Shown: in pieces, positions 1 through 60,730 of the stretch
How positions within the stretch are numbered: the stretch's first letter is position 1
Layout of the letters: each line of letters starts with the position of its first letter
DNA from: Parasitella parasitica
Lineage: Eukaryota; Mucoromycota; Mucoromycetes; Mucorales; Mucoraceae
Direction: 5' to 3'
DNA: 60,730 nt
NCBI GenBank assembly: GCA_025201805.1
Contig: MU619303.1
Coordinates: forward strand, 2,637 to 63,366
Made by a program: the position numbers and the translations under genes
The notes under the pieces: model-generated
What the model saw: only the letters and a program-made list of their open reading frames with translations
Database searches by the model: none
Told to the model about the DNA's origin: nothing

Positions 1-41
<41 letters not shown>
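1..41. repeat. poly(A) run at window edge
   Basis: Forty-one consecutive A bases open the window. This is a homopolymer, possibly the A-tail of a retroelement lying outside the window or an assembly edge. The following bases up to 256 hold no recognisable element apart from pyrimidine-rich sequence just before the biotin ligase start codon. Confidence 0.9.
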
Positions 42-44
<3 letters not shown>

Positions 45-256
45 CATCGTTATAGTTTAAACGCAAAGGTGTCGCAACCAAAAAAAATTGGCTAATTATC
101 CATTCATCAAGAAATATTGGTATATGGCTTCAAGTTGTTACATCTATCACTCATCGTAGGTCAACTTCCTTTTGGTCACGTGTAGTTTGTTTTTGCGCTT
201 AAATTGCAAGGAGTGCTTTCGCTAGTTAGATCTCTTTTCCCTTCATTTTCTTCTCG

Positions 257-2286
257 ATGAACATTCTTATTTACAATGATCTCGGGGCATCACCCAACTC
301 AGTAAAGCAAGCATACAATTCTCTGAAAAAAATTTTGGGTCATGTTTACGATATAATTCAAATTGATCGAAGAGTTTTACAAAGTGAACCCTGGGAGGAA
401 GGTTGCGTTATGCTTGTCATGCCTGGTGGTCGAGATTTGCCATACTGTGAAGCATTGAATGGAGAACCTAATGCGCGGATAAGAGCATTTGTCCAACAAG
501 GCGGTCGATATTTGGGTTTGTGTGCGGGTGCGTATTATGCTTCAGCGAGCATCGAGTTCGAAAAAGGTAGGGCGCTGATGGAGATCATCCAACCAAGAGA
601 ACTGGGATTTTATCCAGGACTATGTCGAGGTACTATGTATCCTGGATTTGTATATAATAGTGAAAGCGGAGCCAGATCAGTAGCTGTGAATTTGGACCGA
701 GACATACTATCTCCATACTACGATGGTGACGATGTGCCCGTCGAGATTAATATGTATTATAATGGAGGAGGTTACTTTGTACTTCCAGAGAAACATGATA
801 ATGTGACAGTCTTGTGCCGATACAAAGAGCCTGGTAGCCTGCGTGAAAATACTGGATCTCAACCTGCAGCAGCAGTTGTGCATTGTAAAGTTGGTCGAGG
901 TCATGCGTTGCTGATTGCGGCACACCCCGAATATGATATATCATCTCAAGACCTTTTACTTGCAGATGAGGGTGCTGTTGGCCAATCTATGAAAAACATG
1001 CTTTGTGATCTGAGCTTGTCTGAAATAGAACGAAAGCGCTTTCTTCATGCCGCATTTGCTTTAATCGGTTTAGACGTGGTTCCTGTTGCAGACATCATTG
1101 TTCAAGAAAACAAAATACCAAATGTTGCGCCTTTATATTTCTCTGGTCTAACCAAGCAATGCGTGTTTAAACCCGCGTCCTATTTGCTGCGAAAAGCCGA
1201 CCCCATAACTCACATCTTGGAGGATAGCCATGATGTATTTCACGTATCTGCACTAGGCGATGCTCCTAGCGAATGGGTACGTTTATTATCGCTATGTCGA
1301 ACCCAAGAGCACAAACCTCCCGTGATTGAGCTTGTATATCAAAGTACCATTAATGCAACAGAGCCCATATACCCACCAAGATTATTAACTCCCCATTTTG
1401 ACCTGGAAGAATATTTTAAGCAATTGGTAGAAAAGAGAAATTTGGAAGGGGACAGAGGCGGCTGGCTGTCATTTGGCAATGGTATATTATATTCTGAAAT
1501 GGTTGCAAGTACACAATCCGTCATAGACAAGTAAGCTATGTAAATTGAGTCTGTGATTTAGTGTCATTTACAAATCTTTGCAGGAATTCTAGATTTTCTC
1601 AAGCATTACCAACTGGTTTTGTATGCTTGGCTGCAAATCAAGTAGCAGGTCGAGGTAGTTGATTATCTAATAACAGCGTAAATTATGGTTTTGACTGAAT
1701 TGGTAATGTAGGAAGAGGCCAAAACTCATGGATGTCTCAAGCTGGGGCACTCCAATTTAGCTTGGTTGTTCGACACAATGTGAATATTAGACATGCTCCC
1801 GCGGTTTTTATTCAATACATTGTAGCCTTGGCTGTGGTAGAAAGTATAAGAAAAAGAGCAGGATATGAAGACATACCATTGCGATTAAAGTGGCCAAACG
1901 ACATCTATATTAATACAAAGTCTGGCGAATTAAAGGAGGTGGGAGGCCAATTGATAAATTCAACAATTGTCGATGATGAGTTTGTGCTAGTGATTAGTAA
2001 TAACATTTGAATTATGTTGGAGTGTATCCTATATGTAGAAAAAAACTAATATTACTTGCCTTTTTTTTTTTTAGGTTGTGGCATTAATCTATCCAATGCA
2101 GAGTCTATGGTATCCATCAATGATATCATTAAAGACCACAGCCCAGCAGCCTCTGAATTATCAGCTGAAGGTTTTTTGGCTGGGATACTCGTAAAATTTG
2201 AAGTTTACTACAATCAATTCTGTGAAAAGGGTATGGGACAGTGGTTCCTGCACAAGTACTGCCAGAATTGGTTGCATGAGCAATAA
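257..2286 (+). pseudogene. BPL1: Biotin-protein ligase (holocarboxylase synthetase), 5' part; interrupted gene
   Basis: The encoded enzyme makes biotinyl-AMP from biotin and ATP and attaches biotin to lysines of carboxylases. Four exons can be placed: 257-1530, 1584-1654, 1712-1996 and 2075-2286. The first encodes the N-terminal glutamine-amidotransferase-like domain typical of fungal BPL (motif GLCAGAYYAS, about residues 86-95). After splicing, the catalytic domain shows GRGRGQNSW (biotin/ATP loop), KWPNDIY and SCGINLSN, as in the family. The reading frame stops at 2284-2286 just after WLHEQ, where family members continue into a C-terminal SH3-like domain. That missing domain is found at about 14119-14286. 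I infer the gene was broken by transposon insertion, or that the assembly misjoins here. If biotin ligase is essential in this fungus, another copy should exist elsewhere. Confidence 0.88.
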
Positions 2287-2680
2287 AATTCACTATTTTG
2301 TGGAAGATAATCGAGACTCAATTACCACAAAGGACGATATCGAAGCCATAGACTACATCACTGATGAAGGGCATGAGTTTCATTTGAAAAACTTAACTGA
2401 CTTCACAAATTATAAACTTCTTCAACCCACTCCTATTGAGCTTGGCACTGAAGATGAGACTTCAGAAAAGCGAATGGCGATTAGATACTGCCAAAAAAAA
2501 AGCTAAAAAAAAGCCAAAGAGATGAAGGCTGAAGGCAGCACCTACCAAAACTACATAGATGAACAAAAAAACACTGTTTTTTGTACCAAGTTCTTCTCGG
2601 CTGCCAAATCCCGAAGATTGGTTGGTATTTCTGAACGAACTGCTCAGGGCCAAAATTTTAGTAAAAAAGTGTAAAAAACA
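2287..2680 (+). other. Unidentified ORF remnant at left edge of the inserted block
   Basis: An open frame overlapping the end of the ligase (about 2198-2506) continues after a frame change to about 2673. The lysine-rich stretch and the segment reading PIELGTEDE give it the look of a decayed transposase or transposon-carried gene, but I do not recognise the family. It begins exactly where homology to biotin ligase ends, so it probably belongs to the insertion. Confidence 0.3.
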
Positions 2681-3480
2681 ACAATAGATACAATTTAATT
2701 CCTTCTTTATTTTTGAAATAGGATAACGTGCAAAGGTTAGACATTTCTACTCTATTTATATTCGTTGTTGTAAACGGTCTGTCTGTCAGTTACGCCGTAA
2801 CTGTCATTCAAGTTTTTCTGTATTTGATTTTACATAATCAAGTACGGTATTCTTATATCGATGTTTCTGACACATTTGAAAATGACATGCATGGACCAGT
2901 CCTTACATTGGTCTGTGCGTTCCAAATGTGGTTTGTGGTTCGATTTCTTTTATAAATGCTTCGCGGTTTCACGGTTAGATATTTAGGTAATTTGTTCATT
3001 AGCTTGATTTGGAATCTCTAAGGTAGCTCCGTAAGAGATGACATTCAATTACTTTTTTGTGGGAATTTCCATCACTTCAGCACAAAAATATAATATTTGA
3101 GTCTGGATGGAACATCTACGATAAGAGGATCAACATTGGTAGCTGCCCTCGCAGCCAACTTCAAGAGGAACAAAAAAGTCAAATCTTTGAACTGTATGAA
3201 GAAACCCCTTTTGCAACGGAAGCTGTCGAAAGTGCAGCCAGAGAGTTGAGAGCTTTAGCTTAAAGAAAATCGCAGTCAATAACTTCATCTTGCATAAGTG
3301 TTGTCTCTTAGTGAGCTTGCCCACCCTTAGCTCGAAATGATATTGGTCGTATCAACACAAGATTTGAGTGGCCATAGATACGGATTAAATGCGAAACTTC
3401 ATTTCCATTGATGAATCCATTACGAAGAACAGTCCAAGCTTCAACGACTGTTCCATTATCTCTAAGAACTATCCCGGCTG
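2681..3480 (+). other. Transposon-derived filler with small ORF remnants
   Basis: Short frames at 2728-2955 (hydrophobic) and 3057-3263 are visible. The second carries a helix-rich stretch (EEQKSQIFELYEETP) resembling the helix-turn-helix N-terminus of DDE transposases. This is resemblance only. No intact gene is seen. Confidence 0.25.
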
Positions 3481-3489
3481 TCCATTGGA

Positions 3490-3775
3490 AATATTTTTGT
3501 CTTCGTTATTTACCGCTGTTCAAAGAAATGTAGTATACTAGCTAATTACAGGATGTATTCCAGATCGTGCCCTGTTAAATCGTATCTAATGTTTTCGAGT
3601 CTCCTCTGTGCCCTGCTGTTTAGTTACCATTGACTCTGCCCACCATTTGCTATTTACCTGTACAACAAAAGAGCGGATTTGGCAAGGCATTATCTTTGAA
3701 TTCTTATGGCCCACTACTTCAATTTCAGATGTCAGAATGGCTCTATTGTTTCCGGATTTCACCCAGAAGAAAATA
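3490..3775 (+). mobile_element. LINE fragment (C-terminal part of RT ORF)
   Basis: Translation around stop codons gives AVQRNVVY, then HHLLFTCTTKERIWQ and FEFLWPTTSISDVRMALL. These align block by block with the minus-strand LINE at 7079-7867, which has MVQRNVLY, HFLFTSVPKAMVWQ and AFLWPTVDIRDIQNSLL. The segment carries in-frame stops and frameshifts and lacks the LINE 3' tail, so it is an internal relic. It is cut off at about 3775 by Tc1/mariner sequence on the same strand. Confidence 0.75.
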
Positions 3776-3996
3776 GAAGTCTTATTTATCTCCCTTCTTA
3801 CTCGCCTGATTTAAATCCAATCGAACAGTTTTGGGCAGTTATGAAAAACAAGATTAAAAATAGTAAGTTTAGTGGCAATCAAGGCCATCATTCAATAATC
3901 TCTGAGACGTGTAACCTCGCGCCAAAAAAAAAAGCGCTGAGAAACTGTATCCAGCACACTGTCAACGTCTTCCCCAAGTCTTTAAACAAGGAATAA
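3776..3996 (+). mobile_element. Tc1/mariner transposase C-terminal relic
   Basis: The translation reads YLPSYSPDLNPIEQFWAVMK, the hallmark block around the third catalytic acidic residue of Tc1/mariner-type DDE transposases. A degenerate C-terminus follows, ending VFPKSLNKE. The N-terminal half of the transposase is absent: the upstream sequence is LINE. It is a dead fragment abutting the long-TIR element that starts at about 4025. Confidence 0.8.
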
Positions 3997-4024
3997 TTAA
4001 AAAAACTGCTCCAGACTTTTATTA

Positions 4025-6452
4025 TTTCTGAAAAAAAAATTCAAGTAAAAAGGTTTCTGAGATCTAACCTTTTATTTCTGATAAAAGCTGACAAGTTTCT
4101 AAGAGAGGAGGAATATCTCCCTAAGAAGATTTTAAGCAGGGACAAGAAGTGTTGAATACTATCATATTTTTAGATTTTTACTTAAGATTAAAAATGCCCA
4201 AGAATAGAGAATTTTTTATGGTCTAATGATATGCGATTATGCTCCAATTATTTTATTTTTGATCAAACAGTATTTTTAAATGAATACAGTGAAAGTTCTT
4301 TATCGAAATTATCCACGTGTACTGCAGATACCTAAAACTGAACAATCATCAACGGGCCGTCATAATAATAAATTATTTCAGGTATGTATCCGATATCTAA
4401 ATATCTTTTCAAAAATCATAACAAATTCAAGCAATTGGCAATCTCTATTTTTATAACTTCGCATTACCATTTTATGTTACATCTGTTGAGTTAAATCAGT
4501 ATATCAATATCAAAGAAAGAATATACTGTCGGGAATCGTTATAACAGACGGGTTGGTGTACAAAATGTGTTTGGTATAGCGAGTTATTCCCCATTCAGTA
4601 TTTGGTACTTTACAGTACAGTGCCTGGAACCTGGAATCTACCAGAAGCTTATTATGAAGCTTAGCTTTTGTTAGTAGAATTACCCTCAACCTCAATCCTA
4701 ACCTCTATTCTACTATTTTTCTACATGTTCAGCATTAGAATCACAAAAAAGGAAACTCGAAGAAAGACATCAGTCATTATTATGAATAACAATGGTAATA
4801 GGGCTTCTTTGCCACTAGCAATTAGCAACTTATGAATTATTCACAAATAACAAGGGGTCATTACAGCAAAACGTTGTATTCATGAATTATTTTCTTCTGC
4901 TTCCAATCCGATGATCCACATCTGTTTTATCATATTATCGTGAAGAAAGGTATCAAAAATACTTACTTTGAAGAGCTGTAGAATTGGTATTGGCGTGGTA
5001 TCACCTCCAGAAAGATATTTTTACAGTTTAAAAGCAAGACCGTAAACTTCGTGAGCCATTTTTTGATTAATTTTTATAATCAAAAGTGCCCTGAAAACAC
5101 GAAAAATAGTATCCATTGGTAAAAAACTATATTATATTTGATTTTGGTGCAATTTGATCATGATTTTTTTTTCGATGCAAAATGACAGATTTTTTCGATT
5201 TTTTCCTTGTATCCACACATCCAAAATCATTGATTATGCATTATTCTCGATTTTGGCCTCAAAAATGCAACTTTTTACTATATTATATATTAGAAGAAAA
5301 TGATCGTAAAAGACCATTCCTTGATCTGAAAGACTGCAAATGCGCTCTAATTAAGCAAAATCTCGACTTTTCCCTCTTAATCTGTTTTTGAGATTTTTCA
5401 GCAAAATTCTTTCCATAGGCATACGGGGATTATGAAAAGTTACCAGCGTGTAAAGCGCCCAAAAATACAGCTATTATCATAGACTGACAGCCGTGGTTTG
5501 CATAGTACAAGAGGATGATATTTTGCCCCAAAGGAGTAATTTTGTTTTTTTTTATCCAAATCGAGTTTCTGGAAGAATTTTTCCTTCCTGATTTTGGACA
5601 ATTTTATTCGCCGCCATCTAAGAAAAATGGTATTTTTTTCAAGAAAGCATTAGCTTTGAAAAGCCATAGCTTACCCAATTTACTAGAAAAACAATTGAAA
5701 TTTAGCTTATTTACATGATGAACTTCTTGGCTTTCTAATGGTAGCACTTGCATGTCTGCAACTGGCCTGACGATCTCACGCTCCGATTTTGTAAAATAAT
5801 TTTCGGAAAAAAGTAAAAAAAACTCGCTACCTTCATCTGATATCAATTTGAAAAATATAAAAACTTGCTCAAAATTATGCAATTATGTAATCAAAAGGTG
5901 CCTTATAGTCTAATGCATTTTTTTTAATTACTTTTTTTTTGTGTTTGAGGTTGCTAAAATTGTTTTCTTACAGTTTGTCTTTTTTCTGACAATAACACAC
6001 TAAAGTTTACGTAGATAAAAAAAATTGGCGCCTAGAATCTACGATAGAAAAAATGGCACAGGCTTGAATTGCTGTTCTACCGTACAACTGGATACAGAGA
6101 ACCCTGCTTGGTACTTTTCTGACAAGACCTTCTACACTAAAATACGCCAGATCAACCGAATGTATAAGAAAATGCAGAGAAAAGGAAACTATCTGCCATC
6201 AGGATAATACACCCCCATTCATAAAAATCCATCTGTATATGATTTAGTTAGCTTATTTTGCAACACATTCTCTTTGCATTTTCACTATGAATAAAACAAA
6301 GCAACTACTCTTTTTCTCTAAAAATGGAAATCCCTACTTTATCTTTTAGTGAGACATTTCTCGTCTCTCAGAAACTTATTACCAGAAACCCTAATATTTA
6401 TTATCACAATTACCATGACATTTATCATTTACTTGAATGTTTTTTCAGAAAC
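4025..6452. mobile_element. Long-TIR DNA transposon, copy A (2.43 kb)
   Basis: The left end has TTTCTGAAAAAAAAATTCAA and the right end closes with ACTTGAATGTTTTTTCAGAA, which are inverted relative to each other. The inverted similarity continues inward for well over 100 bp (left GGTTTCTGAGA and TGATAAAAGCTGA; right CCAGAAACC and TCTCAGAAAC). Most of the interior also matches the copy at 53104-54962. Copy A has about 670 bp extra at 4359-5029 and about 175 bp extra near 6005-6190. No intact transposase is visible, only short frames such as 6025-6207, so it appears non-autonomous or decayed. I could not identify a target-site duplication. Confidence 0.8.
4359..5029. other. Segment present in TIR copy A and absent from copy B
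   Basis: Copies A and B align up to the sequence AACGGGCC and resume at AAAAGCAAGA. The 671 bp between are missing from copy B, where about 10 other bases occupy the join. The segment is either an insertion into A or a deletion from B. It has no coding capacity that I recognise. Confidence 0.6.
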
Positions 6453-6515
6453 GATAATAAGACTGTATTTGATTTTGTAAAAACTGCCAACTGAAAAATT
6501 CCAGCCACTCATTTT
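6453..6515. other. Short repeat also seen at the right edge of the inserted block
   Basis: The stretch around 6470-6500 (TTTTGTAAAAACTGCCAACT) resembles the stretch around 13825-13860 (TTTTTGCAAAAACAGCCAAT). This suggests both belong to the end of one older element into which other elements later inserted. The similarity is short and imperfect. Confidence 0.3.
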
Positions 6516-6519
6516 ATCA

Positions 6520-6980
6520 TACTTTATTTACATAGCCCTCCTCATTGCTCTCTTTGTCTGTTCCATTCCCGTCATTGAGGACCTCAATCATCTCATGCTT
6601 TTGTGCCCTCCTAAACTGCAAATCTGGCGGCACGTTTTTCAAAGATATCTCGTTACTATTACTCTCTCTAATGCAGATATGCTCCACCACTTGCTCGCTA
6701 TCCTTCATTGCTCTCCTTCCTTTTCTTCTACCTGAGATGACTCATTACCTCTGTCGCGTTCTATTCATTAATCAAATATTTGCAACTACTCTCTTGACAG
6801 TCTGGGCAAGCTCATTGGCGCTGGATCTTTGACTGTATTCCTCTTCTTCCCATTCCAGTGATTCACCTTGTTACTCGTGCTTTGGAACGTTTCGTAGCTA
6901 AATTACAACTAGATTCGTGGAAAACTGGCTTATTTCATTTACTTTCCCCTCCTCGTTTCAAACCCTACAGTTTTTACTTA
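6520..6980 (+). mobile_element. Probable LINE 3'-ORF relic (second LINE type)
   Basis: A translated segment reads SIPVIEDLNHLMLLCPPKLQ followed by IWRHVF. It resembles the His/Cys zinc-binding region (DxxHxxxxCP...W) near the C-terminus of LINE reverse transcriptases. It differs from the family at 6982-9522. Frames are broken and no tail is evident. Confidence 0.4.
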
Positions 6981-6981
6981 A

Positions 6982-9522
6982 TTTTTTTTTTTTGAAGGTT
7001 TTTATTACTTGCAATTAACTGTGACAAAATTTAAAAATAAACTAAAACGAAAAAGTGTTCAAATATCTCTGTAGAGGACTACAAGGAGCGGTGGACTTGA
7101 TCCTCATCGATTGTTTTTTTGATGTTGAGACGGATGGCGCTGAAGATGGAAGATGGGAGAAAGGGTTGTTGATTGAAAACCAAGCGATAGTGAGCCTTCC
7201 AAATGTTAGCTAGCGTAAGCATGACGATGAGATGAGAAGGAGCTTGGGGCTTTTGACTGTAGCGAATGGAGTAGAAATCGAGGGAGAGGAGGGAGTTTTG
7301 TATATCACGTATATCGACTGTAGGCCAAAGGAATGCCGTGATTATATTCTGCCATACCATGGCTTTGGGCACAGAGGTGAACAGGAAGTGATCAACAGAA
7401 TCAACAGTGGATGAGCAGGCGATACAAAGTGGAGACAGATGGATGAGAGGAAATAAGCGGTTGAGGAAGAACTGGTAAGGAGTGCAAGTATTGATGTAAC
7501 GGTATAGAACATTGCGCTGGACCATTGTCAGGGTAAGGGACCAGAAGAAAGTCCAAGCAGAGGGATCAATCGCACTTAGATGTTGTGGAGCAACAACAGA
7601 TGAAGAGCACGCTTCTCGAAACGATCTAGAGCTGCAACGAGCTGTTGGGGCTTGAGGATCCAGATCCACAAGTAGCTGATCAGTAAATGGACGAAATGAT
7701 ACTGCTGTTGAGGAATTGGTAGTTGGCGCGGCAGGATCACAAAGAGGAAGGAAGAATGGTTGGATGAGAATTGAGCCTTGTTCGATGTCTGGCATCAGTT
7801 GCCGTGGAACTCGCTTCATAGCAATGAGGAATGGGTGGGCGGGGTCTTTCCAATGTAGGAAAAGCATAGTAGGATGCTTCTGGAAAACATCACCGACAGA
7901 CAGAGACGCAAATCTCTGGGAAATTTGTAACTGCTGGTGGAGGCGGTGTATAGAATAGTTTGTAGCGGAAGCTTGAGCCCGGTAGCGTAGTTGATGGATA
8001 CAAGGTCATAATCACGAGGCAACATATCCATGGATCTGTATAGCATGTCAATGGTGCTAGTCCACCGAATTTTTGTAAAGGACCTGCGTGCATTGGGTAG
8101 TAGCAAAGGCAGTTGATGGAATTCAGTCTGATGCTGGTAGTTGATGTGCATCCATAACATGGCCAATAGAGGGTTACTGCTGGGGTTAAACGTTTCTATT
8201 TGCAACAATGACTGTATCCACCGGAAGTAGAGAGCAGCAGACTGCAGTTTGACATCGAGTATACCGAGGCCACCTTGATGGCGAGGTAATATCCAGTTAG
8301 TCCACGGAATGGCAGGAAAAATGCCTTGTTTCAAGAATTGGATAGCGACCGAGGGAATCAGCCGGAGTTCCTTTTGGGTCAAAGGGGTGACTCGAAGCAA
8401 ATACCAGCACTTGGAAAACAGTAGTGTGTTGACAACAGTGGCTTTACCAACCACAGATAATGATCGACCAGTGTGAACCTGAATGTCTTGCTTAAGTTTT
8501 CGGATGAAGGCAGCAACAAAGTTGGTCCTCTGTTGCGTACTTTGTATCAAGGGAAAACCAAGGTAGATGAGGGGATCAGGATCTTGGATGGTATGCAAAT
8601 GGTGGATGTTCATATCCTGCAGAGAACGGCTCCAAAATCGACTAGTGTCTCGACCAGAGATAGAGAAGGCGTCGACTTTGTTGTAATTGAACCGTGCGTT
8701 GGAGGCTCGACAAAATAGGTCCATATAATACTTCAGTAGACGAAGGTCCTGGCGATCATGTACAAAAACCAGAGCATCATCAGCATAGCACAGGACCTTG
8801 GTAGTGATCAGAGCCCGTGGCATTGACCGTGCGTTAGACTGCAGTTGATAACCATGGAAGTCTGGATCCTAAAATATGCTTTATAAGAAGAGTTCAAATG
8901 CCAGATCATAGCAGATACAGGAGATGGGGTCGCCTTGTTTGAAGCCACGGAGTTTGCGAACCTCATCCGAGAAGAATCCATTAATGTTGATGCGGATACG
9001 GTTTAAAGCCATTAGATTGTATATAAATTATACAATACTTGCAGGAAAGCCATACTGGTTGAGCACAGCTCGGAAGTAGGATAGGTTGACCCGGTCGTAG
9101 GCTTTTTCTTGGTCAAGAAGTAAGCCAATGTCTTTGTCGAGCGAGGCTATCGAGTCAGTTTGTTCAGCGATTGTCCAGCGGCGCTCGGCATCTTCCATGA
9201 GGATTTGGCAGCGCAATCCATTTTCAGCTATATACTTGCCAGGTATAAAGCCAATCTGTTTGGCATTAATCAACTTGGGGGACACAGTCATCATGCGTTG
9301 ATTGAGGACCTTGGTGAAGCATTTATAGTCGCAATTAGCCAGACTAAGGGGGCGGTAGTTGGCCATAGCCTTTGAATCACCCTTCTTCTTGAGGAGGGTC
9401 ATGATGGATTCATTCCAGGAGTCAGGGAAGATGGCATGGTCCAATGCTGCGTTGAATACCTTCAAAATCGTATTTGCACAAAATATTTGAGGGCGCCTGC
9501 AAAATCTGAAAATAAATTTCAC
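6982..9522 (-). mobile_element. LINE (non-LTR retrotransposon), 5'-truncated and decayed
   Basis: Read on the minus strand, it starts within the reverse transcriptase: YRPLSLANCDYK, DQEKAYDRV (first catalytic Asp region), GFKQGDPIS and CYADDALVF (YADD catalytic box). It then runs through a long thumb region to a His/Cys C-terminal domain and the stop after DEDQVHRSL at 7079. Several stops and frameshifts break the ORF, for example TAA after FPASIV and a frame change near 7816-7867. The 3' end has GCAAGTAATAAAAACCTTC followed by an A-run (T-run at 6982-6993 on the plus strand), the same tail as the copies ending at 11419 and 13893. No endonuclease domain remains. Confidence 0.88.
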
Positions 9523-9543
9523 AATTATGATCTAATCAAACTC

Positions 9544-10809
9544 ACAAAAATGACCTAGTCAATGATATAAGGACTATAATAAAAAAGCATCATGCTATAC
9601 GCATGTTGGCATAGCATATCTATATATAAATTTACTGCCTTCTTCACTTGAAATCTATACTATTTAGTTTTTTGGAGTTACAAAATCATCTCTTTATATT
9701 TAATCTATCATGCTTAAAAACCTTCAACGCAACATCACACATGACCATTTTATGGGTTTCATGTCAGTAAAAGAGATCTGCCAAAATGTCGAATTGCTGA
9801 TAAAACATTCAGAGACATTCCTGATCGGTTTCGTAGAACTGACACTGTTAAATACCATCCTCGAGGTGGCCCACGAAATATAAAGGTTCAGTAAATCCAC
9901 TCTGAATTTTTAAGAAATATAATTGATGAAGAAGGTGAGGGAAAAATTTTGACATTAGAGAGATTTCAGTAGAGACTTACCGTATTGACGAGTTCCTAAA
10001 ATAGTTCCCTTCAAAAGCTGTGTTTGGCCCTCAAAAGAACATCCCCAATGGAGGAAATACAAACAACTGAAAGAATAGCAAGAGAACGAAAAGATTACTG
10101 TATTGGCCTTTCGCTCAAGAGTATTAATTACATGACAAATTGTATTTTTGTTGATGAAAGTAGATTTAACGCTTGTATGGTACCCGGACGTGCAAGATCA
10201 GCCAAAGGAAAGAAGGCCCATGTAATCACAAAGACGGAAAGAGGCAAGAACATTTCAATCGTTGGTGCTATTTCAGCAAAAATGGTTGAATCTTTACAAG
10301 CTGTTATGATAAATAGTTTTACAAACAGGTTTATCTTTGCTGAATTTATCACACAGCTGTTGTAATGGGTTGATAAAGAATACCCACATCAAGAATTCTA
10401 TTTTATTATGGATAATGTAAAATTTCACAAAAGTCCTATAATACAGGATCTTTTTAAACACTCAAAACATTGCTGCCAATTTTGCCACCATATTCACCTA
10501 TGCTAAATACTATAGAAACTAGCTTCAAAAAATTGAAAAACTTTGTTAGAAGGAGCCCAAAGGAAAACAAAGAGACTATTTTGGGAGCTCATTAAGGAAG
10601 TAGAGAAGAAAATAACGTATCAAGACTGCGAAGGATGGGTCCATCATTGTGTCAATACTGTTAATAGAAGTATTGTTGGAGAAAATCTCACATTTGAAAA
10701 TTAGTGTTAAATTTTATTGAATAAAATGATTTTCTTTATTAAAGTTGTTATTCCTAAATACTGCCCGTTCGATAAGTACTTTTCGTGAGATTGACTAGGT
10801 CATTTTTGT
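9544..10809 (+). mobile_element. Tc1/mariner-type element with perfect 20-bp TIRs, transposase dead
   Basis: The ends carry the perfect 20-bp inverted repeat ACAAAAATGACCTAGTCAAT (9544-9563 and inverted at 10790-10809), giving a 1266-bp element of usual Tc1/mariner size. Inside, on the plus strand, are a degenerate helix-turn-helix N-terminus (RFRRTDTVKYHPRGGPRN) and then CIFVDESRFN (first D), FYFIMDNVKFHKS (second D) and a broken PYSPMLNTIE (third acidic residue). Stops and frameshifts make it inactive. The expected TA duplication is not intact at the present boundaries (CTC before, TAG after). Confidence 0.85.
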
Positions 10810-10849
10810 TAGGTTCTCCCAAATATTTTGTGAGATTGATCTGAAAATA

Positions 10850-11419
10850 CAATATTCTGCCTGGACCTTCTTTTGGTCTCTGTCACTTACCAAGATTCAG
10901 CGGAATGTTATACCGTATATCGTTTCATTAACAATTGTATCGCTCTTGCACCGGATTTTTCCTAAGCACCATAGCTCGGACATATGTGTTGTGTGCTCTT
11001 CTACCTCAGATACTCTGAATCACTTCCTATTCCTCTGTCCGATATAGTCAAAAGCCCCGGGCACCCTTTCATCTCATATTCATGATTACTCTGGCTAACA
11101 TTTGGAGGGATCGCTATCAGTTTGTCTTTAACCAGAAGGCTCTTGAAGCCGTTGCCGTAATGAACAGTATCCGACTCGACATCTCCAAGATGATCGACGA
11201 AGATCAAGTTCATGCTTCTTTATAGGCTCTCTATCTGTATCCTGTCTTTTCCTATAGTTTTTATTTTATTTTATATTATCCTTTATCCATTTTATGCTTT
11301 ATTCTTCATATCTTATCCTTCTATTCTTATATAATTGATGATTGCGCCCGCCGCTTGATTACACTCAAAACTCTGTGATTTACGCGGAGCAAGTAATAAA
11401 AACCTTTGAAAAAAAAAAA
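10850..11419 (+). mobile_element. LINE 3' fragment, 5'-truncated
   Basis: Plus-strand sequence encodes the same C-terminus as the LINE at 6982-9522: VCSSTSDTLNHFLFLCP, ANIWRDRYQFVFNQKA and finally IDEDQVHASL with a stop at about 11225. The 3' untranslated part ends with GCAAGTAATAAAAACCTTTG and an A-run at 11409-11419, identical in design to the other tails. Frames are broken upstream. It is a typical 5'-truncated, dead-on-arrival copy. Confidence 0.85.
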
Positions 11420-12129
11420 TACGATATTATGTTCAGACACAGTTTAGTTTGCTCTCTTTTTTTGATGATGATGCTTGTTGTAAAGAAACGAAATGCCTTT
11501 CACTCTTGCTCGGAAGCACCATCTTTTGCCTGAGGAATATCCTTACTCAAACCAAGCGACTTTAGGATAAAGAACAGATTTTTTTCTTGTGTTCTTGCAG
11601 AAGAAAATTTGTTTTCTAGAAAATCTAGTTTTAAGACAATGCTGCAGAACTTCATCTTATTCCTTAAGAGTGACTCGATGATCAAGCTGAAAACTTTCCA
11701 AGCTCAATTGCAAACGAGTTGCTTCTTCGTTAGCACATGATTCTGCTCTATTAAATTCAAAGTGGCAACAGAAGGAAGAATTTTCATTTCGTCAGTAAAG
11801 ACAAATTTGAGTAGTGTAGGACTAGGCTTTGTTTGATCTTGTAAAGAAATCTCTTCATGCTTATACAAGCTTTTTCCATTCAAGTAATCTATAGCACTGC
11901 TTATATTAATTTGATGCTTTTCTTTTTGTAAAACCAGCTTTCTATTTGGGAGAGTCATGCGCTTTTTCCAGATCAAATTGACTTCATATAACCCTTTTTA
12001 TATCGATTCTTCGGTATTGGTATCTGAAGTAGTTTTCTGCTTTTGCTATCATAAGCATTCGGTATTTCATCGAGTTGTTCTGCAAGAGACGCAAGTTGCG
12101 CTTGACAGTTTGCTCCAAAATAAAAGAAT
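11420..12129. other. Unassigned sequence in transposon block
   Basis: Two short minus-strand frames (11500-11685 and 11704-11976) are present but show no motif I recognise. They may be remains of another transposon. I see no RNA gene or intact coding region. Confidence 0.35.
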
Positions 12130-12515
12130 ATGACTTCAAATGAAGAGCAAGATGAACGCGGTAGTAAAACAGACGAAAGTGGAAGAAGGTAATGAATGCT
12201 GAAGTATTTTATTCCAAGACATTAATTTAAATTATACGTCTTATTTAATAGCATACATCCGTAAGAGCAACTTTACAAGGTACAGCCTCGCAATTATTTG
12301 TCTTGTTTTGGTTGAGCGTTTGAGCATTCAATGATTGCAGCCGTGAGATAGAACACCATTTGGAAGCACCTATTTTCTCATACTGGGATCGTAACAACAA
12401 GAAGGCCAATGTGGCCACCACCACACAAACTCCAGTTGTTCATGCAAATATGCTTTGGCAAACCGTCACGACTTGGCTCATCATCCATATTACCACCTTC
12501 AAATGTCATCTATAA
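12130..12515 (+). CDS. Hypothetical spliced small gene (80 aa), low confidence
   Basis: Three candidate exons (12130-12188, 12252-12260, 12341-12515) join in frame from an ATG to a TAA. Each junction has GT-AG ends (GTAATG to TTTAATAG, GTAAGA to ATTGCAG) and the total is a multiple of three. The product begins acidic and hydrophilic (MTSNEEQDERG) and ends in a hydrophobic stretch (TVTTWLIIHITTF). I do not recognise a family. It lies within the transposon block next to the N gap, so it may be a captured or broken gene whose continuation is hidden, or a chance reading frame. Confidence 0.25.
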
Positions 12516-12698
12516 GAACTGAAACCGCTGTAATATTGAGGCCGGCAGAGCAATAAAAACAAATACACGTTCTTGCGGCTTAAGTTGATTCAGTTAAACG
12601 CGCTGCATCAAAGCCAGCCTACTACACACTATAGTAGACAACGTATCTAGCGGTGTTTTGCGAAAAGACCATCATCTTTTAAAATCTACCGACTTTGA

Positions 12699-13381
12699 NN
12701 NNNNNNNNNNNNNNNNNNNNNNNNNNNNNNNNNNNNNNNNNNNNNNNNNNNNNNNNNNNNNNNNNNNNNNNNNNNNNNNNNNNNNNNNNNNNNNNNNNNN
12801 NNNNNNNNNNNNNNNNNNNNNNNNNNNNNNNNNNNNNNNNNNNNNNNNNNNNNNNNNNNNNNNNNNNNNNNNNNNNNNNNNNNNNNNNNNNNNNNNNNNN
12901 NNNNNNNNNNNNNNNNNNNNNNNNNNNNNNNNNNNNNNNNNNNNNNNNNNNNNNNNNNNNNNNNNNNNNNNNNNNNNNNNNNNNNNNNNNNNNNNNNNNN
13001 NNNNNNNNNNNNNNNNNNNNNNNNNNNNNNNNNNNNNNNNNNNNNNNNNNNNNNNNNNNNNNNNNNNNNNNNNNNNNNNNNNNNNNNNNNNNNNNNNNNN
13101 NNNNNNNNNNNNNNNNNNNNNNNNNNNNNNNNNNNNNNNNNNNNNNNNNNNNNNNNNNNNNNNNNNNNNNNNNNNNNNNNNNNNNNNNNNNNNNNNNNNN
13201 NNNNNNNNNNNNNNNNNNNNNNNNNNNNNNNNNNNNNNNNNNNNNNNNNNNNNNNNNNNNNNNNNNNNNNNNNNNNNNNNNNNNNNNNNNNNNNNNNNNN
13301 NNNNNNNNNNNNNNNNNNNNNNNNNNNNNNNNNNNNNNNNNNNNNNNNNNNNNNNNNNNNNNNNNNNNNNNNNNNNNNNNN
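12699..13381. other. Assembly gap (683 Ns)
   Basis: A run of N bases inside the transposon block marks a scaffold join of uncertain true length. Open frames drawn through it are meaningless. Confidence 1.
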
Positions 13382-13881
13382 CAAGCGCAGGGGCAGCATA
13401 CTTCACAGAATGAGCGCACTAAACACAGTGTTTAATACAAATCTAGACCTTCGACTCGGTATTAAGTTCCTGTCAATGGCCACAGAACTTAAACGAATAC
13501 GCTCTATTCTTGAAGTATGCTTGGATCACACTCTAAAAATTGAGAACTATAGTTCAGTTAGTAAGCGCTGCTGGGAGATTGTGTTGATAAGCGCTTACAT
13601 TGTCTCCATCTTTGAAGCCAGAGTGGAGTTATGCCGAAAAAAATCGTTTCTCTTTTTTTCCAATGTTGCTATGAGCAACTGGTTTCTATTGTAGACAATG
13701 TCTTTAATAACGCGTAAAATATTACTTAAAGTGCAATTCATAAAACACTTTATCTTTTTCTTGATGCTCATGTTGAACGTAAAGTATCTGAAAGAAAAGC
13801 GAATTGAGTAAAAAAAATCGTTATTTAGTTTTTGCAAAAACAGCCAATTGAAAATTTCAAGTACGCTGATTGGAATTTTGT
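13382..13881. other. Unassigned sequence right of the gap
   Basis: A plus-strand frame at 13410-13694 and a minus-strand frame at 13595-13891 show no recognised motifs. The end (about 13830-13881) is made of short related units such as GCCAATTGAAAATTTCAAG and GCTGATTGGAATTTTG. These continue beyond the LINE insertion at 14098 (GCCAATTGGAATTTT), so they look like the subterminal end of an older element. Confidence 0.4.
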
Positions 13882-14083
13882 AGGCCGCCATTTTTTTTAA
13901 AGATTTTTATTGTTTGCTTCATGTAGATTAAAGTAGCGATATGGTAACCAAGAGGCGGGTGCAATTATATTGATAGTATTAATAAAAAAATAAGTATGAG
14001 AAAGAGATAGATAAACTAAAGGAAAGAAAATTACAACATAGAGTGAGCCTGATCTTCGTCGATCATCTTGGAAGGCCGCCATT
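13882..14083 (-). mobile_element. 5'-truncated LINE insertion with 11-bp target-site duplication
   Basis: The plus strand reads AGGCCGCCATT (13882-13892), then T-rich sequence, and ends before an identical AGGCCGCCATT (14073-14083). The interior on the minus strand starts with AAGATGATCGACGAAGATCA, matching the last codons of the LINE ORF seen at 7079 and 11225. It ends with GCAAACAATAAAAATCTTT plus an A-run. It is a very short (about 180 bp) 3'-end copy produced by target-primed reverse transcription. The intact duplication suggests a younger insertion than its neighbours. Confidence 0.9.
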
Positions 14084-14118
14084 AAACGTTTTGAATCCGC
14101 CAATTGGAATTTTAAAAA

Positions 14119-14286
14119 TCCGTCGATTGAGACCGTAGGCACGAAAAAGTTCACATTGTTGGGATCACACCAGACTACGGGCTGCTTCAAGTAAAAAGCC
14201 TCAAAAAGCGAGATAAACTATATGGTCTTTTGCCTGATGGTAATAGTTTTGACATGATGAAGGGTCTTTTGATTCCAAAGAAATAA
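14119..14286 (+). pseudogene. BPL1: Biotin-protein ligase, C-terminal exon (detached)
   Basis: The reading frame gives HEKVHIVGITPDYGLLQVKS and then LPDGNSFDMMKGLL followed by PKK and a TAA stop at 14284-14286. This matches the C-terminal SH3-like domain of eukaryotic biotin ligases, including the conserved PDGNSFDMM signature. It supplies exactly the part missing from the gene that stops at 2286. The same frame contains a TGA at 14128-14130 immediately upstream. An AG acceptor (CCGTAG) at 14133-14138 could make 14139 an exon start, but ten or so family residues between the two parts are not found. I conclude it is the displaced 3' end of the same gene. Confidence 0.85.
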
Positions 14287-14632
14287 ATTCTACGTTCAGG
14301 GGTAATTTTCGTTTTTTGCTGAAGCACATTGTGGACATCAGGAAATGAGTTCAGTAAAATCATAAAAGCATGGTAATCTGAATTATTACAAGTGCATTAG
14401 AAATTGATGCGTGTTATCAAGAAAGAAAACGTTATATGTAAATGGTAGTAAAAGGGCACGACTTTTACCCACAACATTTGATACGGCTATTATACAGTTG
14501 TCATAATAGCAATCATCCTCATGTTTTCAAGACCTGTTCGAAAACCCGACAAAAATTAAGCTTAACATTTTTTCTAAAATGTTGTCAGTAACCTTTTCTT
14601 CTTCTTTATATTTTATATCACTTTAATTTCAA
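14287..14632. other. Intergenic spacer and promoter of the reductase fusion
   Basis: This A+T-rich spacer of about 350 bp ends in pyrimidine-rich sequence (CCTTTTCTTCTTCTTTATAT) shortly before the ATG at 14633, as is common for fungal core promoters. No gene is seen. Confidence 0.5.
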
Positions 14633-17600
14633 ATGAAAGATTACTACAATAAAAAAACGATCCTTATTACTGGCGCTACTGGATTTGTTGGAAAAGCTAT
14701 ATTATGGCAATTGTTAAAAGAAGCTGGAACAGTGATCGATAAAGTGTACGTTCTTATTCGCCCCAAGAGGATTCCGGCTGGAAGCCCTTCACAACGCATT
14801 TTAGATGAAATTGTCAATACCCCAGTAAGTTTTTCGCTGATGGTGCTGTCAAAAGATATTCATGATTTTGCCTTAGGTGTTTTATAAGCTATTAAGATAT
14901 TTTGATAACGACAAAGAAGCATTGAGACGAAAGCTAATCCCAATTTCCTGCGATCTATCTCTATCACATATGGGATTGTCCATGGAAGACAGCATTCAAA
15001 TGAAGGACACAAATATTGTTATTCATTGTGCGGCTACGTCAGAATACGAAAACTCGGTGGAATGGAATCTAGAGGTAAAGCTTGCTGTACATCTCGCTTT
15101 CTTTTCTTTCTTGCAATACTGATACCCTATTTTGTTTTTCTTTTTTTTTTTAGACAAATGTACTGGGAACTATTCGATTAATGGATTATTTGGATGGTTG
15201 CGATGATGTTTGTGAGTTTTGGCATTTTTAAAACGTTTGTAATATAACAGCTAATCCGGCCTTAAATAATCAGGTTCTTTTATTCACATGTCGCCCATTC
15301 ATATATATCAAGATGCACCCGACGATAGCGATGATACTGTCATTTCAGAATACATTTATGATATTGGACTTGGAGATCCTGAGGATTTTCTAAAGCAACT
15401 CCTTGGCGCAGATGAAAAAGGTATACAATAGGGTTTTTTTTTAAAAAAAAAGAGACGGGGACACTAATATGCCTGCTGTATCACATACATATTCCAGAAT
15501 TATCAGCATTGGTTAAGCGAATCTTACAAAAATTCTCGACATTACATCTATTCACAAAGGCACTCACAGAACACTTGATCGCGAAAAGAGTGAATCAAGT
15601 TCGAAATGTTGAAAATCAAGGATATCCCCTTGCTATTTTCCGCTCTCATTTTATAGGACCTGCTGCAGTAGAGCCCACGCCAGGCTGGACAACTGGCATG
15701 TCGGGTGTTTCTTCATGGCTGGCACTTTATGGTCATTCTATACCTATCATTCAGCCAGATCAAGGTCGACAATATGCAAATGTATTTCCTGTAGACTATG
15801 TTGCTAAATGTATTATTCACTCAATCCACACAATTAAATACCCGGGTCCTGACTTTGTTGCGCCGTTTGCTAATAATGTGATTAAGAGAAACTCGACAGC
15901 TATCTACCATCCCTATATATTCAACATGTCAACTTCAGCATTCATAAAGCCAATCACATGGTGCGAAGCATACACTGCCATTCAAGATTACTGGACTAGG
16001 CCAAGCAATGTGATTCCCAACAATCAAAAACTGCCTATAGCTGATAGCTATTTTTCCAGTAATAAAACTTTATCGAAAGCAAGATTTTTGATGCAATATT
16101 ACTTTCGATCCTCTGCCAACAGCAACAGCAGTAACAGCGGTTTGAACAGCGTATTAAGCAATGGAAATTCCTCATTCAATTTATACAACGCTCCATCGCG
16201 AGACTACAACCAGCAGCAAGATCAGCAAAAATGGATGGAGCTGGCTTCCAACATCCGTAACAATCTTGCCAGACAAAACCGTTATCCTTGGGAATACAAT
16301 ACAACACAATTCGATGCTTTGATAGACAAATTGGAAGGCATAGATGTTTTGCAAGACCTGAGTTGGCATAACTATTTTATGCAGAGTTGCCATGGCGTCC
16401 ATGTCTACACTTTGCACTGCGGACATCATATGCGCACTAGTGTCCTGCCTTCATTTCAAGTATGCTCGCTGTACTCTCATTCCAACACGGCTTCTATTAT
16501 CGACTCTTCGTTCAAAAGCGTAGTGTATACCGAGGAGGAAATGCGACAGAGAGTGCAATATATGATTGCGACTGTGATAAGCTCGTTGAAAAATCCTGGG
16601 CAGTTTATACAAAATGAAAAGGAATGGAAGCCTATTTGGATCGAGTATCTGAACGACATGCTGGAAGATTGGTGCGACGAAGGGTCCATTGAAGCCTTGG
16701 AAATTAGCATGAAAAAGAAAGAAATTCAGACCAGGTGGCAATTGAAGGTTGACGAGAATAACGAAATGACCAAAGTAGCCGTTCTGAACGATCCCAGAGT
16801 CGGAAAAGCCATTCAGCAGGTAAAATGGGTTGACAGAGACTGAGGACAGACGCTAAAATATGTACAAACTTCAGATTTCTGACAGGTCAGGTATGCCTGT
16901 TGAAAAAGTAATGGAGGAAGCTATGCGATCATTGAATAGAATCCAAGAGCGAACACAATTGCCTTACGCTTGGTTTGCTGCGACATTCCTTCAAAAGCTA
17001 TTCAAAAGTATGTTTAGTGGAATTTACATTGACAAAGCTAGTCTAGAAAAGGTAGCTATGTATAAATTTGGTGGTTATTATTGCGACTCATGTAGCAAGT
17101 AGATCAGAGAATCTGTCAAAAACAAGCGTGTCGTTTATGTGCCTGTTTCCAAGACTACATTAGACCCGGTTCTCGTGTGGTATTTAGCCATACGCTACGA
17201 GTTGCCTATCCCAGCGCTCGTTTTAGATGAAGCCTTGGCTATTTTGGGTCCCTTCTCTGACCTGCTTCGACTTGCCGGTGCAGTATTCATCAAACGAGAC
17301 CCCAATACTAGGTCGACGTTAACTACTGCTGTCACTTCAGCCTACCTTCAACATCTCATGCAGGAACACGGCGCAATGACACTGATACTGGATAAAGTGA
17401 GATCAAGAACGGGCATCTTCCAAAAACCTTACCAGGATGGGCTTGTGGATATGATTATTGGCCAAGATGTTGTATTTATTCCCATCAATGTGTCATACGA
17501 GGAAGTACCTGATATTGTATTGCTGATCGCACAAGATTTGCAAACGAGCAAGAGGAAATCACAACACAATGGCAACAATAATGGTATACAAAGATCGGCC

Positions 17601-19145
17601 TCCCATCGCATGTCGACACCTACCAAAGTGTCAAGGCCCAGCGAAAGTCGATCCCATCGTGTACGAAGCCGCAGCTTGAATGGATGGCAAGAAGAACAAA
17701 AGACGAAGTCAGGAGCTGAGCAACAAGCGATGCATTGTGGCAGATTGCTTGTAGGTTTTGGGCAGCCAATTTCGGTGGATGGCAGTGTTGTTGGGGCGCA
17801 ATGGGCGGATACGATCCAGAAAGAGCAAAAGAGAGCGACGGTCATCAGTCCAATTTCACTGGTGGCATCAATTTTGCTATATAGCCGAGTCAGAGGAAAC
17901 TGCATTGATTTACAGACAATGAAGGACTATTTGGAGTATTTGCGCGTCTTTGTAAAGAGCCAAAGCATTGCAATGGATTGGCAAGGTAAGCATGCCAAGA
18001 TAAAAAGGAGCATTCGGTTTAACAGATTGCGCTGTGGGTATTACAAAGACTTTGAAGACACGGAAACTATCATATTTTACAACATACGGTTATTGGAAAA
18101 GACTTCGAATTTGGTTACATGGGACGAACGAAACAGTGGATTTACGTTTAAAATTAGCACTAAATCGGAAAGCATACTACAGCTGGCATACTACGCAAAC
18201 CAGGTAAGCCTCTCAAGTGCTGTTTTGTGTGTAGCATGCTGCTAACGTTTCGTAACATCTAGGTGCGCGAGCTGTTTGTCTTGGACTCCATCTTTGCGAG
18301 CACTTATCTGTCATTTGGTAGCTTAACAAAGGTTGCTGAAATGATTTTTATCGAGAGATTCGAGTTCTTGGCAACCTTATTTCAGTATCACTTTGAAACG
18401 TCGTGGAACATTAAAGAGGAATACCAGAGATTGAAGCTAAAGTACCAAGAGTACATGGGCGGAAACGAGGGCACTTTGGAGAGAATAGTAACCAAGGTCA
18501 ATCTCAGTAAAAAGTACAACCAGTTTGGTCTGTTGGCATCTTTTATCTACCCCATCCTTGATTCGTTCTGGGTCACTTTGTGTGCATTGTCGTCGCTGAA
18601 TGATGTCAAAGCCTTACCATTGTCTTTGGTACCAACCCTATCTCAGTGGATAGGCATGCATTTGATCAGCGGTAGAAGAACCATCTACAGCGAGGTTCTA
18701 TCCACTGAATACAATCAAAACACTCTACAGACTTTGGTTCAGTGGGGATTATTGAGTAAGAAATCAACAAAGCTAATCCTCTCTCCCGATGCTCAAATGC
18801 TGATGCAGGCACTGGGACTATCTACCAATGAAGATTTGATCATTTTAGAGGTAAATCACTTTAAAAGCAGTGCATTCGTCCAGCCATTGACAGTATTTTT
18901 AGCATGAATCTGATGAAATTGCTGAACTGTGTAAAAAAGTTGAACAGCTACGAAAACGAGACGAAGACGACAGTTTATCCAGATATATTTACGAGAAATG
19001 CCAAAATCAAATCAGATCATTAGCCAAAAAGTCCACGTCTTTCAGCAAAAAGCAGGGTGCGACTGTAGTTGAAGAGAAAGAAGAAGCCATGATTCAGCTT
19101 GGCTATGCTTTACTACAAAGCATGGACAATAACGCTACCCTTTGA
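14633..19145 (+). CDS. Fatty acyl-CoA reductase-acyltransferase (PlsB/GNPAT-type) fusion protein
   Basis: Nine exons (14633-14824, 14877-15074, 15154-15211, 15274-15420, 15498-16819, 16875-17051, 17103-18203, 18263-18850, 18903-19145) join to 1341 codons. Residues 8-20 give ILITGATGFVG, the NAD(P)H-binding loop of male-sterility/FAR-type short-chain dehydrogenases, and about 25-420 follow that family. From about 640 to 850 the protein resembles GPAT/DHAPAT acyltransferases (FLQKLFKSMFSGIY, VVYVPVSKTTLDP, LLRLAGAVFIKR, VRSRTG, FIPINVSYEEVPD). In ordinary families the first domain reduces acyl-CoA and the second acylates glycerol-3-phosphate or DHAP. Here the FAR YxxxK tyrosine is His215 (HLFTK) and the acyltransferase HX4D histidine is Ser714 (SKTTLD). 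The glutamate of motif III is also altered (DKVRSRTG). Activity of both domains is therefore doubtful; it may be a regulatory or altered-specificity enzyme. Confidence 0.85.
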
Positions 19146-19392
19146 CAACGAGAATAAGACCACTGTAGTTACACGTGAACAATAGCGTCATTTGTACTGT
19201 AAAACATTCCCTTTTTCGGCAATCTGACAAAGAATCTTGATAGATTTATTAGGTGTAGTGCCAAAAGATAACATCATTGCTGGGCGATCCCAAACATTCA
19301 ATTTTGAAACCCATTTAATAAAGGTAATTTACCAAAATGAAGTAGTTTGCTCTTCTTTACTGTTCTCTGGGGAGATAATAAACATACACAAA

Positions 19393-20785
19393 ATGGCATT
19401 ATTCACAAGCAATAATTCAAGGTCTAAAGTCAACATACTTTTACTTTTGTTTGCAACTTTTATTGTGTATTGCATCTATATCATTTCATACAACCTGCCA
19501 ACCACGACCACAGCTAGACATGAATCATCCACCAGCATCCCAACTAGAAACCCTAAATCTGATATCTGCAAAACTGATCAGGTTCTGCGAAATGTCGATC
19601 CCAACCACACAAATGCTCATATCGAATTTTGGAGACATTTGAACGAAGCGACGATTCAAGTATACAAGAAACGATGGCAAAAGTTTGTTTCTAGTGTCGA
19701 GCACACGCACATGCCTCGTGGTGTGTCGGGTCGAGGTATTGTGCTGGTTGCTGGCAACGGAGATACATTCGACCGCGCATTGACAACAATTAAATTGCTG
19801 CGACATTTGCAGCGTTGCAAGCTAAATATCGAAGTGTGGCACTTGTCTGATGAACAACCCTCCCAAGCAATGAGGCAAGAGCTTGAAGACTTGGGTGCGA
19901 CACCAAGAGATTTATCAGATCCTCAGCTAGTTCGGCCCATCATTCATCGAAGAAATGCAGACAAGCAATTTCAAATCAAAGCAGCTGCTGTCATCAATTC
20001 TGCTTTTAAAGAAGTGTTATACCTTGACTCTGACAATGTGCCGGCTCAGGACCCAACATTTTTGTTTGACACGCCTGAATACAAATCCATGGGTGCTTTG
20101 TTCTGGCCCGACTTTTGGTATGTATGCTTGTGGACGAAACAAATGAACCCAAGTGACTTATGCTTATTATAGGAAAACTCATGGCGATAACAAGATTTTC
20201 AATGTACTCGACATTCCATGTGAGGATGAGTGGGAGCAAGAGTCTGGACAAATGGTGATTGACAAAGAAAAGTCTTGGGTCCCATTGCAATTAGCCTGGT
20301 ACATGCAAAAGCATTATGAAATATACTTTCAGTTCTTGAACGGCGACAAAGATACGTTCAAATATGCCTGGAAAGCGTTAAATAAGCCGTACCACATGGC
20401 AGAAGCTTTTCTTGGTATGGCTGGTACTATGGTCAATAATCGATTTTGCGGCCATACAATGCTTCAATACACTCCTACCAGTGACCAAGACGACGATCGA
20501 ATATTGTTTGTGCATGCAAACTTGCTCAAGATTACCGACAAGAATCATTTCATCCATGGTGATCAGCCTGAGCATCCTTGGGATTTGGCAAAGAGATCTA
20601 CCATGAATCATGCCAACACCTGGATTAAGCCAGAATTTTATATTTCGAATCAAGGGCAAGCTTGTATGGATTTCACTCATCGCCAAGGTGAACCAGATGC
20701 CATTACTGAAGATTTCGATTATGTTTTACCGGATTTCCAGGCTAATTACTTCAAGTTTGGGGGGATCGGTGGCGAAACAAGATAA
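19393..20785 (+). CDS. Alpha-mannosyltransferase, MNN2/MNN1-like (GT71 family), type II membrane protein
   Basis: Two exons (19393-20117, 20173-20785) encode 445 residues. The chosen ATG starts MALFTSNNSRSK, the first in-frame ATG, and places a single hydrophobic segment (NILLLLFATFIVYCIYII) about 15-32 residues in. This is the layout of Golgi type II glycosyltransferases. The luminal part has the fungal mannosyltransferase pattern: AGNGDTFDRA, then FKEVLYLDSDNVP (metal-binding DxD-like site) and ALFWPDFW at the splice junction. Such enzymes extend mannan side chains on cell-wall glycoproteins. The last codons follow a run of six G: another frame just after it stays open to 20837, so the true C-terminus may be longer if the run is miscounted. 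AATAAA-like signals follow near 20853. Confidence 0.85.
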
Positions 20786-21446
20786 TGACGATTGTGAATG
20801 GAACCATTACAAGCCCAATGCACCAAGTGGTTATTGATCATCTATTTGTTAAATAAATCTCTTGGCTGCTGTTTCAACTCTGAACACCCAAAAAAAGATA
20901 TCGCTAGTTGCTGTGGAATACACATTGTGTATTTGATCTGACCTTGAGTAGAAAAACTTATCAAATTACTTTGAATATATAGCGAAAAAAAAAAAAAAAA
21001 AAAAGTAGTTTGTGAATTTCGTTTCAAGTATATTTCATTGCCAAAAAGAATTAGCAGGAAAGGCGATTTATTATGGCAAGCATTCAAGCTGATATATTGA
21101 AGAGCAAAAGTCTGTTATTTCATTGTTATTGTTTTAGTCAAAATATAACTACTTTTGCATATAAACCTTGATATAAGCATTGCCCAGCTGAAAATAAGAT
21201 TGCGGTGTCAGACAACTATTATAAGGTGTAATTTGGTTCGTTCTTCATACCTTAAAAGCATGTAACAGAAACGACAAGGAATATACCAAATAAAACCGAC
21301 TCAAGGGTAGGATATGTGTCTAATTTTGGATAGGCAGGGCGTGAAGCTGCACAGACCAAAATGACCTGCGTTTTTACGCTGTCATAGTCCTAAGCCCACA
21401 ATGGGTTGAAATTTTTAAATCTTAAACATTTACTTGTGTGTCAAAT
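20786..21446. other. Intergenic spacer
   Basis: This holds the 3' end of the mannosyltransferase (TTAAATAAATCT near 20850), a 21-A run at about 20984-21004 and the promoter of the RRG9-like gene. No coding region or RNA gene is recognised. Confidence 0.5.
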
Positions 21447-22379
21447 ATGTTAAAGTCAATTTTTCGAGTCAAACCCATTAATGCTAGGCTGTTCTCGAGT
21501 GAGAATAGTGCTCCAGTAGCAGCAACAGCCAACTGGGTGCCCAAGAAACGTGTATCTAGACCTACTATGGAGAAAATCCGAACTTTAGCAGCCTCTGTAA
21601 ACCATACGATACATATTAAAAGCCATAATTGGGACTAAAGAAATTGTTTTACATAGCAACCTGAAGTGTACAACACTGTGTCCTTATCCAAAGAATTCAA
21701 GTTGTCTGTTGAAGCTGTACGACGAATTCTAAAATCCAATTATGTGCCTCAAGAACAAGACGCCGAAAGACAAGAAAGCAACCGCTACAGAGCAATGGGC
21801 GATCGTAGAAAAGAGTTTAAAAAGGTCTACAACATTCCTGAGGACAATCCCAAGACATTTTGGAATAAAAAGACAACTTCGAAGGAACTAGATTTTTCGA
21901 CTAGAAGAGAAGAAAGAGGAGGAAAAAACATGTGGTCAAATTCTGTATACAAGAGAAGATCTTTTGATGACAGTGCTAGTAGATTCGATATTGACAAGGA
22001 TAACCGACCTCAAAGACATTTCGATAATTATGAGCCAAATGTTCATTCAAGACGAAATTCATATAGTAGGGATGATCAGAAAAGAAATGTGGTTAGTGGC
22101 GATGCTCGAAGAAATTTTGATCAAAGACAATCTTTCAGAAGAGGTCGTAATGGTGGCAATTATGGAGAGACATCTTACAGAAAAGATAGATTTAATGCTA
22201 ATGAAGGACGAGAAAACAAACCCTTTGGACGGTTCACTAATGAAAATAGATCATTCAATGATAAAAGATCCTTCGAACGAAACGACCGTTATCAAGACAC
22301 TGGTAAACGACCATTTAATCGTCAAAGAGACAACAACAATGCAGCAGGTGACCGCAGATTCCCTTCTAACCAGAGATGA
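21447..22379 (+). CDS. Neugrin/RRG9-like mitochondrial protein
   Basis: Two exons (21447-21596, 21657-22379) encode 290 residues. The intron is supported because splicing gives TLAASQPEVYNTVSLSKEFK, the continuous neugrin/RRG9 block, followed by LSVEAVRRILKSNYVP. The ATG chosen begins MLKSIFRVKPINARLFSS, a basic, serine-rich N-terminus typical of mitochondrial presequences; an upstream GTG in the same frame is unlikely. Family members support mitochondrial ribosome assembly, mitochondrial gene expression or respiratory growth. The C-terminal 170 residues are a low-complexity Arg/Asp/Asn/Ser-rich tail with RRG and RNGG elements, suggesting RNA contact. A CCAATAAAAG polyadenylation-type signal follows near 22416. 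It converges on the NHP6-like gene. Confidence 0.8.
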
Positions 22380-22448
22380 TGTGATTGATGAAAAATGTAC
22401 CAAATGATTCAACCAATAAAAGCAACAACGACGCGCGTTAATTTCTTC

Positions 22449-22496
22449 ATGTGTGTATGTGTGTGTATGTGTGTGTATGTGTGTGTGTGTGTGAGA
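22449..22496. repeat. GT-rich microsatellite
   Basis: Alternating GT/AT dinucleotides (TGTGTGTATGTGTGTGTATG and onward) lie in the 3' region between two convergent genes. It is a simple repeat likely to vary in length between isolates. Confidence 0.9.
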
Positions 22497-22582
22497 GAAA
22501 CAAGAATATTCATGAATGGGTTTTTATTTAATTTAGCCAAGGAATATATCATTAAACTATATGGACATTATAGGGTTTTGAT

Positions 22583-22950
22583 TTATTTATTTTTAGCAGC
22601 CTTCTCGTCTTCATAACGGCTCTTGTCAGCTTTAGCTTTATCATCATAGGGCTAAATGAATTTTTTTTAGTGGTTAATTTTAGTAGAGGTGAGGGGAGCT
22701 AACCTTCTTTTCTTTAGCATCCAGGCCCTTCCATTTTTCACCAAGAAGCTTACCAATAGTACCTAATAAATAGAAATTAAGATGCTGCATAGTGGGATGA
22801 GATGAATCCGAGGTAGGTACCAAATGAAGCATCGGGGTTCTCTTCCTTGATTTTAGCACGATTTTCTTGAGAAAAGAACATGTAGGCAGATAAACTACGC
22901 TTGGGAGCAGCAGGATCTTTCTTTGATCTTGGTTTGGTAGCTTTGGGCAT
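22583..22950 (-). CDS. NHP6: NHP6-like HMG-box chromatin protein
   Basis: Three exons on the minus strand (22821-22950, 22704-22762, 22583-22651) encode 85 residues. The protein starts [20 protein letters not shown] and continues [36 protein letters not shown] and [16 protein letters not shown]. This is a single HMG box with a short basic N-terminal arm, the NHP6 design. Such proteins bend DNA without strong sequence preference, help nucleosome reorganisation with FACT and support transcription by RNA polymerases II and III. Length is close to yeast NHP6A (93 residues). Both introns have GT-AG ends. The 1.5-kb spacer upstream is shared with a divergently transcribed chitin synthase. Confidence 0.93.
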
Positions 22951-24464
22951 CTACACAATGAAAAGATGAGTTTTTCGCTTGCTGATGCGAATTTTAAACT
23001 CATCATTAGATGTATATACAGTGTGTATTCGATTTGCTTCAATGAAATGAATTCATGATATAGCAATACAAGAAATAAAAAGGAGATTAACTAGTTATTT
23101 ATATGGTCAATTGAAAACCGCGTTGAATAGAAAATAATGATTTTCGTAAATGTATGGATGGAGGAAGGGGATGGAGGTATTGGGAAGGCAAATGTTTAAT
23201 TTTTTTAAAAAAAAATTAAAAAAAAAAAAAAATATCGCTTACACACTGTATAGTGTTCAATGAGAGGAGCTTTTATCTCTTACCTTGTTTCAACACTAGA
23301 AAGTTGTGTGAGAGAGAATAAGTGTAAAAAAAATAAGGTGAGTGTTCAGAGCGGTAAAAAATAGCAGTGTAGAAGGGAGGGCAGGTAGTTGCAGCTACCA
23401 GTAAGATTCAAGATGGTATCAGGATGTCCAATCATTCCTGTATTGCTGCATCCTTACAGTCACGTATAAAGGAGGGATGAGGAAGGATGGGGGAATGGCA
23501 TAGCACAGCCGAAGGAAAAATCTTCCAAAACAGTCGTATTACTCAACAAAACAACACCAAAACACGTGTATCACTATAAACTAAGCCTTTGAAGCAATTA
23601 TTAGCATGATGTTTTTCATCATAACATGAAGATGATAACAATAGTTTTATTCACTTTCTTACAAATGTAAATGTTGATAAAATTAGTTCAATCCGAGACA
23701 CGCAACGTATGTTGAAATTTTCTTTTGCGCATTTAGATCACAATTGAGCTTTTTTTTTTTTTTTTTTAGTTCGTTTACATCAAGAAGCTGTTGGATTCCT
23801 TGTTTGGGAAGTATTCGTATTATTGCCGATTTGCTGTTTACCTCGCTTCTCTATATACTTGCTTTCATCAGACATAATCCAATCAGTCTCCTGTTAAGAT
23901 AGCTTTAGTATCTTTCATATTACAAATTTGATTCTAATGATATAAAAATAAAGCAGCATTGAGTTGCTGATAAAAATATACAAATGTCAACGCTTTCAAA
24001 ATCCGTTTCAATAAGGATTATAATGTCCTTTGTACGTACATTTACTCGCAACAGAGCAATTTAAATTTAGGGACCGTTGCTATGGTTACATGTTACATTT
24101 GTTCTCATAGCAACTACAGCCAAATGGACATTGTCAGGTATTCAAACAAGTTTCAAACCATCCCTCAGCAAATGTCGAATAAATAAATATCTTAAATTGG
24201 TAACGTTTAGCTCAGCTGAAAAATAAAATAATAAGGTTCGCCGCCCCATTTCAGGAACATATTGGTCCCAAAATCCAAGACATATATCGCTTTTAATTCA
24301 GTCAAAAAAAATTATTTTTAAACGTCAATTGGAGCCATCAAATGCGTATATTTTGCCCATCATACAGAATTATTCCTCCTTCTTATCTTTTTCACTTGTT
24401 TTTTTTATTTCTTTTCTATTTGCATAGAATTTGAATCTTAAAAACAAAAAATAAAAGACAGGAC
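22951..24464. other. Divergent promoter region between NHP6-like and chitin synthase genes
   Basis: About 1.5 kb without a recognisable gene. It holds A/T runs (for example 23213-23232 and 23751-23768), a TATAAA at about 23466, a CACGTG at about 23564 and pyrimidine-rich sequence just before the chitin synthase ATG. Whether any of these sites works is not visible from sequence. Confidence 0.5.
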
Positions 24465-27400
24465 ATGTCAAACACACCACATCAAATTAATGGAGATAAC
24501 CATTTTAATAATGCATATAACAACAGCAATAATCAACATGTCCACCCTCAGTATCACAATGGGTCATCTAACTTGATTGACCAAAATAATACGAATCGAC
24601 AAAGACCATCCCAAAATTACATGTACCAACAACAACATAATTTACCCGGAGGTGCTGCTACTACCACTGCTATTAATAGAATGCCTCAACCAGCAAGACC
24701 ATTCAATGGTGTCACCTCAACTCACTTGCAGCCAAGCCCATATCATAGAGAATCTAGCAATATCAATAGATCTAAATCACTGACCAGACCGGAGCGTCAG
24801 AGGCCAAGACCTGGCATGATCAATGCCTCCAACAATCTCGGAGCAAGCCAACGTCGTACATCCGGCTTGAACCATCGTAGAAGCAACTATGGCCACACCG
24901 GAGACATCTCTCATAACACACATAATCAGCCAATGTCAAATAACTTGCAAACGCAGCTGGCACAACAAAAACAGCAACTGAATCATGGTGCAGTGCCTGT
25001 TGCCAGTAACATTTCTGACGTGAGTGAAGAGAAAGAGGAAAAAGAACCCAGTCCACTCAATAACTGGTGGGCGTGGATTGCGTTTCTGTGCACATGCTGC
25101 TTTCCTAATTATATCATTCGTGTTTGGTTTGGTAAACCAAACAAAAACATGCAGCAAGCATGGAGAGAAAAGGTATGCACAAACACAAGTTTTTATTTTT
25201 TTTATTTTGCAAGAGATTAATTCAAATTAGGTGACATTGTGTTACTTGGTGGGCTGTTTGTGTGGATTGTTGGCATACGTTATCTACGGTTTAAATGTTG
25301 ATCTATGTCCAAGAGATAGATTAAGTTATCCTTACTCTGCCATCAGCGCACAGGGTGTTCGTGTGCCCTCTCAAAGAGAACAAGTTTCTGTATTCGGCCA
25401 GGTCTTCCAGTTTGATACTATGCAAGGCTACTTTTCATCTATCAATATGAATTTAACCTCGGATTTCCAAGGAATGGAGCTTGGCTCCGTCTTCGATAGT
25501 GATACAAAAGGTTACTGTACTCCATTCAAGCAAGGCGACGTTGATCCCACTCTTCCTAGCTGCTCAGTCACAAGCCCCTATGGCGCTACATTGCGACAAG
25601 CAAATGGCTCGTGTGTTCCTCTTGATAGCTTGCATAGATACAGCAACAATGATGATAGAATCAGCTTTGACTGGGCAGATATCCACACAAGTCTTTCCGA
25701 AAGGGAGAATTCAGACATGGTGATCATTGGGGACAGTGTCCTGAACATGACATCTTATTTCCAAAAGAATGACCCTTCCATCTTTGGTGAACAAGTAGAT
25801 AGAGCTATTCGAATTTCTCGTGGAAATGACTTGACCTATGCTCTTTTGTACACTCCAGCGGGAAAGAATGCACGCCATTGTATTGCTGCGAGATATACAG
25901 TTGGCACTGCATCTCAAGAAGCCGCAAGTTGTATTGCTGATAACATTATCATGACAGTTATGTTTGCAGTTATCATTATTATCATTATTATTCGTTATTC
26001 CATGGCTTGTCTCTTCCAATGGTTCATTAGTCGTAGATTGACGACACCAGGTGGTCGATCTAACTGGTTGGCTTGGCGTTCTATTAAAGGAGGCAATAAT
26101 GATCCTGCCAACCACATTCCGGGCCCATACAACAACTATGGTCTCATGGCACAAGGATCTGTCAACTCATTTAGCAGCGGCTCTGCAAACAACAACAGCA
26201 GCAACGGCAACCCAACACTAAGCGTTCAAAGCTCTAATCATGGTCTTAATGGTCATCGTACAGACATTGTGGAAACCGAATTGTATACTGTCATGTTGGT
26301 TACATGTTATTCAGAAGGTGAAGAGGGCTTACGAACTACTATGGATAGCTTATCGAACACTACTTATTCCAACAAGCACAAAATCTTTTTCGTTATTGCG
26401 GATGGCTTGATTACGGGGGCAGGCGAAACCATGTCTACGCCTGATATCGTTGTGAATATGATGGATTTGACTCCTGCCATGACTAACCCTAAACCTTGCT
26501 CTTATCTTGCTGTTGCCGATGGTGAAAAGCAACTAAACATGGCCAAGGTATACGCAGGCCATTACAACGGAACTGCCTGTGTTACCATTGTAAAATGTGG
26601 TACTGAAGAAGAACAGCAAGGCCCAAAACCTGGAAATCGTGGTAAACGTGATTCTCAAGTTATCTTGATGTCGTTCTTCCAGCGCGTATTGTTCAATGAT
26701 CGTTTCTGTGAACTGGATTATGAGATATTTTGGAAAATGACTTGGTTGATGAAGGGCGTTACGCCTGATAAATTTGAAACAGTATTGATGGTGGATGCAG
26801 ATACTCAAGTGCTTCCCGAGGCCCTGACTTATATGGTCGCTGCTATGGCGAATGATATCACTATTATGGGACTTTGTGGCGAAACACGCATTGCTAATAA
26901 GCGTGCTTCTTGGGTCTCTGCAATTCAAGTGTTTGAGTACTACATTTCTCATCATTATACAAAGGCGTTCGAGTCTTTGTTTGGTATGGTCACTTGCTTG
27001 CCAGGTTGTTTCAGTATGTATCGTATTAAATCGCCTAAAAACGGGTCCTGGGTCCCCATTTTGGCTAACCCAGACATCATTATGGAATACAATCAAAATG
27101 TGGTTACTACACTCCACGAAAAGAACCTGCTGCTCCTTGGTGAAGATCGCTTCTTGTCTACTCTGATGCTGCGTACATTTCCCAAACGCCAAATGATGTT
27201 TGTGCCCAATGCTCGTTGTCGTACAGTAGTTCCCGATGAATTTGGTGTATTACTGTCTCAGCGTCGTCGATGGATCAACTCTACAGTACACAATTTAATG
27301 GAATTGGTGCTGGTATCTGATCTCTGTGGCATCTCTTTCTTGTCCATGCAATTTTCTGTGTTTATTGATTTGATCGGTACATTTGTTCTTCCTGCAGCCA

Positions 27401-27900
27401 TTGTCATGTCTATTTATTTGATTGTTGAAACTGCCATCACACCCAACCCTCAATGGCAATCGCTTGGTCTTTTGATTGCTATCCTAGTTTTGCCTGCGGT
27501 CTTGATTACAATCACTACATTGAAGTTTGTCTATGTGTTGTGGATGATTAGTAAGTGCGTCATAGCGTATATTTGTTTTGCAGTAATTGACTCGTGTATT
27601 TTAGTTTATATTTGCGCTTTACCCATTTGGAACATGGTGTTACCCTTGTATTCATTCTGGCATTTTGATGATTTCAGCTGGGGCGCTACTCGTGTAGTCG
27701 TGGGCGAAAAGAAGGGGGATTCACATGGTGATGCAGACGGCAAATTTGACTCAAAGAGATTGGTCTTGAAGAAGTGGGAGGATTGGGAAGCAGAGCGTAC
27801 TGGCCATCGTCAAAGTCGTAAATTCCACCTTAAAACGCCTCAGCAGGATGTATTTTCTGCATTTGATGGTGTAAAGTATCACTCTCCATTCTTTAAATAA
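24465..27900 (+). CDS. Chitin synthase, class IV type (CHS3-like, division 2)
   Basis: Exons 24465-25172 and 25231-27550 are clear, and I infer a further intron at 27551-27604, giving about 1107 residues. The enzyme polymerises UDP-GlcNAc into chitin at the plasma membrane. The N-terminal 190 residues are Asn/Gln/His-rich and disordered. Membrane segments follow at about 198-218 and in the start of exon 2. A large extracytoplasmic region (with [12 protein letters not shown]) precedes another segment containing [11 protein letters not shown]. The catalytic domain carries VDADTQV (about 756), GEDRFLS (about 873) and SQRRRWINS (about 912). The conserved ending [19 protein letters not shown] precedes a charged tail. 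The 54-nt intron is a multiple of three with no stop, so retention would add 18 residues. A myosin motor is absent, arguing against class V. Confidence 0.93.
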
Positions 27901-29600
27901 CGTTTCGTTTGCTTTTTAGAACATCATATCCTCTCATTTCTTTAGGCAGTAATTATTTTGTATTCTTTCTTGTAATATATATATCGTAGTTGATAATTAA
28001 AACTCTTGATAAGCATTTTGGCAAAGTCAAATTGGAATCTCGAACGGCATATCATCCTGTCTATATATTAACTAATTTTCTGCGCTCTAGGAATACTACT
28101 CGCATGTGCAACAATCATGATGCTAAAAATAGCTCTGTCAGATTGCGGATGTTTTACATTAACTCATATATGTCATTTAATATACACCATTATACCTTGG
28201 TTCAGTGAACCGTTTAACCATGCAACCCACAGAGAGATAAGCCCCACGGTACAGATGTATATTAGTCTTATAGCATATATCCATTTACATGAATTGTTCA
28301 ACATTTTACTAATCGATAATATATATTGGTTTTATAATATTATACAGAAACCCGGATACCACCAATTTTTTTTTGTTTTTGTTTTTGTTTGAGAAATTTG
28401 ATCGATTGTGATGCTAGATTCAGCATGCCACGCTGCTCTTCAATCACCGTTTGACACGATATGAGAAGTCGATAATGATATTTGCCTCAGTGAGATACAA
28501 GTTTCTCAACGATAAAGAGTAAACTTTTTAATTTTGTCATTAATTTGAATTAATCAAGTATAATAAGACCTAATGGTTCATATCTTTGGATACTGTAGGC
28601 TCTCCACTATAGTACCAACTAGCCCATATGTCGATCAGCTGCAGTAATTGGCCAGGAAGCTTATTTACATCTATTAGTAATTTTTATTATACACGAACAA
28701 CTTTAAAACAATTATTCTTTAAAGAGAGTTGTTCTTTTTATACTGGTTAGTCTATACCAGTAAATTTCTTATAAAAAAGCATATACATATCTTTATTTTT
28801 TTTTTTTTTTTAATAAAGCGTGTTATATCAAAAGAGCCTTCATATTAGACCCTGGACCAAGACACCTAGACGACAAGCACTAATGCATGTATTACACGGT
28901 ACATTTAAATGTACATTATTTAGCCAAACACTTTATTGACACATAATGCCTTTAAAAGTTCATCAATAAAAGCTGTTATTTCTGCACAAAGAAAAGTAGT
29001 GGATTGGAAATGGTGTTTAATAAGATTTATAAAATCGTAAAGCTGCCTTTTATCTCCTGGTATGATTTTGTATAAGGATGAATGCCCTTGAAAATTGACG
29101 AGGATGCCAACCAAGCAACAAGTTATGCTTAGTTTGGATTTGTCGTCTTAATCATCACAATCCCATTTTCTGTGGATCGCCCAACGTTAACAAGCAATAC
29201 AGTGAGCCTCAACTGATGACAAATGACACCTTGAGCCGACTTTATTGTACAATCTGTTGATAAGGATCGCCGTTCCATGGCCCAAAATAAAAGGAACAGG
29301 AGCACGCAATTGAACAATTTCGAGCCAATCCAAAGCTTGATTGCATTTGTCTACTACTCAAATTGACACTGTGAGACGCTAATGTCTCGCTCTTTATACA
29401 AGTTTGACGTGACCTAATGCATATCCCATTGGCCGTGGATAGCTCTAAAACGTCACTTTTACCTGATAGCCATGGCATATAAAAAAAAGGAGACAAAGAG
29501 GAAGCCCGAAATTAAAAAAAAAAAAAAAGCACTCTCACCCTTTTTTCCCTTTCTTTTTCAACATAAAGGATTTTATCAATTCTAACCAAAAGTCTTCAAC
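27901..29600. other. Intergenic region, 1.7 kb
   Basis: It contains the 3' region of the class IV chitin synthase and the promoter of the CBS-domain gene. Small frames at 27990-28392 (plus) and 28920-29496 (minus) have no recognisable motif and read like non-coding A+T-rich sequence. A TCTCACCCTTTTTTCCCTTT pyrimidine tract at about 29535-29554 lies just upstream of the next ATG. Confidence 0.45.
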
Positions 29601-30617
29601 ATGACCACGCTTTTATCAAACATGCAATTGATAAACCAACAACAAAAGGATACCCTGCAAAGATTCATTCAATCAAGGACTGTCGGTGATGTTTTGGACA
29701 AAGCCAAGCCTGGCCTCCGTGATTTGGTTGATCTCCCTCTGACCTGCACTGTGGAAGATGCCTTGGATCTGCTTTTAGCCAAGGACATTTTATCCGTTCC
29801 AATCTATCATATTGAAGGCAATGAAAAGAAGTATGTTGCCATTGTAAGTGCTTTGGATTTACTCAAGTTGCTGAGTGCAAAGGTAAACGTGTAAAAAAAA
29901 AAAAAAAAAAAAAATTTGTGTAATGATCGTGAGAAATTAAAAAACGGGCAGGTCTCCATAGAGACGTTGCAATCAAACAGTGACACCCTGTTAATGCAGC
30001 TAAGCGAAGCTATATCCATTTCAGAGCCATTGGCTATTCTCAAGACAACTGATAGCTTGGATCAACTTCTCCCTCTTCTGAGCGTTGAAAAGGTTCACCG
30101 CGTCTTGGTTCAACAAGCCTCTTCCTCAAACTTTGTGTTACTTTCTCAAATGGACTTGATCCGCTTTTTTCAAGCGAATAATCATCACATTGGCTCGTCC
30201 GTGTTGGATCTACCTGTAGATAAAATCAAGTCTTCCGGCATCAGATCAAGCATTAATTTCAAATGTACGGCAGCGGTGGCTTTTTTAAAATTAGCTGCTG
30301 ACGCACATATCAGTGCGCTTCCTATAGTTGATGATAATAACGACCTTATCGGGGAGATCAGCGCCCAAGATTTACGTGGTTTGAACAGAAACCGATGGGA
30401 TTCACTCTTGAAGCCTGTTGTGATGTATTTAAAGGCTAGCCATGGCGATTTGTATGCTCCATTAACTTGCCATGATCGCTTCACACTGTCCCAAATTATG
30501 TCGGCTTTTGTCTTGCGTAAAACACATCGGCTTTGGTGGATGAATTACGAAACTGGGGAACTGAGAGGCGTTGTTACATTGACTGATATTTTGTCCACTT
30601 TTACATCAATACATTAA
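29601..30617 (+). CDS. CBS-domain protein (four CBS motifs, AMPK-gamma/SDS23-like fold)
   Basis: Two exons (29601-29882, 29952-30617) encode 315 residues. The intron contains a 22-A run. The protein is made almost wholly of CBS repeats: residues about 25-95 (SRTVGDVLDKA, LLLAKDILSVPIYH, YVAIVSALDLLKLL), about 125-175 (VHRVLVQQA, LLSQMDLIRFF), about 190-250 (ALPIVDDNNDLIGEISAQDL) and about 260-315 (GVVTLTDILSTF). Paired CBS domains bind adenine nucleotides or S-adenosylmethionine and regulate partner enzymes. No catalytic domain is attached. It could be a regulatory subunit of the SNF4 type or an SDS23-like phosphatase regulator; I cannot decide between these. Confidence 0.82.
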
Positions 30618-31059
30618 AATTATGGATATTCTAAATTTCTTGGCCGTTGAAGATGTCATGTTGTTGGATTTGAGGTTTTTACACCCTTACTGGGTAATCT
30701 GACGGTCAGTTATGACTACAGGCACCCTTGGCCCAAGGAACCTCAATGATTTAATGATCCACCTCCGAGAATTTTCATGCAGCTTTAACTTTGCAGATAC
30801 GACGTTGAAAATGCTGCGAGTACTCGCTGCAAGTCGACATATTCTTGTGTTTATTTTTTTTGGTCTATCACGCCTTCTGTAATGGAACTCCATTAGTAAA
30901 CTTCTTGATCTCTTGTTTGTTTGTCGTGTTGACATCAGTAATACTGCAGCAGGTTGAGCATCATGTGAAGTGACACAAAAAGTGTGCTGAAGAAAAGCAA
31001 CAATAACACAACGCCTTGTTTTGTCTTCTTTTCCTTATAATATCTTGATTTCTATTAAA
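30618..31059. other. Intergenic spacer upstream of the second chitin synthase
   Basis: About 440 bp with no convincing gene. A minus-strand frame at 30687-30935 shows no motif. T-rich sequence (TTTGTCTTCTTTTCCTTATA) directly precedes the ATG at 31060. Confidence 0.5.
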
Positions 31060-31587
31060 ATGGAGGAATCCCCTTTTTATCCACCACAACTGCATCACCA
31101 ACAAAATATAACAGCCACTGTTCCACCACATCGTGCAAGGTCTTCTTCATCTCCTCATCTCCCGATGTCGCCACCATCATTGAATCACAACTCTTTTCCG
31201 CCTTCTTCAAATCACTCTTCTCAAAATCACATTTACCCACCTTTTCAACCACAAGGACAGCCAGCTTTTCAGCCGTATCCGGTGCCGTTACAGCAAAATC
31301 GGCAAGTGCGGCGATACAAGACAATAAAACGACTTGTACAAATACCCAAAGGTAAACTCGTACTGGACTGCCCTGTCCCAATTCAGTATTTGGAGCGAGT
31401 GCCACTTCGCGATCCAAAGGAATTCAACATGGTGAGATATACAGCCATCACATGCGACGCCAACGAGTTTCACCAAAAGAAATATACGCTTCGACAAGAA
31501 ATTATGAAAAGAGAAACTGAAATTGCGATTTGTATTACAATGTATAATGTCAGTTCTCGCAGTAATTCTTGATCTTGATCTCAGCAC

Positions 31588-31628
<41 letters not shown>

Positions 31629-33958
31629 TTTTTTTTTTTTTTTTTTTTTTGATAGGAAGATGAGATTTTATTGTCAAGAACACTACATGGTGTCATGAAG
31701 AATTTGACACAGCTAACTAAACGGTATCGGTCTCGTATTTGGGTAAGCTGCTGCCGTTACTTGGCTCTATGGAAACAGCGTTGATTCGAGTTATTTACTT
31801 TTAGGGCGAGCATTCCTGGCAAAAGGTGGTAATTTGCATCATAGCAGATGGAAGAGAGAAAATACATCCAAGGGTCCTGGATATGCTCTCTGTCCTGGGA
31901 GTCTATCAGGAAGGGATTGCAAAAAGTACTGTCAACGAAAATCCTGTTCATGCGCATCTATACGAGGTTTGCACTGGTTATACACAGCAGCGAGATGATT
32001 TTGTATACTAACGTGTTTTCCACCCAAAAACAAAAAAAAAGTATACGTCTCAATTGTCACTCACGCCAGACCTCACGTACAAGGGTGCTATTAACGATAT
32101 TGTACCTGCACAGATCGTATTTTGCTTGAAAGAAAAGAACCAGCGCAAGATCAACTCTCATCGCTGGTTTTTTCAAGCAATATGTCCTATTCTCAGGCCC
32201 AATGTGTGTATCCTGATGGACGTTGGAACGAAGCCGGGCCCTCACTCGATTTACAAGTTATGGCTGCCATTTGAAAAGCATCGGGACATTGGCGGCGCTT
32301 GCGGTGAAGTACGTGCTATGACAGGAAAGGGTGGTATATACTTGATGAACCCATTAGTAGCTGCGCAGAATTTCGAGTACAAAATCTCCAATATATTAGA
32401 CAAGCCATTGGAAAGCGTGCTGGGTTACATTCAAGTATTGCCAGGCGCATTTTCAGCATACCGCTATGCAGCAATTCAAAACGATTTGACAGGTGAAGGG
32501 CCATTGAAAAAGTATTTTCTGGGAGATACGTCTAGTGCCAATGTATCTGAAGGGATTTTTGAAGCCAATATGTATTTGGCAGAGGATCGTATCCTATGTT
32601 ATGAGTTGGTAGCAAAGGCAAAGTCGCAATGGAGGCTTCATTATGTGTCTGGTGCGTATGGTGAAACAGACGTGCCTTTTTCTGTGGCAGAATTTATATC
32701 CCAAAGACGACGATGGCTAAATGGTATGCACAAGCCCATGTATAAAGTAACTTGATTATGCTTACAGTGTAGATGGTATGTAACTGTATAGGGTCTTTCT
32801 TTGCTGGTGTTTACAGTCTGGTGCACTGGGGGAAAATCTTGAATACAAATCATACAGCAGGACGCAAATGTCTACTGATCATCGAACTGATCTACTTATG
32901 TATCAACTGGTTGTTTTCATGGTTCGCCTTGGTACGTATACTGTACTTGTGTGGCCTTATGTCGAATGCATAGTATTGATGATTCACTAGGGGAATTTTT
33001 TCCTCAGTTTTTACATATTAACAGGTTCATTAGCGGTAATGGAACGACCGCCATTCTCATCAGAAGCAGCGAGCATCGTCCACACAGTGCTGACATACAT
33101 ATATGCGGTTTTGATTATCTGTTTATTTCTGATTGCAATGGGTAATAGGCCCCAGGGGTATGTGAAGCGAATGTCAAGAATTTCACTAAAGGATACGGGC
33201 TAACACACCCTCTTTGCCCTAGATCCCAAGGTTCATACGGCTTAATCATGCTTTTTTTTTCGTTGCTCATGATTTATGTCATCTTCTCATCTGCTTGGAT
33301 TGTGTATGTTGGTATTTCAACAGAGCTGTCAAAGCCTCAGGAGATATCCAGTCTACTGTCAAATGGGCCATTTCGAGATATTATTGTATCTATGGCCTCA
33401 ACATTTGGTGTGTTTGTGCTGTCTGGTATTATTTTCTTTGATCCGTGGCATATGTTGACTAGTTTTGTCCAGTATTTTATGCTGACACCATCTTATATCA
33501 ACATCCTAAACACCTATGCATTCTGTAATACGCATGATGTGAGTTGGGGAACCAAAGATATCTTTGAAAATATACCGTACTTAGGTCATGTCAAAACCAA
33601 GGCAGACGAGACAACTGCTGAAATAGTGTTACCCCAGCAAAAGGACGTAGGATACCTGTACGAGGAGTCGTTCCGCAACCTCCAAAAGAAAAGCTCAAAA
33701 AAGGGCAAGAAATTCATCGATGCAAAGACACGGCAGGAGGATTATTATCGAAATTTCCGCACAAGACTAGTTGTATGCTGGATTTTCACAAATCTAATAT
33801 TGGTCATTTTGGTTGGAACGCTGGATAATCTAGGAAGACTGGGCAACTTTGACGACAGAACAAACAGCTACATGTGCTTCATTCTTTGGAGTGTCACTGG
33901 CCTCTCTTTGTTTCGCTTTATAGGCTGCATTATTTACAGGCTTTTATCCTTTTTTTAA
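31060..33958 (+). CDS. Chitin synthase, division 1 (class I-III type)
   Basis: Seven exons (31060-31548, 31656-31742, 31805-31966, 32042-32723, 32792-32931, 32991-33157, 33223-33958) encode 820 residues. The first 95 residues are Pro/Ser/His-rich. Next come the conserved N-terminal chitin synthase block ([22 protein letters not shown]) and the glycosyltransferase core: ICITMYNEDE across a splice site, [38 protein letters not shown] and [10 protein letters not shown], where a splice site divides the last Gly codon. Exons 5-7 encode the usual membrane segments. Intron 1 has a poly-T stretch of nearly 60 nt broken by AATA. This class makes septal or lateral wall chitin. It lies on the same strand as the class IV-type enzyme, 3.2 kb downstream with the CBS gene between. 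Confidence 0.93.
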
Positions 33959-34766
33959 TATAGTGTTCGTTTATTTTGGGGCTGATTTTCCTGGAGGGTC
34001 AGAATAAGTTGGAGAGGAATGTTTGATGACAGAGGCCTACTCGGCAGATGAGGGGGGTGGATCCTCAGCCATGTTAGTATCATGGAACAGAATCATGATT
34101 TTAGATAGCTTGCTGTCGAAATCCTACTGAAGAAATTGGTCTTGAGAGACCAAGTATTGGGTCGTTTCAGCACATTCCTGGGAGCTCTACTGGGTGGGTA
34201 GTTGCAATAGTGGCGAGCTGAGTCATTGTGGACATCTGAGCGGACAATGATTTGAATTCAGGAGAGGTGGGATCAGGAGAGGCAGAATCGTCTCCTGATT
34301 TGCAGCACACAGGTCCTTCTGAGTGAGGTCGGTCAGATCCGTTTAGAAAAAGAGGCTTTTTTTTTTTTTTTTTTTTTTTTTTTTGCAGAGAGTCAGAAGG
34401 TTTTTCAGCAGGTGCTGGCGAAAGAAGAGGATGATCGATCTCCAAAGGAAAATAGGCGGTGAAGAGGGCGGGTGGCAAGGTGGGATCGATAAGAAGGAAC
34501 GATGCAAAGGGCGGGGATGTATCCTCTGGAATGGCGAGGTGATTGTCCAGTAGGACGTTGGAATGTAGTGTTGGAGCGGTGGAACCGGTAATGCTTGTGG
34601 TGGAGGGTGATAGTGTATAAAGTGACGGGCGGTGTTTCGAACTAGCAAAAGAAGTAATGTCTGGAGGAAGAACCTGAATGCCTCTCCTTTTCTCTCCATC
34701 TCTCTCTCTTTTTTTCTTGGAAAAAAAAAAAAAAAAAGAACAAAAAAAAACGCATCTTACAGTTAT
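33959..34766 (-). other. Intergenic region with a possible decayed ORF on the minus strand
   Basis: Minus-strand reading from about 34640 to 34000 gives a proline/serine-rich stretch with the look of real coding sequence (LAIPEDTSPPFASFLLIDP, PALFTAYFPLEIDHPLLS). It is interrupted by a run of about 26 A (34359-34384 on plus as T) and then shifted frames. It may be the ORF1 of a retroelement or a dead gene. I do not recognise the family. The rest is promoter of the next gene. Confidence 0.3.
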
Positions 34767-36515
34767 ATGCCAAACAGAATACCCTTATTTGCACTGTTCA
34801 TCTTATTGAGAAGTATAGTGGGGCATCCTTTAGCATCTTTATTAAATGAACCCATTGTCGATCCTCCTGTCATCTATGAATCGCCTGAGTTTTGGGAAAG
34901 GCTATTCAGCATCACATTTCTGGTTCTTTTAGGCGGAGTATTTGCTGGTAAGGCAATCCTCAACATGTGAAATCGATTAGTGAGTCTGATCTGCTAAAAC
35001 TCCCAACGTAGGTCTTACTATTGGGCTGATGGGCCTTGACCAAACGAATCTCCATGTGCTGATTCAATCCGGATCGCCTTCAGAAAGGGAGAACGCCAAA
35101 AAAGTATTGGCATTGTTGGAAAGAGGTAAACATTGGGTTTTAGTGACGTTATTGCTGTCCAATGTCATTGTAAATGAAACTCTGCCTATTCTTTTGGATG
35201 GCGTCTTGGGAGGTGGATGGCAGGCAGTAGTGATCTCCACTGCACTAATTGTAATTTTTGGAGAGTAAGTTAATTGCATGCTTTTACGGACTGGCTATTG
35301 ACCATTGCATTTGTCTTGTAGAGTGATACCTCAATGTAAGGTGAAGCATCCCATTTTGACTGATTAATCTAATTTTTTTTTTGTTTTTGTTTGGTGTAGC
35401 CATATGTGTTCGACACGGTTTAGCAATAGGCGCAAAAACTGCCTGGTAAGATTCAATATAAGCATCAGGAGAGATGGGATTCTTGGCTAACCAAGAAATT
35501 TTAGGGCCGTTCTCATTTTGATGTACATTATGTATCCAATTGCTTATCCAACAGCATTGTTGCTGGATTTCTTTCTTGGTGAATCTCATGGAACAGTGTA
35601 CAAAAAGGCTGGTCTCAAATCGCTCGTGTCACTCCATCAAGCAGTACATCCTTCAGACGTAGACGCACTCACAGCAGATGAAGTTACCATTATTGGGGCC
35701 GTGCTTGATCTAAAGTCAAAGCCTGTCTCGTTCATCATGACGCCCATGAATGACGTCTTTACACTATCGACAGAAGACATTTTGAATGAAGAGCTGGTAG
35801 ATAAAGTAAGGGACTGATTTACAAAGGAGCGGCTGGCATAATGAATTTACATATTTGTACTAGATCTTGACTGCAGGCTATTCTCGTATCCCTGTTCATA
35901 CACCTGAGGACAAAGAAAACTTCATCGGGATGTTGTTAACAAAGCGGTTGATTGCTTATGACCCTGAAGACGCATTACCATTGAAGCAATTGCCCTTGAA
36001 CACTCTTCCAGAAACATGCCCAGATACAAGTTGTTTGGATATCTTGAATTTCTTCCAGGAGGGCAAAAGTATGCATATTTTAATACCCTATAGTTCAAGT
36101 AGTCTTTGTCAATTAATTATCTCCTTGCTTTGGTTTAAAATAGGTCATATGGCAATAGTCTCCAGCAATCCAGGTAGCTCAAGCGGTGCTCTGGGCGTAA
36201 TTACATTGGAAGATGTCATAGAAGAATTGATAGGAGAGGTATGCATTAAAGGATTATTGGTGGATGTGTTACTCATGCTGTAATCAAACAGGAAATCATT
36301 GACGAAACAGACGTCTACATAGATGGTGAGCTCCTTTCACAGTTTGATTTGATATTTAGATACCCAATTGACTAACCCGTCTTGATGTAGTACGAAACAA
36401 AATTCGTGTTGTTCGCCGGCAAATGATGAGCAAACGAAATACGTATTTGACAGCCAGAAAAAAGAGTGCACCAAACGATAGATCTGCTGAAAAGCCATCC
36501 TATGGTGCTATTTAA
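34767..36515 (+). CDS. MAM3: CNNM/MAM3-type membrane protein (DUF21 plus CBS pair)
   Basis: Nine exons (34767-34947, 35012-35264, 35322-35335, 35400-35445, 35505-35805, 35864-36068, 36144-36238, 36292-36325, 36391-36515) give 417 residues in one open frame. The N-terminus is a likely signal or first membrane segment ([11 protein letters not shown]). A DUF21 transmembrane domain follows ([48 protein letters not shown]). The CBS pair comes next ([42 protein letters not shown]). This order defines the ancient conserved domain (CNNM/CorC) family. Members act in magnesium or other divalent-metal handling; yeast Mam3 acts at the vacuole. Exon 3 is only 14 nt, yet its four residues plus flanks restore the conserved GEVIPQ. 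An AATAAAGTT signal follows at about 36542. Confidence 0.9.
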
Positions 36516-36629
36516 TGCAGTTTTCGCCTCCAACAATACTCAATAAAGTTTTTAACAAAATAACATGTAATATTGATCGTTTCAACGTGATTATTTTTAT
36601 TGAATGGTGCTGCAAAAGTGAATTGAAAT

Positions 36630-37149
36630 CTAGTTGGCCTTTCTACGGAAAGAGCAACCTACAAAACTGGATCAATATATGATTCCATCTACCGAAATCA
36701 AAGTACTATTACCTTCAGTCAAACGAGCACGGCCACCAGTAGGTTGACAGAGGACGGTACCGCAAGAAGAACACAAGACAACAGTTTGGGCGTGGCTGAA
36801 GACAGTGCTGATGTTCAAACAACCTTTTACAATGTTTAGCTTTTCGAGAATCTTGTAAAAAAAAAAATGAAAATAAAAAAAAAGACTTACCGGGACACTT
36901 GACATCCATGAAATAAGAATTGGGAGATTGCACTAAACGCTTGAGCTTATGAGAACGCTTCTCGTGTTCGACAGAGGGGTTCAAGAGATCAATAGCCAAC
37001 TATAAATTGAAATCGTTGGTTAATCTGATACTATTGTGCCTGCAGACACATCCATCCAAAATTTGAAAAATTCACTGGATCTAATACACATCCATCCTCA
37101 TACAGATTATCTCTTTTATCTCTTATTATCCAAGTGTACTTACAGTCAT
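36630..37149 (-). CDS. RPS27: Small-subunit ribosomal protein eS27
   Basis: Four minus-strand exons (37144-37149, 36891-36999, 36713-36823, 36630-36658) encode 84 residues. The product has [56 protein letters not shown] and CSFRRKAN at the end. The four cysteines of CPGC and CSSC form the family zinc finger, and length matches yeast Rps27 (82). No ATG precedes LAIDLL in its own exon. The nearest suitable start is ATGACT followed by GTAAGT, so the first coding exon is only two codons long (MT). An early intron just after the start is common in fungal ribosomal protein genes. It converges on the CNNM gene with 114 bp between stop codons. Confidence 0.9.
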
Positions 37150-39066
37150 TGTTCAATAAGTGATCCTACGCAAAAGAAGGAAGGATATCAAGTAGATCTA
37201 CTGCGGTTACTAACCAGAACGTGGATCGTGTTGGAGGCATCTCAAAGGCATCGGTCTTGTGCGGACGAGCTGCATCAAGTCAATGGTTATTCTCGGTCCG
37301 GAAACTTTATAATGAAAAAATCATTTGGGTTTTTTGTCCATCTAATTTGAGCCGCTAGATGTTTTAATTATCCTTTCTATAATCCTTGCCACGTTAAATT
37401 TAAATGGATCTTTTTTTTACTTTCATATAATGTAGTATCCAAGCGTATAAATCTGCTCCTTTCCCACAAGTTGTCGGTTACGGGTTCCAGCTGAAAATAT
37501 GGTAGTGGTGATACATTTAAAGACAGCAGTAGTTGGCATTTTTTCCTTTCTGGCACTACATTTTGCGATCTTTTGAAACTATTTAGTCGATTTATCGATA
37601 GTTTCTTCAAGAATTGGGTGATATGCGTCAATTCGTTTGCTGAAGGATATTTAGAAAAGTAGTTTTTAAATGGTTTTTCAATAAACAAAAAAAAAACAAA
37701 AAAAAAAGGCAAACACATCTTTTACTCTAAATCACATTTTCGATTAATATTTACGATGGAAAGAGGCCGAATTTGCACAATAGCGATGCAAATTCAATAG
37801 AAGAACTACATAAAGTACAGTCTAAGGATTGCCCGAATACTGTAAAGTGTGGTCGCATTACTTTATAGAGAGTTCAAACCATTTCTTTGGCAAGGTACTT
37901 ACCTATATAACTATTAAAACCCTCGATATTAGTACTATATTATTAGAGATATTTAAATCATATGAATATCTTCATTTTCGACTGAAATAAACATTATTTC
38001 AATGGATCTAAAAATTAATGGTATGGCAGGAAAGATGGGAAATTGGGTTTCAGTGAGCGATACAACAGCCTGAGAGATTAATATAGAGAATGAAATAACT
38101 TATATAGTTTGACAAAAGATAGCATATACAAAATTGACTAATGAAAAGGGCATGTTTAGGCACATTTAAATAAATGCAAAGGCTATAGTAATGTATGGAT
38201 GCTTAATTTTAGGTTTTACCAGATCAAAGAGTATATTTTAAAGAGCACAAGAAGGTATCTGGAAGATGAAGGTAATGTGGGCTTCAAGTAAAGATATGAT
38301 TGGGCATTGATAGTAAAGACTGAAGAGAATTTTGGCAATATAGATGGTGACAATTGACCTTTCACAAGCTTGATCCTAATGCGTTGTGTTACAAGCAGCA
38401 AAAAAGAAATATGGTGTGTTGTATTTGTACCTTCATATGCTACTGTAAGTGCATGCCAATACGCCGCCATGTTATTGTTTGATTCAATTAGGCTCTCCAG
38501 TGTACAGATTAGCTTTAGCCAATCAAAGTCAAAACGCCCCTTCTGATCAGCAGATTTCATGGAAAGTCAAGAATAACAACAATGAGACAGTGATAGTGTT
38601 TCTGGATAATAAATCACTATCCAAGTGTTTGCTGTAAAGTATATTTTATCAATGTAAAGCACGAAACGTATGCAGATACATAAAGCTGACAGGAGAACTA
38701 AATGCGTTCTTGGGCTAAAATAAATCAGCATGTATACAACAGCAGAGCCATAATATGTGGAATAATAGAGAGTTTCCAAAATATGTATATTATAACCACA
38801 TCTGTTGTATGACAAAGAGATCAGAATCAAAGAGCTTTCTGTACGTTCTGTTCTTAAAGTCGACCCCACCTGTTTAAGCGTGTGGACTGGAATATTTCTA
38901 TGATTGGCTAATTATATTAGATCAAGAAACGCCAGAACTTTTTTAGGATATTCATAACATACATATACAAATATAAAAGAGATCAAAGACTGAAGTCTCG
39001 GTATTGCTTGAATCAACCCCTCTTTTTTTTTCTTCTTGTCTTTATCTTTTTTCTCATCATTTACAC
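37150..39066. other. Intergenic region, 1.9 kb
   Basis: It contains the eS27 promoter and the phosphate transporter promoter. A minus-strand frame at 38216-38560 (start MKSADQKGRFDFDWLKL, with NMAAYWHALTVAYEGTN) has codon-like composition but no family that I know; it may be an orphan exon or transposon relic. Another minus frame at 37377-37718 looks spurious. A pyrimidine-rich TCTTTTTTTTTCTTCTTGTC run sits about 30 bp before the ATG at 39067. Confidence 0.4.
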
Positions 39067-40743
39067 ATGGAGCCTGGTGAGTATACTTGGATTTTCGCTG
39101 TTGCCATGGTAGTGGCGTTTGCAGATGCGTTTGGCATCGGTGCAAATGATGTTGCAAACTCATTTGCCACATCAGTTTCTTCAGGCTCGCTGACCTTGGC
39201 CCAAGCCTGTATTGTTGCTTGTTTCACTGAATTTGGTGGTGCTGTGTTGCTAGGTGCTGAAACGGCCGAGACAATCAAAGGTGGCATCTTGGCAGTTGAG
39301 AATTACGTTCAGCAACCTGAAATGCTCATGCTGGCCATGTTTGCTGCTCTCATCGGTTCCGCTTTTTGGGTGATAACTGCCTCTCGATATGGCTGGCCAG
39401 TGAGTACTACTCATTCCATTGTTGGTGCTATTATCGGTACTGGTATCGCTGCGTTTGGCGTTGACTCAATTGACTGGGGCTTCAGCGGCGACTTCTCGGG
39501 CGTTGCTCAAATCATCACCTCCTGGTTTCTTTCGCCCGTTGCAGCTGGCATTGTTGCTGCCATCATTTATATGATTACAAAGTATGCCATTTTGCGCCAA
39601 ACAGAGAGCTTCAAGTGGGGCATTCGATTGGTCCCTATCTACTTTTTCTTTACTGCTGGCATCGAAGCCTTTTATATCATCTACAAGGCTCCTGGAGGTG
39701 GATCCAAAGAAATGAGTATTGGCACTATTGTCGGTATTGCTGTTGGTGTTGCTGCATTCTGCGCTGCCTTTGGTCAATTCTGTTTCTGTCCTTGGGTAGT
39801 CCGCAAAATCAAGGGAAGAGAAAACCTCAAACTGTACCACATGTTCTACATTTTCCTCGTCAAGAAGCAGCCGACTATCGATGAACTCATCGCTGCTGAA
39901 GAACGCGTCAACTCTCGCCCAGTCTCTATTCACTCTGCTACCGCTGCCGGCAATGACCACGAAGCCTCTGTCGGTACTGAAGTTGTCGCATGTGCCGATG
40001 AAAAGCTGAAAAAGTTAGATTCTGATAGTGAAGTTGTTCAAAGCGAAAACATAGCTAGTGCTCAAGACGCGGTCGAGGGTACATTCCTTGTTAGAAAGTT
40101 TCAGCTTGCAAAAGCCAAGTTTTTGGGTGTTGCTTTAAATGGAATTCGTCAAGATGTTAGAAATTTGGACAACAACAAGCTTGCTCATGTTCATCAACAC
40201 GCTGAAATCTTTGAAGACGATGCTGAGTATCTCTTCTCTTTCTTGCAAGTTATCACTGCATGCATGGCCTCTTTTGCTCACGGCTCCAACGATGTCTCCA
40301 ATGCTGTTGGTCCTATTGCTTCTATTTATGAGGTTTGGGTCAGTGCTCGTGTTGACATTACTGGTAAAGTTCCTATCCCTATCTGGATTCTTGTATATGG
40401 TGGCGTTGGTATCGATCTTGGTCTGGCTCTTTTAGGCTACAGAGTCATGCGTGCTATGGGCAATAACATTACCTTCTTTACGCCTTCTCGCGGTTTCTGT
40501 GCCGAGTTAGCTGCTGCTCTTACTGTTCTTACTTGCTCCCAAATTGGTTTGCCTGTTTCCACCACTCATTGTATCACTGGCGCTTCTGCAGCCATTGGCC
40601 TATGTAACACGAACGGCTGGAAGGCTGTCAACTGGAAAATGCTTGCCTGGTGCTTCTTTTCTTGGTTCATCACTTTGCCTGTTGCTGGTCTTGTTGCTGG
40701 TCTTGCGTTTGCTGTCATGGCAAATGCGCCTCATTTTGTGTAA
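39067..40743 (+). CDS. PHO89: Sodium-coupled inorganic phosphate transporter, PiT family
   Basis: A single 558-residue exon, the longest uninterrupted gene here. The ATG at 39067 (MEPGEYTWIF) is favoured over an earlier in-frame non-ATG extension because the first helix follows at once. The two PiT signature repeats are clear: GIGANDVANSFATSV near residue 20 and AHGSNDVSNAVGP near 410. Each is followed further on by a GWPVSTTHSIVGA or GLPVSTTHCITGA block. Around 10-12 membrane helices surround a hydrophilic central loop (about residues 265-385). The fungal homologue PHO89 imports phosphate with Na+ at the plasma membrane under phosphate limitation. Codon use is biased to C-ending codons relative to neighbours, consistent with strong expression. 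Confidence 0.95.
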   Translation: MEPGEYTWIFAVAMVVAFADAFGIGANDVANSFATSVSSGSLTLAQACIVACFTEFGGAVLLGAETAETIKGGILAVENYVQQPEMLMLAMFAALIGSAFWVITASRYGWPVSTTHSIVGAIIGTGIAAFGVDSIDWGFSGDFSGVAQIITSWFLSPVAAGIVAAIIYMITKYAILRQTESFKWGIRLVPIYFFFTAGIEAFYIIYKAPGGGSKEMSIGTIVGIAVGVAAFCAAFGQFCFCPWVVRKIKGRENLKLYHMFYIFLVKKQPTIDELIAAEERVNSRPVSIHSATAAGNDHEASVGTEVVACADEKLKKLDSDSEVVQSENIASAQDAVEGTFLVRKFQLAKAKFLGVALNGIRQDVRNLDNNKLAHVHQHAEIFEDDAEYLFSFLQVITACMASFAHGSNDVSNAVGPIASIYEVWVSARVDITGKVPIPIWILVYGGVGIDLGLALLGYRVMRAMGNNITFFTPSRGFCAELAAALTVLTCSQIGLPVSTTHCITGASAAIGLCNTNGWKAVNWKMLAWCFFSWFITLPVAGLVAGLAFAVMANAPHFV

Positions 40744-41267
40744 ATCCTTTCACAAACTACTTGTATTATTAAATTCATGCAATCTTGCACACTTTGAAAC
40801 ATATTAATTATTAAAATAAAATCTAATCTACTCTACTTTATCCTATAATATAGGTACATGTTTAAGCTTATTAGCGCTAAATGTATACATTTAACGTTAT
40901 TTCATACTGAACGTTTGAATTTTATCATGAGTTTCATTCATCGAACAAAGAGCAACACATACGTACTACTAGCGTCATTTCACAAATATCCTACTATACC
41001 ATATAAATCCTCAACCTTAGGGTTCCAGAACAACAGGTTACTGAACAATGATGATGATGAAGATCATTCATCATTGAAAGGGGGTTGGGGTGGAGCCAAA
41101 TAATAAACAAAAGCACGTTTTACAACATTTGTCCTACGCTCGTGGCTTCAACTTATGATATTTGTTGCACCACTGGCAAGTCAATAAAGTACAACTTGTA
41201 ATGTGCACGCCATCTTTTTCTTTTCTTTACGTTATCTATTACAAAAAACAAAAAACAAAAAAAAAAC
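40744..41267. other. Intergenic spacer
   Basis: About 520 bp with the phosphate transporter 3' end (AAAATAAAATCT near 40815) and the promoter of the next gene, which ends in C/T-rich then A-rich sequence. No further gene is recognised. Confidence 0.5.
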
Positions 41268-43654
41268 ATGGGTCTTTTAAACTTGGGTGGTCTTTACAAA
41301 AAGAAAAGCAAAAAAACTGAAACTGTACCTACCCCTGTGACCCAAGTCGAGCCGATTGTGTTGAAATTAGACCTCGACCTGAACAGCTCCCCCTCAATTC
41401 CAGATATCAATACCATAGCAACAACTACGTTACCACAGCAACAACGGAACGTTAGCAATAGCAATGCACCTGCTGGATCAGGAAGTCTGTTTGACGATAT
41501 CTTTGCAGAATTGACCACAACTAGCATTGCTCAAGTAGACCAACAGGGTAAGTCTTTAAAATCGATTGTTTACATTAACTAGTCTGTATTAAATAACATA
41601 AAGACTCGATGCAAAATGACATTTCCTTGGCTATCGCCCTATCGCAGCAACTTCAATTAGAGGAGGACAATAGCACAACTGTGGTGACCAACACTCCCAA
41701 GAAGAAAGGTGATGCCATGTCGAGTAACAGGGAGAATAAAGCATCCAATTTCTTTCTAGGCGGGGACAGTATCTACAGCAATTATTCGAAAAAATCTTCA
41801 GCATTAGATGGTAATAACGGCCAACCCAATTCAGCGTTCTCAACGTCAATGTTTGACAATTTACTCGGTAGTAGTAGTCGAGACATATCCACATCTTCTA
41901 TTTCTGCTGCAAATACGAATAACACCAAGTTCAGAAGTACCACGCTTACTGTTACTACAAACGTCGTGCTAGACTCGGATATTTCAGACCCTGACGAAGA
42001 TGATTCACAAAATGAAAGCCAAGATGGCGATAGACACCTACAAAATGCCGATAGAAATCAGCGTGTGACAAAAGCTGTGCGGCCCATTATGGAAAGGAAA
42101 TCACAGCACGATCGACTCTTGGTTCAACATAAAGCTGATAATTGGGCCATTCGAGTAGACCCAGAAGCTAATCGAGTAGAATCAAACGAATCCGTGATTC
42201 ATAGAATGAAAGATAGACATAGAAATCAAGTAAGATTAGCTGCGTTAAGACAGCAACAACAAGATCAACAACAATACGATATGATGCCCCGCCATATGGT
42301 GACACAACCTTATGGCCCATTGCCACCAAATGTCGTATTACCACACCCAGGTATGCTCATGGATCCAACCCAAATGTACTTTTCGACTCCTTTAAATGAG
42401 CATATTTCAAAAACACCCGGATCCAAGACAACAGCGGCGCCACCTGTTCCTGTACCATTACCTGCAGGATTTTTTCCAAATCCAACACATGCGACATTGG
42501 CTATTTCTCAAAATAAAGGGATAGAGAAGACTGATAAACACACGACACCACCACAGCGACAACTATCAGCAAGACCTTTCCCCACACAAAGCTGTTCAAC
42601 TCCTGCTACATCAGGTCGCCCTAGGCTTAACCTGTCTCCACCAGCAATGCCATTATCAGCAACAGTCGTGCCACATTCTGCTAATACCAGTAGTAATACA
42701 AGCGGCAACATCAACACACAAACACTTGAGCCATCGCCTGCGTCTTCATCGGTCACTTTACAATCAGCTCCGTCTTCTCTCCCTACGGATGTCGATGATG
42801 ATAATATCGATGATAAATCAGCTATCGTTGAATCTCCAATTCAGGAGAACTTTCAGCTCTCAATGGAGGAAGACGCTGTTGGAGCTGAAGCTGATGCCGA
42901 AAGTAGCGACGATGAAGAAAGAAAGTCTGTCATTATCCGAAAGAAAAAGTCCACCAAAAAGCTACTTCAGAAACAACATCAACATGGCACTGATTCGCCG
43001 TCTTGTTCGAGTGATACAAACAGCATGAGGAGTCACCAAATACGATCATCAAGATCTGCACCCAATCTAAAAAAGAAGCACTCGTCTAAAAAGGTTAGCA
43101 AATCGACCAGTCGATCCAGTAGCAGCAGAAATTCACAAGAAGCTTGCACGCCACCTTCTGAATTGATTGCCACTCCCCCTCCATTGCCTAGTAAACACCA
43201 AGAGCAGCTTCACTACCATTTGCCCCGTTCGCATAGCCATCAACAGCAGCAATATCACCATCTACAAGACAGACACCGTCATAGTCAACCATTACGACAC
43301 ATGAAGAGCGCATCTGATTTTCCCAGAGGTCAGCATCTTTCTGTCCAACAGCAGCAATTGAACAATGAGTGGGAACGTATGCAATACTATCATGGCCATA
43401 GTGTACCGCTCATTTTACCGAACAATCAACAACAACAGCAACCAATGCCATATACAATGCCCATGTATTCTTCTCCTCTATATTATTCTACGATACCACG
43501 ACCAATCATGCCATACACAACTAATATTACCATGGAAGCCTACAATCCACAACAAGACAATGCGCTTCGTGCCAGTATGGTGGGTGGGAACGGTAATATG
43601 ATGGTGTACCAATCTCCTCCACCACAAGGCTATCAACATTATTCCTTCCAATAG
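41268..43654 (+). CDS. Low-complexity protein with a UIM-like motif, function unknown
   Basis: Two exons (41268-41547, 41604-43654) encode 776 residues. The N-terminus MGLLNLGGLYKKKSKK is basic. Soon after the splice site lies DISLAIALSQQLQLEED (about residues 99-115). It fits the ubiquitin-interacting motif pattern (hydrophobic-x-x-Ala-x-x-x-Ser-x-x-acidic), although the leading acidic cluster is weak. A further block (NWAIRVDPEANRVESNESV, then basic residues) looks conserved. The rest is rich in Ser, Gln, Pro and His, with acidic patches (DISDPDEDDSQNESQDGD) and Lys/Ser stretches, and ends in a Tyr/Pro/Gln-rich tail. No enzyme domain is seen. It could be an endocytic or signalling adaptor. 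CGAATAAAAATTTAGG follows the stop as a likely polyadenylation signal. Confidence 0.75.
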
Positions 43655-43863
43655 ATGTTTGTACGTTAATCCGAATAAAAATTTAGGCTTTTTTTTTAGC
43701 CCCTATGTTGTATATGTATACATGTACATGGTACTCACGATTTTGTTCTTTATATCTCAGAAGTTAATTAGTGCATAAATTGATTCCAAAGAAGAGGCAT
43801 ATATCATTGTCTATTAAGTGTTTATTATTTATATATAAAAAAAAAAAGAAGAAACATTGATGT

Positions 43864-45566
43864 TTAATGAGTGCCACATGTCATCAAAGACATAAAACTA
43901 TGCCAGAATCCACGATGTTCATGTTTGTTATTTTCATGGTCATAACTGTCTGAAATTCCATGGGTGGGTCCAGACATTTTCTTGTAGGCATCATCCGCAT
44001 TAGTTGTTGTAATTGCAGCAGTGGGAATTTTTGGCATAGGTGTATTGTTGACAGTGTTGGTAACGGGTAAAGGTGGGATATTATTAGTACTAGTATTTTG
44101 GGATATCTTTGGATGTGATGCATGTCGTTTTACAGAGTTGGGCGTGTTGGATCGACGAGATTTTGATTGCTCGTCTTTAGCTTGGCGTTTACTCTCGCGG
44201 GTTTCCAGTTTTCCGTTCAGCAACCAGTCGTAAACACCATCATCAGATTCGCCGAGACGACGAAGCACTTTATTGAAAAGCTCTCTTACAAAGTCGTAAT
44301 CTGGCGATTCTTCAAATCCCAGTTTACGAACATATTGTAAATAAATGCCGAATTCTTCAGGAAACCCTTCACACAGTTCTTTAATCGGTGTCGTCTGTTT
44401 CTTTTCACCAATCCGTTCGTACTTTTGCTTGTTGGTGGCTGCTTTAAGTCCTTGCCAGGGCAAGGAGCCTCTTAAAAAGTACATGAATACATGACCCAAG
44501 GATTCTAAATCATCTCGTCTTGATTGCTCTGTTCAAACAAAAGGTTAGAATAATGTGCTGCAAAGAACAAATATTTAAAGAGGCGAGTAATATGCATCTG
44601 ATCTAGCCAATCAAGAAAGGTGTACCTCTTTCCAATTACGTAAATTGAAGTTTTCCCAAGGTACATGATGGGAGAAAGGGGAGAGAAAGAAAAGGACCCA
44701 GGGAAGGTAAAAGTGCAGCGTATTGTATATAAAGAAAAAAAAAAAAAGAATAAAATAGACAATATTTACCTCTTCCTAGATGAGTATTGATGCTCATATA
44801 TCTGGCTGTTCCCGACAAATTTTTATGTTCTTGGTAGGGTACATGTACTTTTGTCTTTGGATCACGATATAGTTTCGCCATTCCGTAATCAATCATAAAC
44901 ACCATGTTGGCATATTTGGTTCCTGGACGACCAATTAAAAAGTTATCTGGTTTAATATCTCTATAAATCAAATTTCGTTCATGGACGCTTTCTACACGGT
45001 TGATCTAGGGAATACATGTAAGTTAATGAGCAACGGAACAAAAAGAAAAAATTAAATTTACCATTTGTTTGGCCAACATTGCAACTGTTTTCACCGAATG
45101 CTTTCTTCCACACATGTCAAATAAATCCTCCAGACTTGGCCCTAATAAGTCAATCACTAGAATGTTGTGCAATCCCTCTTGGCCATAGTAATAAGCACTC
45201 GGAACACCGGCTGCAGGTTCCGTTTCAAGAAAATGGACGTTTAGTATGCTATAGTCAATTTTGGTGTGTTGCTACATTACGTAAACCAGCCAATACTTTG
45301 TAGGTTCTGTATTCACTTCTCAGCTGTGGCGCATCTGATTTTCTAGGCTCGAATTTAATAGCTACTAATTGATTATTCAACAGGTTCAAGCCTAATTGTA
45401 TTGTTGTTAGCTGACCAATCATATTCGAGTACTCGAGCTACCTGCCTTCGTAAAGTACACCAAAACTGCCTTCACCCAACTTTTTACCCACTCGGTAGTG
45501 TACACCTACAATGTTTGCCGACGGTTTAGATGGATTCTTATGTACTGGTGATTGGTGACCGGTCAT
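43864..45566 (-). CDS. Casein kinase I (YCK/Cki1-like)
   Basis: Five minus-strand exons (45446-45566, 45281-45391, 45062-45210, 44770-45004, 43864-44528) encode 426 residues. Kinase features appear in order: [19 protein letters not shown] (glycine loop), [15 protein letters not shown] (catalytic Lys), [33 protein letters not shown] (catalytic loop), [11 protein letters not shown] (DYG in place of DFG), and [16 protein letters not shown] with [12 protein letters not shown], the CK1 substitute for APE. The tail is Ser/Thr/Asn-rich and ends in [13 protein letters not shown], whose cysteine could be lipidated. The first intron reads correctly only with a GC donor (GAAG then GCAGGT); a GT donor 4 nt on breaks the frame. 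Yeast relatives act at membranes in nutrient sensing and endocytosis. Confidence 0.92.
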
Positions 45567-45669
45567 TTTAAACAAAATCTACACTGTTCTTATATCTCTC
45601 ACACACTACTGTTGTTGCTATTTTTTTTTTTCTTTTTTGCTGCTAAATGCTGCTTCAAATTGCTTTGAG

Positions 45670-45825
45670 GGTATTTAAAAAAGAAAAGAAAATATAAAAA
45701 GAAAAAAGAAAAAGGACAAAGGGGAAAGGAAGAGAGGGAAAGAGAACAGAGAAAAAAGAACAGAGAAAAAAAAAAGGGAAAAAGACCAAGAAGAAAGAAA
45801 AGGAGAAAAAAGGGGATAATATCAC
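45670..45825 (-). promoter_or_regulatory. Long polypyrimidine (purine on plus) tract upstream of casein kinase I
   Basis: Roughly 150 bases on the plus strand are almost only A and G, for example AGGAAGAGAGGGAAAGAGAA. Read in the gene's direction this is a C/T tract about 100 bp before the start codon, the usual place of the core promoter or 5' leader in fungi. Function is inferred from position. Confidence 0.5.
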
Positions 45826-46879
45826 TCTTTTTTTAACTGCTATTAAGCATTTTCCAAACTATACTATAGCAAATAAGCAAGTTCTTCTACTTAACTATAG
45901 GTGGGATGAAGGCGGAGAAGATAAACCAGACTACTTTATTGATACAACAGGGTAAAGAAGTTGTTGAGGAAAATGAAAAGAGTTACACTCGTTGTTATTT
46001 CTGTAGGACAGGTCCTTCTTGGTGAACATATTGAGGTAACATTTGCAAAATACTGAGCTCCCTATCAAGTTCAATTTAACATTTAGGCTTTATAAATATA
46101 CAATGTAGCATGTTATGCTACATAATGAGCTCCTTGCCATGAACTATAATAAATGAAGACGATTCAGGCAAAAGCATGGAAATATACAGGCATACGTGAT
46201 AGACTGAATACATGTTTGTTTATGCATTGGATTACAATATTTATTATCAGGGCAAAGTCTTGTAAATATAATAATATATATAATCCGTATAAAAATAGAT
46301 CCACTAACGGGACTAATCATTATCTGTTTTATACTCATCTTCTGCCATGTACACCAACAAGAGTATTCGGCTTGCATCCGTTTGATGTCGGTACGAACTT
46401 TCTTTGTATCTGCATAATACTCTCCAATACGCGCAAATTTAAACTTAAAACCAACTTGGGCCATACATGTATATCACATACATGTAGTCAGTCGATCTTC
46501 TGTAGTCGCAATGTTGTTTGTTGTTACACTCATTAATATCAAATAAACTAGAAAGTTGTTGTTAGAAGAAGCCCTTTTTTAGTATATATACATTGCAAGG
46601 TTCGAAATAATGAAAAACCTCATGTTAAAAGCGTTGCACACATTTGGTTGCAATTATCTAGAATTACCTGCTTGATCTGCCGAGGTCTGCTTGGTACATT
46701 CACATAAGGAAAATAATGTTTTAAGCTTTATTTCGTTTTACTACTACAATGAATATGTACATATGCTCAATGCTAGTCGGAAGTATGGACAAAGATATAC
46801 GACAAGGTGCATTGCGTATCATGATGTTGTATTTGTATGCAAATCACGAGGTAAAACGTTTATCTTTATTAAGCTTATT
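45826..46879. other. Intergenic region
   Basis: About 1 kb between the CK1 promoter and the FAR11 3' end. Overlapping frames at 46144-46464 (minus) and 46153-46536 (plus) have no motif I recognise. A+T-rich and apparently non-coding. Confidence 0.4.
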
Positions 46880-49800
46880 TTATGTATTAAATAAACATCT
46901 TGCTACTCTCTGATCGTCATCGTAAGCTGTATTATCTTGCAGATAGTCATTTTCATCATAATCATCACTGCTAGTATTGCATTCGGAAGACGAGTAGAGT
47001 TCCTGATCAAACACCTCAAAGAGCTTGAAATGATAATTGCTACTATCATGCTTATCATCAAACGAGAGCCATTTCTCGGCTGCTTTTTCTTGTACGTAGA
47101 ACAAGCGAGACACTATCTCATCCTGCGTTTGCAACTGCCAATCTTCATTTCTTTGTTCCTCTTCTGCTGGCTCCTCCAATGATAGTGGTCGCAGATAGGT
47201 TCTGCTATTCTGAGTACCGTCATACCGGAACAGAGGTGTCAAATTTTTCGGTTTAGGGGGAGATTTCCAAGTTTCTTCGCGCTTTTTGTTGTGCGTAGGC
47301 GTGATGGTCAATGGCATAGCGGGTCTGAATTCTGCATTAAGCTCTTGAATGTATAGTTTATTGATTTCAAAAGTCAGCTCTTCGGGTGTAAATTGCTGCT
47401 CATTATCGTGATTTGAAGGATATGGAGACGAGGGAATCGGCGTATCGCAGCCAAACAGCTGTGTTGGCTCCTGCTCTTCTTCTTGATCTGCATTAAGTAC
47501 CTCAGTTTCCAACCAGGCGTTATAATGATTGAAAAAATCAGCATCCAATTCAATAGAATTATAATCGAGAGACTGATCTAAATCGTAATCTTGAAAGCCA
47601 TTGAAGCCCGGTCCACCCGACGTACTCACTTCATCATGAGCAGGCAAAAACGACGGCATGTACCTCTCGCCATTGTAAATTTGAGTTAATATACGTAAAT
47701 TTTGCTCTTCCGTCTTCAAATATCGTGTATGATGTGAGCATGTATGTGCAATAAAATGGTGATGTATATATACATATTAAACTCTACCTTTCCATCATCT
47801 ACGTCTTCATCAGCATTAAGTTTGCTTATCCAATCATCCTGCAAAACTGTCTTGCAGTTTAAATAAATAGCAGATATGATCTTCATGTTCTCTGATTATG
47901 TGATACATTAAGTACGCATTTTTAATTCACGAGTTGCCAACTTACGAGACTTCCATTTACGTCCAAGAAAAGGAACCTGGCTCTTGAGTAGCTTAAGCAC
48001 ATACTGCTCTAATACAGGGTGGGATATTTTCAACAACCTTTTTAAAATGGCCTAGTATAGACGAGATTAGCACACTCTCCATTAAACAATAAAATGACAT
48101 ATGCTTGCTTACTGCTGACTTATACTGCACTAGAAGCATGATGCGATGTGATTTATGCTTGGTAAGCATTTGCAGGATTCGCAAATGATTGATTGAGCAA
48201 TACATGTTTCTACAATTTGTGTATAAACCTTCCTCTTTCTTATCGTCTGCGACAACTCGGTTGATGTTATAGTCGAAAAAACTGTAGTATGGCACATCTG
48301 TACGCGTGCTGACCATTTCGGTTACTTCTTGTAACCCGATCATCTTTAAAATAAGGAGCATGCAGCCAGAATCTGCCAGCAACTGGGAGATGTACTCATA
48401 TTTAAGCACATCTAAACGATTTGATGAGTCGATCGCCAGTTTCTTTAAATTGGTTGGAATGCATATGCTTACGAGATGATTTGGACCATTTGAGTAGTAG
48501 CAGTAAAATTCCAGATATTGCTTTAGAGTAGATTTCTCGATTTCGTTTTATATCAGCCTCCTCCAGATCCTCTAATGTAACTATATCGCCTGAGCTTTCA
48601 AATTTCTCTTTGCTATCTCGCTCTTCATTGCTCCTATTGCTTGCTGTGTTGGGCGACACGGATGTCAACAGCAATTTAAGAAGTACTACAATGACATTTT
48701 GAAGTTCAGGCAAAATTTTCGCGTATAGCCCCTCCATCAAGGTCTGTTTCTCATCATCAATATCCTCCTCTGTTGATTTGTTCCTATCCTGCCATTTGTG
48801 GATACCTTTTGATCTTTCTTTTATGACTTGAAAATTCGCCAGCGATACATGCATATTCGCAATATAGGCATTTCCTGCCTCAGAAATGCTTTGTGGGACG
48901 TCAGACCCTGTATGCGATAGTGGTAGTGGAAATGCAGGAGACACATAAGGAGAAGAGGGAAAATAATTCTGTAGTAGATGCTGCTGCTGTTTGTTCTTTG
49001 CGCTGTTGACTATCGACTTTGGAGGAAACAGTGTCTGGTACAATAATTCGACATTGTCAACTGCATTGGCGTAGCCCATGGCTTCTGCTAATCCAGAGGA
49101 AGCATTTACGGTCATTGGAGAAGCTTCTTTAAACGGGAAATTAGGCGGTGTGTAGCCTGGATACTTTTTCGTGATTTCATGTTGGAATAATAGCAGATCT
49201 TGTGGGGTGCATTTGGTGATAATAGACGCTGTTCAAAGGTTAGGGAATAATATCAATAGTCATTTTATCAGTATATACCTTTGGTATCAAGCCCCATTGC
49301 CTCCTTCAATGCCATTGCGGATGATTTGACACATTTTAACCCACCAGACATAAACAACAAGGATTTCCAAAGCAGCAAAACTGTCTGTTTTAGACATAGT
49401 TAGACCTCCGTAGCTCTCTGAATTAAGCTCCCATACCTTTCTTATAGGAAACTGTTTATCTGGCAGTCTCTCTCGAAGTTTGGCCAACAATAAAAACAGA
49501 AATTCCATTAGGTTTGGCTCTAATGTCACTAATGCATCAAATAAATACATTGTTGCATCTCATTCAAAGCCATAACTATACTTTACCAAGTTCATTTCTG
49601 AAGTTTTGACTTGATTCTGATGGGCTCTGATGTCGTTGCGATTCCAGTAGCAGATAGATTAACGTAATATACAAATCTATCTCTGCATATATAGCCATCA
49701 TATTCCTTTGTCTACCTGACTGCATAAATATCATGTTGTACAAAGCTTGTTTATCAACATTATACTAACCTATTGATAAGACTATCGTGATATTCAGCGC

Positions 49801-50308
49801 AGGATTGCTGCAGTTTTTGAAAAAATATAGTAAACGCACCATGGGAGATCAAAATGTTATTATTGCGTATCAATCTGTCTACACGTTGCAGTTTTGTTTC
49901 CTTTTGATCTGTTGTAAAACATCCAAGTGCAAAGTACGTTATGTGTTTGCAGGTCTGTAATCGCAATTCCTGATCTTTGAATTCTAGTCCGTCTAATAAC
50001 GTAGTTATCTGATCTACGGCGCTGATAGGGAACTCTTTTTCAAATGACCTTCGATAGTCTTGCAATTGAATAGCAACTTCCGTATGACTGAAAAATTCGT
50101 TGATTTCGTTTTCAAACGAATCAGAATCGCTATTGTATTGATAATCGTCATGTTGATGCTATTGAGACAATAGGTCGTTAAGCAGAATCAACAGTAAAGC
50201 GGGAAACCTTACTTTAACCTTCCCAGGCAGGTTTTCGACGATCTTCCGTAGGTTACCTGGTGCTAAGATAGGGTCAAAATACTCTTGACCAGCGTCTTTT
50301 TGAGTCAT
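46880..50308 (-). CDS. FAR11: STRIPAK complex subunit FAR11/STRIP1
   Basis: Ten minus-strand exons (50213-50308, 49770-50158, 49587-49711, 49437-49558, 49279-49384, 48473-49228, 48113-48411, 47946-48051, 47788-47891, 46880-47713) join in frame to 978 residues. Family blocks include NMMAIYAEIDLYITLIYLLL and FPIRKTVLLLWKSLLF across a splice site, CTPQDLLLFQHEITKKYPGY, KWSKSSHVLKYEYISQLL (also spliced), and near the C-terminus VPFLGRKWKSQNMKIISAIY with DDWISK. These are hallmarks of the N1221 and DUF3402 regions of STRIP/Far11/PRO22. The protein is a scaffold linking PP2A, striatin and kinases in signalling for hyphal fusion, cell-cycle and morphogenesis. The last 200 residues are acidic. Start chosen as MTQKDAGQEYFDPIL. 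It is divergent from the CAF-1 gene, 190 bp away. Confidence 0.88.
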
Positions 50309-50498
50309 TCTCAAAATATATGAATGAAAGAAGAAAAACGTTGTATCATTTCCTTAGTTGATTGCATAATAAATGATTTAGGGAGATGATCTTCCTAATG
50401 TCGGATTCAAAGGTCCCAGCACGCGTGACTCTTCAGGTGATACATCTTGGTTGAATTAAACTATTTTTCTCTGTTATTCAAGGCATCAAAAAGCTAAT
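50309..50498. promoter_or_regulatory. Shared bidirectional promoter of FAR11 and CAF-1 genes
   Basis: Only 190 bp separate the minus-strand start codon at 50308 and the plus-strand start codon at 50499. Both core promoters and 5' leaders must lie here or overlap. No specific factor site is claimed. Confidence 0.6.
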
Positions 50499-52524
50499 AT
50501 GGAAGCTGCTGTCAATGATTGTAACGTCACTAAGTCAAGGATATTATCAATTTCACACCAATTAACATTTTACGTTGATGATGATAGTGTCGATTGCAAA
50601 ACCAAAACCACTGGATGTAAGTCGTGAGCCACGTATTAATGAAATACTAATCTAAGTAATAAAAAGGGTCATCGTTTTATAGAGAGTGGACAAGTGATAT
50701 ACCATGAAGAGAGATTGAGAATCGAGAACCATGAAGCATTTAGTAATGGTAATTGAGAAGCCAAATGGTTGATCTCTAGCAAATATTTACGTAAAGCAGC
50801 AATTATGCGTTTTAGAGAATGGAGAGCAAATGTTGAATCTACAAGAACCAATATACGTTCTTCAGATATACCCCAAGAATACATAAATTTAATAGCCATG
50901 TTGACACATGAAAGGTTAGAATCTACTGCTCCCTCCTGACAACCAAAATCGGTTGCCTAGCATTGTACAAATTGAGATTTCTTACACACTTTACTCTACA
51001 GCGACGAGAACTTAAATTCATTAGCAAATCGATTAAATGATCTGCTCTCACCCTTTGAAAAAAACCATGAAGGTAGCTATGAATACATAGAAATAACTAG
51101 AATTTACCAACTGTTTCAATAGCCTCATTTTCCTTTTTCAAAGCGATCAAACAAATAATTAAAATCGCTGCATTTCAAGAGCGGTATGGATTAGCAGATG
51201 TAGTGCTACTGATGAAAGGATCCCCTTCCACGATGCCAAAAGTATGACATTTTTTTTTTTTACTTGAAACAGAGCAAAACTAACGGCTTGTTAATAGAGA
51301 TTATCAATTTTTCGATGGCAGGCCCTCGATACAACAAAGTTTCCCCCAGATGTGATAAAGGCTGCTACAAAGAAGCGAGAAAAGCGCAAACTAGTAAGTC
51401 AAAACAATTCTGTCACTACTTTGTTCCCTAAATCAACAGCCAAAGTTTTCTTCAATGTTTACAAATGCATTCCAGAGTTTATCTGAAAGCGAAAGAAAGG
51501 ATTTGTTATATGACGATAATGGGAGTTTCATCATCGAATCCTTCATAGACGAAACCAAGGATACAAAAACTGCCTTATTCTCATCTTTTAAACGACAAGA
51601 CTATGTTAGTTTGGCTCCTATTACACAGCTACCACGAAAAAAACTCTGCCCTAGCTTTGATACTTTATATTATGTTGGATTAAATAATACATTCGATCTT
51701 CGCCAACGATTTTTGCAGGAACTACCACTCGAGGCAAAGTTAAAACGAGGGATTCCAAAGCTAAAGGTTGATTTGAAAAAAGCATGGTCAGATAGTATCA
51801 AAACAGGTGCAGTAACTCTCAATGTCTGTGGCCTCAAGATGAAGTTATTACAGTATCATGAAGATGTTCGTCCTGCATATTTTGGCACCTGGACAAAAGG
51901 GATCAGCAGTCAACGTACTGTAGTAACTGGGCAAAGACCTTTTGCTAAGGACACAGCATTGGATTATGACTATGACAGTGAAGCAGAATGGGATAACGAC
52001 GTTGATGGCGATGATATTTATACATTAGACCTTGATGAGGATGAAGATATACTGTTTCCTACCGACGAAGAAGAAGAGGGAGAAATGGGAATTTCTAACT
52101 TTTCTATAACTAATGTAAGCTTTTTTTTTTTTTCCTCCGCCAAGAAAAAAGATATTAAATATAACGTTTAGGAAGATGAATATGAGAGCAAATGGGTAGT
52201 TCCTGAAGGATACCTCTCTGAAGATGAGGGTATCCATGTTGGAAAATTGCAAAAACATAAACAGGGTGTTGTTAGTCGCCCTGCAAAGCGGCCTATTTTT
52301 GGCAATAAGGTAAAAATCTCCTTGCGGTATTTGCAAGACAGATTATCAACTGAACTTTTTTTTTATAATAGCACCTTTCAATGAAGCCAGTAGTATCTGG
52401 ACCGTACTTTGAATCAGCAGAGGAACCAGGAAGCCATCCTCTTTTAGATTTTAGAGTGCACATGCTGGTTAGCGTGGAAAATTTCGAAGGATACTCCCCA
52501 TTTTCTATGCTTCAAGCAGAATAA
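50499..52524 (+). CDS. Chromatin assembly factor 1 large subunit (CAF-1 p150/Cac1/Rlf2)
   Basis: My model has nine exons (50499-50616, 50695-50748, 50797-50914, 51002-51072, 51123-51241, 51322-51393, 51440-52114, 52172-52309, 52372-52524) and 505 residues in one frame. Diagnostic segments are FKAIKQIIKIAAFQERYGLA, the charged TKKREKRKL, MKLLQYHEDVRPAYFGTW and DYDYDSEAEWDND, the last two being the ED-region signature of CAF-1 large subunits. The C-terminus (KWVVPEGYLSEDEG and KPVVSGPYFE) also fits. CAF-1 deposits H3-H4 on newly replicated DNA. The protein is shorter than animal p150 and has only a brief charged helix region. The first three exons are the least certain: their introns have unusual acceptors (GGACAAG, CGTAAAG). 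Confidence 0.82.
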
Positions 52525-53103
52525 ATGAAGATCCTCATTGTATAAAAAGGAGGTTTGGAAATAGTCCTCTTATATTGTAAAACAAACAAACCCCAATTGC
52601 ACACGATAAATCTTATGACAGGGCTACTTTGAACAGCTAATTTTACATAAGGGATCTATTTAACAAGAGTTGGATATACATAATCATAGGTATCTGCTAT
52701 TTCTGTGAACAAAGGCCGTTGATTTTTCAAATGGATTTCGATATACATGGTCACCTAATGAAAATAAAGTATGTCGCAAGTAATACTGATTATATCGATA
52801 TATATCTGGCAAGTATAATAAAGTTATTCTATTTAAATCAATGTATGTATGGATTCGACTCCGGATAATGGATGAGGAAATATTTGAGTAAAACTATATT
52901 GTTCAGGGAAAGATCTCCTTATTACATGGAAGATATGATGCTTTACATAATACTTAAGTGAATCTAAGTGATGAACTAGTGAGAGGATAAGGCACAAGTA
53001 TGGGACATGGAGCAATTTAGGTAGTGGGACGCTAAATTGTCTCTATTGTCCATAAATATATGTTGAGTTATGAATATGGAGCACGATCTACAGTCTTTTT
53101 ATG
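52525..53103. other. Intergenic spacer left of the TIR element
   Basis: About 580 bp of A+T-rich sequence after the CAF-1 stop codon. No gene or RNA recognised. A minus-strand frame at 52833-53015 shows no motif. Confidence 0.45.
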
Positions 53104-54962
53104 GTTTCTGATAAAAAAAATTCAAGTGAATGATAAATCTATTAGGGTTTCTGATAACAAACCTTTTATTCTGATAAAAGTTGAGACGTTTCCAAGAAAA
53201 GAAAAATGTCTTCCTTAGGATATTAAGCAGGGACAAGAAATATAAACTATTACAATCACATTTCAAGATTTCTATTCCAGATAAGAATGCTCAAGAATAG
53301 AGAACATTTTATAATGATATGCGAAATTGCGACGCTCTGATTTATTTTATTTTGATCAAATAGCCATTGTGCAGGAGCAATAAGTACTTTAAATGAATGA
53401 GTATTTGGGTTTTTTTATTATCCAATTTGTCGATACAATAAACATTCTTTATTAGCACTATTCCCATGTACTTCAGATACCTGAAACTGAACAATCACCA
53501 ACGGGCCAAAAAGCTTAAAAGCAAGAACTTTAACTTTGCATGTCATTTTTTGACCGATTTTCATAATCAAAAGTGTCCTGAAAACGCTACAAATAGTATC
53601 CAATGGCAAAAAACTGTATTATATATGATTTTGGTGAAATTTGAGCATGATTTTTTTTTCGATGCAAAATGACAGATTTTTTCAATTTTTCCCTTGTATC
53701 CACACATCTAAAATCATCGATTATGCATTATCCTCGATTTTGACCTCAAAAATGCAACTTTTTATTATATCATATATTAGTGGAAAATGATCGCAAAAGG
53801 TCATTCCTTGATCTGAAAGACTGGAAATACGGCCTGTTTATGTAAAATATTAACTTTTACCTCTTGATCTGTTTTGAGGTTTTCTAAGCAGAATTCCTTC
53901 CATAGGCATACGGGAATCATGAAAAGATACCATCGTGTAGAGCGCCCAAAAATACAGCTATTATCATAGACTGACAGCCGTGGTATGCATAGTACAAGAA
54001 GATAATATTTTGCCTCAAAGAAGTAATTTAGTTTTCGAATCATCCAAATGGAGTTTTTGAGAGAATCTTTTCTTCCTTATTTTGGACGCGTTTAATCTCC
54101 GCTATCAATGAAAAATAGTGTTATCTTTTGGAGAAGGCATTAGCTTTGAGAAGCCATGGCTTATCCAGTTCAAAAAAAAAAACTACTAAAATTTAGTTTA
54201 TTTAAATGGTGTGCTTCTTAGCTTTTTAATGGTAGTCCTTGCATGTCTGTACCTGGCTTGGTGATCTCACGCTCCGATTTTGAAAAATACTTTTCCAAAA
54301 AAAGTCAGAAAAGTCGCCGCCTTTATCTGATGTCAACTTAAAAAGTACAAAATCTTGCTCTAAGCTATCTAACTTTGTAATAAAAAGGCGCCGTATAGTT
54401 TAATGCATTACTTTGAATTACTCAATTTTGCGTCTAAAATCGTTAAACATTGTTTTATTACAGTTTTTGTCTTTTTCCTCGACAACGATTTGCCACCAGG
54501 AAAGCATACCCATTTATAAAAAACTATCTGTATAGAAATTCATGAAATTCCAAAGATATAAATGAACGTTACTCTCCGTTTTTGAATCTAATTAAAGGTT
54601 TTAGAGGTTTTTGATCAAAGTCATCAGACACATTTACACCCAAAATCACAGATGTTTGTCAATAGACAACCATAAATTTTTGTAAAAGCTACTTTGAACT
54701 TGAAGGTATAATGCAGATAGCTTTTTATACAACACATTCTCTTAATATTTACACTACGAAGCAAACAAATTAAAGCAATTACTCTTTTTCTTTTAATATG
54801 GAAGTCCCCACTTGAAATCTTTTTAGGGTGACATTTCTCATCTCTCAGAAACTTCTTAGCTTTTATCAAAAATAAGAGGTTTGTTACCAGAAGCCCTCAT
54901 ATATATATTATCACAATTACCAAAACCTTTATCATTTACTTGAGCCTTTTTTTATCAGAAAC
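53104..54962. mobile_element. Long-TIR DNA transposon, copy B (1.86 kb)
   Basis: The left end starts GTTTCTGATAAAAAAAATTC and the right end closes GCCTTTTTTTATCAGAAAC, inverted complements apart from small differences. Pairing continues inward (left GATAACAAACC and TCTGATAAAAG; right GGTTTGTTACC and CTTTTATC) for about 150 bp or more. The interior is colinear with copy A at 4025-6452, sharing for example TCACGCTCCGATTTTG and ATAGACTGACAGCCGTGGT. No intact transposase ORF is present, so it is non-autonomous or decayed. No convincing target duplication is seen (flanks TTTTTATG and TGCAAAAT). Confidence 0.82.
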
Positions 54963-57277
54963 TGCAAAATGACAGTAGTGAGATGTGTTCCTGCGTTAGG
55001 AAATTGACAAATCAACAGACAGCCATTACGTTGGCATTTAACCTCCTGAATTGCGTGTTGCTTGCTGAATCCTTTCAATATCGATACATCCGCCACTATT
55101 ACACGAAAGTTTAAGAAAAACATAGCGGCAACTTTGCTGGACTCGGCAATGTTTTACACATTTCCAATTCTTTGACATCCAAGTTGTGTGAAATATTTTT
55201 GCATTTTACAAAAAAACCATGCAATGTTTTTGCATATTACTCTGAATAGATATGTCATTCTAACACGTAACAACTGGGAGAAGATAGTGGCAGCTTTTGC
55301 GTATTCAGCAACCTATTTTGTACCTTTGCATGTCTCTTAGACGGTATGTCATGGACGATAGTGTCATATTTCCTGCAAAATCACTTCAACATTGTTGCTT
55401 TTGTTACTTTGGATAAAGACATCACACTTATATGAAGCTGTACAGAGGAGTAGAAATAACGTAGGTGAGTACTGCAGATGTTATATTATATTTTGAATCC
55501 GTTATTGTGAAATATTGGGGTATTGTATTATCGGACTACATATACAAAAATTATGTGAAGATGGATATTTTTTTAGCGCAGCACACATTAGTTTTATTCG
55601 CAACTTTAATGTCAATTTCGTGATGTAAACTTTAATAAACATTTCAGTTACCAAAAGGTATATTCATAAAGACATTGTCTATAAACAAGTCCATATTATA
55701 GTTGTCAACCTATACCTTTATCATCATCTACATTCAATCTTTTTGTCAGAATCATTAGTCACTCATACATCAAGTGATGTCAAAAGTCAAATAGAAATAA
55801 ATCTGCCAATTAAAGAGTTACACTTTTTTACGAATGCATCCTATAGGTGTATTTATACACAATGTCATCATGCTAAGGTTAGCATATTATAAACTATAAT
55901 AAAAGGGTTTTACTATCTAAAATTTGTGGAATGTAGGATTACCCATGATTTACCTTAGATATCTGCAAAACTAAGGATGAGACCTTGTAGAAGAGACCTA
56001 TGTGATAGCCTTGATATAATACATCACAATGTATATTTCCTCGCATTTTTATATTGCGCATTCAGTATAAATAGCAATAGATCTGCAGAAGAAGTATACA
56101 AATTTTGATTAATGGCAGCAGTGAAAAAAGAAGCCCAACTTGCCCCCCCCCAATTCTCTCTTGTAACTGTAAAAACTAGAGAAAATAATAAAATAAAATT
56201 CTTTTTAAAATGTTGTTTTATACTTGTGGCCAAGAATAATATGCGTCACTCAGTCAAAATAAAGCATATATCAGTTGGCCCTGATCATGGCGGCATCAGA
56301 CAACATATATAAACGTGGATTGGTTTGCTCCTTATGCAAGCGTTTACTTGAATTTTTTGTGATCTTTGTTTGTAAAGGCGCACAGCAAGAACATTAACGT
56401 ATGCATAAAATGAAACTGCCTCCAAAAGATATACGATATGTCTAATCTTGGATAGTAGGCAGTGTCTCTAGTAGAATCTCAGACTAATCCTTTACATTGT
56501 AGTGGCGAAGTGAAGGTAGTATCAAGGATGTCACACTATCGTTAGAATTAACTGTTTGCCATCACCAAATGTGGCGCGATAATGATATTGAACAGCTTTG
56601 CTTTTTTCGTGAAGCGAAACAAACTTGCAGACCAGCTCTTTACGTGTAAAAAAAATGAAACTTTATCTATGAGTACCTGTTTAGCATGTCCTATGGGTTC
56701 TTGCTGAATTAATAAGATATTTAGGTGATATAAAATAGAGTAGAAAGTGTATCTTTTAAATTGCTATGCAATCAACCTTGCTTCTAATCAAAATTTAGTA
56801 GAGCGACATGGTTTCAGTTTGCGTATTACATTCCAAATTGTAATACGAGGGATGTCTGAAACAGAGATCAGCAAAAAAAAAAAAAAAAAAAAAAAAAGGA
56901 GGCTCGTCTTTTCATTGTTTTGTGAGTGATCTGCTATTGTATTGTAAACTCAATAAGCATTTGTGTCCACTTGCAAGCCATAGTATACAAATATCACGAC
57001 AGACTTCCTTTTTCACTTCTGTAATTTGCATTGGAATCATTTGATGAAAGGTATAATGAAAAGAAGCGTGTCCTGATGTTAACAATTTTGAAGATGTAAA
57101 AACCATGCAAGCTAAAAGAGGTGATCGTGATGATGAGAGATTTTTTTTTTTTTTTTTTTTTTGAAAAATGATTGATTTTGTTGGTTTACCATTGCATTAA
57201 ACTCTCTTTCTTCTCTTCTCCTTTTGTTTGGTTGTGTATCGACTAAAACAGACAACTGCGTCCCCAACAAGAAAATA
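54963..57277. other. Gene-poor region, 2.3 kb
   Basis: I see no protein family, RNA gene or terminal repeats in this stretch. Short frames (for example 56112-56312 on plus) have no motif. A 23-A run (about 56875-56897) and a 22-T run (57141-57162) are present. The last 100 bp before 57278 are C/T-rich (CTCTCTTTCTTCTCTTCTCC), fitting a promoter for the next gene. Confidence 0.5.
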
Positions 57278-58073
57278 ATGCTCAGTTACTACAGTAAATT
57301 CTGGAACGGAAAACTTGGACGTATTTCGAGCCTTCATAAGACTACAACCCCTTCAACGTCTACATTAGAACTGCTACCAAACGATGACAGTAAGAAATTG
57401 AAGAATGATTTAGATTTGATGTTATCTTCACTTTCAAAGGATCAAGGCAACAATAAAACCAATAAAACCAATAAAACCAATAAAACCAATCAAACCAATA
57501 AACAAGAAGCAGATGCAGGATACCCACTGCAGGAAGCTCTATATGGACTCATTGAAAAAATACAGCAAGCAACAGAACGATCACTCGACAATCAAAGAGT
57601 AGATCCAAGTGCAAGGTTGCAGCAACAATTAGATGTTGCTTCGTTTGGTGCATTAGTAGATCGCATGAATAAAAGAAGACTGATAAGCCAAGTAAGCAAT
57701 TCTTATTTGTGTCGGATGTTCGTGTATTGAATAGATTTGGAAAAAGGAATGGATATCGAATTCAGAGCAGCTAAGCATTGATATCGCGGAATTGGTTGCA
57801 AAATCATCATGTTTTTTCAAGGTTGAAGATGAATATGACGAGCAGCGATACGAACTATCTCCCATCAAAGAGAGAGATATGTACTTGTGCCATATATTCA
57901 GTAAGATCAACCGACAATCAGCCAGAAGAATGGCCAACCAAGATGCCGAGATAAAACCTAGGAGGTCTATGGAAGATGAAGAGGACGACGACTTGTTTTC
58001 ACTTATCCACAAAGCTTCGAGCCATAATGCAAAATTCGCAGATCAGCGAGCCACCATGAAACTGCGCCCTTAA
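57278..58073 (+). CDS. Unassigned protein, probably mitochondrial
   Basis: Two exons (57278-57691, 57735-58073) encode 250 residues. The ATG chosen begins MLSYYSKFWNGKLGRISSLH, rich in basic, aromatic and serine residues without acidic ones, as in mitochondrial presequences. A 9-nt repeat codes for Asn-Lys-Thr units at about residues 59-75. The likely folded part is VDPSARLQQQLDVASFGALV, then MNKRRLISQIWKKEW across the splice site, VEDEYDEQRYELSP and KERDMYLCHIFSKINRQSA. I do not recognise the family; a mitochondrial translation or RNA-processing factor is only a guess. It converges with TSR1, 128 bp apart, and GAAATAAATATTT follows near 58133. Confidence 0.7.
57452..57496 (+). repeat. In-frame 9-nt minisatellite (AATAAAACC units)
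   Basis: Four copies of AATAAAACC followed by AATCAAACC lie in the coding exon, encoding Asn-Lys-Thr repeats. Unit length keeps the frame, so copy-number change would only alter protein length. Confidence 0.9.
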
Positions 58074-58201
58074 TCGACACAAAAACAAAACCCCTCTTGT
58101 TCTTTTCTCCTTGTGAACACAAGATGATCGAAAGAAATAAATATTTTACATGTTTTTTTTTAGCTATTTTATTACAATATTTAGTATAGACATATAAAAT
58201 T

Positions 58202-60697
58202 TTATTCTTCCATAGCTGTGCTCTTGGCTACAGAAGATGTTTCAACAGATTTATCTAATCCACCTCTATATAATTCGGTGTTCCACTTGGGAAAAATACG
58301 TTTGTAGAGACACATCATGATAGTGTCTTGTTGTGTCAAAGTGCCGTCGAATATACACTTCATATAACCGTGCGTACCTAATGATTCACTGATATGACCT
58401 ACTCGGCCGTACTTTGTTGTGAGTTGGACAGGCTTAAACCAGTAGATGTCCTCTACATTAAAGAACATGAATCGAATAACGGCTGATCTTTTGTGACACT
58501 TGAAGGGGTGGCCGCTCAAAATGATACGCTTGGCAATAATACGCTTGATATCCACATCCATAAATGTGCCTGAAGACACCAAAATTGGTTCTATCGCAGT
58601 GAAAGCAAGCAAAATTAAAAATGCGATTCACTCCATACATCATATCAACATACCATTCACATTATCGGTTTCTTTGTAAAACATGACAGGCATTTTACCA
58701 AACACGACAGGTCCATAGATGGTGGCAACATATGAGCGGCCCAGTTTCATGAATCTTTCGAATTTATGCACATGGTTGGTGCCCTTGCTGGTATTTTGGG
58801 AGTAGATGGGCTTAACATTGTACCTTCTAAAGCCCATGTGCATAACCATAGGGTCCTTTGATCTGACAGTCTCTTCGTATGCATTGTCGCGCTGCACTTG
58901 CAAGTTGATAAGGGACATTTTGTGCTCGTACTGCAAAAGACCAAATAGAATATATGGTCTAGTTCTATCATAAGCCTCTACAAATGCATCCATTTTAGAA
59001 AAAATATATATAGCGACAAATGCTGTTTGAAGCTGCTACTAACCATAAGCCTGAAGAGGGACATTGCTGATCCATACTGTAATTCTTGAGGCAGGCTTGA
59101 CATTACCAACAATAGCTTGGCTAACAACACGATGTTTGGTGCGTCCAAAATTTTCAAACTGGAAAATCCTACCATAATCAATGGGCAAGTTTTCATAGGG
59201 ATCCCAAGGAGAAGTTCTGAAAGACTGGAGGCCACGATAGCGGGCAAAGCGTTCTCTAGCTGTGATGTGCATAGGCGTATCGATCTCATCAGGAAAGTCG
59301 TTGTGAGACTCAAATTCAGTTTGTCGCTTTTTAAGGTATTCCTCGTACTCTCTGGCCTCTTCTTCGGCGTTAAATTCATCCTTGTAGGTCTCCTTGGATT
59401 CCATATCAATCTCTTCATACTCCTCATCGTCCTCTGAAAGAGCACCAATAGCTGGTTGGACAATATCATCATCCTCCTCCTCTTGCATTGTGGTGTCTTC
59501 TTCGTCTTCCTCTTCGCTATAATCTGCATCATCATCATCGAAAATCCACGCAGCTTGATAGGACGATGTGCCCTTGGGGACTCTTTTCTTTGTTGGTTCT
59601 CCACCGTCTAAATTGCGCATACGACGCACATGGGCATCTGCTTTGGCCAATTCCTCTTCTGTAGGCCAAGTCTGCTCATTGTTCATGAAATCAGGTTCAT
59701 TTTCAGCTATCAAGTCATCTTGTTCTTCGGGTTTGGGGGTATCAACGACTTGAATATCTTCTTGCATGTCAGATGCTGCAGTAGCAATAGAGGCACTAGT
59801 GATTTGCTGTATCTGAAAATCGCCAAAGTTTTGCAAATGAACCAAGCGATTCGCATTAAAGGGGTTGCCACGGGCATAACCAGTGACCTTCAATGTACCT
59901 GTTTCAGCAGAAGTAGGGTCGAATTCGACTTGTTCCGCTAACATGTAGGGATGATTATCACGCCACGACATGGGCTTGGGGCGTTGCGATGTGATGAAAC
60001 GTAGGGCATTAATGCATTCATTGTCAGAATCCAACGTAAACAGGTGTTCTTCCTCTGGGAAGAATTGCTGAACAAATGCAGTCAGTGATTTTCTAGTGCT
60101 ATTACGAAGTTTTGCGGGTGTGTTCTCCATGTTCTGAACAACAGGAACGACATTAACAATGCCTTGATTGAGAATAGCTAGCAAGCAGTTGATGCCAAAT
60201 TGATCCACCTCCACATCAGCCGACATGAGAAGGATACCGAAATCAGCAACCTTGAAAGCATCAATGACGTCGATAAAGTTGCGCTTGAGAGGCACTAGCT
60301 GAATCTTTTGCTTGAATCGCTCAACATGGAGGATAGTGGCTTCTTGGGTGGCATGTGCAGGCATCTCAAGGGCAAGAGATTTGTAAATGGCTTCAATAGC
60401 GGAATCAACGTCACTGTCAGGGCACAATGGCAAGACAGGAACAATCTTTGGGGCTCCTTGACGTCCCTCAAAGATACGGCTGATACGAGTAATGTCCTCA
60501 CGCTTCTTTTGCTGGATGATCTTTGCAGCATGGCGACGATCGGTTTTGCTGACGATTTTGACATTGTTGCCTTGTTTGATAGCATTGCGATTAATTTTAC
60601 CTTTGGAGGCCTCCCTCAATGCACTCTTGGTGGCATGTCGACTCTTGAAAGGTTTGTTAGACTGGTGGGAGCTACCAGCTCTATGGCGATGTTCCAT
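58202..60697 (-). CDS. TSR1: Ribosome biogenesis GTPase-like protein TSR1
   Basis: Three minus-strand exons (59044-60697, 58654-58977, 58202-58590) encode 788 residues, matching the yeast protein length (788). The ATG at 60697 gives [20 protein letters not shown], the usual basic Tsr1 start; an upstream in-frame TTG is unlikely. An AARP2CN region occupies about residues 220-300. A long acidic segment (about 355-450) precedes the conserved C-terminal part: [53 protein letters not shown] and [18 protein letters not shown]. Tsr1 resembles Bms1 and translational GTPases but lacks GTPase motifs, and none is seen here. It binds late cytoplasmic pre-40S particles and prevents early subunit joining. 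Both splice junctions restore conserved text. Confidence 0.95.
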
Positions 60698-60730
60698 GAT
60701 GGATGGTGGTTGACAAGGCAAGAAAGGCTT

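What the first reader, a model, noticed from the sequence alone, without database searches (positions are those of the whole stretch)
257..14286. Biotin ligase gene split by an 11.8-kb nest of transposons
The frame at 257-2286 ends at WLHEQ, where the C-terminal domain should begin. The missing domain, ending PDGNSFDMM...PKK-stop, sits at 14119-14286 on the same strand. Everything between is LINE, Tc1/mariner, TIR-element or gap sequence. Few residues seem lost at the join, and a TGA sits in frame just before the detached exon. Either an essential gene is disrupted here, it is rescued by a second copy, it tolerates a giant intron, or the assembly joined a haplotype with the insertion.
Basis: partly seen in the sequence, partly recalled or inferred. 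Interest (0 to 1): 0.75.

Follow-up and report, generated by a model that had tools for sequence, protein, structure and literature searches.

The report
Transposon-cut spare biotin ligase gene
In the mould Parasitella parasitica one of two old copies of the biotin-attaching enzyme has its last piece cut off by a pile of transposons, while an intact second copy elsewhere in the genome most likely does the essential job.

Summary
[quoted passage not shown] The only matching C-terminal exon (14140-14286) lies 11.85 kb downstream, behind Tc1/mariner-like, LINE and TIR-element pieces and 683 N. The genome (Parasitella parasitica) also holds an intact paralogue, 645 codons on contig C87, so no essential function need be lost.

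A 57-protein tree puts the window gene in an old Mucorales duplicate lineage (A); the intact copy lies in the other (B). The full-length Mucor atramentarius relative shows about 11 residues missing at the join. No splice donor remains at the ancestral site, so a giant intron is unlikely but not excluded without RNA. The Parasitella A protein evolves faster than its Mucor relative, most in the ligase half.

Verdict: an ordinary transposon-disrupted duplicate. The wider lead: other lineage-A members have also lost ligase parts (Choanephora, Blakeslea) or consist of the N-terminal amidotransferase-like domain alone (Benjaminiella), a domain of unknown role. Some of these may be gene-model errors.

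The parts
257..1530 (+). BPL-A exon 1: BPL_N (amidotransferase-like) domain and linker
1584..1654 (+). BPL-A exon 2: start of the biotin-binding loop region
   Evidence: same intron positions as the C87 copy
1712..1996 (+). BPL-A exon 3: ligase domain, KWPND motif
2075..2286 (+). BPL-A exon 4: ends WLHEQ-stop; BPL homology ends at WLH (2277). The intron before it is absent from the C87 copy
2276..2663 (+). 5' part of a Tc1/mariner-like transposase reading frame, starting at an ATG that overlaps the last BPL codons; no inverted end seen before it
2664..3085 (.). Short repeat with many copies in the genome, inside the transposase remnant
   Evidence: 49 matches including itself, 40 of 59 candidates scored
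3706..3996 (+). C-terminal part of a DDE transposase (DDE_3)
   Evidence: 2.7e-11
6981..9522 (-). LINE remnant with reverse transcriptase
   Evidence: RVT_1 6.9e-12 at 9031-9522; 7819-8823 below the curated cut-off; span inferred from reading frames and the repeat arms
9538..10815 (+). DNA transposon remnant with inverted ends and DDE_3
11039..11420 (+). LINE 3' end, other copies up to 95% identical
12699..13381 (.). 683 N: assembly gap or withheld stretch
13882..14083 (-). Truncated LINE 3' end (13891-14072) between two copies of AGGCCGCCATT
   Evidence: target-site copies read by eye
14140..14286 (+). Detached last exon of BPL-A (C-terminal cap), 48 codons and stop

Best explanation
The window gene (BPL-A) is one of an old pair of Mucorales biotin protein ligases. 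In this P. parasitica genome mobile elements piled up at the junction before its last exon, and about 11 codons, the splice donor and the element's end are missing there. As far as the DNA shows, the gene can make only a 613-residue protein without the C-terminal cap. Shown: the break, the intact paralogue BPL-B, the relationship to full-length A proteins, the faster evolution. Inferred: the cap-less protein no longer biotinylates; BPL-B supplies biotinylation; constraint on the ligase half relaxed.
For: Stop right after WLH and a transposase start overlapping it. Intact BPL-B on C87. Full-length relative P0002 at 79%. Tree: window gene with P0002 (99) in a 15-row clade (100), BPL-B in a separate 29-row set (97). 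Faster evolution of P0001 than P0002: 74 to 17 lineage-specific changes, 40 to 5 in the ligase half; no such excess in BPL-B.
Against: The 613 codons hold no premature stop or frameshift, all splice borders before the break are intact, and the GRGR and KWPND motifs are kept, so decay is at most recent or mild. P0001 alters 8 of 138 invariant positions, but one intact control (P0006) alters 5 of 143. Neither expression nor activity was tested. The split of A and B rests partly on a node of support 93.
Confidence: 0.84

Rival explanations
1. The mobile elements sit in a tolerated 11.8-kb intron, and a BPL-A protein with its cap is still made by splicing.
For: The break lies at the place of a natural intron in BPL-B; the detached exon has an open frame and no stop; 13 donor/acceptor pairs near the break would keep the frame.
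Against: No donor at the ancestral site; about 11 conserved residues missing; six introns of the two copies are 49-78 bp; the NCBI model of the gene stops at WLHEQ.
Confidence: 0.06
2. The assembly joined pieces wrongly or took up a haplotype with the insertion.
For: 683 N within the insert. Contig length of P0001 in the protein database is 171,564, C67 here is 168,886, unexplained.
Against: The genome's only A-type last exon lies on the same scaffold, strand and order; the 5' junction at 2276 is in contiguous sequence far from the N. A survey found very low heterozygosity in 27 Mucorales assemblies (79.4%; PMC9540331, passage); it does not concern this assembly.
Confidence: 0.05
3. The cap-less 613-residue protein is still a working, perhaps specialised, biotin ligase.
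For: Loop and KWPND motifs kept, frame open, annotated as a protein.
Against: The cap is part of the minimal ligase in the paper's class I description (PMC12582158, passage); ligase half evolves fastest.
Confidence: 0.08
4. BPL-A in Parasitella is kept for its N-terminal amidotransferase-like domain, the ligase half being dispensable (compatible with the main reading of the break).
For: P0001-specific changes 40 of 223 in the ligase half against 25 of 291 in BPL_N, p 0.002; invariant BPL_N positions changed 1 of 60; triad C-H-E kept; Choanephora and Blakeslea A copies and a Benjaminiella short protein keep the same half.
Against: BPL_N also evolves faster than in P0002 (25 to 7, p 0.002); the short proteins and loop losses may be gene-model errors; A proteins of other species such as P0002-P0007 are full length.
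Confidence: 0.2

Closest known systems
Class III (eukaryotic) biotin protein ligase, e.g. S. cerevisiae BPL (PMC12582158)
   Same: BPL_N with C-H-E triad, ligase domain with GRGR and KWPND
   Different: C-terminal cap not in the same reading frame; detached by 11.85 kb of mobile elements
Lineage-A BPL of Mucor atramentarius (P0002)
   Same: 79% identical over the whole 613 residues, nearest in the tree
   Different: P0002 is full length, 668 aa; Parasitella end branch 0.22 against 0.053
Lineage-A proteins of Choanephora (P0061) and Blakeslea (P0066)
   Same: Damaged ligase half with a better kept BPL_N
   Different: They lack the biotin-binding loop, not the cap; cause unknown
Transposon-disrupted duplicate genes (general knowledge)
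   Same: Nested elements in one of two paralogues
   Different: Nothing in kind

Membership tests
[quoted passage not shown]
Class III biotin protein ligase | Ligase domain with GRGR loop and KWPND | tested here: met
   7.7e-23; motifs
Class III biotin protein ligase | C-terminal cap in the same protein | tested here: not met
   stop at 2284-2286; cap exon 11.85 kb away
Class III biotin protein ligase | Biotinylation activity | not testable with these tools
   needs an assay
Mucorales BPL lineage A | Groups with lineage-A proteins in a tree | tested here: met
   15-row clade at 100, wider A set at 93
Gene with a tolerated giant intron | Splice donor at the ancestral site and no coding loss | tested here: not met
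Gene with a tolerated giant intron | RNA joining the exons | not testable with these tools
   no RNA data
Tc1/mariner-like element at the 5' break | Transposase homology | tested here: met
   E 8.7e-9, 6.7e-8 and 9.0e-4 to copies elsewhere, the last a 444-codon frame; DDE_3 at 3706-3996
Tc1/mariner-like element at the 5' break | Inverted ends with TA duplication | tested here: inconclusive
   no paired ends listed for this element (25 of 26 pairs shown); TA duplication not tested

The most novel reading that the evidence does not exclude
Mucorales lineage A of biotin protein ligases is being turned, several times independently, from a ligase into a carrier of the amidotransferase-like N-terminal domain: by loss of the biotin loop in Choanephora and Blakeslea, loss of the cap in Parasitella, and reduction to the bare domain in Benjaminiella and perhaps Apophysomyces and Radiomyces. 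In Apophysomyces ossiformis the full-length ligase has G and Q in place of the triad's C and H, while a separate 308-aa protein keeps C-H-E. If true, the domain has an activity separable from biotinylation, and these fungi are natural tests of what it does.
Probability: 0.22. Interest if true: 0.68.

Novelty: new member of a known kind. Interest (0 to 1): 0.36.

Why it matters
It also points to an old duplicate pair in Mucorales; my two searches for papers on it listed none, in one open-access library. Members that lost ligase parts but kept the amidotransferase-like domain could make the open question of that domain's function testable (no definitive function assigned, PMC12582158, passage).

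Tried and rejected
Missing exon start sought in 2240-14140: best score 29, against a median of 26 and a 95% level of 32 in 100 shuffles, so not found. Other copies of the DNA just before the detached exon, to define the element's end: none but itself. No DNA copy of 2240-2668 elsewhere; only protein-level relatives. A GC donor at the break was considered and set aside as weak (judged by eye; only lists frames). The Pfam scan of the 48-aa exon found no family, and the remnant of the transposase start found none. Structure prediction was not used. Paper searches: searches listed no paper; one search listed 4, none on point by title; one search listed 6, of which I read passages of two; one search listed one, of which I read 12 of 28 passages. 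Recalled, not sourced: that the C-terminal domain of E. coli BirA is needed for activity. Synteny with other Mucorales was not tested; I had no fungal genome but G000. Whether the other P. parasitica assembly has a BPL-A is open: no second P. parasitica A protein is among the 120 of 343 hits listed; an assembly listed for CBS 412.66 is very fragmented (15,637 in the table, read as scaffolds; PMC9540331), but that P0037 comes from it is my assumption.

Rows dropped: of the 71 best proteins I used 57 in the tree; the 14 left out are short rows without an organism name. Of 211 hits, 120 are listed; I took five named short proteins and left out others, among them Jimgerdemannia P0139 (439 aa, BPL_N only) and partial records. 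Metagenome rows of 406-463 aa were not counted as reductions, as they look like exon 1 read alone (inference). Invariant positions were defined on 20 of 23 aligned proteins, without P0001, P0061 and P0066.

Full report
WHAT IS THERE. The window is C67:2637-63366 of a 30.7-Mb, 232-contig genome. A 100% match to an NCBI protein of Parasitella parasitica (P0001), and the shared contig length of 143,130 for the second copy (P0029 and C87), identify the organism. P0001's contig is given as 171,564 bases and C67 as 168,886, which I cannot explain. The first part of the finding is a gene of four exons with GT-AG introns that gives 613 residues ending WLHEQ-stop. It carries BPL_N and the ligase domain. 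The last exon lies at 14140-14286 on the same strand.

SECOND COPY. The last exon has 2 matches in the genome and exon 1 has 2: the window gene and one locus on C87, 57% and 48% identical. The C87 gene splices to 645 codons without a stop; its introns are 57, 67 and 49 bp, the third inside the S codon of WLHS, where the window gene breaks off. The window gene's introns are 53, 57 and 78 bp; the first two are shared, the third is absent from C87.

THE JOIN. M. atramentarius P0002 reads WLHSNAVVTLTTYNNEQVQIIG. The window has WLH before the break and HEKVHIVG after it, so about 11 residues are missing. They were not found in between above the level of shuffled sequence. An ATG at 2276 overlaps the last BPL codons and opens a frame related to a transposase family: matches elsewhere at E 8.7e-9, 6.7e-8 and 9.0e-4, the last a frame of 444 codons whose homology also begins near its start. 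A further 442-codon frame is only a weak match (E 0.36). I saw no inverted end before the ATG, so the element's end was probably lost with the splice donor. That is inference. Thirteen donor/acceptor pairs near the break would keep the frame, 8 with GT and 5 with GC, so a giant intron is not excluded by frame alone.

THE NEST. 2664-3085 is a repeat with 49 matches including itself (40 of 59 candidates scored). 3706-3996 and 10024-10365 score for DDE_3 and 9031-9522 for RVT_1; 7819-8823 scores below the RVT_1 cut-off, and 7082-7867 has no hit. 9538-10815 has inverted ends and copies at up to 83-87% (69 matches, 40 of 42 candidates scored). 11039-11420 is a LINE end with copies up to 95%. 13891-14072 is a truncated LINE, with the five longer other copies at 81-87%, between two copies of AGGCCGCCATT (by eye). 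683 N lie at 12699-13381. Much of the rest has no identified family, and the stretch just before the exon has no other copy.

ANCESTRY. In a tree of 57 proteins the window gene groups with P0002 (99) inside a 15-row clade (100). With five rows from Absidia, Chlamydoabsidia, Halteromyces, Gongronella and Hesseltinella it forms a 20-row set at 93, under the 95 mark. The C87 copy lies in a 29-row set at 97. M. mucedo, Helicostylum, Choanephora, Blakeslea and others have a protein in both sets, so the duplication is old. The tree was a quick search with 13 of 54 inner branches unresolved.

CONSTRAINT. With P0003 as outgroup, P0001 has 74 changes of its own and P0002 has 17; with two outgroups 57 and 11. 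Ligase half 40 to 5, BPL_N 25 to 7, linker 9 to 5 (no excess). BPL-B shows no excess (25 to 16 and 29 to 26). Within P0001, ligase half against BPL_N gives p 0.002. P0001 alters 8 of 138 invariant positions; six left-out controls alter 0 of 138, 1 of 139, 5 of 143, 1 of 139, 0 of 138 and 1 of 139. This suggests relaxed constraint, mainly on the ligase half; it is protein-level evidence, and no codon-rate test was possible.

WIDER PATTERN. P0061 (Choanephora) and P0066 (Blakeslea) lack the GRGR loop and change 44 and 38 of 92 invariant positions of the ligase half and tail, but 9 of 60 in BPL_N. A caution: the loop spans an intron, and two Phycomyces models on the other side of the tree also lack loop letters (P0065, P0069), so models can mislead there. 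Five named proteins of 262-308 aa hold BPL_N alone. In a BPL_N tree of 58 rows, Benjaminiella P0121 falls in lineage A (13-row set, 99); Apophysomyces P0127 and P0143 and Radiomyces P0141 lie near the base of the A side with weak support and mostly long branches; Endogone P0152 lies with the outgroup. Four of the five keep C-H-E; Endogone's lacks the C. Full-length P0013 of A. ossiformis has G and Q for C and H, while P0143 of the same species keeps them. In yeast BPL the triad is conserved, yet no amidotransferase activity was seen and no definitive function is assigned (PMC12582158, abstract and passages). Short proteins may be gene-model errors; their DNA was not seen.

VERDICT. A real transposon disruption of a spare biotin ligase gene, ordinary in kind. 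The giant-intron and mis-join readings are unlikely but need reads to close. The loss of ligase parts in several lineage-A proteins is the more interesting lead.

Noticed in passing
window 14633-18907 +: The next gene downstream has fatty acyl-CoA reductase-like pieces (NAD_binding_4) followed by Acyltransferase and GPAT_C pieces on the same strand: perhaps one fused gene. In animals such enzymes make ether lipids (recalled).
   Followed up: partly
proteins P0013 and P0143 (Apophysomyces ossiformis): The full-length ligase has G and Q where the amidotransferase triad has C and H; a separate short protein keeps C-H-E.
   Followed up: partly
proteins P0029 and P0037: Two BPL-B proteins both labelled Parasitella parasitica are only 91% identical, so the strains may not be one species.
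   Followed up: no
window 1997-2074: An intron absent from the C87 copy; ends of some lineage-A protein models (P0008, P0010) suggest that it is common to that lineage.
   Followed up: partly
proteins P0022, P0032, P0036: Zychaea, Circinella and Fennellomyces models read ARAR instead of GRGR in the biotin-binding loop.
   Followed up: no
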